Assembly: GCA_030247885.1 (NCBI GenBank) | Contig: JAPDRO010000008.1 | Coordinates: 496,001 to 560,000 of the forward strand | Direction: 5' to 3' | Source: Taxawa tesnikishii (nom. ined.) | Lineage: Eukaryota > Ascomycota > Dothideomycetes > Dothideales | DNA length: 64,000 bases | In this document: piece by piece, positions 1 through 64,000 of the stretch | Layout of the letters: every line of letters starts with the position of its first letter | Numbering within the stretch: position 1 is the stretch's first letter | Translations under genes and position numbers: made by a program | The notes under the pieces: generated by a model | Seen by the model: the letters and a program-made list of their open reading frames with translations, nothing else | Databases searched by the model: none | What the model was told of the DNA's origin: nothing

Positions 1-1717
1 CGCCGCCAAGACCTCTTCCTCAGTATACACGTTCTTCTTGGTCGAAACCTCGGTCTTCGAACTCTGTCTTTCAGGCGCCTCATCTTCTTCAACAACACTC
101 TCCGTTGCTTTCGCTGGAGCTGGTTTGGGAGACTGCGCAGCGCCTTCGGTGTCAAGCATTGAGATGTCCACGCCTCCCGCATTGATTGCGTCAAGTAGCC
201 TCTGTCTTTTCCTTTGGAACTCATCTGACTCTGCTTCCTTGTTCGGTGCAGTAGAGACACGCTTGTCTGACGAAAGAGAGCTCCTGGTAATACCGTTTGC
301 CAGCCCATCGTGAGCAACCCCTCCATGGCATCCTCAGTCTCAGAATGTTGTTCTACTGACAGAGCGCCTCCGCTGTATCGATTCCATGCTTCAGAAGCGC
401 GTAAATCCGACCGGTACTGCCCATCGACTTTGTTTACTAGTGAAGCCCCTCCATTGGCTTGCTTCTGCGCCTCAAACGCGTGCATATCTGCTATACTAGC
501 ATTCGGCGGCAGAGCACCCGTTCCCTTGAGATGCTGAAGCTTCTTAGTCTCACGTCTTCGTAGATTACGTGCTTTCGTGCTGTGCTTGCCCTCCCCTGGT
601 GGTGCAATAACTTGCGGCGGTGACCTCCTTACGGACTGGGGCTCCGCAGCGTTGGATTTTGAAGTATCTTCAGCAACCTTTGCACGCTTCGTAGGTGGTT
701 GCTGTGCCGAGTCCGTCTTCTGTTCTGTCGATCGCTTGCCTGTAACCTGAGGAGGCTTTGCCGGAGTAGGGCGTGTCTCGCTGGAGATTCTCGCAGCGGT
801 GATTCGCTTAGATCTCTGGGTGGTGTGCTTAACTGGAAGCGCTTCCTCTTCAGACTCAGATTCTGAGCTTTGGTCGTCGCTTTCAGAGGAAATGTCGGAG
901 GAATCTGCCTCTGAAGAGGATGCCGAGGAAGAATCCGAATCTGTGTCCGAGGTATCCTCATCCTGATCCTCTGCCAGTACTAACTCTTTTCCGGTTGGCG
1001 TAGCGGTGCCAGAATTGATTCCGTCCCACGAAGACTCGCTTTGCGCCTCACTGTCCGACTCATTGTCCGAAGAACCCATACTGAAATCCTCATCTTCCTC
1101 CTCATCGTCGTCAGACGAAGGCAGAGCAATTGACTCCCCATCATCGTCTGCATCTGAAGACTGAACACCTGCAAATGTGACCCGCTTGGATTTGGACCTT
1201 CCTCTTTCTGTTTGCTGAATGTTGTTTGTGATCGCGTTAAGCAGCGCGGCATTGTCCTCCTGCGCGGTCAAAGGCGTGAAATCGCGAACATGGACACCTT
1301 CTTCCGCCTCGACCTCCAATCTTCTTCTTTTACGAGGGGAATCCGGATCGGCGGATGCGAAACTCTTCTAAGTAACGGACGGCCGAAAGCTACTCCATCG
1401 ACCAGATGTCTTCCATCTACGCTGATCTGGTGTCTACCACCAAGTGTGCGCGCTCTGATGTCGTTCGTCTGAAGAGGGCGGATGGTGACCTCGTCCTCGT
1501 CTTTCATAACATTGTGAAGCTGCATGTAGTGCAAACCTTCGAAGCCATCCACCTCGACAGCATAGTCCTCCAGACCCCAGCCTTCTGCTTCAAGCGGGAT
1601 AAGGTCGTTGACTTGCTCCAGTAGTTCGGCTACAGTAGGGTTCTCGGAATCCAGAACATTCCATAGTACAGACACGCGTGGCAGCTGGTGCCGCTGGACG
1701 TGAAGACGGAGCCGCAT
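1..1717 (-). CDS. Conserved fungal protein, DUF7357-type N-terminus, acidic tail (partial)
   Basis: The first 120 or so residues (start MRLRLHVQRH at 1717) match, from memory, the fungal domain I know as DUF7357: a beta-grasp-like N-terminus ending in GGRHQISVDGRHLVDGVAFG. Function is unknown. It is followed by a basic patch (RKRRR), a long Ser/Asp/Glu-rich acidic stretch and a low-complexity Lys/Ala/Pro region that runs off the left edge, so the 3' end is missing. This layout suggests a nuclear protein, which is inference. The frame breaks once: the expected PPIRIP-PRKRRR is interrupted at a G-run (1336-1339), and one extra base there would restore a continuous frame to base 1. No intron fits at that point. 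A small intron elsewhere cannot be excluded. Confidence 0.7.
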
Positions 1718-2612
1718 CCTTGCTGGTAGAGTCGCGGTAGTGGCAGGGCGAACGCAGAGCAAGAGTAGGTTCCGCCCACGAACGAGCGACCAAAGGGTAG
1801 GTGACCCTTTGTGGACGTACCTTACAAAGCCTAAGTGAGCATGTTGGTGTTGCGCATGTCGATTTCCTTTGGAGAGCAGCAGCGAGTAAAGAGAAAGTAC
1901 AGAGCACTGAAAGCTTCACTCGTGAAAGGTGCAAGTTGACGCGTTATCTCTTATCACAAGCGCGCGTCTAGCCGATTCTTGGCAAAGGCTCTCAGCCTCC
2001 TCAGAAAGATCAAGTAGCTAGCTCTAAGATCAGACGATAACCCGTGTTCTGTCTATGTGAGAGCAGCTGGAACGAGACCGCCTGTCCTCGTATGGAGCAG
2101 GGTAGTCGAAGTCTGATATTGAGAATGCCTATACCCTCTTCAAAACTCATAGCTCTTTCACATGCTTGGCTCGGCTTGCTGCGTACCCTTCAATGACGCG
2201 CATCGAACTCGCGCTTGCCTGGAGAATCGATGGGTTTCTTGCGCTCACGCGTTAATGCTTGATGGGTGTTGACGGACGTTGCATGGCTTTGCAATCCTCA
2301 ATCTCGTGGTAGCACGGCGTGTACAACAAATTGGTGCGTACAAAGCTGAGCAAAGACTGTTCGAAGAGGATAGGTCCAACAGACTGCAGAGATTGGGAAT
2401 GGCATGACAGCAGAAAGTGCAGCTCGTCCGCCGCGGAAATAATGTGACGACGGAGTAACCATTGATATACTGCAATATCCAGAGGAACCACTCCTTCGAC
2501 GTACTGGGTCTCTTCGCCAAGGGTATCAGATACTTGGAAAGCAACAGCTAAAACAGATTCCCAAGCAAAAGCTACTTGCCGGGCTTCACAACTTTGATCA
2601 TCTTGTCCTCTG
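1718..2612. other. Intergenic, no gene seen
   Basis: Lies between the 3' end of the NASP gene and the 5' end of the DUF7357-type gene, both on the minus strand. Small minus-strand frames here resemble no family and are probably the NASP 3' UTR and the upstream region of the left gene. Confidence 0.5.
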
Positions 2613-4133
2613 TTAGACCTTGACTTTCTTCCCACTCTCACCCTCTCCGTCATCTTCCGCTTTTCGCTTCGTTGAAGTAGGCGCCGCGCCCTCGGCAGCA
2701 GCGGCTCCGTTGGCCTGCGGCTGCTTCGACGTCGCAGGCTGCTTCTTGCGTACCAACCCGGTCAAGTCGTTGGCACCCTTTGCTGCCTCTTCAATGCGCG
2801 CTTTTTGTGCAGCTGGAGACTCGCCTAGAATGGAGCCTAAGATCCCGCCGAGCGGGTTCGCATCGTCATGCGCGCCAGCCGGGCCTGTAATGTTGGGCAT
2901 TGCAACAGCGGGGTTGCGAAGGTCGACGAGCTTCAAGGGGTCAGTGTTAGCTAAGAGATGATTCTAAGGGATGAGGCTTACCCGTTGCTCCATATCGGCG
3001 AGGATCTCTTGGACCTCCTTGATGCTCTTCTCCTTTTCTTGCGCAGCGGAGGCGTCCAGTGAAGACAGCAAAGCCTGCTCTTTGCTGACACGCAGCTTGC
3101 AAGACGCAATCGCCGCCTCCATCTGCTCAGCCGCTTCCTTCCTCTTTCCCTCATCAACCTGCTCCGATTTCTTTTCCACGCCTGCTTCGCCATCCTCGCC
3201 GCTCGTCGTCACAGACGCAAACTCCAAAGCGAGTGACAGCTTGTAATGCGCCTCAGCAACGAGACTGGATTCCTGTGGGAAGAGTTTTAATTTGAGTTCC
3301 AGCGCAGCCTGCGCATCTGAGACCGCATCCTCAAAACGCTCATTTTCGAGCGAGATCTCAGCTTGCAAGTCGTGCGTGTCAGCCAACCGCTCCATGATCT
3401 GGCGCCGTTCGGGTGTGTCATCTCGGACTGGCTGCTTTCCCTTGCCTTCATGCTCTTGTGGCCCTTCAAGCTTGCGCGACAGCAGCACTCGTGCAACGTC
3501 CAAGATCTCGTACGCAATTGCAAAATCGTCCTGCTCCTCCTCGCCCTCCGCACCCTCTTCTCCTCCCTCGCCATCCTCCTCGTTCTCGCTGTCGGTCCAA
3601 TTCTCATCGCCCGTGATCTGGAAATACGGCTTGTTAGCTGCGCTGGGCTCTTCCTTCTTCTTCATGCCCTCCTTCTCCTCTACTGCGGCCTCAACAACGT
3701 CTTCGGCCAATTTCTGCTCTCCCGACTTGGTCGCATCGCTGCTTTCGTTTGCTGCTGCGGTACCATCTCCGTTTTCGGCTTTGGTCTTGCGTTTCTTCTT
3801 CTTGGGTTCTTCTCCGGCGACTTTCCCGCCCAGCACGTCACTCTGCGCTACTGCGACGTGGTACAGGCAGCGTCCATAGGCGTACAGCAGGTCTGCGTTC
3901 TCGGGTGACATCTCGCCGTTGATTTCATCTTGCAGCTCCGAGGCTTCTGAGTATAGGTCGGCGGCAGCAGTGTAGTTGCGCAGCGAGTATTGCTTGGTTG
4001 CTTGAGCCTTGAGTGATTCCAACTTGGTTGCCATTTCAGCACGCTGCTTCATCCCTTCGCGTGCTAGGTGGTCAGCTTCGAACAGTTGTCTGGTAAACTC
4101 GGCGAACTTATCTTGGAGTGTTCTTTCTGCCAT
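2613..4133 (-). CDS. NASP/Hif1/Sim3-type histone chaperone
   Basis: Two exons (4133-2982, 2930-2613) joined across a 51-nt intron with GTAAGC donor, GCTAAC branch site and AAG acceptor; 489 residues. It should bind histone H3-H4 or linker histones in the nucleus and deliver them for nucleosome assembly. Residues 40-100 form the SHNi-TPR start (KQYSLRNYTAAADLYSEASE), followed by a basic stretch KKKKRKTK at 111-118 and an acidic histone-binding segment at about 181-203 that interrupts the TPR array, typical of the family. Further TPR helices follow and the C-terminus has a KKVKV nuclear signal. Its start faces DPB2 across 238 bp, suggesting shared S-phase control. The frame is intact. Confidence 0.88.
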
Positions 4134-4371
4134 TTACGCTGTTGTTGTGGGTATGACTTCGAACAAGGTTGAAATGTAGAGATCAATGGATGAAGGAAAC
4201 GGAGAATCACATGCGACGATGACCGGGAAGCCAAAGCGAGATCGCGACGCGACCCTGACGCGGGGATTCGGCACTTTACGCGTCCTCGAGCACTGTATGA
4301 TACGCGTCTCCCGTAAACCACTTTATCAAAGTCCTATGCAAACTTGTTACATCTCAACAACATACATAAAC
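4134..4371. promoter_or_regulatory. Shared divergent promoter NASP/DPB2 with two MCB boxes
   Basis: A 238-bp bidirectional promoter. Two perfect ACGCGT boxes lie at 4278-4283 and 4302-4307, with near matches (ACGCGA, ACGCGG) just upstream. ACGCGT is the MluI cell-cycle box bound by MBF in yeasts and drives G1/S genes; both flanking genes act in S phase. Binding here is inferred. Confidence 0.5.
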
Positions 4372-6747
4372 ATGGCAGCCACACGCATACGACAAGAGAA
4401 TTCAGTGCCATCGTCTAGTCCAGCATTCGGCACCCCGGTACACCCAATCATCCAGGCTCGTCCAATTGCTGCGCCAGCATTCAAGCCTCAGATATCTACC
4501 ATCTTGCCCATTCTGCTTCCGCCCCCTTCCCTGAGGCCTTTAGCTTTCAGAACATTCACAAAGAAGCATAATCTCACACTCAGTTCCCCGGCTCTACAGT
4601 CTCTGGCAACTTTCATCGGAAGGCATTGCGGCTCAGGATGGAGAGAGGAGGGCACGGCAGAGAAAGTGCTGGAAGATGTCGCAAAGACGTGGAAGAAGAA
4701 CGGCGGTGCTGTCATTGTCAACAACGATGCCATGCTGAAGAGCATCTTGAAGACACTGGAGGGCTGCATGAGCGGCGGGCGCATAGTCCCCGGCAAGAGC
4801 GGCCTCTCGCGTCAAAGCAGTTTCGCATTCGCAGAAAACGGCTCCACTTCACCACTTGAACACAACTCCTCAAACCGGCCAGGGATTAGTGGTCATAACA
4901 CAAGCTTCGGGATCAGCAGTCTTGCAGTCAACGAGCCCGAGGATGAGGAGGAGCACGCTTCTCACGACCCTCGTTCCTGGCTTAAGTGTATCTCGGCCTT
5001 CGAACAACCGCGCCTCACCTACGACATGCAAAAGAAACACTTTGTCGCATTGACCGGCAAACCATCTTTACTTCCGCCACCGAGTCATAAGACCACCCTC
5101 TTTCGCGACCGTTACAATCTCATTCATCAACGTTTACTTCGGAACCCAGCCTTCCAAGCCCCTACGTTCAGTGCCCGCGCAATACCATCCCTTAACCGTT
5201 CAGACTCGATTACAACACAGCAGTTCTACAAAATTACACCAATTGCGAATCTCCTCGGCCGTAGCGGATCTTCTCATTTGCTGCTGGGCATGCTGGTCGT
5301 AGCGCCAACAGGAACTCTAGCATTAAATGACCTTTCAGGCAGTATAGCACTTGACCTCGGACACGCCCAGCCACTCACAGGTCCGGATTCCGCATTCTTC
5401 TGCCCCGGAATGGTTGTGCTCATTGAAGGTATGTACGAAGAGGAGTACGCTGGTGCCGGCAGTGCTGGGCTTGGATCCTCAGGTGGCGTTGGCGGAACGA
5501 TACCAGGTAAGTTTATTGGACTCAGCATTGGAGGACCTCCGTGCGAGCGACGCAACGCCACGCTGGGGATTACAGACGGGAAAATTGCGGCTGAGGACGT
5601 GAGCGTGGGAGGCGGGTTTGGATGGACCGACTTCCTGGGCACAGGTAGTGAGAAGGCGATGGGACCCAAGATGCGGCGATTAGAGAGGAAGATGTTGGCG
5701 CCGAAATCCTCGTCGAGAGAGGGAGCAGAAGAGCAAACAAGGAAAATGATCCTGATTGGTGAATGCAACCTCGACAACCCCCACGCACTGGAGGCGCTTC
5801 GAAAAGTCCTTGCCCACTACAGTACCACACGCTCCTTGGTGGACGACGAACCCACCTCCACACCTCCCCTCGCCTTCGTGCTCTTCGGCTCTTTCGTTTC
5901 CACCGCGGCCATGGCCGGCGCTGCCACCGGCTCGATCGAATATAAAGAGCACTTCAATTCGTTGGCCGCGGTACTCTCAGACTTTCCTTCGCTCCTCCGC
6001 AGCGCGACCTTTGTCTTCGTCCCTGGCGACCGCGACCCGTGGGCCTCTGCCTTCAGCGCCGGTGCCAGCACTCCTGTGCCCAGAAATGGTGTACCCGCGC
6101 TCTTCACGAGCCGGGTCAAGCGTGCGTTTGCGGCGGCCAAGGCGGAGGCCCCGAAGGATGATGCTGTGGATGGCGAGGCGGTCTGGACCAGCAATCCAGC
6201 GCGCTTGACACTGTTCGGAGCTGCGCATGAGATTGTGCTCTTCAGGGACGATATCTCGGGTCGGATGAGGCGGACGGCGGTTGGGTTTGGGAAGGTCGAC
6301 GAAGGTGGCGATGCAGAGATGGCAGACAGGGATGACGCCGACCTGACCATGTCTGGAGCTCTTCCGGACGACGCTCATAACAACGACACTGACGCTACCT
6401 CACATCCAAGGCTCAAAGATGCGTCGACCACGCCGCCGCCTGATCCGCACCTCAAGGCTGCGAAGCAACTCATCCTTTCTCTGCTTCCACAATCTCATCT
6501 CTCGCCCTTCCCGCTCGCGACCCGACCGCTGCATTGGGACTTTTCGTCCGCGCTCTCGCTGTACCCGTTGCCGCACACGCTCATCCTCTGCGACGCAGAA
6601 GCTGCGCCGTTCGCGGTTACATTTGAGGGTTGTCATGTTATCAACCCCGGAAGGCTGGTCAAGGAGGAGGGTCGGAGAAGGAGGGTGGCGTGGGTTGAGT
6701 ATGATGTTTGGAGTAAGAGGGGAGAGGTTAAGGAGACTTGGTTTTGA
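4372..6747 (+). CDS. DPB2: DNA polymerase epsilon subunit B
   Basis: Single exon, 791 residues starting MAATRIRQEN; an in-frame upstream ATG at 4186 is rejected because it lies in the promoter and adds non-conserved residues. Dpb2 is the essential B subunit of DNA polymerase epsilon, links the leading-strand polymerase to the CMG helicase and acts in the nucleus at replication origins and forks. Visible parts: an N-terminal helical domain (RPLAFRTFTKKHNL), the OB-fold region around residues 280-400 and the inactive calcineurin-like phosphoesterase core (ILIGECNLDNPHAL, then LAFVLFGSF and FVFVPGDRDPW). The end is typical of the family (HVINPGRLV ... YDVWSKRGEV). The frame is intact. Confidence 0.93.
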   Translation: MAATRIRQENSVPSSSPAFGTPVHPIIQARPIAAPAFKPQISTILPILLPPPSLRPLAFRTFTKKHNLTLSSPALQSLATFIGRHCGSGWREEGTAEKVLEDVAKTWKKNGGAVIVNNDAMLKSILKTLEGCMSGGRIVPGKSGLSRQSSFAFAENGSTSPLEHNSSNRPGISGHNTSFGISSLAVNEPEDEEEHASHDPRSWLKCISAFEQPRLTYDMQKKHFVALTGKPSLLPPPSHKTTLFRDRYNLIHQRLLRNPAFQAPTFSARAIPSLNRSDSITTQQFYKITPIANLLGRSGSSHLLLGMLVVAPTGTLALNDLSGSIALDLGHAQPLTGPDSAFFCPGMVVLIEGMYEEEYAGAGSAGLGSSGGVGGTIPGKFIGLSIGGPPCERRNATLGITDGKIAAEDVSVGGGFGWTDFLGTGSEKAMGPKMRRLERKMLAPKSSSREGAEEQTRKMILIGECNLDNPHALEALRKVLAHYSTTRSLVDDEPTSTPPLAFVLFGSFVSTAAMAGAATGSIEYKEHFNSLAAVLSDFPSLLRSATFVFVPGDRDPWASAFSAGASTPVPRNGVPALFTSRVKRAFAAAKAEAPKDDAVDGEAVWTSNPARLTLFGAAHEIVLFRDDISGRMRRTAVGFGKVDEGGDAEMADRDDADLTMSGALPDDAHNNDTDATSHPRLKDASTTPPPDPHLKAAKQLILSLLPQSHLSPFPLATRPLHWDFSSALSLYPLPHTLILCDAEAAPFAVTFEGCHVINPGRLVKEEGRRRRVAWVEYDVWSKRGEVKETWF

Positions 6748-7681
6748 GGAGTATGACGGATTAAGGCATGATGGATGATGTTGAATATGGCATAGCATGG
6801 GCGTTTGGGCGTCTGGTTGGAAGCGGAAGGGCTGTTGATGTATATGTAGTTTCATGACAAGGTCGATGCAACGTGAAGGACAGTGAAACATTGCCTACCA
6901 TTCCTACATAACTCGAGAGATCAGTGTCGCAGCAACGTCATGGCGACTTTCCCGCAGTCCAGCACGAGAGCATATACTGGTTCGGATGGGCCACTCGAAT
7001 GACACGCGTTGGTAGAAAAGGCTGGGGATGGGATTGGAGTTGAGGCTTAACGGTGCCGTTTCCTGCTATCGGCCAGCGATTGGCTAGGATAACCGTTTCG
7101 TGGGCAGTGGGTCTGCAAGACTGCAGACAAGAAGAGGCTCCTCTTCTTCACCAGAAGGGAAAACGTGCGATGTGAGACAAATGCAAGCAGAAGTGGAAGC
7201 GAAGTGGTGAGATGTCCGGAATTATTGAACGCCTCGCGTTGTTCGAGGCGACAGGGCTGGAACTTCTCCAGCGTTTCATTGGTCGCGGCTTTGTTCCTGC
7301 CGGAAGCTTGGCCACTCCGCCGTACTATTTTCAGCATTGTCCTCCATCCAGCCACGGCTGCCGGAACCTTCGACTGTTTCTAATCATCATCAAACTCATT
7401 CTTACTCCCTTCTTCCACCACACCAACCTATATACACTTTCGCCTCCTTTGTTGGAATCGGGACTGCTGTACATTCACCTGGGAGGAAAATCGCATTCCT
7501 CGAGATCACACGGCAACTGGCATGACACGAAACTGACATCCTGGCCCTTCCGCTTACCTGCAGCCGCGGCGTCCATTGGCACAACAACCACCACTACTAC
7601 TGAAGACTGGCTTTTCACCTTTCGTCTCTCCCTCCCGAACAGTCGCCTTCTCCTCTTCTTTCCTAGGACCCCTATACCGCC
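6748..7681. other. Intergenic, probable DPB2 3' and CCC2 5' regions
   Basis: No gene seen. The last 300 bases are pyrimidine-rich, as in the 5' leader of the copper ATPase gene. One ACGCGT occurs near 7003 but is isolated. Confidence 0.45.
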
Positions 7682-10600
7682 ATGGCGATCTCCCTACTTC
7701 CCACGTCCGTCCAGGACGCGGACCCGCTCCTATTGTCGCCTCCTACAGCTTCTTCGAGCCAATCGCTACCGTCTGCATCATCCACACAGAGCGCACACAT
7801 GACAACAACCACATTAAAAGTTGAAGGCATGACGTGCGGAGCGTGTACCTCGGCCGTTGAAGGTGGTCTCAAAGACGTTGAGGGCGTTGGAAACGTTTCA
7901 GTCAGCCTGGTTATGGAGCGCGCAGTTGTCACACATGATGCGGAAAAAATCAGTGCTGCGCAGATCAGAGAGATTATTGAGGACAGAGGATTTGATGCAG
8001 AGGTGTTGAGTTCGGACCTACCACAGCCAGCAGTAGAAGAGGAACTCATGAGCGAAACCGAGTCGGATGAAGGGATGGAGGCACCGCCGTCCGGCGCTCT
8101 TACGACGACCACGGTCAGTATAGGCGGCATGACCTGCGGAGCCTGCACTTCGGCCGTCGAGGGTGCATTCAAGGATGTGCCAGGAATCAAGAGCTTCAGC
8201 ATATCACTGCTTGCCGAACGCGCAGTCATCGAGCACGACCCGACTTTGATCAGCGCGGAGAAGATCGCGGAGACAATAGAGGATACTGGATTCGATGCAT
8301 CGGTTTTGGACTCCAAAGTGGTATCAGTTCCCGCATCACCGAAGATCTCAAGAAGACGTCGAAGCGCTTTCGTCGTGAAACAGCTCTACTCGACAACCGT
8401 GGCTATAGAGGGCATGACTTGCGGCGCATGCACCTCTGCAGTAGAAAGTGGGTTCAAGGGCTTCCCGGAGTTGTGCAGTTCAACATCAGTCTGCTAGCAG
8501 AAAGAGCTGTAGTCTTGCACGATCCGTCGAAACTTTCTACTGCACAGATTGTTGAGATCGTCGAAGATCGCGGGTTCGATGCAACGATCTTGTCATCACA
8601 GGAGGAAGGCCTGCAGACTACCAGCGGAAGCGCCGTGGTACAGCTAAAGATTTACGGATTGAAGGATTCTGGATCCGCAGAGTCTCTGTCGTCCCTTCTG
8701 CAAGACCAAGAAGGCATAATGCAAGCCAACGTCAACTTCAGCACTTGCCGAGCAAACGTCACTTACAACTCGTCAAGAATCGGTCTTCGAGCGATTGTCC
8801 AGGCCGTTGAAAAGGCCGGCTACAACGCTCTCGTTGCGGAAAACGAAGACAACAACGCACAATTGGAGTCTCTAGCCAAGACCAAAGAGATTCAGGAATG
8901 GTCCAGAGCTTTCCGCACGTCCGTTACTTTCGCAGTTCCTGTGTTCCTTACTAGCATGCTCATTCCTATGTTCCTACCATTTCTCGATTTTGGCAGCATA
9001 AAGCTTCCTGTGATACCCGGTCTCTGGCTTGGAGACGTTGTTTGTTTACTTCTCACTATTCCTGTGCAGTTCGGCATTGGGAAGCGTTTCTACGTCTCCG
9101 CTTTCAGATCTATCCGGCACGGCAGCCCGACTATGGATGTCCTGGTTGTCCTGGGTACGAGCGCAGCATTCTTTTCAGCTGTGCCGCCATGCTTGTGAGC
9201 GTTTTGGCAGAGCCCCATTCCAGGCCTGCGACAACGTTTGATACGAGTACCATGTTGATCACCTTCATCCTCCTGGGACGCTTCTTGGAGAACAGGGCGA
9301 AAGGACAGACATCAAGAGCACTTTCCAGACTTATGAGTCTCGCTCCATTCACGGCTGTCATCTACGCTGATCCTATAGCCGCTATGAAGGCTGCTGAGGG
9401 TTGGAACTCAAGAGGTGAAATGCAAGAAAAGGCCTTGGACGAAAAGGAAGAGGTCAGCGGTGTTGCTATGGAAGAGCGCACTGTACCGACCGAGCTGCTT
9501 GAGGTCGGCGATATTGTTATCCTCAAGCCTGGCGACAAAATCCCAGCGGACGGCACCGTTACCCGTGGCGAGAGTTACGTGGACGAAAGTATGGTGACTG
9601 GAGAAGCCATGCCTATCCTGAAAAAGAAGGATTCGCTTCTCATGGCTGGAACTGTCAACGGCGCAGGTCGTGTTGATTTCAAGGTCACCAGAGCCGGACG
9701 CGATACCCAACTCAGCCAGATTGTCAGGTTGGTGCAAGAAGCGCAAACTAGCCGGGCTTCTATCCAGCGGGTGGCGGATATTGTTGCCGGCTACTTCGTA
9801 CCCATCATCATCACGCTCGGTCTAGCTACCTTTACCGCCTGGATGGTTCTCAGCCACATTCTTCCCCACCCGCCTCATGTATTCACAGACCATGCCAGCG
9901 GTGGCAAGCTCATGGTGTGCGTCAAGCTGTGCATCGCTGTCATCGTGTTTGCTTGCCCTTGCGCGCTCGGCCTGGCTACCCCCACTGCTGTCATGGTTGG
10001 AACCGGCGTGGGTGCCGAGCAAGGTATCTTGATCAAGGGTGGAGCAGCACTCGAGACAGCGACCAAGATTAGTCACGTTGTACTGGACAAGACTGGCACT
10101 CTCACCATGGGCAAAATGAGTGTTGCCAAAGCTGACATCAAGGGTGACTGGGCTTCCGATCCGTCAAAGCTGCGGATGTGGTGGACGCTCATCGGCCTTG
10201 CGGAAACGAGCAGTGAACACCCTATTGGCAAGGCCATCGTCAATGCTGCCAAGTCCCACCTCAACATGCCTGTTGACGGCCAGCTTGACGGCAACGTGGG
10301 TGATTTCGAAGCTGTCGTTGGAAAAGGTATTTCCACCTACATCGAAGCAGGCTCTTCGTCCGAACGCCAACGCTACCACGTTCTCGTTGGCAACGCATCC
10401 TTCCTTCGCTCAAAGGACATCGAAGTCCCCGCTTCCGAAGACGAGGAATACGACGCCTACTCCACGCCAACTGCGCCGAAAATCGGCGCGGCGTCTTCCT
10501 CCAAGACAGCCAACGCCGGCACAACGACCATCCACACGGCCATCTCTGGCGCATACATGGGCTCGCTCTCGCTCTCCGACACTCTCAAGCCTTCCGCTGC

Positions 10601-11300
10601 CTCTGTCGTCGCGGCGCTACACAAGATGGGCATCGCTACATCCATCGTCACCGGTGATCAACCCGCGACAGCCCACCACGTCGCCGCGCTCCTCAACATT
10701 CCTCCATCGAACGTGCACGCAGGCGTTCTCCCCTCCGGCAAGCAAGAGATCATTGAGCGTCTGCAACGCGCCGGCGAAATCGTCGCAATGGTTGGCGATG
10801 GCATCAACGACAGCCCAGCCCTCGCCGCCGCCGACGTGGGCATCTCGCTGGCCTCGGGCACCGACGTGGCCGTCGAGGCCGCCGACGTCGTCCTCATGAA
10901 GCCCAACCAGCTCATGGACATTCCCGCAAGCCTGCACCTGAGCCGCACCATCTTCAGGAGGATCAAGATGAACCTCATCTGGGCGTGCGTCTACAACGCT
11001 GTCGGCCTGCCTGTTGCGATGGGCTTCCTCTTGCCTTGGGGCATCAGCTTGCCGCCAATGGCTGCTGGTGCCGCCATGGCGTGCTCGAGTGTTACGGTCG
11101 TCGTGAGCAGTCTGTTGCTCAAGTGGTGGCGGAGACCCGGCTGGATGGCCGGCGGGGAGGAGGAAGACAAGGCCTTGACCAAGGTGGCTGAGGAGGGCTG
11201 GATGAAGAGGCTTAGGGGATTGCTGAGGAGGGAGAAGAGGAAGGACAGGGAGGGTGAGAGGGGTGCGTATGTGCCGTTGGAGAGTTACGAGGCGGTTTGA
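7682..11300 (+). CDS. Copper-transporting P1B-type ATPase (CCC2/ATP7 type)
   Basis: About 1206 residues; pumps Cu(I) into the late Golgi for loading of multicopper oxidases. Three N-terminal heavy-metal domains each carry GMTCGAC (residues about 48, 149 and 244); a fourth repeat near 320-390 has lost the CxxC. Further on come eight predicted membrane helices, the actuator motif TGEA (about 638), the CPC copper-site helix (about 757), DKTGT with the phosphorylated Asp (about 802), the SEHP motif (about 843) and GDGINDSPAL (about 1038). The frame is broken twice by apparent loss of one base: in a G-run at 8458-8460 inside the third metal domain, and in a T-run at 9172-9175 in a membrane helix. 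The protein sequence on either side overlaps without loss, so no intron fits. Probably a functional gene with base-call errors. Confidence 0.9.
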
Positions 11301-11825
11301 GATGCTCCATCATCTCTCTTTGTTTGGCTATTGATTGGAGCACTGGGGTGTCGGAGAAGCGTGGCGCTTTTGGATCGTATTGTGTGGAGACTATATTGTG
11401 TGGAGTATACCATGGTGTTCTGTGAGCGTAGGCGTTATGCATTTCTAGAGTTCTCAGTCCCGTCTCTTGTCCTATCGCAACGCGCTTTAAGCTTTTCTTT
11501 GAAAGGCGAAATATAGTAATGTGTTTCCGGTATCATATGACAGTCCTGCTGCGTCAACGCATACCTTCGTTGCAACTTTCTGGATCACGCTGTCGATCGG
11601 AAACATGACACAGTTGATCAGGGAACAGCATTTTTTCTGTTCAGCGTGCCAATTGACTATATCTGACTGCTTCATGAAGTTCCGTCACCTCGAACGCAGA
11701 AGAGCTTAACGATGCTCCAGCTGGCAACTCTTTTCGCGCCTCTGTCCTTCACCGTGTTCTTTTGTAGGAAGCAGCAACAGAAATCAGTACCATCGTCAAT
11801 CGAACGCCTCCGCCGCAACGCCCAC
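11301..11825. other. Convergent 3' region
   Basis: Lies between the 3' ends of the copper ATPase gene (plus) and the chromodomain gene (minus). No gene or structure recognised. Confidence 0.5.
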
Positions 11826-13095
11826 CTATACCTGCTTTCCCTCCACAAAGGCCCAATACTCGTCCAGAATCGACTGATCCTCAAAACTGTCCGCTGGCTC
11901 CCACGTCGGTTCGTCAAACCCCTCCCACTTGACCTGGTACAGCGTAACGGGCTTGCTGCCCAAATCGGCCGGATGCGTTCTCGGATCCGACTCCCCGTGT
12001 GCAAGGATTGCTTCGATCTCCCAAGCCAGGCTCTCGCCGCTGTCGGATGCTGCGACTGGCGGCAGAGCCGGGTTCGTAGCAAGACCGACGTTTTTGACGG
12101 AGTCTCCTCCAGCAGAAGAGGACGCGGCGGAGACGGGAGGGAGTTGCCGTACGCGGCTGCCGCAACCATGCCGTGGACGGAGCTGTCCAGTTTTGACGGG
12201 GACACTGGTTTTCTGGCCCTGGGTTTAGGAGGGGTTTTGACGATGCCTTGAGGTTTTGCAGGCGATGCGAACTTGGAGGCAGGAATGCGGACTTGCGGTG
12301 ACCGAGCTCGAGAGCTGCGAGCTTGACTGCTGGCTGTGGATGAGGATTCTGATGAGTAATCGAGCTTGATGCGCTTTGGTTGCTGTGAGCGCCGCGGTGA
12401 CAATGTCAAGCCTGCGATGTCGCGAGATGGCGATGCACCCGCTCTGATCTGTGTTGCTGCAAAGGCTAGGAAACGTCAGTCCAATGTTCCACGAAGATCG
12501 TACACTCAACACATGGTGATGATGCTTGAACATGTTTTCATGATTACATACTTGTAACTAGTGCGGCAGGCTTTCTGCCAATCGCGACAGCGACTTCTTT
12601 GTCGGCCAGGTTTTCCCTGTGTTGGCGCTGCTTCGGGTAGAGCTGAGTGTAAGCAGGTCTTGGCCTGCCACGTCCTCCGAGATCACCGCCAGTGCGCTCA
12701 TCGCTCGTTGAAGCGGTAGTGGTTGGAGATGAGGTTCTCGTGGCTTCGCTTTCAGCAATTTCGGTAGGCAGTAGAGATGCCTTTCGTGGCCGGCCCCTTT
12801 TCTTGATCGTCTTTCTCGCTTCCAATGCCTTCTCTCTCATGAGCTTTTCCTCGTCTCTGAATGTGGCATTTTCGAAACGTTCGAGCTCCAAGTCGGAAAC
12901 GAAATCCAGGATCTCGTCAAAGGATATGCCAGGAGTGAGGGTGTTGCCGATTTGTACATCATACGTCTCGACACCTGAAGCTGAGAAAGCTCTTGATTTA
13001 ATCCGGCCACCTAATGGTGCATAGTCCGAAGGGCGAGTTGACAGAGTGTTCACGGTATCATCGTAAGAAGATGCGTTCGCCTGAAACGGGCGCAT
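11826..13095 (-). CDS. Chromodomain protein, AT-hook-like motifs
   Basis: Two exons (13095-12552, 12456-11826) across a 95-nt intron (GTATGT donor, CAG acceptor); about 391 residues. The N-terminal part (NTLSTRPSDYAPLGGRIKSR, then FDEILDFVSDLELERFE) is conserved in filamentous fungi, from memory. Two GRPRK/GRPRP patches resemble AT-hooks. The C-terminal 50 residues are a chromodomain: YQVKWEGFDEPTWEP with the aromatic cage, then ILDEYWAF. It is therefore likely a chromatin reader; the target mark is unknown. The chromodomain lies one base out of frame with the middle of the protein, near 12135-12141 (C-run on the coding strand); adding one base there gives a continuous protein. The start ATG sits next to the AT-rich island, so a further 5' exon cannot be excluded. 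Confidence 0.72.
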
Positions 13096-13139
13096 CTGGA
13101 TACGTCAACCACTGCTAACATGTCCAGGTACGAAAGGGA

Positions 13140-13680
13140 AGAGTGATAGAGGCGGAACGGTTGTTCTAAACTATGCATAATAGAGTAAAGAAAGAAAGCG
13201 AAGGTCAGTAGCATAAAGGGAAGGCTAAATAAAACTTACGGTTAATCTTGCCTTAAGAAGGCTAGTATAGTAGGACAGGGATTGGAAATAGAGGTAGTGT
13301 GTTAGCCAGACTCTAAAGTAAATAGAGAGAAAGGGAAATAAATTTAGTCTAATATAGTATTAGAGAGAATTAAAGATTTAAAAGAAATAAGTCTATTTAA
13401 ATAGATTTACTAAATAAACTATTAGTAAGAGAAAGGGGCGGGGCCCTAGCGTAAATAAGAAACTATTACTATATAAAATAGCTCTATTATTAGAAATCTC
13501 TTACCTTTATAACTGTTTTCTTAGAAAGTAATAGTTAATTCAACGTAAGTAATAATTAAAAAGCCTTTAGACCTATAGACCTACGAGAACCTTTATCCTT
13601 ATATTTAACATAACAAAAAGCCTAGTTACTAGATAATTTCTATCTCCTTTAGTTTCTTTAAGAACTTAAAGGATCTTCGG
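13140..13680. repeat. AT-rich island, RIP-like relic of a repeat
   Basis: Base composition falls sharply here compared with flanks near 50% GC: long runs of A/T, abundant TpA, very few CpA, TpG or CpG steps. That is the footprint of repeat-induced point mutation. No coding capacity remains and the original family cannot be named. The GC-rich edge at 13675-13725 may mark its border. It lies directly upstream of both the chromodomain gene and the dehydrogenase gene. Confidence 0.55.
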
Positions 13681-13823
13681 CTAGGCCTTCGACGGAGCCG
13701 AGCACCCTTGTGCCGCGGCTTAGCTGAGTTCACTTCTCCTCTGACCACACTAAGAGCTTACGTCTGACATATAGTATTTAAACATCAGCTGTTCGAGCTG
13801 ATACAATCAGAAATACCTCGATC

Positions 13824-14747
13824 ATGCGTGTCCAAGACAGAACGTTCATCATAACGGGAGGTTCCTCCGGCCTGGGGCTCGCTACAGCACGTGAGCTTCA
13901 CATCCATGGAGGCTACATTGCTATACTCGATATGAACACCGAAGCTGGTGAGGAAGCCGTGAAAGAACTCGGATCAGACCGAGCCCAGTTTTTCGAAGTC
14001 GATGTTACGGACACGGATAGTATCGCAACAGCTGTCAAAGGGTCTGCAGACTGGGCGAAAGAAACGGGGAAGCAGATAGGAGGAATAGTCAGTGCGGCCG
14101 GAGTGGGAAATCCGGGAAAGGTATGCCGTGACGAAAGATTGTTCTATGAGACGGAAAGAGGATTTGGAAGACGGGGAATGCTCATTGCGCTTTGAATACA
14201 GATCATTGACCGCCATAACGAACCACTTTCAATGTCGTCTATCGACTTCGTGCTCAACATCAACCTCAGAGGAACTCTTGACTTCGTCAGGCAATGCCTG
14301 CCATACATGACAAAAGTCGAGCCAGAAGGAGCGGATGGCGAAAGAGGCGTCATCATCCTGGTGAGCAGCTCTGCCGCCTACGACGGCCAACCGGGACAGG
14401 TAAGGATATTGCTGCAACGGCAAAACATGTCCATGACTGACCAGCTCTCAGGTCTCGTACGCAGCCAGTAAAGGAGCCGTGCGATCCATGACCCTGCCCA
14501 TGGCGCGAGACCTTGCACCGTATGGCATTCGCGTTGTAACCGTTGCCCCTCGCTCTTCGAATCGCGGATGACGGCAATGATGAGTGACAAGGTCCGCAAG
14601 TCGCTGGAACGGGTCATGGAGTTCCCAAAGCGTGCTGGAAAGGCGGAGGAGTTTGGCCAGTTGGTACGCTCCAGCATTGAGAACATGATGCTGAACGGCG
14701 TTACAATACGGCTGGATGGAGCGATGCGTATGCCGAGTCGATTGTGA
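13824..14747 (+). CDS. Short-chain dehydrogenase/reductase (HSD17B10-like)
   Basis: Three exons (13824-14120, 14202-14399, 14452-14747) with GTATGC/CAG and GTAAGG/CAG introns; about 263 residues. It is an NAD(P)(H)-dependent oxidoreductase with the Rossmann motif [15 protein letters not shown], the NAG-like SAAGVG, the catalytic Ser in VSSSAAYDG and YxxxK in SYAASKG. The C-terminal [11 protein letters not shown] resembles 3-hydroxyacyl-CoA dehydrogenase type 2 enzymes, so a mitochondrial or peroxisomal beta-oxidation role is possible but unproven. Exon 3 loses one base in a C-run at 14546-14549: VVTVAP should continue as [14 protein letters not shown]. Exon 3 length (296 nt) is also one short of a full codon count, in agreement. 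Confidence 0.8.
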
Positions 14748-17700
14748 ATTGGTATCGCCAGAGAGGTTATCATGTGTTGTATGATTGTCGACGTCCAAAA
14801 CTGGCGTTTTTACTGGAACTCATCGCTTGCGCACCTTGGCCACAGATTCGACGCCGCTCTTGTGAACACCGCTAACGCTGGTGTTGATCCTTGCGCGCTG
14901 CTGGAACATTCCGTTGCCTGTGCTGCCGTTCTCGCATCCTCTCTGCGTAATCTTGACTCCATCCCTTGTAGTCACAAACATTGTCCTGAAAGCCTGGCGA
15001 GTACGAAGAGGAGAATTAGGTCTCCTCATACGCAGCACCGCAACGCGGTTGTCAGCATTGGCCTGCTGTCCACTGGAAACGAGAAGAGCCCTGGCGCCTC
15101 AGGGGCGCCTAAAGTCTCTTATTTGCATGCCGGATCCTTGGATATACACAACTGGGCACAAGACTTGGGAGCAGATCCTGAGGCCGTAAAGAAGAGCACT
15201 ACATCAGTGAGAAACACCAGAGGGATGAGTCTTTGAAGGAGCTTGATCGTCGTTTCATGCCAGAGGGTGTACGAATGAGGGTTCGAAGACCAACCGCCAC
15301 AGATAGTCCGATGTAATCAACAAACGTGTCTTCAACATCCGTAGTACTCGCATCACAAGAGAAGTGGAAGTGAGCTCATGAAGTGGGCGACCACCCGAAC
15401 AATTACTACGACTTTCAGAAACATAACATCACACAAATGTATCATGTGTACTTCGATGTGACACTCCAGTTTTGAAGGCCGCTCTGTGAGCTGAAGGTGC
15501 GTAATTCGGATTCGGATCTCTCGCCCCTTTAAAGGCCAGCACGGAAGGCTGACATGTTCGATGGAGCAGCCGTGATACAGAAGGTGTACCAGGTGGAGCA
15601 CACGACGTGGCCTGATGCGGGAGTGACGGAAGGAAAGAATACCGAGCTTGAAAAGGGTTGTCCTTGTGCCCCCGACCTGCATCAGTACGGGCGGTGAGCA
15701 ATGGCGTAACGGAAGCAACTCGGACATGAAATTGTGCATGTGAAACAGAGTATAAAAAGCCCGCAAGGGCCATATGAATAAGTGAGACTGATATCACTTG
15801 CTTCGATGTCTTCTCTTCTCCTGTCTTTGTGATATCCAAACGAGGACCGGTGTTGCTGCCGAAAAAGCTTCCCGATCACTCCTAATGGTTTCCGTCTGGA
15901 CGGACAGACAAGCATCAACCACCAGTGCCGTAGAGAACAAGGATGAATGGGTGCGCAGCCAGAAAGATAGCAGTAACCCTTACGCGCAGCAACCGTACTC
16001 ACACTCCATCTACCGGTGAGAACAGTTCCGATATAGAGATGCGCTCCCGCTGCATGGCGACCGAGATTGCAACGAGCTAGAATCCCGAACGACTACAATA
16101 GCTACTGTCGGGGGATTTAACGTGCTATGGGCCAGCACACTGGGCAAGGAGAAGAACCAGGGCAGGTCTTGACTATTCACCGGACAGTTGATGACCTGTG
16201 AGTGCCGTATGGCTATTCCCAAGATCAGGGTACTTAGAAAGCATCTCTTTCGGCCGGAAATTGGACGCGTAATATAGGACGTATGTAGAACGCCTGATTG
16301 GGATCATCCATCGCCATTTGAACTATCCAGACAGAGCAGCACGGTAGTTGAAAGGTAGTCGAAGCGGTCAAGTACGGGGTGTACCACGAGATGTCGATCT
16401 GCGTTGGATGTAACCCTACGAAACCCACTGACAGAAGATTGGAGGGAAGAGCAACAGGGAATGGGGATGCTTGGGGATGTACATCTGCCGTGATCAGCAC
16501 CGCGCTTTCTACCGGTTGGGGAAAGATCTGATCCAAACCAAGGATAAGACGGATGTTCCTCCTTTCCCTTGTCACGAGCCCAGATCTGTTGGACGGTTGG
16601 CTGATGGGCAGTTGTAGGTATGGAAGACGAAGTATATAGAATCCGGAGGATGCAAGTGTCTGTAAACACACAACACCAAAGGCGATCGATGTACTTGCGT
16701 AGTCGTAAAACGGTCCGTTGTATCACCAACATCTCACATGCCAACGTTCCTTCTGGACAAACGCCGTTAGCAGAACTCAATAACACGGCTTGGTACAAGG
16801 TTGCTCCCGTCCGCTATCTTGAAATGCCTGAAAGCTGGTTGTTTCCCTGCTTGCGAAGGTGCGTCGACCAATCTAATCTTGCTTGGAAACTCAAAAAGAA
16901 GGAGTTTGATCCGCCCGCGGAGAGGAGAAAAGGATTTGACAATGAGGAGCGGATGTTCCGTAGTTGAACGATACGACTATGCTCTTTGGGGAGAGGGAAA
17001 GGACGAAATGTCAATGCTTCAACGATAGTCCATGAACCGCGTGCGCAACGGTTCGAGGAGTTTTGTCCGAAACATGACAATCTTGCACAAATACACACGA
17101 GTGTTGAATAGTGGAGTCACGAGGAGCGCAGGGAGGTGTCAGCTGGTGCATGAGGGGGTCCAGAAGACTATTACTTTGCCTTTGGAGCCAGTTTCGAAGC
17201 CGCGTCGAATGTTAACGTTAACGGAGCTCTCCATGCATGGCCGGAGATGACGCCCGGCAACTGTGTTTTGATTCTAGACCACGATTTGATTGATTAGATC
17301 AAGGAGAATTAAGATCTAGCATCTGGCTGTACCGATGGCATGTATCGCGGTGAAACGGAGGCTGAAGCAGGCCAAAACACACCGTGTAAACACAACAAAC
17401 AGTTGCAGCCCCTGTTTGCAAACGGGCGGTGGGAGGAAGAGGTAGATCTACAGGATCTTCAAACGCTTCGCTTAGCAGAGTTGCGGAGCCAGCCAACCAG
17501 TCGACATGAGAGGAGGCAGATGATGTCGCATCGCAAAAGATCTTGATGAACATCCCGGGTTTCCCTTTGCGAGTGACGCGAAGGAGGATCGACGCTGTCG
17601 GTGGTGGTACTGCCGGTCCTCGGTGATCAAAGTGTGTGCAACTTCACTGCCAGTAAAGCCAGCAAACCCCTCCGGCCGTCGATCACTGAACTGCAGATAC

Positions 17701-18762
17701 CCCATGGTATTCCGTGTCAGCGGGTGCGATGATTGGACGTGGTCTGGCAGCATCCTTCCAGTGCACGCTTTGGGACGCCCGGGTTCAGAGTTCGTTTTAC
17801 GGAAGAGCCAAGATTCGGCAGCCACTTCACGGGCCGAGTGGATTTGATCGCTGGCTTGGCGGGTTGGCAAGAGAGCGTCATTTAGGCGATAGGGCAATCG
17901 TCCCTGTCATGGTTTCCGACCATGTGAGATATCAGCGCCCGAGATGAGGGCGAAAGGCGAAGAGCAACCGGGCAGGGGCTAAACAGCTTGACTCACGTCA
18001 CATAACTCAAGAACGGCAGCCGAAAATAATCATCACGCACAGGAACTTGTTACGGGAGTACAGGCAGAGAGTAGTATTTGGAAAGGTTCTGCGCCCTGCG
18101 GGATAGCTGCATGCACTCAGCTGCAGCTTTATAGCATCTGCGAAGGGCAACGCTATGCAGGGTGCAAGCTCCCCCCGAACACACAGCTGACCGCTTGAAC
18201 GACAAGGAAAAGCCGTCCAAAATAGCAACCCACGAACGAGGGGAAGCTTGCAGTACATTGGCTCGAAGCCGTTCTCGACCCTCCTAGAGTTCAACCCCGG
18301 CTGACGGGGGCCTTCTCCTGGGACATTTCAAATCCGGCGGTGATGCCGTGAGGCTGAAGAGATGGTGATGTTTTGGCGACATGTGGGCTTGTTTGACGAT
18401 GGCTCATGGAGACATTGGCAAACGGTCAAATCGAGTCAGATGAGCTGCTGCGAGGGTGATTTGCAACCGTCGCCGCTCGGCCAGCGAAAGCCACACGTCA
18501 AGCGCCTGCTGAGAGGCACTGCGATTCTTCCGGCAGCTACACGCTTGGCCTACACGTGGTATTTCCGGCTTCCCGCCTCAGAACATTAGACGGTGCAGCG
18601 GTTTTGTTTTGTTTTTTGTTTTGAGCGGAAGAGGCTCAGGCTGAGACTGAGGCTGTAGCGCGGCTGGCTGGGACGAAGCAAGGAAGAGAGAGACAGCGTG
18701 GCGAGGCAGACAGCGAGGCAGTGTCTTGCAGCAACCAACGCAGCTGCTGTGAGAAGACGTGG

Positions 18763-18795
18763 TGGATGATGCTGATGATGATGATGATGATGGAT
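18763..18795. repeat. GAT-type trinucleotide microsatellite
   Basis: About nine imperfect GAT units in the leader region of the SCOC-like gene. Confidence 0.8.
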
Positions 18796-19380
18796 GACAG
18801 GCCGTGGTATGCACGATTGGTTGTCCGTAGCTCTTGCATGGAAACCGGTTTGGCTATGGTAAACTCGAGGCGAATGGCGGGCACGCCGTTAGTGGGGGTT
18901 GTTAGTGCAAGGAGATCGACGATTATGACGGGCTTGTAGTGCCAACTAGAGGGTGGTGCGTGGTGCGTGGTGGTGGTGGTGCTGTGGCCCTTGTTCCAAT
19001 TGCAATCCCTGCGCGCGTTGATCACCAGCTTCTCGCAATCCGCCGAGCGAGAGCGTGCAGCGCAACGCAACGCAACGCAACCGAACCGTTGCTCGCTGCT
19101 GAGCTGCCTTACTTCACCACCTGTCTACCCACTTTCACCACTAAAAGCATGCCAAGCTGACATTCCTTTGAACCACGATCAAGTCCCGGGCCAAGCTCGC
19201 TCCTGCGTTTCCCTTTCTTCTCGCCTTTTCGCTTGTCCCGGCTTTAATCTTGTTCCTCTACCTGCCCGTGTATACATCTACACCACACCAGCATCGCTGC
19301 CCACCACATGCATCCCGTGGCTGCTGTCGCAGCGCCAGCTGAGCCGAAGGAGCACAGGAAGGACTGAAAGGAGGAAAGAG

Positions 19381-19400
19381 AAAGAAAGAAAGAAAGAAAG
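19381..19400. repeat. (AAAG)5 microsatellite
   Basis: Five AAAG units about 40 bases before the SCOC-like start codon, probably in its 5' UTR. Confidence 0.8.
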
Positions 19401-19436
19401 CAGTAAGCAGACCTCATCGACCTGTCACTACCGAGC

Positions 19437-20122
19437 ATGACATCACCCTCCACCACCGCCAACACCGACACGACGTCCGGCATTCCATCCCTCAGCGACC
19501 CGCCCCAGATCACCACCACACGGCCCAGCGTTAGTGGTGCCAGCGGGGATCTCTCGCCTTTATCCTCACCTGACCTATCCTCGGATGACAGCACAGCGAC
19601 AACAACAACATCACCACGATTACGGCGTCCGAAGCTCGGGAGTAGGAAGAGCAGTGGGACAATGATTATTCCGCGCGACAGCCCGCGGTGCGAGATGAGA
19701 CCTGGGGAGGAAGAATACGACGAGCACGATGTGAGGTGCATGAGTCCGCGGCGCAGCACCGCGGACATTGAAAGACTAGGCGCAGATGCAAGGAACAGCC
19801 TGATTGAGTGAGTGCGGCTCTTGTCCAAGACAATCCAAAAGACACTCAACACATACTGACTGCCGTTCCTCCTGCAGGCAAGCAAAGATGTTGCAAGCGA
19901 GTCTCATGGCTATTGTAGATCGTGTCGAGGCGATCAAGACTGAGCACGAGAAGCTGGAAGGTGGGAACAAATTCCTTCAATCGTGAGTTCTTCCCCTTCC
20001 ATTCATGAATCGTACAGCACACTAACTTTCATCACAGATATATCGGCGAACTTATACAGACGAGCAAAATCACCTCGTCCGCCCCTCCGAAGGCCAAAGG
20101 TCGGGGCCGGAGTACCAGATGA
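19437..20122 (+). CDS. SCOC-like short coiled-coil protein
   Basis: Three exons (19437-19807, 19878-19982, 20038-20122) with GTGAGT donors and CAG acceptors; 186 residues. The last 60 residues match the short coiled-coil protein family (human SCOC): a heptad-rich helix ending LEGGNKFLQSYIGELIQ. Family members sit on Golgi membranes, bind ARL GTPases and are linked to autophagy. The first 120 residues are a disordered Ser/Thr/Pro-rich extension common in fungal versions, with an acidic middle. The C-terminus is basic (KAKGRGRSTR). Both introns flank the coiled-coil exon, keep the frame and make a compact conserved unit. The frame is intact. Confidence 0.8.
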
Positions 20123-21775
20123 GCATCGGCGATGGCATTGCCTGGCGTTCGGTTGCTTCTTCTTACTACGACATTTGCATGGTGGGATGTCCGTTGCTTT
20201 TTCCCAACAAAGGCGCAAAGGGTCATACCGTGAACGATTATGCGGCGTTTAACAAGGACATGGGCTTTGGCTGGGTTACTACATTAATACCACTTTATGG
20301 CGAACAGAGATAACGGCCTGTCAATCACGGCTGCGGAGGCAGGCATCTGGCGATGGACGATCGTCCATGGATTGTGGTCTCTTCGGTATAATGCACGGAA
20401 GCATAGGAAATTGTACCATCACCACCACTACAGCAACGATATTGAAAGCAAGTTTGAGCATGCTCTCACGTCATTCCTCCTAATCTCTCGTCAACCCATT
20501 CCTCACTTTCGCTCACGCGGATGAGCTCTCCGAAGCGATCACGATGCTGGCCACACAAAGGGAGTGACTCTCAGCGCTAGCAATTATTGGTAGGCATCGT
20601 CCAGGACACTTTTTTCGTCAGGCTATTGCTGGTTTGGTGTGCAGAGGTCCACGCTGAAGGCGGAGATCATCTGGTTCGAAGGTACTCCGGTATTGATCCT
20701 CCTCTACTTCGGACTCTGGATACTGAACTCTAGAACCTCGGTTGACTGGGACTGTCTGGACCGAGTACGCCCATCTTTCTGTCCCAGAAAACTTCTGATG
20801 GTTCTCCATTCAATTGAGCCATGCGTCGCGGAGAACAGCACGACTTTGGTCCTGAACTGCCAACTCCTGTTGCCTGCGAACCCAAGTTGGATACCATAAC
20901 TTCCCAGAATGCATCTCAGACGATGGCAACCGGGGGGAACAGAAGCAGTGGCGAACAGACCAAATCCCCTTCCGTTCTTCATTTAGAGACTCGTGGAAGT
21001 TCTCTCGCCACTCCGTCTCATGATGATGGGTGGTATGTGCGTTCCACATATCGGCGGGCTTTCCTTCCTCGTGTGCCTCGCCCTGCTCATTTGAGCCATA
21101 CCGTACCAACGACCGAGCACACTTCGTAGATGAGCAGGCGAACCTCCATTGGCAGGTCCGTGAAGCGGAAGGGATGGAGCGGCACATACTGTTCGCATCA
21201 CCCATTTTTGTCGTCTGCTTGAAGATGTCAATGCTGTGTCGTTTACGCCAGTGATTTGTACAAGCCTGGAATGCCAGAAACCTGTTTCGACGAAGGGAGG
21301 GGGACGTGGAATCGAAGACGGGTGGCACAAAGGCAGGAGCCAGGGGCTGTGCAATCCTGTTGAAGTAAAGAGGACAGTAGGTACACGCGTGATTCGAACC
21401 GTGAAGGATCAAGGAATGCTGTACAATGTCACGGTGCGCTGGACTATATGCGGCACCGGAGAGTGACCAGGCGCTCACATTTGACGCATAACATACTTTT
21501 TCTTCGGGTGGGATCATATGAATTGCTTGACGTTTCTCAAAGGACACTGTGGATCAAATGGGGCATCTCATTGTTGTTACATTCGCAGTACGCTTGTATC
21601 CTATCCTTCTTCTGCCCCAGTGCCTGTCGCCTCTCTATCCGGTCCCTGTACTGTCCCTCGGTTGCCGCACCGTTGGCTCCCTCTTTTGCTTCTGATCCAG
21701 ATCAAAAAGACACTGTCTTTTCTACCGTTTCTGTTCGGTGACACAGGCGCTCAAGTTACCTTTCAACGATCCAGC
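20123..21775. other. Intergenic between two convergent genes
   Basis: A 245-codon open frame on the minus strand (20810-21547) has no family resemblance and no supporting structure, so it is not called. Otherwise nothing recognised. Confidence 0.45.
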
Positions 21776-23539
21776 TCAGCCAACAGCCTGCTGCTCCTCC
21801 CTTTCCATATCCTTGATGAACTTCTCCCACGTCTCGATAGTGCCCCTGAAGAACGCACACTGCGCGTCCGCCAGTCCCCCAGGGTATCCCTGAATTCGAC
21901 CGCCTTGATGCGCTCGAAATCCTGCACCTCCTTTACGACTTCCTCGTCGAAAGCTTCACTCGTCCTCTTTGCCTCCTCAACCTCACTCTGCAGTCGCTGG
22001 ATTTGCACCTCGAGCTTGCGCACCCGCTCGCGACGAGATGCCTCGTGGTCGACGCCGCGCACGTCCTCGATCTTGGCGCGGATGAAGCCAGACGCTCCCA
22101 TGCCCGAATTCGATGCCAAAGAATCCCGCTCGTTCGCCGCCTTTGTCAGGTATTCCGTCAGGCCCTCAAAATCCAGCTGCTTCTGCTCTCGCGTCTTCAA
22201 CAAGCCCTTGACAGATGTGACGTAGGCTTCCATGTCACGCAAACTGCCGAGGTAGTCTTGCTCCGTGGTATTGTGCACGCTCTTCCAGCCTTGGGCTGTC
22301 GTCTCCAGGCTGCTGGCGAAGCTGGTGAGCTCGTTCTGCACCCCCGGCTCCAGCTGTGCGAGCTTCTGGAACTGTGTCGCCAATTCAGAGTAGTCTGTAT
22401 CAAGATTCTCCTCTCTGCGTGCGACCTCGCGCACCGTCCGGCTGACCGTTGAAAGATCTTCGTTCAACTTGTTGGCCCGATCGCGCACCTCGACGAAGCG
22501 CTGGTCCGTCTTGTGAGGCTTTGTGAAGGCGTTCAGGAAGCTGTCTGTCCAAGTCTCGAGAACGCTCGAACTGCTGCTCTCGCTAGCGCTCATTCCACGC
22601 GTTGGTCGCGTTCTCATGACTGCGTTCCAGTCGCTGCTCTCGAGAAAGAGCGTAAGAAGGGTCGCACGACGCAGGACAGGGTGGAGGGTTAGACGCCTGA
22701 GAAAGCGCTGTAGGGAATGTGCGCGTCTTGCCGTGAAGTCTGTGCCAAAGCGATCGCCTCTCACATACTCCATCTTGTGCTTGTCAGGCAATGGAGGAAC
22801 GGCGCATTGAAGGTACTCGCGGCTGAGGGTCTTGTAGAGGAAGACGAAGTCGGTGAAGCGGCGCCGTACGGTCGAGTGTGAGGACTGGAACGACTTGAAG
22901 TCGGTCTGGAAAGAGTCAGCGCTCGAGGTACCCTCCATCGGCGGTTTCTGTCGATTGACGCACGTCAGTGGTAACGAGGTACGAAATGAATTGGGTTTGT
23001 GTGCTCTCGTTCTCCTTCTGAGGCTTCGATACGGTGCACTCGATTCTGCCTTGAGCGCCTGGACCTGCGATGTCCTCTAGCGCGGCATTGTGGCCGGCCT
23101 GCTCCCAATCGGAGTTCTGGTAGTCGTCGCCGTCTTCCATGCTTGGTGTGCTAGGCAGCGACCTGCCGTCAAGGGACCGTTTTCTCAAGCCCCTTTGAAT
23201 CTGCGCAAGAGTCTTGTCTTCTTGTGCTAGGTCTCGGAGAGTGGGTGGGGGAGCTGGATCGAGCTGTGTGCTCTGGTGGGATCCGTTAGGCGAGGTGTTG
23301 TCGTGATCGTTAGGATTGAGGACTTGCAAGGATGAAGAGGGAGAAGACGCGGCAGGTGAAGGTGAAGGCGAGGTCGGGTCTTCGGTGGTCGTCCAGACTC
23401 TGTGATGGTCGAACAGGTTGTAGTCCTGGCCAGTAGAAGGCAGAGGCAGCGGAGCCCCGTCGTCATACCCGACTGGACGCTCAGAGCCCGAGGCTTCCGC
23501 GAGCCCGTCTAGGTCTAGCGTGACCGCTGCGGGTGCCAT
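21776..23539 (-). CDS. SNX4: Sorting nexin SNX4/ATG24 (PX-BAR)
   Basis: Two exons (23539-22964, 22905-21776) across a 58-nt intron (GTGCGT donor, GCTGAC branch, CAG acceptor); about 568 residues. Sorting nexin 4 binds PI3P on endosomes and retrieves SNAREs; it also serves selective autophagy. After a disordered 160-residue N-terminus comes the PX domain (FISYLVTTD/TDFKSF across the splice, RRRFTDFVFLYKTL, PPLPDKH), then a BAR domain of long coiled helices (VRDRANKLNEDLSTVSR, EELAQLEPGV-type region). The C-terminal helix loses one base in the run of five C at 21876-21880; adding one base gives the family end (ADAQCAFFRG, ETWEKFIKDM) and a stop at 21776-21778. It diverges from the P450 gene. 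Confidence 0.88.
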
Positions 23540-24103
23540 AGTGAGCTTATCGATCGATAACTCAGACGAAACCTTCAACTCTTGTTTCGTTCTCTCTCTC
23601 TCTCTCTCGCTTTGGAGTACAACTGATGTTGTGAGTAAAGAGGGATTCGATCTCTCGAGTCGAGTCTGGTTGCCGCGAGTCCGCTCACGGCAGTCGCGTG
23701 AGGTAGCTGCGACCACACCGCATCTTGTCACGTGCCTTAGCCCAAGAACAGTTGCAGGTGCATATATCACAAGTCTTTATCCATGACGCTGATCGTCGGA
23801 CTCGCACTGCTTCTTGGTAATGCTAATCCATATCTAACACCACATAAGTATACATATGCAGCTCATCAAAACCGCGCTTTCCTCCTTCCCCTCTCACCCC
23901 TTACCTCCGTCAGTCACGGAGGTTCGCTTCCGGTGGCTTGCTGGCCCTGAGGTAGCGCTTATTGCTAGACGGGGCTGAAATCCTGCACATACAGAAAGCC
24001 TGCTGTCTTGTGCTCGCCTCTTGTATAGGGTCTATCTCTCTCGTTACCTGTCCTCCTTTGCTTCTTTACGCTGTCCCGTAGCGAAAGCCAAAGAGCAAAC
24101 AAT
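23540..24103. promoter_or_regulatory. Divergent intergenic region SNX4/P450
   Basis: Holds both 5' leaders. A CT microsatellite at 23591-23609 lies in the SNX4 leader. No specific site recognised. Confidence 0.4.
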
Positions 24104-25877
24104 ATGTGGGAAGGGAATGCTACAACGATCAAGTGGGCTGTCGGCGTCGTGCTGCTGACTCTGATTGCCCGTTTCCTGCGGAAGCTCTACTTCTACCGTA
24201 GCTTGGTCCACGGTCTTGTAAGCCTCTCCTGTGCCAGAGCAACTCGTCTTGTATGACTGTCGTGTTTGCTAAGATGGAAGATAGCCTGGGCCGCCGCACA
24301 ATTGGCTGTGGGGCCATCTCCCCATTATGGCGTCCCTCATACCGACGCAGCCTCGACGGATCGCACCTCAATCCCTGTTCACCTTTGTGAGGGAGAAGTA
24401 CAACCTCGGGAAAGTCTTCTATATGGATACATGGCCTTTCGGGCCCCCAATTATGGTCGTCTCCGATCCAGCAATCTCCGACCAGTTCACCGTTAAGCAG
24501 TCTCTGCCCAAGCACCCGCTTACGGAAGATTTCACGGAGCCTCTTGGAGGACGCATGAACCTTGTGACTTACTATGGCCAGCAATGGAAGACGTGGAGAA
24601 GCGCGTTTAATCCGGGTTTCTCCTTTGCACATCTCATGACCATGGTGCCTGGTATTGTCGATGACGTCTCAGTTTTCTGCGAGATTCTGGAGCAGAAAGC
24701 GAGAACAAACGAGCTCTTTCGGCTCGAGAAGCATGCCACAAGACTCACGATTGACATCATTCTCAAGGTCGTGTTAGATCTCAGGGTTGATTCGCAGCGA
24801 GGGGAGAACGAACTGGTTAGCGCATTCGAAAGCCAGGTCCGGTGGTTGCCACGTGGGGCCATGTTCAATCCCCTGGAGCTGATCAACATCTTCCGACCCA
24901 TTGTTCTCAGATGGAACAAACGTCGCATGGACACTTATCTTACAAAGGAGTTGGAGAAACGCTTTGCCACACGGGGATCGCGTGGCAAGACGAAGCATGT
25001 CATCGATCTCGCACTGGAGACGTACTGGAAGGAGAACAAATCCGCAAAAGAGCAAACTGGAATGACAAATCCTCTGTTGGATCGCACCTTCAAGCGGGCA
25101 GCTCTGGACAATATTGAAATCTTCATCTTTGCGGGCCACGACACCAGCAGTTCAGTCATCTGCTATGCGCTATACCATCTTAGCCGCAATCAGGACGTTC
25201 TTGATGCGGTACGCAAAGAGCATGACGAGGTTTTTGGGACAGATGTGGCGATCACGGCAGACGCGATTAAAGAAAACCCGCATCTCATCAGCAAACTCGA
25301 CTGGACGCTTGCAGTGATAAAGGAGGCGCTGCGCTTGCACCCTCCGGCGAGCACTGTCCGCATCGGAAACAAGGAGTACGTGTTCAGATGAAACGATGAA
25401 GGGATTCGCCATGCTGACGAAATCCACAGTTTTTTCGTTACAGATCCGGAGACAAACGAGCGTTACACAACCGACCACTTCATGCTTTTCCCCGGCAACA
25501 TCAACCTGCACTACAACGCTGACCTCTGGGGCGACCCCAAAGTATTCCGTCCTCAGCGATGGCTGACACACGCACCACCACCTGAAGGCGCTCACCGTGA
25601 AGCTTTCGTCGGCTTCTCCAAGGGCAACAGGAACTGTATCGGGCAAGAGCTCGCGCTGATCGAGATCAGAATTGTGCTCGCGATGACGGTTCGAAGGTTC
25701 GATTTCAAGGCTGCGTACGATGAGTTGGACAAGCTGAGAAACGACAATAGTGGGTACCCGAGCGACACAACGGGTGTCCAGACACAGTTTGGTGAGCAGG
25801 CGTATCAGATTCAGATTGGGACTGCGAAGCCCAGAGAGGGTATGCCGTGTCGTGTTAGTCTAAGGAACACGCAGTAA
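24104..25877 (+). CDS. Cytochrome P450 monooxygenase
   Basis: Three exons (24104-24217, 24285-25375, 25430-25877), 550 residues, frame intact. Residues 8-25 form the N-terminal membrane anchor, followed by the proline hinge PGPPHNW; the enzyme should sit in the ER and take electrons from P450 reductase. Hallmarks: I-helix AGHDTSS near 322, ExxR in KEALRLHPP near 385, FRPQRW as the PERF region and the heme loop FSKGNRNCIG with the axial Cys near 464. The second intron uses GTACGT (25376) rather than the nearby GTGTTC, because only this choice keeps the frame (into FFVTDPETNE). It recalls fungal CYP59/StcS-like enzymes, but the substrate cannot be told. No neighbouring synthase or other biosynthetic gene is present, so it is not part of an obvious cluster. 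Confidence 0.9.
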
Positions 25878-26828
25878 GATGATAAAGATGCACGGCGGCT
25901 ACACAATAGCTGGAGCAGTCTGGAGTTTGGAGAATTTCCCTCGGGTTCGAACCTTCTCTTAAAGACAGCTCGTCCTTCTTCTGATCTGTGATTACCCGAT
26001 GGAAGCTCCTGAGGGTTCTAGATATGGATTTGGCGTCAGGTGTGCGGAGGAGCGGCGCAAGCAGCGGAAGGTGGAGGAGAGAGCCGCGAGAGAGGGCAAA
26101 ATGTGTAGATACATAGAGATATGACTTCTTTTCAATGAAACAAGATTGGTTTGACTATGATCGAGCACTTGTGCGCCAGGTAACCACTATGCATATCATC
26201 TATAACATTTCGCAAACATGCAACAAAAAGAACCAGGATCAACGCAATATCATTCCTCTTAAAGTCCTAAACATCACGAAGCGGAGATGCTTCATCCAAG
26301 TCACGAATCAAGGGACTCGAGAAGGATTCGACTCAGCCGCACCACCATCTCCCAGAGACTCCGCTTTGGCGCAACTCACACGGCGCCATCCAAGCCAGCG
26401 ACTCCTTAGGCCTCCAACACCAGCCTCGCTCTGGCTCTGTCTCCAGAGTGCTCTCCGCCTGCTGCAAGGCGCTGCTGGATCTCAATCGTCCGGGCGCATT
26501 CTATTCTTGGTCACGATGCATCAGCCTTGCCCGCCAGCGCTGGCTCCGATGCGAGCAAACGGACCTAGTTTGCTCCGACGGAACCATGCATGTTGCAGAC
26601 TGCGGCTGAGAGTGGAATGACAAAGGTATAGAAGGGAAGATGGCCCCGCTCCTCCAAGGTTCGTTTGCCAGACTAGTCCGTCTTGCGCGACATCTGTTGT
26701 TCTGCCCAAACGTATTCATTTCTTCCGCCGGTCGCGTTTTGGTAGGCAGTGTACCGCGTTCCCTACTCCACCTGAACACTCCGCTTCTATTGTCTATCTC
26801 GCATCTCCCCGGCCAAGAAGCCCCGAAG
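25878..26828. other. Intergenic, no gene seen
   Basis: P450 3' region and promoter of the secreted-protein gene. One GGTTCGAACC box near 25945 was examined as a tRNA T-arm and rejected because its stem does not pair. Confidence 0.45.
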
Positions 26829-27470
26829 ATGAAGTCTCTTACCTTTGCATTCGCGCTGGCCTTTGCCAGCCTCAACTTCCTCTCCGCATCCGCCGCCCCG
26901 ACATCCGAATCTACACAGCGTGAGCAGAACTTCTACAGAGTCCTAGTGGTTGTATGGTAGGCTGACGGAATATCAAAGTATCCAAACGCGATGACCACAA
27001 GTGCGTGGTACAAGCAAGCGTGATCGACAGCTGGGAAGAGAACAACGGCGCTACGAAGCGGTATCGGATCGCCTACAGCGCAAACTACACAGGCTTCAAT
27101 CCCAAAGATGCATATGACATCTGGGCCAATGACACTATCACCAAAGGTGGGTCTCTCTCTCCTTCTCTGTCGACTTCGCCTTTTCGCGGTTTCCCTTTTC
27201 TGTTTTAATTCGCCGTGGGCTGACAGACGAGAGCAAGACTGCAACCCAATGCGCCTCTTTTTGGGCTTCTACTACATCTCCACCATTCAATCGTGGGTTC
27301 TGGACGACAGCGAAAACAAAACGCGAACGGACGACAAGAAATTGACGCCGGAGAAGACAGTCACGTGCATGAAGGATGCGCTGCTCAATGAATTGAAGAC
27401 GAGAGGGAATGGCTGTGATACTATCAAGGGTTTGCCCTACTACGGATCATCATGGGGTGGAGCGATATGA
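26829..27470 (+). CDS. Small secreted protein with signal peptide and Kex2-like site
   Basis: Three exons (26829-26919, 26979-27146, 27227-27470), 167 residues. Residues 1-23 are a clear signal peptide (MKSLTFAFALAFA, cleavage after SASA); a KR dibasic site follows at about 34, as in Kex2-processed proteins. The mature part has four Cys (KCVVQ, TQCASF, TCMKDA, GCDTI), enough for two disulfides, and an NYT glycosylation site. I do not recognise the family; it is a candidate secreted effector or cell-wall protein. The reading frame loses one base in a T-run at 27258-27262: only after that correction do the last two Cys come into frame and the protein end at 27470 (YYGSSWGGAI). The uncorrected frame stops early. 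Confidence 0.6.
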
Positions 27471-28159
27471 GAAAAGCTTTGGTTGCATTAGATCAAGACC
27501 GGTGGAGGAGAAGGCGTCTGTGGTTGCCCCTTTGGATGAAAAAGGCACCATGCGTTGAAGGGCTTTGAGTGTGTGTTGGAGAATGGAGTGCGAGATGTCC
27601 ATGACGAGGTTTGAACCGAAGGCTTTCTACTTGTCCGCACCGCATTTGTGGGACATGCATGCCGTTACGCGGCTGCAGTCCTTTGAAAGCCCCCAAGAAA
27701 GCATTCTGTTGTCGTGTTTCTCGGTCAATGAACCCAACTACCCATCCCATGAGGATCACACTATCTTCTGTTTGTGAGCAGCTGGAACGGGCACACATAC
27801 CATCAGACGACACATATGCATAGATCTCTGAAGCCACAACACAGTTACTGCTGGAGTTGTATTCAACCGCGAAACTGCATAAACCAACGACCCTGGGGAT
27901 AAATCATGGTAACCTCAAAACGACGTGGACAACGAACGAGGCGAGTGCGAAACGGGGTATCGTTCATGAGGACAGGTAGCCATGCTGGAGTCAACAAAAG
28001 AGAAACCCGTTCTAGAGGAAAACGACAAGATGACCAAAATACCGCTCAATGAGAGTAGAGCCCAACGACTGAAGGAAGAGTGACTTAGGAAGCGAGAACG
28101 ACAAACATGTGTCTATCCGGCACAGTACCCTCTCCCGTAACGGCGATTGTGGGTGCTGA
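27471..28159. other. Intergenic, no gene seen
   Basis: 3' regions of the secreted-protein gene and the CxxC gene. Nothing recognised. Confidence 0.45.
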
Positions 28160-28486
28160 TTACTGCTGGTAGACGTGACAGTCGCCACACTTGAAGTGCG
28201 AGCACACGGAGCACCTCTGAGGTGCCAAACGTGGATTCATAGCTTGGTGGCAACGATGGCAAACCCACCAACCTCTCATGCTCGGTCTGGGCGGATTGGG
28301 CTGCGGTTGCGGGCCGGGCTTGGGTTGACTGAGCGTTCCTCGTGGGATGATGTTATGTTCGACGACCTGTTGATTGACGATAACAGTAAGATTGTACTGT
28401 TGCTGCTCTTCGCCATGGAGACGTCCGCGTGGTTCTGGGTAGGAAAGGGCTTGGGTTTGCATGCCGGGTGTTGTTTTGAGACGCAT
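28160..28486 (-). CDS. Small CxxC zinc-ribbon-like protein, unknown
   Basis: 108 codons starting MRLKTTPGMQ. The last 37 residues hold three CxxC pairs (WVCHRC, RCSVC, KCGDC), a likely zinc-binding ribbon; the middle is Pro/Gln-rich. Upstream exons may exist, since open sequence continues 5' in another frame. I know of small fungal proteins with a similar WxCxxC...CxxC end but cannot name a function. Coding status rests on the regular Cys spacing only. Confidence 0.4.
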   Translation of the reverse strand: MRLKTTPGMQTQALSYPEPRGRLHGEEQQQYNLTVIVNQQVVEHNIIPRGTLSQPKPGPQPQPNPPRPSMRGWWVCHRCHQAMNPRLAPQRCSVCSHFKCGDCHVYQQ

Positions 28487-29560
28487 GTTGAATCCTGCGC
28501 TTGTGGGCTGACTTTAGAAATGGAAGACTGCTTGAGTATTTCGAGGAGGTGAGAGACAGAAGCCAATCTTGTTCTGCGGTGCGAACGACGTCGAGTTTGA
28601 GAAAGGAGAAGGGATGGAACCGTGTGTATAAATGCATATATGCGGTTTTTTGTCTGCCACTGTGAACTCCTTCTGCTCGCCTTGTCTTGGCAAGCGCAGT
28701 CGAATGGCGGTGCTTTACGAAAGGGCGACAGCTTCATTGACAGACCGACATAACCTGCTGATCGAAGAAAGAGCTTGCGACTTGTTTGTGGGTAGAACTT
28801 TCCACGCTTGCGGTGACTGCCTTCCCTTGAATACCGGGGCAGCCAACCTTATTCCTTTATCACGAGTCTTCTGACTTTCTGCCTTTGCTACGAGGGCGGT
28901 CTTGCGCCATGATGGCCCCGATCACTGCTGCAAACTCCAAGGAAGGAAGAGCGGTGTGACTGTTGTGATCCGGCAGTAGAGAGGCGACTCAGTACAGCTT
29001 CGGCAGGCGTTGTTAGCTACGCTCTGTCAACGGAAGACTATTGATGACGACTGCAACAGTGGCAGCACATTGCGGTCAAGCTCACGGGAGGTGGTGTTTA
29101 GTCACTCGCACTCCAAGCGCAGGCGGTAAGTTCACCGTATTCGGAAGGTCGCTTAGTCTGCCGGAGGTGTTCGTAACATACTGCTACTCAAAAACGCCTT
29201 CCCGAAGTAGCGTAGGCTCAATCATAGTCCCAGCTGGTTTTGCAAGTAATGTTGCACAAACGCATCACGGTTTCCGGATTTGGTCGGATGCCTTGCTGCC
29301 TTGTTCGCCTTCTTGCGGCTGCTTCGTGCTGCATCAAGCCGCATGACATAACACCCTTTTCGCCCTGCGACAAGAATGCGCAAGGTCATCCCTTAGTTAA
29401 TCGGGGCGCATGTGGAAAATTCGCAACTGTCGGGAACGCCAAGGAAGCGGAGTCATTGCCCTTGGCTGGACATCAACATCGTGGAATTCGAGCAGACAGA
29501 TCAAATTCGAGCAAATCAGCGCTCGCCAAAGGCAGTTCTTTCTTCTCCTGACTTCGAACT
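28487..29560. other. Intergenic, no gene seen
   Basis: Short frames only. Lies between the 3' end of the Zn2Cys6 gene and the 5' end of the CxxC gene, both on the minus strand. Confidence 0.45.
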
Positions 29561-32127
29561 TCACACAGGATGGAACCAATTCCCACCCTCCCACTCGACG
29601 TTCTCCAGCCACTGCAGGAACTCGGCATCGTTGCCGGTAGGGAAGTAAAGCGAGGTATCGAGAGCCGTCTGGTGGGGTGGCAACGCAGTGCTAACAGACG
29701 GGGGATGAGGCGCCAGAATTTTATCCAAAATTTTCTTCAGAGCTCTGCGTCCTTGATTGCAGATGGCATGGTTACCCTCTCCAGGGCCGACCGTAGCGAG
29801 AGCCGAAATGAAGACACTCAGATCTTGAATGGTTTCAGATCGAGGCAGAATGTCCGGCGTCCACTCGCAAGACTGTTCTTGCTTCAGGAGTTCTATAGCA
29901 AGCACACCCGCACACGGCATGCCATGCAGGGAAAGCAGGCACACCAGGTCGGCAGTAAAGTCGCGTAGATAGTCGCGCTTTGCCATTGCATGGAGGACCA
30001 ATGCCAGCAGGCGCCGAGCGACAGGAATGAGATCTTTGGGGGTCTGCTTTGCACGTTTGACCAGCGCCCGTTCAAGTTCAAACTCCGTATGTAGCATGCC
30101 ACAGTGTATACAAAGCATGTAGATAACATTTAGCGGCATGTGGTCAGGGTGCCAAGTCTTGCTGCTGGTACGAGAAGGTGGTTGGATGGCATTCAAAACT
30201 TCCTCGGGATTTGCCTTCATGAAGTCCGGCATTGTCTGGTGGATTTCTTGAAGACGAGCGCGGATCTGACTGGGAGACGTAAGTACCCTGCAGTGCAGTG
30301 GGAGTAGATTCTGTTGAATTTCCTGTCCTCACCTGGCTCGAAGTGCAATGTCATCACCGGAGGTTCCAAGTGAGAGTTCCAGGATGTCTTCTCGCACAAG
30401 AGAGTGCTGTGACCACGCTCTCCGCCAGGTCGCACGACTGAGTCTTTTGAAGTGTTCCAACCGTTTTCGTCAAGCCTTGCTAGAACCGCATCTAGTTCCG
30501 CACCTTCCAGAAACATCTCTGCATCATTAAGATCGGAAGGCTGTTGTAAGACGCAGTACCGATGACTGAGTCTTGGTGGGCGACCTTGCGGCTGTTAATG
30601 CGGCGGCTCAAGCAACGAAAGAATGGATGCAGCTTACCGAGGAATGTAGCGATGGACTTGTCGTGGCTATAGGCCAACTCAAAGAGTCTTTTGCGCATCT
30701 CACATATCATGAATGGCGTGTTCTCATCAACTCTCTTCTCCTGATGAAGGCCCATCATTACGATGAAGTCACAGGTCTCACCCATTCTCTGCCATGCTCC
30801 ATAGTCTGCAATTGTTAGTTGTGCGTGTGAACCTAAGTGTATATACGTACAAGCATCGCCTCGTATAGTCTCAAGCACAATGGTACTCTCATACTAGAAT
30901 TTGTTAGTAACTTCACTTGTCGCCGGTTCATTGAAGAACACGTACAAGCAAAGCAACGAAAAGTTCGTTCATAATTTCGCATTCCTTGCAATAAGAGATG
31001 CAAGCCTCAATGCTGACCCTCATTCGCCGGGTAAAGGTTGGTCTGTCAACCAGTCTTTCCTTGTTTTCAGAGAAGAAGGAGTCCCAATCGCTGAGACTAG
31101 ATGCGAGTATCGCAACGCCGGTAAATATAAGGCCAAGAGACTCCCATCTCAACTTGTTTCCAGTGGCCATTAGGGCGTATTGTTCCGGGGACGTCTTGCC
31201 AGTGAATCTCATCGGGACCTGAGTATTTCGCCACACAAGTTCGGAAAGACCGTAAAGCTGCTCGACCCTCTCATGTTGAGCTAGTACCTGACCAAACTCG
31301 CGGATGATTTCGTTAATCCATATGCAGTAGAAGGGTTTGATGACCAAGATTCCATCTCCAGTTTCAAGCCACCTGTTCATCAGGCAGTCAAAGATTCGAA
31401 TATCCCGCAACAATGCTAGGACTTCTGCTCCCTTGTGGATCAATTCAGCAGAGATGGGATGCAAAGCGGGCGATACCGATCGTCTGGGACTGGCATCCGG
31501 TTCGTCTATCCCCAAACCGGCTTGCTTTTCATCGTAGTCAGCCGAATAACTCGAAGCTCCAAGGAACCCAGTTTTAGTCCCCGAAAGAGACATGGTATCT
31601 GGAGTGTAAAGTACTGCTGACGTCCGATGCGATTCAGACGAGCCTTGGTTGGAAGTGCGTGGAGTTTCTACAATGAGCGGATGACCCAGTGTACTACCAT
31701 TGACCGGACGAAATGCCGTGAAGTCATGTAACCGTATGTCAGTGCTAGACGGAGGGCTGACCAGGCCAGTTGGCGATGGTTGTGGTATTGCCTGAGTAGG
31801 AAAGGACGACGAGCGAGAACCGGATGTTCTATGGCGAGTCACGCCTGGAACCTTGGCTTTTGTAAGGGGAGCTGGATGGTAGACGCATTGATCGGGCTTG
31901 CCTCGCCGTGCACACCGACCGCAAGTTGGCAAAGTGTGGTCGCATCGTAGCTTCCTGCACGAGGTGAATACGTGGAGACATGGATTGCGAGTTGAACAAT
32001 ATGTACCTTTTCTGCAGGGTTCGCAGGACTGTAGCTTGCCATTTCGCCTATATGAGGGTGTTGTGGTAGTCGGAAGTCTCTCCACTGAAGGCCGGGCCGG
32101 CGTCTGCGATTGTTCCGTGGATTCCAT
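29561..32127 (-). CDS. Zn2Cys6 transcription factor with fungal-specific TF domain
   Basis: Six exons (32127-32007, 31954-30946, 30893-30851, 30805-30638, 30584-30333, 30269-29561), about 767 residues. The DNA-binding cluster is CEPC-RKRKLR-C-DHTLPT-C-GRC-ARRGKPDQ-C, the exact Zn2Cys6 spacing; a 52-nt intron falls inside it, after the second Cys. A linker and the fungal-specific middle homology domain follow, with the typical GRPPRLSHRYC. Two single-base losses are inferred: in the four-A run (32008-32011, forward T) next to the first splice site, without which the zinc cluster is out of frame; and near 30357-30360 (EPPG-DDIALRAS). The target genes are unknown. It diverges from the CCDC97-like gene. 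Confidence 0.82.
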
Positions 32128-32773
32128 GTCGACAAAGGCAGGCAGCGACTTTCCCGAGATGATGTGTTCGGCCGCGTAACCACAGCGTTCCTGCAAGCCC
32201 GCGAAGCGCACCGACAGAGAGCGGATTGAGAGATGGGGCGGTCTTGTATGCAGTATACGCAGTTGCTGCAGGGACGCGTATCTCAGTGATGTTTCGAACA
32301 CAGGCGGAGGGGAGAAAGAGTACAACACTGCCCCGCTTCACGCAGTACCGAACAATACTTATAAAGAAAAGGTTGCGCAAAGATGCGGAAAGACGACAAC
32401 CACCAATCAAGCGGCTATCACCGACTCCGCAAGACACAGGACACCTCGGCAATGAGACTCGCCCGAACGGAACAGAGGATATATCGTCGATCAAGGCAGA
32501 GGTGTTCGGCTTATGTCTCCTATCTACAGATACGTATTGCGCTGGGACACGTTACCGTCTAGAGTCCCTGGAAAAACACCACGCGCATTTTAGTAGTACA
32601 AACCAATAGTCAGATAGGTATACTTCGGATACGGAATTGTTCCTGATACGAACTCCGTTCGCACTTTCACGTGATTAGGGTCGTACATGGCTTGGTAATG
32701 ACGTCATTCGATCTATTCAGTATGTGGAACTTCGGTGTCTAGTGGGTAAACAAATGTCATCGAAATCAAGACA
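32128..32773. promoter_or_regulatory. Divergent intergenic region, TF/CCDC97-like
   Basis: Holds the 5' leaders of both genes. No specific regulatory site recognised. Confidence 0.4.
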
Positions 32774-33470
32774 ATGCCTCATTTTCCGTCGGCCGGGCAG
32801 GTTGGTGCGCCTACCATGGCAGGCAACCCTGCAACAGCACTGCAGATACCTGCGCACGAGACTGAGGAGGCCCGGGAAGCCCGTATCCAAATCAAGGACA
32901 GGCGTCGTAGATATCTCGACTTGCACCCAGAGTACTTCGAGTCGCCGTCGCTAGAGCTTGCAGGTGTTGTCGCCTGATCTGCTGTCCTTGTTCGAGCATC
33001 TGCGTACCAACTGATTCCCAGATCCACTACTGTATGACCGCGCAATCCGACGCTTCCAGACAGCCTCTGAACGCGAGGCTGAAGGACGTAAGAAGGGCTA
33101 TTCGGGCGTCTTGGAAGCGGACATAATGCGCTCCGAAGCAAAGGTAGATGCGCTGGCGCATCCAGATCCGAACAGTCCTCTGGTATACCATCGTGATGCC
33201 GAAGGCGCTATTATCGCTGTCGAGCAGGATGAGGAAGATCGGCCGAAAAACAAACACGACGGGCAAGAAAAATGGAGGGAAGCGATGGAGCAAAGGTTTC
33301 TACGGGGCGAGGACAAGGACTTTGACTACAGAACAGTGGACGAAAATGAGGAATTGAACGACTGGGCAGAGGAGACCAGAAGGAGAGAAGAAAAGTACTA
33401 TGACGAACAGGAGGAAGAGTATGTTGGTGAGGGCGAGAAGACAGGAGAGACAGGCGTGCAGGACTTTTGA
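32774..33470 (+). CDS. CCDC97-like coiled-coil protein (DUF2052)
   Basis: Two exons (32774-32963, 33022-33470) across a 58-nt intron ending in CTGATTCCCAG; 212 residues, intact. The core YDRAIRRFQTASEREAEGRK, then GYSGVLEADIMRSEAK, is characteristic of the CCDC97/DUF2052 family; human CCDC97 associates with the SF3b part of the U2 snRNP, so a link to splicing is plausible. The C-terminal half is highly charged (DFDYRTVDENEELND, then Glu/Arg-rich) and probably helical. The start could also be the second Met at 32816; the first is used because it is in frame and close. Confidence 0.8.
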
Positions 33471-33681
33471 AGTAGTCCTACACCTTAAGTTCAGCGCGTA
33501 GAAGCATGCACGACTGCTTACGCTGCATTGGTATGGTCTGCATAGATGGTCCTGGCCAGTCAAGAGAAACAGGAAATGGTCGGGTATATATGAACAGGAG
33601 AACGCGAAAAGGGTACTCTATACATGCATACGCAACCTTGCGCTCCAACGAACCACATCTTGCTTCCGTTTTGTTCCACAT

Positions 33682-34505
33682 CTAACTCCTGCTCCTGGTG
33701 TTGAGGATTAGTGCAACAATCAGTCTGTATAAAGGTTAGCAAACTCCTGTATGGATTCGGCGGTTGTCATACCCGTATAGACCCAACACCTCTCCGAAAA
33801 TGAGGATGAGGACCATGCCAACGAATATCCTGGATTGCTGCATGTAAGAGCGGACACCCTAGGCCTGTTAGCTTTTAGAACCATATTTAAGATCGATGGA
33901 CGAACCATGTCTCCCACTACGCCGATCGCGTATCCGGCAGCAAGTCCTGTCAGGCCAACAGACAAACCACAAGCCAAGTGCATGAACCCCATGAACAGAG
34001 TATAGTTTCCGTTGGGTGGCGGATTCATGTCTCCAGCAATCAAGACGGCGACAACCAGGGCGTATACTGCAATGATACCAGACATGACGACAGGGATAAG
34101 AGACTGAAACCCCCCATGTTAGTGGCCGCCTCTCAGCATACGTCCAAGAATCTTACCTTCATGATCAGGTCCGGCCTGAATGTACCCACGCCGGCAATAC
34201 CAATGCCTGACTTGGCGGTTCCGTATGCTGCACCGATACCTGCCCAAATGTTATCGCTTCCATCCCCGTGGCCAAGCTCTCTTAACGCGAAGACATACAT
34301 CCGAAGATCATCTGTAGGTAGACCGTAAGTAAGCGAGGTTCGACGCAGACGGTGTTCTAGGGAGCTCTTACAGCAAATGCAATGCCGCCCTGCCGAAATG
34401 TCAGTATGGAGCTCTTGGATAAGGCGATAGACAGGTGGCTGCTGGACTCACCATGCCGAAGAACGGCGCGAACTTGGGCGTGTACTCAGAGCCCACAGGG
34501 TCCAT
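33682..34505 (-). CDS. VMA3: V-type ATPase proteolipid subunit c
   Basis: Seven exons (34505-34452, 34389-34372, 34311-34299, 34239-34157, 34103-33906, 33858-33773, 33724-33682) give 164 residues, close to the usual 160. This is the c-ring subunit of the vacuolar proton pump: four membrane helices, [13 protein letters not shown] at the first repeat, [16 protein letters not shown] in the second, and the proton-carrying Glu in helix 4 ([13 protein letters not shown], about residue 145). Two exons are microexons of 18 and 13 nt, and the 495-nt coding sequence holds six introns of 47-62 nt; intron 5 has an unusual GTTCGT donor. All phases close without any frame correction, which supports the model strongly. 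Confidence 0.92.
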
Positions 34506-35102
34506 CTTATCGAAAGCCGTCAGTCGCAAAAACTCAGATAAACAAGTGGTTCGCGTGGGTAAGGGATGTCTCCTGCGAAAGCCGGTGGTAGCAATCTGTA
34601 AGCTGAAGGGCAGGGCAGGCAGGCAAAGCAACCAAGCGTGACGCTTTACGCTTTGACTCGGTCGCCAAGAGCCGCAAGCCTACCCGCACACCTCATTCAC
34701 CACAGCAGTGGAGTTGTACATGATGACAAGAGACATCCAGGACTAACCACTTATCCAGCTCATTTTTACTGACCGCGTCGTCACGGGCATCGCCATCTTC
34801 TCACTCTTAGGAACGCATTCACTGGACTGGTACCTGGAGTTTGCACTTTGCCGGAACATCCACGCAGCCGCGGTCCCTTAACAACCCTCGACACAGATCC
34901 CTACACGAACGCATTCGCATAGACAGAACGCTCCGACCCACAAGGATCACGCGGCCTACAGACCGTAGATTGCAGTCGTCTGTCATTCTTTATCTGCCGT
35001 GTCCCAAGTGCAGCGCTCCCTATCGCGGAAAGGGCTGGGAGTCCTTTCTGCGATTCGGATGGTCCTGAACCGAAAGAGCAGTGTGTGTAGAGGAGCCTCT
35101 CA
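34506..35102. promoter_or_regulatory. Divergent intergenic region VMA3/ROM2
   Basis: Both 5' leaders. No distinct site recognised. Confidence 0.4.
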
Positions 35103-38100
35103 ATGGCACAATATCAGGCGTCACAGGGTCGGGAGTATGGGCGTGCTCCGAACTATGGGCCGTCATCGTCGTCCCATCAGCGAGATGCTGCCTTTTCCAA
35201 CATCTTCGGAGCGGCGCCGCCACCTGGGCGTTCGCAGACAATGACCTCCCAATCTGCGCAACAGATTCCTGATAGGGCCGCGACAATGTCCTCTCAAACT
35301 TCAGAATACATGCAAAGGGCACCACCCGTTCGGCAGCCGATGAATGGTTACCCACAGCCCCAGCCTCGGCCTCCCATGACTAACGGAGACTATCAAGGCC
35401 AGCCTGGTACGAATGAACAATCCCCTCAGTCGTTGCAGCAGCCACAATCACAGTACTTGCCTCAACCATTGCGACCAGATCGTCGTCCTTATGGAGCACC
35501 GCAACGACTCGACCCCAGAGCGCCGCCTCCCTCTCAGCAATACAATCGCGCCTATTCGCAAACACGTCCTCTGGGACCACCGGGACCCGCACTCAATTCG
35601 GATAGTTACCGCTCGCAATCCATGGCAGCTACATCTCGACCCATGTATCAACCACCCAGCAACAACTACTCCGTTTCTCCAGCACATGCGTTCCGGCAAC
35701 AACCATACATGAACCACCTTGCTCCTCGGACGACAGCACAAGGCAGGGTAGTACCGGATCGGCCATCCGATGAGAGGACGATGTCCATGTCGTCTTACAC
35801 AAGAGATAGTGACTACATGCAAACAATGAGTGGTAGAGTCATTCCAAATCGGAAGCGTGGAGACTCGGGCAGTAATGACACGGTCGGAGATCAGACCGCG
35901 GCGAACGGTCCTATGAAAAGTCCAGGTGCAAGACTTCCTAATGAGAAAGCGAGGACACCCAGCCAAGGTAGCATTCAGTCGCGGACAATGTCTATGGCCT
36001 CTACTATAGTTGCGTCTCCAATGGATCATCCGGACCAGTCCCCGCGCCCATCGTTAGGAGGTACTGCAACCAGGACCAACAGCCAAATGACGGCAAGCAC
36101 CATGGTAGCACAAAAACGACCTTCTCTGGTTTATGGTGCTTTGTTGTCCAAAGTGGCGCAAGCTTTTCGAGAAAGGATAGCTCTTGGTGAAAAGGAGAAA
36201 GACGGGCTTGTGTACAAGAACGCCTTCACCGGCTACGAAGCCGTAGAGCTCATTGCATACATTATCCGGACGTCGGATCGGAATCTTGCGCTGCTCCTAG
36301 GCAGGTCTTTGGATGCACAAAAATTCTTTCACGAGGTGGCCTACGCTCACCGTCTGCGCGATTCACCTAATGAGGTCTACCAGTTCAAGGAGGCATTACT
36401 GGAAGAGCCACCGGAAGTGAATGGTGTCTTCACTCTTTTAACGGAATGTTACTCGCCAACGTGCACGCGCGACAACCTCTGCTATTCCATAGCGTGTCCC
36501 CGCCGTCTGGAGCAACAGCAAAGACTGGGACAGAAGGTGCAACCGGGCCTGAAGCGAGAGTCTTCTCGGACAAGCTTGCACGAACAAGAAGACGATGATA
36601 AGCAGAGGTTGTGGATCAACACTGTGTCGGAAGAAGTGGCCAACAGCGTCGACGAGCGGGAGAAGAAGCGCCAAGAGGTTATCGCCGAACTCATGTATAC
36701 CGAAAGAGACTTTGTTAAAGATCTTGAATACCTGCGCGACTTCTGGATCAAACCTCTCCGGAACCCGGCCACATCGCCAATCCCTGAACATCGGCGTGAG
36801 AAGTTCATCCGAACGGTTTTTTCTAACTGCCAAGAAGTGCATTCGGTCAACGTACGCTTAGCGAATGCCCTTACTCGGCGGCAACAGCAGGGTCCGGTGG
36901 TGCGAAATGTCGGAGACGTTTTCCTGGAATACGTAGGCCAGTTCAGTCCGTTCATCAAGTATGGTGCCAACCAGCTCTACGGTAAATATGAGTTTGAGAA
37001 GGAGAAGGCATCGAACCACGCGTTCGCGAAATTTGTTGAGGAGACGGAGCGGCTGAAAGAGTCAAGAAAGCTGGAACTGAACGGTTATCTCACCAAACCA
37101 ACAACTCGTCTCGCGAGATACCCGCTGCTGTTGGAGAATGTGGCGAAGTATACCGCTGAAGGCAACCCAGACAAACAGGACGTTCCGCGTGCTGTGGCCA
37201 CAATCAGGAACATATTGACCCAAGTTAATGAGGAATCTGGAAAGGCCGAGAATCTCTCACAGTTGATGCAGCTCAACGCTTCACTGAAATGGGGCAACAT
37301 TCCAATGGTCGACCTCAAGCTTACAGACGAATCGCGACAGTTGATCTTCAAGAGTTCGTTGAAGAAGACCCCAACCGCAGAAACACCGGACATTCAAGCC
37401 TACCTCTTCGACCATGCGGTACTACTGGTACGGCAAAAGGTGGTGAACAAGCGCGAAGAACAGAAGGTCTATAGAAAACCCATCCCGCTGGAGCTACTTG
37501 TTATCACTCAGATGGAAGAAGTGCTGCCCAAGATGGGTATCGCAAAAAGACCGTCGTCTAGTATGATACCTGGCGCAAGGACTATCAGCAACGCGACGAC
37601 ACCGAAGGACCAGGGCTACCCGTTGACCTTCAAGAGACTGGGTAAAGGAGGCTACGAGCTTACGCTCTACTGCACGTCACAAATCCAGCGTGAAAAATGG
37701 ATGGAGCATATCCATGGCCAGCAGGAGAAATTGCGGGAACGTAGCAACATTTTCACCAAGACGAACATCAACGAGGGATACTTCACTGCTGCGGTGCGCG
37801 TCAACTGCTGCGTCCCAATCGGTAAGCTACGCCAGCAATGCCTACGCAACAACTCGCTGACAAGAATTAGACGGCGGGCGCAAGCTCGTACTGGGTACCG
37901 ACTTTGGCGTGTATGTTGCAGACCGCAAACCCAAAGACGCCTCGCAAAAGCCCAAGCGCATGCTCGACTGCAAACTCGTGTCGCAAATCGACGTTCTCGA
38001 GCAGCACCAAATCTTGCTCGTACTCGCTGACAAGGTCATGTACTCCTATCATTTGGATGCTCTGGATCCGGATGAGAGCCAAGCAGCACCTTCTAAGAGA

Positions 38101-38950
38101 GGTAGGAAAATATGCCATGCCAACTACTTCAACGCGGGCATGTGCAATGGACAGCTTTTGGTTTGCTGTGTCAAATCGTCGTCACTGTCAAGTACGGTGA
38201 AGGTGTACGAGCCGATGGATTCCATGACCAAGGGTAAGAAGAAGTCCGGGCTTGCCAAGATGCTTGCTGGCGGACAGGAGGTCCTACGACCATACAAGGT
38301 AGGCGGAATAGTCCACCAAAGATGTCGGAGTGTCCGTTAGGCTGACCTTCATATAGGAATTCTACATTCCCATGGAATCCAATAGCATTCACTTCCTGCG
38401 GTCCAAGCTTTGCGTGGGCGGAGCCAAAGGTTTCGAGATTGTGTCTCTCGAAACACTCGAGACGCAATCTCTACTCGATCAGGCCGATACATCGCTCGAT
38501 TTCATCACACGGCGTGAGAACGTCAAGCCAATCTACATTGAGCGCACTCCATCAGAGTTCTTGCTGTGCTACACCGACTTTTCGTTCTTTGTCAACAAGA
38601 ACGGCTGGAGAGCACGCAATGACTGGAAGATTGTGTGGGAGGGCGCGCCCACGGCGTTCGCCACCTGGGGCGACAAGTATATATTGGCTTTCGAGCAGGA
38701 GTTCATTGAGGTCAGGCTCACGGAGACGGGAGGTTTGGTCTGCATACTCACGGCGAAGAACATTCGCTTCTTACATTCGAGTTCCAGAGAGGTGCGTATC
38801 CCTTCCACTCCCCGTCACTTGCGTGGGGTTTGTGAACAGACAATTGCTGACCGGTCGTGGCAGATTCTGTACGCTTATGAAGACGAGTTGGGCGAGGATG
38901 TCATTGCAAGCCTCGACTTCTGGGGAAGACCGCAATCGCCAAGGCAATGA
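35103..38950 (+). CDS. ROM2: Rho1 guanine-nucleotide exchange factor (ROM2 type)
   Basis: Four exons (35103-37821, 37871-38298, 38357-38791, 38864-38950), 1222 residues, intact. It activates Rho1 at the plasma membrane in cell-wall integrity signalling. Domains in order: disordered Pro/Gln/Ser-rich N-terminus (1-335); DEP (about 340-440, ending NEVYQFKEALLEE); RhoGEF/DH from about 523 (KKRQEVIAELMYTERDFVKDL, LTKPTTRLARYPLLLENV as the CR3 helix); PH (about 745-880); and citron homology CNH from about 893 to the end (KLVLGTDFGVYVADRK ... SLDFWGRP). The CNH domain is carried mainly by exons 2-4. The third intron uses a GTGCGT donor, the same as in SNX4. Protein order and length agree with fungal Rom1/Rom2. 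Confidence 0.93.
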
Positions 38951-41198
38951 CAATGACATGTACAGTGTTTCAGATCGGCGGCGGGCGGCAGGCGGTTGTC
39001 GCACAGTCGCTGCAAGTCAAGTCTCAGAGAAACCAACATGCAGCCTTGCCTGCATTTCCCCACCACAGCATCCCACATACGTGCAACTTAGAAACATTTG
39101 AAACTTAGCCTGGCACCTTCTTCTTGGTCAGAGTTAAGGCGTTGTACACTGGAGGGCTTAGGGTTGACGCAAGGGATGGGTTTCAAAGTGTCCTTTTCTT
39201 CCTTCCTTTCTGGCTCCTGTACAGTTTTTTTTCTCTCTCTACTTGATTGGGTGGTGCTCTTCATTGTTCCACAGACCCCTTTTAGCTAGATAACGAAGCA
39301 TGCGCCTTTGTACGCTACCAGGCCAGCACAGAGCAAGGCAGAGGAAACGGAAGATTGTAAGGGAGAATCGATGAGCGAGGAAAAGATGAACCTTCAAACA
39401 TACCGAAGAAGAAGCGTTTGAGCCGTTGAATGTGAAACAACGAAGCGAAAGCGGCTCGTGTCGCCCTGGTAGGCTCGGATGTTTCAGCACCCTTTGCGGC
39501 CAGCCGTTGAGCAACGGCAGAGACGTACGTCATTGGTTGCAAGCAGAGTGAAATGGCGCAACCGCTGCGGTTGGTTCCCTAATGGGCAAAAGCTTGTATT
39601 GCGAGGTGAGGTATTATTACAAGGATCCCGAGGGCTCTTGCTTGCAACCGACAACCGACAACCGACGCAGTGGGAAGTGGGGTTGTTGTGCAGGTGGTGC
39701 TTCGGGCGATGGTCAGACAAAGCAACGGAACGGCAGTGTCCCACGAATTGCGAAGGCTGGTGTTCACGTACATGTACGCTAAGCCCATGCATACGAATGC
39801 AGGCCGCGCAACCCTTGGGGAGGGGAGAGGGGAAGAGGCAACAAGCGACGCGGCAATTGGCCGATTGATTCGGTCTCAGCGGTTGGATGATGCAACGAAC
39901 GGGACATGGCTCTTTCAGGCAAACGAGGGTCCGCAACAGACATGGCCGGCAAAACAAGGATTGATGAAGATGTTCGTCGTCGGGTCTGGGTGGTGGTCAT
40001 GGAGAGGGTTTGGCACAGCAATCGTTTGGTCAAGCGGAGTTTCACTTCAGCGAGCGCATCGACCAAACTCATCGAAAAGGGGATCCAAACATTCACGGAT
40101 TCTGGCATTTTTTCCGGTAGGGCCGACTGTCTTTGATTGATGCGTGTGTTTCTTCGGATGAGGGAGCGGGACGCTTGGCAGCTCCCGACCCGTTGTTCTC
40201 GCTTGAGCCTTGCCAGATATTGGTGCGAGTGGGAGCGGCCTGATTGTCGCCACTAACTGCAACAACCGCCACAAGTGGACCCGAAAACGCCTACAAGAGC
40301 ACGTCTTTGGCTGACGTGCTCCAAAAAGGCTGATGGCCCTGAAGGAAGCCAGCCACGCTCAACCACGCCTTACTAAGTTGTCGGGTTGTGAGTTGCACGA
40401 GAGGCTGAGCTGGGCGCCGCGCCTGAAACCACATGTCCGGAATTGGCACTGTCGTCGAAAGCCGTGCTGTGGCCGTTGACTACCATGGCATCTCGCACGT
40501 GCTTGCGATGAACGGGAAAGCGATTTTTGTTGAGGTTTCCCTTAGACAGCCTATTCATAGCCTGCATTACGACATGGCTGGCCAACGAGCGATGGACAGT
40601 ACTTGGGGGAATCTCTGCTAAGACGCTGGCTATGGCTATGGCTATGGCTAGGCGTTAGTGAACGGCAAAGACACGCGCAACGGCCCTGGCGATGTGATGT
40701 GCGTTGCCCTGCTGTTTGTGTGAAGCGCTGCCAAAGTAACGTTATGCGCGAAACAGGTCGAGCCCACGTTGACGGCTCTTTCCTTTGCTGATGCACATAA
40801 TTCATGATCCTTGATTCGAACCCGAACAATACTCACACAACCCAACCGTTCATATACGGACCGGCCCCGCTGTTATCTCTTGCTTTCCTCTCCCCTGCCT
40901 GCCACGCTTACTGTTGCTCGTATCGCCCAAGCCTAGCCTATCTTTGTCCCGTTCCTGGGATGCAAGCCCTGTACCACTGACCCATAGTTCGGTGATACCA
41001 AAACGCGGCCTGCCCTACCTGAGCACTAGACAATCCAAACCCCTCCGAACCTCTTCGCTCTTCCCCTCTGTCTAATACAACGTCCTCGACATCGTCGTCT
41101 GCCACGCTCGCTTCAGGCCCTCCCCGTCCGAAACTCTCACGATCCCTTCCTCCCTTCCTCTCTTCCTCCATCAGCCACGAGGCACCCGAAGAGCCGCA
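38951..41198. other. 2.2-kb intergenic stretch, no gene seen
   Basis: ROM2 3' region and promoter of the mannosyltransferase gene. Short overlapping frames only. A 25-bp stretch of TATGGC-type repeats lies at 40627-40651. A GGTTCGAATC box near 40815 (minus) was rejected as a tRNA. Confidence 0.45.
40627..40651. repeat. TATGGC hexanucleotide repeat
   Basis: About four tandem units of GGCTAT. Confidence 0.75.
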
Positions 41199-42418
41199 AT
41201 GCTCACCTTTAAGAGGGCTCTGCTCATCGCCGGCGTCATCCTCACCTTTTTCTTCGTGCTGAAGAGCACTCACAACTCGCCAGGGCCGTCGCCCTTGCTC
41301 CAGAATTCCCCCAAACCCACTGGCAGCTACGTCGATAACAAGAAGATCCAAGAGTACTCGCCCGCACCGGCGATTCCACCAGAGGAAGCGCAAAGGCAGG
41401 CGCATCTTCCGTATCTGCCGAATCGCAAAGGGCGTCATATAAGAAGCAGCGGCCACAAATATCCCTGGAGGACCTGAGGGTTAAGCCTCTCCGCCAGCAA
41501 CTCGCGTACCAATTCCCTTACGATGCGGAGGGAAAGTTCCCTGCATATATCTGGCAGACATGGAAGTACACGCCGGCCGACAGTGGCTTCGATGAGGCTT
41601 TCAGGCCCGCGGAGGCGTCTTGGACTGAACTGCACCCTACCTTCATTCATGAGGTCATCACCGATTCTGTCGCCGTCCACCTGATAAGACACCTCTACGC
41701 GACGGTGCCGGATGTCTTGGAGGCATACAATGCCCTGCCCGAACCTGTCCTCAAGGCCGACTTCTTCCGTTATCTCATCCTGCTAGCAAGAGGCGGAATC
41801 TACTCGGACATTGACACTGTGGCGCTGAAGTCCGCCGTCGAGTGGGTGCCAGCCGAAGTACCTCGCAGCACGTACGGTCTGGTCATTGGCATCGAAGCCG
41901 ACCCGGATAGGCCGGACTGGCACGACTGGTATTCGCGCCGGATCCAATTTTGTCAGTGGACCATCCAAAGCAAGCCTGGCCACCCAGTCCTGCGCGACAT
42001 CGTCGCTAGCATCACGGAGGAGACGCTGAAGAGGAAGAAGGAAGGCACCCTCACGAAGTCTGCCATCAAGAGCGTTGTCGAGTTTACCGGACCGGCCATC
42101 TGGACGGACACTATCTTCAAGTTCTTCAACGATCCGGAGTACTTCGACATGAGCACGTCGAAAGGCAACATCACATGGCAACAGTTCACTGGCATCAAGC
42201 AGGCCAAAAAGGTGGGCGATGTAGTCGTTCTGCCCATCACCTGCTTCAGCCCTGGCGTTGGCCAGATGGGCGCCGGCGAAGATGATGATCCGATGGCTTT
42301 TGTTAAGCACAATTTTGAGGGTGAGTAGATGATTATGTAATGCCTTGCAGAGATTTGATCCTGACTTTCTCGCCTAGGTACCTGGAAACCCGACAGTGAG
42401 CGTCATATCGGCGCTTAG
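41199..42418 (+). CDS. OCH1-like alpha-1,6-mannosyltransferase (GT32)
   Basis: Two exons (41199-42320, 42378-42418), about 387 residues. A type II Golgi membrane protein: residues 6-22 are the signal anchor (ALLIAGVILTFFFVLK). The catalytic part starts PAYIWQTWK and contains the DXD motif in GGIYSDIDTVAL (about residue 202), VIGIEAD and the GT32 features TGPAIWTD and FEGTWKP. OCH1 adds the first alpha-1,6-mannose that starts outer-chain N-glycan extension. The stem region changes frame once near the G-run at 41430-41432 (RKG, then ASYKKQRPQISLED after one added base); the exon total is one base short of whole codons, consistent with a lost base rather than an intron. Confidence 0.85.
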
Positions 42419-43844
42419 ATTGCACGATTCCCCAAACGTATTCCTCCATGAGAGGTAAAGGACCTAACGACATGAAACGGCTTAAACTCCATTTCCTCAA
42501 TTCCGGTTCTTCCAGCTTTGCTACGCTGGATCTACCGCTTCGATTCACTTGTAGACTATTCAGCATCTCTGCAGGCGGCTGGAATGGCGTATGGAGCAGT
42601 GCTTCCTTTTGGAAAGCGCCAAAACTTATAGATTGGAGGGACAACGACCGACGGGATGACCCGATTCTGAAAACGATAAGCTGGACATAGAATTTTCCCG
42701 CTCCGCACCTCTTCCCCAACCCAGGAAACGGCTTCGAGGACACGCTCGCGAAGGAGACCTCTTTCGCTATCTCCTCCTTCAACATTCGAACTCGAATTGC
42801 TGCCCTGGGCGTTCCTCTCTCCACACTTTGCACACAGAAGCGTTGGCCTGGTTTTCGCGATTGTTATGTCTTCTTTTTCCGGTTGATTGATGCGGATGGT
42901 GGATATACCCCTATTCAAGTGCTGAAAGTCGGTACTATTCATCTATCAGAAGAATGCTTGCTTGCAAATCGGTATCGATATCCTTTTCCTTGTCTTGTTT
43001 TTTTTTCTTTTCTGGCTCAAAGCAAGCAATGATCACGGACTGCTGTTTCTGTTCAGAGTTAGCGTTGCATCGGACAAGGAGGTGGATGGATATGCGTTCC
43101 GACGGAGTCAAATGGACTAGGTGTTACCGTTACCTGAGTCGGATTATTTCTGGATGTACAAATATTTTTTTATCTCTTCGTGCGCCTTGCTGCAAGATCG
43201 TGATGGTGGAACCGTTTTGTATGACTGTATCACCCCTTGAACGGGCAGGACGGGCGGGACCCAGGGACTAGGTAACAAAAGTTTTGTGGTGCTGTTGTGG
43301 GACACAGATGCAAGGGCCCTTCTGTATGATCCTCTAACACGATGTCAGGAAAGTCGAGCTCATCTGTCAACTCATTTCTCACCGTCTTCAATTGCTGTAC
43401 TTATAATTTCGTAGTTATGTCGTGGGCACCGGGTCAACTTGGACGACGTGCGCTGTTCTCACATTGTTTAAACAGGTGTTTAGTCTAAACACCTGCATTG
43501 CACCTGCGTTTGCAACTGCTATAACACTTTATCAGGACACCTACACAACTTCTGCCATAGATTAAGTCGAGAACTCCGAATTTACGCACAACTGGTGTTG
43601 GACATCTACTAGATATGTGCTGGACAGGTGCTTAACACATGCATCCAAAAGGTTGTAAAGTACTATTCTAATCTTATACCCTCATCACTGCCTTCTCCAC
43701 TCTCGCCCTCATCTGTTGAAGATCCAGCTCCAGCTCCGTCAGCCGCTGCCATTTCTCTGCGACGCTCTCAAGAGCATCAGGGAGTGGCATCATCACCCAC
43801 TTCTCCACCCTTTCATACGATGATCCAACCCGGAGGAGGGAGCA
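42419..43844. other. Intergenic, no gene seen; contains a 23-bp palindrome
   Basis: Mannosyltransferase 3' region and beyond. Base composition becomes somewhat AT-rich near 43350-43650. No coding frame supported. Confidence 0.4.
43473..43495. repeat. Perfect 23-bp palindrome (11-bp arms, 1-nt centre)
   Basis: Arms CAGGTGTTTAG and CTAAACACCTG around a single T. Several partial AGGTG/CACCT copies follow over the next 150 bases. It could be a protein-binding site or the end of a decayed mobile element; neither can be shown. Confidence 0.7.
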
Positions 43845-44080
43845 CATGCAGTGGTTGTTCAGGTATGGCCTCAGATACACAAATAACGGCCGATTACACT
43901 GGATGGTGGTACTCCTTCTACCGAGTGGCGTGGATGGGAATTCAAGAGCAGTGAGATCTGGCACTGTGGGAATTGCAACAGATGCCGCGATCATCGAAGC
44001 CGGCCGTGCGACAAGTGCGGCGGCGTTGCTGCGTGGCATTTCCCGAGTCGTGCTGAGCTGTACTAATTGGTTGGTGGTAA
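43845..44080 (+). pseudogene. Cys-rich frame fragment, CxxC zinc-ribbon-like
   Basis: A plus-strand frame contains EIWHCGNCNRCRDH and PCDKCGG, that is C-x2-C-x2-C-x7-C-x2-C, resembling the end of the small CxxC protein at 28160-28486. Upstream the frame changes (WWYSFYR into WRGWEFKSSE) with a shift of the other sense from the homopolymer losses seen elsewhere, and no good start is visible. Possibly a decayed or multi-exon member of the same family. Confidence 0.25.
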
Positions 44081-44193
44081 TGCGTGGGTGAACGTTCCGT
44101 GGAGGAGTTGTGTGCACTGTCGTCCCATGTTTTCTTCTTGCCGCTGGTTTGCATGAGAGTCAGAATCACAAACCGCCTATTTTCTCAAGATAT

Positions 44194-44562
44194 ATGACCT
44201 TCATGAAAGAAGCGTTTCCTCCATTCCCACCAACATTCATAGAGCTCTCTGATATACCCAGGTGCAATGCAGCACAGGAACGGAAAGAGGAACAAAGGCT
44301 CGATAAAGAAGCGTTGGAGAGAGCAAAAGCGTCCCGTTGTCCTCGGGTGGACGAACCCCGGGATGAGGTTCATATGAGAGATTATACCACCTCCGGAGTG
44401 TGGAGTTGCGAAACGATTACGGAGTTACTTCCGAATGCGGAAAGTGCATACCAGGCATGCACGCCCGCAAACCTCACTCCGGTCGACAATCTAATCCTCA
44501 ACCAAGTACATCAACCTAACAAGCGGGCGACAACCTCCACAACCACATCTGGCACGGTCTAG
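44194..44562 (+). CDS. Hypothetical 122-residue protein, unsupported by family
   Basis: Open frame MTFMKEAFPPFPP... with a charged middle (ERKEEQRLDKEALERAK) that could form a helix. No family recognised; it might be the second part of the Cys-rich locus just upstream. Its end overlaps the tRNA-like element. Confidence 0.2.
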   Translation: MTFMKEAFPPFPPTFIELSDIPRCNAAQERKEEQRLDKEALERAKASRCPRVDEPRDEVHMRDYTTSGVWSCETITELLPNAESAYQACTPANLTPVDNLILNQVHQPNKRATTSTTTSGTV

Positions 44563-44626
44563 TGGTAGGACATGCCGTTCTCGTCCTAAGAGGGGTAGGG
44601 CTGGGGTTCGATTCCTCGTTTCAGAG
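44548..44626 (+). pseudogene. tRNA-Glu-like pseudogene
   Basis: A clear tRNA frame: acceptor TCTGGCA against TTTCAGA (six of seven pairs), D-arm GTC/GAC around TAGTGGTAG (box A), TGCCG plus loop TTCTCGT with anticodon CTC, and T-arm TGGGG/CCTCG with loop TTCGATT (good box B). The 3' half of the anticodon stem should read CGGCA but is replaced by unrelated bases, so the anticodon arm cannot close. An alternative fold with TTCTC/GAGGG would give a CCT (Arg) loop but leaves five extra bases. Most likely a decayed tRNA-Glu(CTC) copy. Confidence 0.5.
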
Positions 44627-44865
44627 TCTATCCCAAGCTGCTTGCTTCGGCCGGAAGCGGGTATGCGAGGAACAACTCTTTGTCTTTTGCTAGAGTTTCA
44701 CGCACTCTGGTTCCATAGTTCGATCTACGTCTTCGTGGAGAACTTCAAGAGAGGTTGTAGATACCACTTTGGGTAGTGTGACATCTTGGGACTGAACACA
44801 GACAAGTTCAAAAAGCGTATCAGTTATCGCTATGATTCGGGGTATCTGATTCGTAAGGGAAGCCA

Positions 44866-45877
44866 CTATATCGCCGTTCCACGCTCGAAGCTCTCCCGTA
44901 TGTCGGCGGTATACTTGTTGTAGAACCGCGCCAGCTTTTGGTTGAACTGTGCACCAATTAGCATATGGCCAACTGAATGCGGTGAGGAATGGAGGAAAAC
45001 TTACCTGCTTGTTCTTGTCGTTGATGTACGTGACATCTCCATCATCCTGATCCTTCCTGTTCCGTCTGTTCTTCAACCTAACCTCCTCTGCCTTCTGGAT
45101 CTCTCCCACCAGTCGATCGATAGCCTCTTTGCTTGGCTTGTTCTGCGCAAAGTCGGTGCTCTCCGCTGTGCTGTAGAAGGAACCGTCCCGATCAACGGCA
45201 ATCAACTCCCCATCTTCCGTCTCCACGATCTCTAACCCTCCACTGGCAGCCGCCTTCTCAATTAGACCCATCTTCTCCCGATCGTAAGCCTCGCGATCTG
45301 GCTTCATCTCCCTCAATTGCCGCTCGTAGACCTTCCGTGCATCCTGGCGGTAATCTTGGAACGCGACGTCATCCCTGGCCCTCTGCTTCTTCTCCATGCG
45401 CTTGTCCCACCGCTCGCTCTCCTCGATAGTCCAATCCCAGGCCCGTTTGCGCTCAAAATCTTCACCAGCGGCTTCCGTATCGGCCTTTAGGAGCTTGTGT
45501 TGCGCGACGTCGCGCTTGCGGTTGAGCGAGCTCAACATTCCGGGGTCAGTCGACATGCGCTGATTTTCTACTGTGGTCTCCTTCAGATTCGCCTTTCGAG
45601 AGTCGGCGTTGCGGGCGCGCAATGCAGCAAACCGCGCCTGACGCTCTTTTGCCTTGGCAGCTGCATCATCTGCAGAGGAGCTGGGTTCCGGCGCTGCATC
45701 TTGGAGCTCTTGCTGCAACTGTTCGTTCGCAGTCGTTTGTGCGGTCTCTTCTTCTGAGGGTGCTGCAGGCTCGGCGGTGTCGTCGGTTTGAGGTGCTGCT
45801 TCAGCGAAACGGCGCTTTGCCGGCTCGCCGTCTTCTCCAGTAGCTGGCGATGTCTTTCGTTTGAGTGATGTGGGCAT
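44866..45877 (-). CDS. SYF2: Pre-mRNA splicing factor SYF2
   Basis: Two exons (45877-45005, 44946-44866) across a 58-nt intron (GTAAGT donor, GCTAAT branch, ACAG acceptor); 317 residues, intact. Syf2 belongs to the NineTeen/Prp19-associated spliceosome complex. Family marks: FAALRARNADSRKAN, KRAWDWTIEESERWDKR, FQDYRQDARKVYERQ and the C-terminal FNQKLARFYNKYTADIRES. The N-terminal 100 residues are acidic and disordered. The start is the Met of MPTSLKRKTS, as in homologues; a longer in-frame extension upstream is not conserved. It diverges from SMC3. Confidence 0.92.
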
Positions 45878-46225
45878 GTTTGGGCGGTATGGATATCGCA
45901 GTAGTAGTAGTTCTTCTTTCTGCTGCTGTCGCAAGGACGTCAGTCGGATTCGGATCTCCCCGTTCTTGGCACCTGCTTACGTTATCAGGAAGCGGGCACT
46001 TTCACCTTCACGCGTCTCTCCACTCGTGCACGCGTCTACCGTGTCTAGGATTCATCCACTCGCTACATTCTCACTGAATACAAACTCAGACTGACTTTGG
46101 TCGCCACGCCTGAAAGGCTGCATATCTGAAGTCTTGCGAATATACACTGTTCATTTGCGGTCGCAGAAACGCATGAAACACGCGTAAAGTAACCTGGTAC
46201 GCCTCCGGAGGGGCACGCTCTCAAC
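45878..46225. promoter_or_regulatory. Shared divergent promoter SYF2/SMC3 with three MCB boxes
   Basis: Three perfect ACGCGT boxes at 46010-46015, 46030-46035 and 46180-46185 in 348 bp. ACGCGT is the MBF site of G1/S genes, and cohesin genes are MBF targets in budding yeast. Regulation here is inferred from the sites alone. Confidence 0.5.
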
Positions 46226-50005
<3,780 letters not shown>

Positions 50006-50970
50006 GCGGATCGCGGCACTGTAGGAGAGGTACAGAGGTGGCTTACGGCTGCATGATGAGTTGCAAATGTGTTTACAATTTCTGAGTCTCGCAACAAGGA
50101 TGGACAACGGGGTAATACGTATCTTCGTAGCTGTGCAGGCTGTTTGTTGTTACACCCTTTCACTGACAATAATGTGTGAGGTAAACCCTCGAACCACTCC
50201 TTGGCGCCATTCGTGCACCATTTGGGTATCTGGGATTCCATTTGAATCCAAAGACCAAGCCCTGAACACAATTTGCAAAGTAGCATCGACGTGTTGGAAC
50301 CATGCGCAATCAATTTAGTAAGATGCATTTCCAAGATTCTTCCACTATATACACCTCCAACTCTAGTCTCGTCTTGAAGCGTAGACAAGGTCAAAGTACA
50401 CGAGATGCAAAAGCCTTGTATTTGCTGGCTGCAGTCTGCTTTCGTGTACCAGGGCGTTCGTTTCATCAGCAAAAGCCTCACGCCAACTTCCAAGCCTGCA
50501 TCGCGGTTCTTTGCGAACTAGAAGCTGCATGGACAGCTGTTATAGCTTTCTCACGCCTTCATACTTACTGCAGTGATATCGTATCAAGGTCCGAAGACAA
50601 ACATCTGCTGGTCAGACAAGAGTGAGACGCTTGATCCGGGTAGGCGAAGTATCGCGATGGAGAAGCGGAACGCCTCTTTAGCTTAACTGCATCCGTATCT
50701 GTGAATGTCTCTTACGAGACGTGTGGTGCGCTTGACGAGACGCGGAGGGGTGTATGAGGGTGTCGAACGTATGGCAGTGTGGGTTGCAAAGGGGATGGGA
50801 TGGTCTTAGAAGATTGCCTGTGGCGGACAGTCGTTTCGTGTGATGTGATGCAAGCCGATGCGGCGTGGTTTCTATGCCGTCCACGAGTGCTGTGGACCTG
50901 AGTTGATGTTCCATTCTTGTGGTGACAAGGGTTCCGGTGGTGTCGATGATGGGGGTAACAAGCAAACGGA
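50006..50970. other. Convergent 3' region
   Basis: Lies between the 3' ends of SMC3 (plus) and the Rco1-like gene (minus). No gene recognised. Confidence 0.5.
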
Positions 50971-53900
50971 TTAGGTGCTTCCAGTTGCACCCTCCAGTCT
51001 GCGGCGGATGAGTTCCTGCAGCGTCAAAAGCTCCTTCTTCTGATACTCCGAGAGCTCGTTAGACAACGGCTCGCTCATGGCAGCTGTATCGGCCGCCATC
51101 ACCTTGTCGACAACATGTGTTGGTGCTTCGGCCTAAAAGGACGTGTCAGCGCTGACGTCATATTCGGGTCCTGGGGGTGGGGAGCCCAAGGAGAAAGAAG
51201 AAAAACTTACAATAAGGGCGCCCACCAAGGCCTCCACACGGTCACCATCGATGTCCAGGTCCGGTACCTGTTGTGCAAATTGGGCGAGGTTGAGAGCCGC
51301 CTTTGTTCCACTATTGAACGGCTGGCGAACCTCTCCCTAGCGAGGAGAGACTGCATCTGCCTGCGTGCATATTCCTTTTGCGGATCGTATCTCGTCCTGC
51401 ATACGTATTAGCACTTGATCCAGTGATCTAGTATCGAATGAGAACAATGTACCTCTTAACCTTGTCGATAAAGTCAAGCTTGATGCCCTTCTCGGGCAAA
51501 CGGAAAATGATGCCTTCGGTGGTTTCGTCATCGTAGAACTCCTCTTCTTCGTCGCTGCTGTCGTTCGCAATGTCGATAAGGCCGTTGTTGACAAAGCCAC
51601 GGGTTAGAGACGTGTCGACGATCCTGGCATTCCTTGGTCTGCGCATCCGTATCGTGCGCTGGCTGTGAACCAGACGGGATGCATCAACTCTCGCAAGTTC
51701 ATGGTCGACGTGAAGTGGGCACATCCAATCCGCAATCTTCCTGCCATCGTACGTGCGAGTGGGTGCGCTGGCACGTGGCGGGTCCAAGCAATCCAGATGC
51801 CAGTGCTCCTGGCAGTAATCGCAGGTAATGATTTCTCGCTTTCCAGCGGACGATTTGCCGCATTGATAGCAGAGAATTGCTTTGCCTTTTGCATCCTTGG
51901 TCTTGAGCAGATCGGGCGCTTCGTCGTAACCGGCGCGGCTCCTACAGACGTGTCAGCTGAGCTGCGCCACTTCGATCTGATTCAGCGCATACCTGGTCTT
52001 GTTGTTCACTGTCGAGACAAAGCGACCATCCTTGCCCATGCCGACGCCTTCGAAATAATCCCTGAGGTCTTGCGGAAGCACAAACGTGGATGGGTTGCGT
52101 TTGTCAAGGTCGCTCAAAAGGGCAGAAAAGAGGCCACGTTGGTGTTTTGGCGCCTGACCACGTTTCGCAACGCAATTAAAGCAATACCATGGCTCTTCAA
52201 GTTGGTCAGACCCTTCAGACAGAGGGGGATCTAAGCAAGTAAAGTGAAAGGACCGGTCGCATCCGTCGCAGCACAGCAAAAGCCCGCCGCCGTTACAAGC
52301 AGAGCAGAAATCTTCGTTATCGGAGCCCTTTTTGGGTGTTAGTGGTGGGGAGGGCGGCTTGAACATTGTGAAATACAAAGAGAGGTGTGTAGTGATAATC
52401 CTAAGAGATGTGCAGGTGGAGAAAGGAGTGAGTCGTGATGAAAAGTGATGAAGCTGGGCAAGTTTGGCGTGGCTGGGGGTCTTGGGGAATCTTACGGTTT
52501 CGTTGTCATCATAGCCGATAGGGCTGCCCCTTCCGCCACTACTGCCTGGCTCAGCCCCATGAGTCGCGATTTGCTTCTTCTCAGGCCTGTTGACCGACTG
52601 TCAGCCCGCTTCTTCGAACGCATTTGATGCATTTCTTGATGGCGGTGTAGATCGGTGGAAGAGGAAATGCCAAGAACAACGTTCAAGGGCTGATGGAGGG
52701 GAGGTTAAACTCAACCCTGCAGTTGCACAGATCCGCACACATGATGTGCCACAGAAATTGACGCAAGGCATTCTGGGTGAGACAAACAAAGAAAAAGGTG
52801 TCACATACGATTGCTTAGTCTTGGCCTTCTTTTTGACTGTTTTTCCAGCGGGCATGTCAAATCTGCGTGGTGTGCCACGTCGCGAGACCGGCGTTGTTGA
52901 CAGCTCAGATAGAGGTGATCCGTTCTCGATAGAGCCTTCCCTGGCTCTAGTAGCAGTTCCGGCCTGACCGTTTGGTGCAAGCTTGACTGGTGGTTGGACC
53001 AAAGGATTCGTGTTGGCTGGGATTTTGATCGTAGGCCTCGGTAGACGAGCGTCTCGCTCGCGCACGTCGCTCTCGAAAGAGTCCCATCGATTCTTAGCGA
53101 GCGTTTCCGAATACTTCTGCTTCTTTGCTTGAAGATTCTCATCGCGGTCATCCACAGGCAGCTCTGATTCTGCAGAAGATCGCTTGAGGGTCGCGTTCCG
53201 GGCCGGTTGGTTGACGGTAAGGTTGGATTGTGCCGTTGGAGCAGCGAAGCCGTTCATTTGCGCTGGCGCTACTGCTTGCGTGGGAGGCTCGTCGACCTCC
53301 ATTTGATCCTCGTCTTCGATAGACGTCAACGAAGACAGCGATGACTCGCTTTCCTCACTTCCCGCACGCTTCCTTGGAGACATTTCCTTCTGCAACATTG
53401 TACCATTAGTCTCTAAGGCCTCTTCGTGCGCATGCGAGGGTTTCCTCGGGGCTTTACCCGAAGAGAAATTTTTGGTTGTTTTGGAGGAGGCGCAGAAGTC
53501 TCGATGGATGGACGAGCTGTATTCTCCGGCGGCACCGAAGCCTTCACGCTCGCGCGCTTTCCAATAACTCCGCCTCCGTTCTTAATGATCTTCTTTGCTC
53601 TGCTGATGTGGCCCCGAAATTCAGCTCTTTGCTTTTCTGTAGCAGTCTGTAGAAGGATCACTTCGAGAAGACGGAACAAACTATCGTTGATGAGACTCTC
53701 CTCGTATATGAAGCGCAAAGCAAGTCCCAAAGACGGATTGCCAACTTCTCTCGATCGCTTCACAGCTGCCTCGACGATTACCGCAAGCTTCTGCCTCGAT
53801 TCATCCATAGCTTGATCTTGTAGAAGTTGTAGCTCAGCGTTCCGAACCCGTGGCGCGTTTGATGTGGAGGCAGGTGCTGGTGCGGAAGAGGTCTTGGTGG

Positions 53901-54420
53901 TTGCTGCGGCTGGTGTAGGGGTCGCAGCTGCTGCCGGTGTAGCAGTACCACCTTTGGAGGCACGGCTTTTCGCAGACTTCTTCTTTTTGGCTACGGGCAT
54001 GAAATCCTCATCGTTCTCGTCGTCGGCCGTGGGTGGCAATGGAGGAGGCGAGTTTCCCTCCGGCGCAAGCGATGCAGAACCAGGGGCTTCGAAACCCGGT
54101 GTTCCTTCAGGGGTGTCCAACGACTCTGGCAACATGTGACCTGCATTCTTTCCTAGCGTTGATCTCCGTGATGCGTCCTTGACTCTTGATTTGACTTTTG
54201 CGTTCGGCAAAGTACCCAGCGGCTGCATGTCTGCCATAACCCCATACGCTCCTCCACCAGGGGCATCCTCGTAGCTGGGTTTGGCGGCCAGTGGCGGTTC
54301 GACAAACGAGTCTCCGGCGGACGGTAGTGAGTTGTGAGCATTGCTCAGTGATGCGCGTGCATGTGGGCTCGAGATACGTGAGCCACGTTTGGACTTCACG
54401 TTGTTGACTGCGGAAGGCAT
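50971..54420 (-). CDS. Rco1-like two-PHD-finger protein (Rpd3S/Clr6-II complex)
   Basis: Six exons (54420-52809, 52597-52496, 52357-51993, 51941-51453, 51396-51211, 51132-50971), about 972 residues. Rco1 is the PHD subunit of the Rpd3S histone deacetylase complex, which acts on transcribed chromatin. The N-terminal half is disordered. PHD1 starts FCSACNGGGLLLCCDGC (about 587) and PHD2 has LCYQCG, ITCDYC, HWHLDCLDPP (about 715). The C-terminus EYQKKELLTLQELIRRRL matches the family end. Three single-base losses are inferred: a C-run (forward G-run 53448-53451), somewhere around the exon 1/exon 2 junction (52540-52830), and near 51319-51325 (FASPFNSGTKAALNLAQ). The start is the ATG at 54420; upstream frame lacks an ATG. 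Confidence 0.82.
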
Positions 54421-55151
54421 GCTGCTTGTTGACACCACTGCAATTCCTGATTAGAATCTGTGCAATCATCGCGTGAACTAGAAACTACCCAGGGCTGTCA
54501 GACCTACGGGTGACACAGTCAGAGCCGTAAGCTCGATCTGTCGCGTGAGTGCGCGTGTCGTGAAGGATGTGTTAATAAAGTGGAAAGGTTGATGTTCCGG
54601 ATGATGCCGTGTGTTGCGTTGCAGCAAACCCCCTGTCCTACCTGCGCAACCAACCTTCCGGGGCGCCTCACACGATGTGTCGTGATTCAAGTTGAACGGA
54701 TTCCTTGTGTTTGTGTGGAAAGACGAAGAGATGGAAGGGGTTGCAAGTGAGGTTCAGGTCTGTTAAGTTCTCGAGCTACTGTCGTGAAAATACCGACAAT
54801 AGGGGCGACGGTTCACATTCGTGCATCGTCATGTGCCTGCTCGCTTCACCTCCGATAGGCGATAGGAATTATTAGGGAAGGGCAAGGTCTTGTTCAGCGG
54901 AGGTTCATTCGGGTTGCTATCTGCTTCTGCTACCATATCCCACTCTTCATAATGCATGCTGACCAGATCATGGCATGTTTCCAGCCAAGCTCACCATGGC
55001 ATAAGAGACATGCTCGGACTACGAACAGTGCCAGTCGATAAACCTAATTGTGCCGCCTAGTGAGTGCTTTCATCCGAAAAGAATCGTGGTCAGCGACTGG
55101 TGCAGCAGATCGCAACCGAGCGGAAGGCGACCTAGATATGCGCCGAAGCGT
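54421..55151. other. Intergenic, no gene seen
   Basis: Promoter of the Rco1-like gene and 3' region of the PA2G4-like gene, both on the minus strand. Confidence 0.45.
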
Positions 55152-56638
55152 CTATTCCTCATCGCTGCTCTCCTCCTCAGACTCCTCTGCCTCAGCCGGC
55201 GCAGCGGCTTTCTTGGCAGGCTTCTTCTTCTTCTTGTTCTTCTTCTTCTTGTTTCCGGACTCCTTAGCAAGTGGCTGCTCAAGGATCTTCAGAACTTCCT
55301 CATCGGTGATCTTCTTGTCGGTCTTGTACTTCTCCAGGTCTGGAGATGGTGCAGCCGCCAGCCGAGTGAGGCCGTTCTTTGTGACGGCTAAAGCTTTAGT
55401 CAGCGGACGGTTTTACAAGCAAACTCTGTTGGTCCAGCCCAACTTACCGACAGTGGTGAACAGTCGGGAAACAGGCTCATTGTCCTTGTCTCCGATGACC
55501 TCGTATTGGCGGATGACGCCTCCACGAACACATTCCACGATACCGATCTTTCCAGCACGCTCGTCCTCCATCTGACGTAGACTGAACGGGAAAGTACCGA
55601 ACTTCTTAACCACTTCAGACAGAGTCTTCCTGGAAGTATCGCGCTTAAGACCGTATGTGGTGGTGGTACGGCGGTGCAGAGTGGCCCTGTTGCTGAGCGT
55701 CTTGACCTTTCCAGTACCCAAGCTGACACCCATCTCTACGCCCCAGACCTCTCCAACATCGGCGAGACCCTCGCCCTTGACGCCCTCTCCCGGTGCCAGG
55801 ATGATCTTCTTCTTGCCCTCAATCTCGTTGCGGTCGAACAGCCAGCAAGTGGTGTTTTCCACCAGGTTACAGTCGTAGCTCTTGACAACCTTCTCCAACA
55901 GCTGAGTAATCTGCGATTGGCTGTAGGGTTTCTGCTTGGAAGCCTTCTCTTTCTCCTCATCGGTACCGGTAGCCAAGAGACCGCGTGGAACCATGAGACG
56001 CAGCAGAAGCTCATTCGCGTAGTAGGTTGCCAAAAGCAGGTCAGCTTCTCTTCCTGGAATTTGACCATCGGCGTTGGCCTTCGAGGGAACGATAATGGTA
56101 TCGCAAACAATGGAGCCGAACCCGTCAATCTGTGCACCGAGCTGGATCTTGACCACCTCTGCTGGCTTCAATGCAACAGCAGCCTCTTCGGCATCGGTCT
56201 TCAAAGGCGTGTATGGTGTGACATATGAGCTTGGGGAAACTGTAGTCGGGTGCGCAATGCCCTTGGCAATCTTCTTGCCCTTGTAGACCTTGGTGAGCTC
56301 TTCCTCGAGGAGCTTGTCTCCGCGCTCACAGATTTCAACGATCTTTGCGCCCTCAGTGCACCATCCTAAGAGGGTGAGTCAATGGCATTGGTTGAAGAAA
56401 GGCGTCACGCGAGATACCTGTTACTGCTTCGAGGACCTTCTGGGAGATCTGGGCGGCGGTCTTGTACTTTGTGAGGCTGGGGATGTAAGCTGATGCGGCC
56501 CTGCTCCCTCTGCCTGGACCGGCGGTGACTTACGTGTCTGGGTTGTTGAGGGAGTAATCTGAGTGGGAATAATTAGCCGACTTCGCTATATGCAGCAGTA
56601 AAGGCCGAATTACCAATCTCGGCTGCTTCTTCGGCCAT
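55152..56638 (-). CDS. PA2G4/EBP1-type M24-fold protein (curved DNA-binding protein CDB4)
   Basis: Five exons (56638-56614, 56558-56534, 56476-56418, 56365-55448, 55387-55152), 420 residues, intact. The fold is that of methionine aminopeptidase without its metal ligands; relatives (human EBP1, fission yeast CDB4) bind ribosomes and nucleic acid and affect ribosome assembly. Landmarks: DYSLNNPDTLTKYKTAAQIS, TGWCTEGAKIVEICERGDKL, IAHPTTVSPSSYVTPYTP and YGLKRDTSRKTLSEV. The C-terminus is a run of Lys and Asn, then an Ala/Glu-acidic tail, typical of EBP1. The first two exons are only 25 nt each. Confidence 0.9.
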
Positions 56639-57042
56639 CTTGAAGTTGTTTCTGTATTTAATCTGCTAAAGAAACTACAGTGTACGGTGAAGGACAAGGA
56701 CAAGGAGGGTCAAGTCGAATGTGCGCGTAGCTGCCCGATCTCGAAAAACGATACCTACCCCACTGTGGGACAGAGGGGCATTTGACGATTCGCTTGGCAA
56801 AAGGTACGTCACTAATCTTTTCGCATCCGCTGCGTGTTCAATCGCTCCCTCACTCTACCTTGGTGCAAAACTCGAACAATGAAGCGGACTTCCATCTGAT
56901 GCTTGTTTATACTTCAGTTCACCAACAGAGCCTGTATTCAATACCCGCGTAACGCACGTTCGGGGAGGCTGTGTCGCGTATTCCGCAAGCGGACCCCTTG
57001 GCGGAACAGAACTACACGTACAAAACGCGCAGCTGAAACAAC
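56639..57042. promoter_or_regulatory. Divergent intergenic region PA2G4-like/EEP
   Basis: 404 bp holding both promoters. No specific site recognised. Confidence 0.4.
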
Positions 57043-57912
57043 ATGAAAGCACCTGAATCCCCTCTTGCGGTACGTATACTGACTCACAATATCCGCTTTG
57101 CGAACACATCTCCTGGTCCGAGTGAGAAGCCATGGTTGGACCGCTGCCCCGGACTTCTCTCGGAACTGAAATATCACACTCGTTACCTACCGACTGCCTT
57201 CATTTGCCTCCAGGAAGTGCTTCATGAGCAGCTGCAAGACCTTCTTGGCGGGCTGAACGTTGCCGATGAAGAATGGGCGAGCATCGGGGTGGGAAGAGAC
57301 GATGGCAAGAATGCGGGCGAGTACGCGCCTATCCTGTATCGGCCGAGCGTCTGGAAGCTGGAGCACTTCAAGACCTTCTGGTTGTCCGAGACTCCGGACC
57401 GGCCATCGAAAGGCTGGGATGCATCCTCAACTCGACTCGTGACACTGGGAGTCTTCCAGCATAATGAGACAAGAAGCAGAGTTGTGGCCATGAACACGCA
57501 TCTCGACGATCAGGGCGTTGTGGCGAGACAAGAGGCTGCAAAGCTCATCATTGAGGAGGCGAACAGCTGGACTGGCTATCAACGCTGGCCAGCCTCTCTG
57601 CCAGTCTTCCTTGCGGGAGACTTGAACAGCACTGAGCAAGAGGATGCTTACTGTATCCTGAATTCTGAAAACTCGCCGCTGCAGGATACCAGAGAACTCT
57701 CGAACAGCCAGTACGGATATGAGTACACATGGACGGGCTTCGATGGTAAAGGCGGAAAGGAAGGCTTGAAAAGAATAGATTTCATCTTTTGCGGTCACCG
57801 AAAGGCGAATTGGTGGTCGATCGATGGACATTCGGTGATAGGTAATTCTTTCGAAGATGGTGTCTTCGTCAGCGACCATCGTGCAGTGGTGGCCGATCTC
57901 AGACTTCACTGA
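57043..57912 (+). CDS. Endonuclease/exonuclease/phosphatase family protein
   Basis: Single exon, 289 residues, intact. Catalytic landmarks of the DNase I-like fold are all present: LTHNIRF (Asn), FICLQEV (metal-binding Glu), MNTHLDDQG (His), FLAGDLNST (Asp and Asn) and the terminal VSDHRAVVADL (Asp-His). It has no signal peptide or membrane segment, so it is probably intracellular. The substrate cannot be told from sequence; small fungal members of this type are annotated only by family. Confidence 0.87.
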   Translation: MKAPESPLAVRILTHNIRFANTSPGPSEKPWLDRCPGLLSELKYHTRYLPTAFICLQEVLHEQLQDLLGGLNVADEEWASIGVGRDDGKNAGEYAPILYRPSVWKLEHFKTFWLSETPDRPSKGWDASSTRLVTLGVFQHNETRSRVVAMNTHLDDQGVVARQEAAKLIIEEANSWTGYQRWPASLPVFLAGDLNSTEQEDAYCILNSENSPLQDTRELSNSQYGYEYTWTGFDGKGGKEGLKRIDFIFCGHRKANWWSIDGHSVIGNSFEDGVFVSDHRAVVADLRLH

Positions 57913-58553
57913 TTCTCGCGGTCCCACTCCAGTCCCCATTCATTCGCGACAAGCCACAGACTGGCTGCATCTCATGCCTGGCTCAAGAGCTTGAAAGAAT
58001 CCCGGAAGAAGATCTTGAGCCGAGAACACAGCGCAGAGGGGACAAAGATGATCACAGTCATCGGGGCAAGACACAGCATAGTCTTCGCAAGATTCACCAA
58101 CCACAACAATTGGCCGACCTACAAAAGCAACTCCGTTGCGGTACCGACATCGAACTCCCACCGCTCGCGGTACTGAACTGATTACGAGACTATGGCGCGA
58201 AGGATAGGCTGCGACGCTGGGGCGGAGCGTGGCGGCCCGAACCGCAGAGCCGCACAGAGCCTTCGAATGAAGCTGCAACTGTTCCGTAGCACTTTTAATC
58301 TCTGGTTCCCCTAATAGAGGCTCAAGAAACATGTTCCGGACAAATGTCGAACTTCTTCTGGATGCGTTCGATTCGCGGCTGATGCATTTTTGCACGTTCA
58401 AGCTCCTTCTGGTCCATCGGTTGGAGCTCTGTTCTCACCTTTTCGCTTGTCGTCCTGTCCGAAGTGGTGCCGCTGGATTTCCTGTGACCCACTCAGCAAC
58501 TGTATTACAACAATCTTGTCTTGGATTGACCCAAAGGCGCAACAGCCCGAATG
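57913..58553. other. Intergenic upstream of the tRNA cluster
   Basis: No gene recognised. Confidence 0.45.
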
Positions 58554-58640
58554 TCTCTCGTGGCGCAATTGGCTAGCGCGTTCGACTGTTATTCTCGCAA
58601 TGCGATCGAGAGGTTGGTGGTTCGAGCCCACCCGAGAGAG
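58554..58640 (+). tRNA. tRNA-Asn(GTT) with canonical 13-nt intron
   Basis: Cloverleaf: acceptor TCTCTCG/CGAGAGA, D-arm GCGC/GCGC, anticodon stem TTCGA/TCGAG, anticodon GTT at 58588-58590, T-arm GGTGG/CCACC with loop TTCGAGC, discriminator G. The intron lies at the usual 37/38 site (58592-58604). No T-run follows before the next tRNA gene, so read-through into tRNA-His is possible. Confidence 0.92.
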
Positions 58641-58696
58641 ATGAAGAAAGCGGTATCGCGCCAGCTCACTGACTTGGCCTACTATACGTTGCCACA

Positions 58697-58834
58697 GGTT
58701 ATGTGGTTAGTACCCTCTAAAGGTATCTTTCAACCAGCGCTAACAGTCCTGCAGGTGTAGGGGTAGCATGTATCGTTGTGGTCCTTTGACTAGCAACTTC
58801 CGATCCGACCCTGGTCCGATTCCAGGCATAGCCA
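58697..58834 (+). tRNA. tRNA-His(GTG), split by a spliceosomal-type insert and a canonical intron
   Basis: After removing 58706-58754 and 58782-58799 a full cloverleaf remains: acceptor GGTTATG/CATAGCC (seven pairs, one wobble), linker TG, D-arm GTGT/GCAT around AGGGGTA, anticodon stem TATCG/CGATC (one mismatch), anticodon GTG at 58778-58780, variable CGAC, T-arm CCTGG/CCAGG, discriminator A as in eukaryotic tRNA-His. The T-loop reads TCCGATT where nearly all tRNAs have TTCGATT, so position 55 is C instead of T and box B is slightly off. A four-T run at 58847-58850 could end transcription. It may be functional or recently decayed. Confidence 0.7.
58706..58754 (+). other. 49-nt spliceosomal-type intron in tRNA-His (after position 9)
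   Basis: Begins GTTAGT, has GCTAAC at 58739-58744 with the branch A about 10 nt before the end, and ends CCTGCAG. Length and signals equal those of the protein-gene introns in this window. It separates the acceptor stem from the D-arm, a place where tRNA endonuclease introns of fungi do not occur. Confidence 0.6.
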
Positions 58835-58846
58835 TAACATTTCTTC

Positions 58847-58850
58847 TTTT
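58847..58850 (+). terminator. Possible Pol III terminator of tRNA-His
   Basis: Four T in a pyrimidine-rich context 13 nt after the gene; weak by fungal standards. Confidence 0.4.
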
Positions 58851-58921
58851 GCCTTTACCTCTTGATAGAGAGAAAGGCATGGTCGCTATAGGTTTAGAGC
58901 ATGGACCCATCCAATAACAAT

Positions 58922-59049
58922 GGTCGCTTAGCTCAGTTGGTGCGTCCCACATCACAACATGCCCATTCAAACGTCCACTAATAATTTCCGCAGGTTAGAG
59001 CGTGGTGCTAATAACGCCAAGGTCGCGAGTTCGACCCTCGTAGTGACCA
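58922..59049 (+). tRNA. tRNA-Ile(AAT) split in the D-loop by a spliceosomal-type insert
   Basis: Removing 58940-58993 gives a faultless tRNA-Ile: acceptor GGTCGCT/AGTGACC, linker TA, D-arm GCTC/GAGC with loop AGTTGGTTA, anticodon stem TGGTG/CGCCA with loop CTAATAA (anticodon AAT), variable AGGTC, T-arm GCGAG/CTCGT with TTCGACC, discriminator A. Box A (TAGCTCAGTTGG) and box B are both intact in the DNA, but the distance between them grows by 54 nt. Five T follow at 59054. All invariant bases are kept, so the gene looks functional provided the insert is removed from the RNA. Standard tRNA finders would miss it or report a fragment. Confidence 0.85.
58940..58993 (+). other. 54-nt spliceosomal-type intron in the tRNA-Ile D-loop
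   Basis: Donor GTGCGT (also used by SNX4 and ROM2 introns here), branch motif CTAAT at 58978-58982 about 12 nt before the acceptor, pyrimidine-rich TTTCCGCAG end. The flanks are TTG and GTT. No similarity to the tRNA-His insert, so they are not copies of one element. Confidence 0.68.
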
Positions 59050-59053
59050 TCTC

Positions 59054-59058
59054 TTTTT
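59054..59058 (+). terminator. Pol III terminator of tRNA-Ile
   Basis: Run of five T five bases after the tRNA-Ile gene. Confidence 0.8.
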
Positions 59059-62000
59059 ACTATTCGGCTTCCTACCTGTTGGGGAGGTTTGCTTGTACGC
59101 AGGAAGGGAACATGAATAGACAAACGCTTGTTTTTGTCCTTCATCCGATAATGCCCTCAGAACAACGGAACCTCAACATCACATCGAAAAGACAACGACA
59201 CTTGACAGTCTCCAAACGATTCAGCTCTGCGCCGCATGATGTTTGGAATTGTAGAGATACGACGTCTGGCTGTAACAGTAACGAACACTGAAGATCTCTT
59301 GGTTCCGGCCTAGACAGGTGAGAATCCATGGGCTCCCGTCTTGACAAGGCACAGGCTCCAACCGGTCCAATACGATTCCCACACTTGATCGCGGCGTGTC
59401 GGGAATAGAGTAAGGATGCATTGATAAGGCTTTCAATACCTGTCCAAGCAACGGCGCACATGCCTTACGTGGAGCAGGTGACAGTCTCTCGTGCCGTGTA
59501 GCAATTTCGCAAAGGCCAGGGTGCAGCAAGATGCAGTAAGACGGGAAGAGAGTGCTTCATACAAGACGTGGGGGACGCTGAAAATTGCGGTGTGGCAGGG
59601 CAAGCCTATTTATCTATATTGCGGTGAGCCGGGGTACTTTGCCAATTCATGGTTGTTATTCCGCTGCTGACAAACGGCAAGGAAGCCACTCGCCTGTCAT
59701 ACGTCGGTGTTGAGGCAAAGAAATAAGCCCTCCGTCGGATTCCGCCGTTACCACTATCACAGGCTTGGGGAGAGGGATTGTGTCATACCCACCAACCTTT
59801 CTAATATTGGGTCTGGGGAATTTAATTTCCCAGGGAAATAACGCAAGGCGAAAGGACGATCGCTGGTGTTGTCGCAGACTGGAATCGTAACCGAGGCGGG
59901 GATGTCAACTCGGGGGTTCCAGAGATTAGGTTCCAATCGTGGACCGGGAGACTGGGAAGCTGGAAGTTGATCGTGGATTTCGCCAATTCGCTTGGCGCGT
60001 CCGGCTGTTGCACGCACGGAGAGTTTGTGGGGTTCTGATACGCGATTCAGTGTCGTTCCAGAATGTCTCAGTTGCGAGAGCCGGATAGAGAACGCCGTGT
60101 ATTTTCTGAAGCCTTAGCAAAGTCTCTTTGCATCATCTCCTAACTCTGTCCGGCGTGACCGATGACACGTAGAGTAGATGTTTGCAATTGATGCTCATGC
60201 ATAAGTGAGATAGCGATGGTCCAGACCTCGTGGAAGCCTTCATTCAACCGGTGACTTTATGCATAGAAAACCCTCCTGGTATAGACAGCTCAGGGCCGTA
60301 CTGAGGACGCGTTGAGCTCGTAAAGCGTTGGATTGGTGCCATGCGAGATGCGAGTCGGGCAATTTGCGTACCACGAATACGCCGGGGAGGAATTGAGCCC
60401 GTCCGGTTTCTGAAAGTGATGCTCAGGATAGCGAGACTACTGTGCCTAGTATCTTGATGTCTTCCGCGAAGGAACACGTCACCCAAGTAGTGCGCCGCAC
60501 CCTCGCAGCATGTTGGAAAAATCGTATTGGCCCACGGAGAAAGCAGCGAGTCTGACTGGCCAGACGCGTCGCCGACCCGCTAGGTTTCCTCCTGTTTCCC
60601 ATGGTGGAAATTGATAAACTGGCATGGCGGCTGTTTCTCGCCAACCCTTTTGCTCGAGCGTGGATGTAAGCGGCGCGGAGGTGGCTTGCCCTCGGGCCCT
60701 TGGGCCCTTGGGTGATGGGCAGGCCGTTGGTTTCAGATTGCACAGGGTCGCTTTCATCTAAACAGCGAAGTCTGGCAGAGCGGGTGAGTGCAGCCGGCTA
60801 AACGACAACCATTTGGATGATGTGAAGACAGTTGTAGAGCACAGAGAGATCGTCTCTCCTTTCGTCGCGTTGCCGCTCGTTTGAAAGCCGGGATTGTATC
60901 TGCATGCTGGTATAGTTGATTAGGAGAATTTGGTCTGTCATATGGCGGCAGTATCCGGCATGCAGAGATGCCCGGGTCCGAGGGGCAGCCGGTGGGGACC
61001 GTTGTCCTGACCATGTGGTCCCCTGCAGTGGAGAGGTTCAAAGCCTACCAACCGGGGAGCAGCGGCGTCTGTTCTCCGCCAGATGGCGTAAAGACGGTGC
61101 GGAAGAAGGGCACATTCGTCTTTCCTGGGTCCTTGTTCGCCTGCCAGATCTGCGTCCCTCACGGCGAATCAGCTTGTAGACCAGTTCCTGGTCTCATGCA
61201 AGGGACGGGCATACAGTAGTTTCAATAGCACGAACAGCCGCACATACGGACGAGGTTGTTGGCCGACAGACCAGGAGTCTATGCCGGGTACAGGCAAGAA
61301 GCGGCTGTGACGACTGTGGATGGAAGAGATAAGACGGGAGATTGCATTGCGCCCTACAAGGTTCCTGTCTCCCGCGTGCCATCCGCAGCTCAGGCGATCG
61401 AGATCCGGCTGGTGGTGAAGAAGAAGCAGCAGGAGGGCAGGCTTGCAGGCCGCGGCACGCACACTGAGCTGAGGTGTAGATTGCCGGCCAGCACTGGTGA
61501 GAAAAAGGCCCGAGAGGAGTCGCTTAGGTTGAGTGAAAACGTGGGCGACCCTCTAGCCCGGGATTAGGCTGTGACGCCAGCCTCGGAAGAGAAATCGCGC
61601 AAGGCTAGCAAAAAGGCACAGCTCCCGGTGGCATGGGTGCGCAGACGGCCGGTGTTGGTTCCAGTGGCATTCGATGCAGGTCCCGGTATGGTGTTTGTGC
61701 TCGGAGAACATCTGAGAGCACCGTGCGTGGTGCTTAGCGGCCGGGTGCAGGGCGCGCGGGCTGTAACACGCGGGACAATCCAATCAACTGAGCAATCCGT
61801 CAACCAGCACCTAAAGGGCAAAGGGCAAAGGGCCTTTTGTTGCGCTGGCTCCCCTAGATCGTCGTCCATGTGTCCCTGATCGCAGAGCTGATCTCTTCTC
61901 CCTCTGCTCTCTTTGTTCTTTGTGCTCCCATACGTCTTCTTGCACACTATTCCAGCATCTGGCGTGGGACAGGGACGTGCTCGCGTACATACAGAGAACG

Positions 62001-62553
62001 TTGCTTGCACAGACACAGTCAAGGCAAAGACCCCGTTTTTACGCTCTGGGTCAGGGCTCAGTTAACTGCGGGAAGACCAAAAACGCTCCCAACGGCCAGA
62101 CACGCGCCATCCATCGCCCAAGCACCTTTCGCACGCACAAGAACCTGACGCTTCCTCCTCAAGCTTTACTGCTGAACCCGGAACACACCAAAGCCGTTTG
62201 GACAGAGCCCCGCGTGTCTCATCTCTCCACGTCTACTTCCTGCTTCTGACTGACTGACTGACTGACTGACTGTTGTCGTTGCCCGTTCGTTGCAGTCTTG
62301 ACTGACGACAACAACAACAATCTCCAACTGCAACCCGTCTTTCGTTTGCATCCCGCTGCAGCTTACCTACCGCATGCCGCATCGTCCAACGGCCGAGTAA
62401 ACACACCCACGCTTCTCCAACATTTCTCAAAATTCACCACCCGAGCAACAAACTGCTACTTGAAGTCGCCGTGGACTCGACCCAACTCGAACCATTCACT
62501 TCTGATTCATAACTCTTTCTGGCCTCGCTTCACCTGGACAATCGACCAGCATC
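59059..62553. other. 3.5-kb stretch without recognisable genes
   Basis: Only short frames, none resembling a family; composition ordinary. The last 600 bases are the leader of the next gene, with a GACT microsatellite. Confidence 0.45.
62246..62272. repeat. (GACT)n microsatellite
   Basis: Six to seven GACT units about 290 bases before the next start codon. Confidence 0.85.
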
Positions 62554-64000
62554 ATGGCCAACCACGATCCATCGCACTCACGCTCCGGCTCGGCCGACTC
62601 GGGCTCTTCTCACGGTGCTTCCTACCAGTTGATCCTGGACCACATTCTTTCGTATCCCGGAACCTACGAGATGCCCCTCAGGACCATGTACACGCTGAAC
62701 TGTGCTCCGCGAGCTCAACCTCTTCCCTCGCCGGCCCGCAATGGTAGCCCTCCTTCGAGCCCGGGTTACTCGCCAACATCTCCCGGCTCCCCTTGGAAGG
62801 GCAACGGTGCTACTCAGCAATTCGCTTCGTCCCTAATGTCTCAACTGTCTCAAATGCCAAATCAACCCACTTCCCTTCCGCCGAGCTTCATCACGTCTTT
62901 CGTCATGAAGTGCTTCGCAGCCGACCTTACCCTTGTGGATTTCCCCAGTCTCTGACTGGGTTAGACTACCTCAAGGATCTTGAGACACGGAGAAGAAGAG
63001 AGATCGCATCGGCGCTCAACCGTCTAGGAATCCGGCGCGAGACTCTTGGTACAGCAGAAGACGAGCTTACTCAACATTATCCCGGCGTTCTCTCTTGGTT
63101 CAAATCCCTCGAGGACAAGGAACGCAAAGTTGAAGCACTGTACACGCAGCTCTACGTTGGACTACGGAGATGGGTATGCTTTGTCGTCACTGATAGGCTT
63201 CCGAAATTTTCTAACGCAGCTCCAGATCCTCATCAACGAACTCTCACTCACGCCCTTCAACAAGCACAACTGCGTTGCCATGCTTAACACTCTCTACCCA
63301 CCTGCAATTTCTTCGCAACCAACCTCGAAGCTAACTCCTACCATCCTAAAGCGTCAACGCGATGGCTTCTTCAAGTACATCCAGGGCGTGGAGAAGAGCG
63401 GCACCAGGGTTCTAGTCAACCTTATGCAACAAGGCAAGAAGCCGACCGACAAGAATGGCTGGGCTGCTGTGCGTGGCACACTGGAAACGTATCTTCAGGT
63501 AGCTAATAGCATCATTGCGGAATGCGCGGAGATTGTCGACATCGACGACGTCACAATCACTGCGAACACCACGAAGAGGAACGGTCGCAAGGTGGACTCC
63601 GGTATGAGCTTCAGCTCAACAGAGAGTCGGCCTTCCACCAGCAGCAGTAGCAGCAATGTCGGCAACAGCGAGAAGCCAGCACGGGAGCTACGCTCGAAGA
63701 GATCCATGAACATCGCTCGCACCGGCAGCACGCTGGAGAAGATCGCCCGGGAGCTTAGAAACATCGGCCGCAGCAAGACTGAGGTGAACGAGATGGTGCC
63801 TCCCACTGCGGAAGTCAAGGCTGCCGACAACAAATCCATTTCTGAGGCAACCGGAGAAAAACAAGAGGCTTGCGCAAGATCCGCAGCCTAGGTGCCTTGA
63901 GCAACCTTCGCTCGGGCAACTCCAGTTCCAGTTCCCTGCAATCAAAGGTCAACAGACAAGGCAGCGAAACACCAGCGTTCAATGTTGACGAGATGAGACG
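62554..64000 (+). CDS. Conserved fungal protein of unknown function (partial, 3' end missing)
   Basis: Starts MANHDPSHSRSGS; two exons so far (62554-63173, 63220 to the edge) with a 46-nt intron (GTATGC donor, CTAAC branch, GCAG acceptor). The N-terminal region SYQLILDHILSYPGTYEMPL, RTMYTLNCAPR and the helical part LTGLDYLKDLETRRRREIA, then LINELSLTPFNKHNCVAMLN, are familiar from filamentous fungi but carry no function I know. The C-terminal part is Ser-rich with basic patches and looks regulatory. Two single-base losses are inferred: the C-run at 62943-62946 (LVDFP, then QSLTGLDYL) and the A-run at 63857-63861 (GEK, then TRGLRKIRSLGALSNL, open to the end of the window). Confidence 0.72.

Follow-up and report, generated by a model that had tools for sequence, protein, structure and literature searches.

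What enzyme would remove a short, mRNA-like insert from the D-loop of a nuclear tRNA gene? In the textbook picture, nuclear tRNA introns lie at position 37/38, where a protein endonuclease cuts them out and a ligase acts with it. Spliceosomal introns are a feature of mRNA, the exceptions including U6, U3 and rRNA. The question is raised by a tRNA-Ile(AAT) gene in the window analysed here, a stretch of 64,000 nucleotides (contig C33, 496001–560000) from a fungal genome of 29.37 Mb in 34 contigs. Among the 120 matches listed for the SMC3 protein of this fungus, the best named ones, at 69–71% identity, come from Aureobasidium (A. pullulans, 71%), Dothideomycetes sp. NU459 (71%), Neodothiora (N. 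populina, 69%) and Elasticomyces, and one nameless protein is nearer at 75%. On these matches the host is most probably a Dothideomycete, possibly close to Dothideales, and an initially considered basidiomycete origin was rejected.

The tRNA-Ile(AAT) gene is composed of two exons on the + strand. Exon 1 (58922–58939) extends from the 5′ strand of the acceptor stem through G18, with box A readable in the DNA. Exon 2 (58994–59048, with discriminator A at 59049) lacks a 37/38 intron and carries box B, AGTTCGACCCT. Between them is a 54-nt insert of spliceosomal type (58940–58993), with the donor GTGCGT, a CAG acceptor within the end CCGCAG, and a putative branch site, CTAAT, at 58978–58982, whose A (58981) is followed by 12 nt before the exon. 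A run of five T residues, which reads as a Pol III-type terminator, follows at 59054–59058. The earlier note had described such an insert, its excision to a complete tRNA and the T5 run, and all three descriptions are borne out. When the exons are joined, ARAGORN folds a tRNA-Ile(aat), and the joined sequence is identical at 73/73 positions to an uninterrupted copy at C34:900017–900090 and at 71/73 to a copy at C5:234424. Bases repeat at both ends of the insert, so that by inspection the splice point can be shifted by 1–3 positions, and GT-AG is among the allowed registers.

Five Ile(AAT) genes were found, one of which has the D-loop intron. The copies on C5 and C34 are uninterrupted, and those at C23:81150 and C33:256815 carry an anticodon-loop intron only. 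The earlier note would have taken many intact Ile(AAT) genes together with a silent locus as the mark of a pseudogene, a picture that holds in the part concerning other genes, two of them uninterrupted and two with the anticodon-loop intron alone. A DNA search placed the intron at a single site in the genome; diverged copies could escape this search mode, since it overlooked one known Arg copy.

The Ile gene is the last of a three-gene cluster (58554–59049, + strand; order Asn(GTT), His(GTG), Ile(AAT)), and the adjoining His gene also carries an extra insert built like a spliceosomal intron. tRNA-His(GTG) spans 58697–58833 on the + strand. Its first exon (58697–58705, GGTTATGTG) consists of the 5′ strand of the acceptor stem together with positions 8 and 9, and a 49-nt spliceosomal-type intron, GTTAGT...GCTAAC...CAG, is inserted between positions 9 and 10 (58706–58754). 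The remainder of the gene (58755–58833) contains an ordinary 18-nt anticodon-loop intron (58782–58799), and a TTTT is read downstream at 58847–58850. Without the insert, 84/88 aligned bases agree with an intact paralogue within C5:460390–460710. Of the four differences, three fall in the anticodon-loop intron; the other is T55 to C in the T-loop, which reads TCCGATT in place of TTCGATT and changes box B to GGTCCGA. The first gene of the cluster, tRNA-Asn(GTT) (58554–58640, + strand), has by inspection an ordinary anticodon-loop intron only. TTTT is absent within 60 nt downstream of it, and the Asn-to-His spacer (58641–58696) has no T-run. Immediately upstream of the Ile gene, 58879–58904 resembles a degenerate tRNA-Ile 5′ half with a shortened D-arm, and its alignment score was reached by 0/2000 shuffles. 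ARAGORN and Rfam, applied to the raw window, detected neither the interrupted His gene nor the interrupted Ile gene.

Inserts of the same design are found genome-wide, a broader pattern than the earlier note had described. Eleven inserts were identified in 9/76 nuclear tRNA gene models (Ile, His, two Ala, two Arg and three Leu), spread over six contigs (C3, C12, C29, C31, C32 and C33). Because of the limits of the survey, 9/76 is a sample figure and not one for the whole genome. Candidate genes were taken from Rfam tRNA matches, from the B-box patterns GGTTCGA, GGTTCAA and AGTTCGA with a TTTT nearby, and from family patterns, all of which are independent of splice signals. One B-box pattern gave 106 matches, and genes were drawn from among the matches listed. 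Matches with no visible T-stem or acceptor were excluded by eye (about a dozen in each of two patterns and seven in the third). Two genes came from outside the B-box survey, the His gene of the window and the C12 Arg gene, which were picked up by reading and with an anticodon pattern. ARAGORN, allowing introns up to 60 nt, returned 68 distinct models in the fetched stretches, which after removal of one wrong model (an interrupted Ala gene) left 67 uninterrupted ones; these are ARAGORN calls, and several of the anticodon names were wrong. On reading, five further candidate loci were judged non-tRNA. The count excludes C11:419795–420400, where a tRNA-Ser-like 3′ half has a T-run and no matching 5′ half could be recognised; this locus is either a pseudogene or a further disrupted gene.

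All insert sites were placed by inspection. In the window they lie after G18 (Ile) and between positions 9 and 10 (His). The two Ala(TGC) genes (C3:912780–913080 and C32:968700–969000) are interrupted after G19. Arg(CCT) is interrupted before G18 on C29 (62770–63070), and its second copy on C12 (566050–566300) has two inserts, one before G18 and one in the T-loop. Leu(CAG) (C29:198755–199060) and Leu(CAA) (C31:666940–667240), the latter with GC-AG ends, are interrupted after position 15, and Leu(AAG) (C31:785355–785660) has one insert after position 12 and a second between the variable arm and the T-stem. The sites are thus 9/10, the D-arm, the variable arm and the T-loop, and not the canonical 37/38. 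At least seven of the nine genes (His, both Ala, the C29 Arg and the three Leu) also have the ordinary anticodon-loop intron, so that tRNA-Leu(AAG) holds two spliceosomal-type introns plus an anticodon-loop intron in one gene. ARAGORN recognised a tRNA in the spliced form of 8/9 genes, the C12 Arg being the failure. It misnamed two of these, Leu(CAA) as SeC and Leu(AAG) as Leu-taa, which were set right by inspection. In the unspliced form it called 0/9 correctly and gave one wrong Ile model.

The inserts share a spliceosomal anatomy. All eleven are 49–56 nt long, with GT-AG ends in 10/11 and GC-AG in the Leu(CAA) insert. A YTNAY motif is present in 11/11 (CTAAC in seven; CTAAT, CTTAT, CTGAC and TTAAC once each), with 10–13 nt on the 3′ side of its A. 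Donors range from GTAAGT down to the weak GTGATC and GTTACA, both in the C12 Arg gene. A filter requiring GT/GC..AG ends and a correctly spaced branch motif, with sliding of the splice point allowed, let through 0.12% of shuffled inserts, compared with 10/11 real ones; the A of the eleventh is one base too far out. A chance origin of the Ile insert is therefore unlikely, given this rate and ten further inserts of the same design in the genome. The canonical 37/38 introns that coexist in this genome, often in the same genes, differ: ten that were measured are 13–40 nt long, lie in the anticodon loop, and have GT/GC..AG ends in 0/10 and the branch motif in 1/10.

The mRNA introns of the fungus are similar to the tRNA inserts. 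Three introns of SMC3, placed by a homologue, are 49, 49 and 64 nt long with donors GTACGT, GTACGT and GTAAGT. Their branch A is also 10–13 nt from the end, and two of the three match CTCAY only. Across the window, combinations of donor, branch and acceptor peak at 50–59 nt (10 versus 2.6 in shuffles, the Ile intron being counted in the 10), and the insert lengths agree with both values. TTTT is found in 0/11 introns. Pol III would need such an absence in order to read through them, but it does not discriminate, because shuffles average 2.0 with a probability of 0.08 for none and because just 2/14 mRNA-like candidates of 45–62 nt in the window contain it.

U6 offers a precedent within the same genome. 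Three U6 genes score over the Rfam cut-off (C19:390845, C23:1835706 and C33:874318), a count that leaves out three weaker matches at 19–27 bits. Each has a 51–56-nt intron, GTAAGC...CTGAC/CTAAT/CTGAT...CAG, with a CTRAY branch pattern, inserted after ...CCTGCACT; the U6 3′ part follows the intron, and then a T-run. The Rfam matches stop at model position 66 of 105 because the intron splits each gene. U6 is an essential Pol III gene, and since it has the same kind of intron, the fungus should already splice Pol III transcripts. The spliceosomal reading put forward in the earlier note gains support from the ten inserts that share the anatomy of the Ile insert in eight further tRNA genes, from the three U6 introns and from the similar mRNA introns. 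Judging from the gene sequences, the inserts are very probably U2-type spliceosomal introns inserted in nuclear tRNA genes, which the spliceosome would remove from the tRNA precursor.

A T-run of 4–5 begins 2–14 nt past the acceptor in 9/9 interrupted genes. By inspection, box B is intact in 7/9, being changed in His and split in the C12 Arg, and box A is intact in the DNA of the Ile and Ala genes; in the His, Arg and Leu genes it is split. The interrupted tRNAs could instead derive from Pol II read-through transcripts with mRNA-like coupled splicing, which would be compatible with spliceosomal removal. Such transcription could account for genes whose box A is split, and because no T-run precedes tRNA-His, Asn and His are possibly one transcript and the cluster one unit. 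However, Pol III-type T-runs lie downstream of all nine interrupted genes, and introns of this kind interrupt the Pol III gene U6 in each of the three copies that were read. We regard a Pol II origin as unlikely, and the T-runs and the U6 precedent lean towards Pol III.

If the inserts are spliceosomal introns, are the genes that carry them used? The insertions may have killed them, leaving mostly silent genes with introns of genuine spliceosomal origin and the work to intact paralogues. Intact paralogues are indeed present for Ile, His and all three Leu families, and the exons of the interrupted genes are identical or nearly identical to theirs. The interrupted copies in these families therefore need not be used. 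Decay is evident in places: box B of His is changed, and the C12 Arg(CCT) copy shows poor acceptor-stem pairing and weak donors, its spliced form is rejected by ARAGORN, and a T-loop of 6 nt would remain after GT-AG splicing.

The Ala(TGC) family argues against silence. Both genes found are interrupted, at the same site. Their exons are identical at 69/71 positions, and both differences belong to a single compensatory pair of the acceptor stem, 7:66 (G7–C66 versus A7–U66). Their D-loop introns, in contrast, are identical at 36/54 positions, or 53% without the end signals, which is within the range of shuffled pairs. This contrast is the outcome that selection on a joined product would be expected to leave. 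Uninterrupted Ala(TGC) genes were found neither with a 16-nt pattern (up to two mismatches) nor with a spliced-sequence search, both of which returned as tRNA the interrupted pair only. The pattern gave 41 hits: two exact (tRNA), one with one mismatch (not tRNA) and 38 with two mismatches, of which one was read (not tRNA). The 16-mer GCGCGCCCTCTTTGCA makes up 21 occurrences among these hits, 17 of them on contig C2, and is a repeat.

Arg(CCT) gives a similar picture, with one well-formed gene, the interrupted copy on C29, plus the decayed interrupted copy on C12. An intact Arg(CCT) gene was found neither by pattern nor by DNA search; its absence is no proof, because the DNA search also overlooked the C12 copy that the pattern found. 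The pattern gave 15 hits, of which two were exact (tRNA), three had one mismatch (not tRNA) and ten two-mismatch hits were left unread. Neither Ala(TGC) nor Arg(CCT) is strictly indispensable in principle, since other anticodons may wobble-read the same codons. Together with the T-runs in 9/9 genes and the splice signals kept in 11/11 inserts, the interrupted Ala pair, with its compensatory change kept across diverged introns, and the lack of a detected intact Arg(CCT) copy make it quite unlikely that the genes are mostly silent. We consider it reasonably likely that the spliceosome is a regular and partly obligatory tRNA-maturation enzyme, which would act on Pol III precursors beside the tRNA endonuclease on the same molecule, and that the supply of tRNA-Ala(UGC) depends on it.

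Removal by the tRNA splicing endonuclease or by an ectopic cut of the bulge-helix-bulge (BHB) type, with the GT..AG ends incidental, is very improbable. Ectopic tRNA introns of this general kind exist: excerpts from PMC3978253 describe introns away from 37/38, in the D-arm too and sometimes several per gene, in Cyanidioschyzon, Crenarchaeota and the Guillardia nucleomorph. Those of Crenarchaeota and Cyanidioschyzon are linked there to a BHB or relaxed BHB, including ectopic D-arm introns in Crenarchaeota, and many of the Guillardia nucleomorph ones have no defined BHB. The GT..branch..AG anatomy is not reported for any of the three in the same excerpts, and a branch motif with GT/GC-AG ends in 11/11 inserts would be unexpected under BHB cutting. 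In a direct search, 10/11 inserts showed no strict BHB beyond shuffles and one was at 5% of shuffles; this is a weak test, in which 1/10 of the 37/38 controls was clearly detected, and it is uninformative because the controls mostly fail. Group I or II catalytic cores were not found in the window by Rfam, where the sole match over the cut-off is a tRNA, and the inserts are 49–56 nt long. An assembly artefact or chance is scarcely credible: small assembly indels may exist, since no intron could be recognised where a copper-ATPase-like frame of the window shifts, but eleven inserts of the same anatomy lie on six contigs, most of them flanked by exons that match intact paralogues.

On the reading of the inserts as spliceosomal introns, a maturation pathway can be proposed. 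The precursor, probably a Pol III product, would contain one or two spliceosomal introns and, in most cases, the anticodon-loop intron too. Recognition of the short tRNA introns by U1 and U2 would proceed as in U6 and mRNA, and the tRNA exons would be joined by the spliceosome through lariat splicing. The restored cloverleaf would then be open to RNase P, RNase Z and the tRNA endonuclease. According to PMC4090602, the Sen54 subunit of the tRNA endonuclease touches the D-arm, so spliceosomal removal may have to come before the endonuclease. We infer both this order and the identity of the polymerase.

The introns may have arisen as isolated gains, by reverse splicing or another route. The sites shared within the Ala pair and within the Arg pair suggest that some introns are older than the gene duplications, and the near-identical paralogues with and without an intron (Ile and Leu) suggest recent gains or losses. 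Introner-like elements are a known route of spliceosomal intron gain in the Dothideomycetes (PMC4457414). The inserts do not look like such elements: the DNA search, run with the Ile intron, found one genomic place, and with the end signals removed the resemblance among the eleven introns does not exceed that of the best shuffled pairs. On the same grounds, no sign of a recent burst of introners is seen.

Several known systems resemble parts of this one. mRNA-type introns occur in nuclear rRNA genes of ascomycetes, and a 1993 study cited in PMC11782384 reportedly described a messenger RNA intron in the nuclear 18S rDNA of deuteromycetes. There too an intron of mRNA type interrupts a non-coding gene that Pol II does not transcribe, but it sits in a Pol I transcript and a different host RNA. 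The introns of fungal U6 snRNA and U3 snoRNA are closer, being short GT-AG introns with an RCTRAY branch in small structured RNAs; the host here is a tRNA, which has its own intron-removal enzymes. Schizosaccharomyces pombe reportedly splices its own U6. As in the present families, U3 paralogues may differ in intron presence, and as of 2017 no small structured RNA other than U3 and U6 was known to carry introns often (both from PMC5832005).

The class of spliceosomal introns and its presence in the Pol III small-RNA gene U6 are thus already known. What appears to be new is that tRNA is the host and that two splicing systems would work on a single molecule. In the portion of the open-access PMC literature covered, no paper was found that describes nuclear tRNA genes with spliceosomal introns, and the main text of a tRNA intron review (PMC4090602) has no word starting with ‘spliceosom’. 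If the reading is true, tRNA becomes an added host class for spliceosomal introns and translation capacity is tied to the spliceosome. The system would also be a clean one for the study of intron gain, because the cloverleaf fixes the exons, interrupted and intact paralogues occur in the same genome, and there is no reading frame to interfere. Other fungi may hold overlooked cases: in the tRNAscan-SE 2.0 paper (PMC8450103), the analysis of candidates for non-canonical introns with BHB models is described for the archaeal search mode, and ARAGORN and Rfam missed the two genes of the window. Interrupted tRNA genes may be a blind spot of annotation.

Two further observations concern the window and the assembly. 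The reading frame at 7667–11300 of the window resembles a copper-transporting P-type ATPase and has two shifts; an intron was sought at both and none was found, and the shifts reflect either assembly indels or a decayed gene. Contigs C25 (80 kb), C26 (25 kb) and C28 (15 kb) hold two distinct sets of mitochondrial-looking tRNAs. One set is on C25, where several of the tRNAs occur in two or three copies arranged in mirrored order; the other is common to C26 and C28. A second mitogenome, a contaminant or an assembly artefact are possible sources of the two sets.
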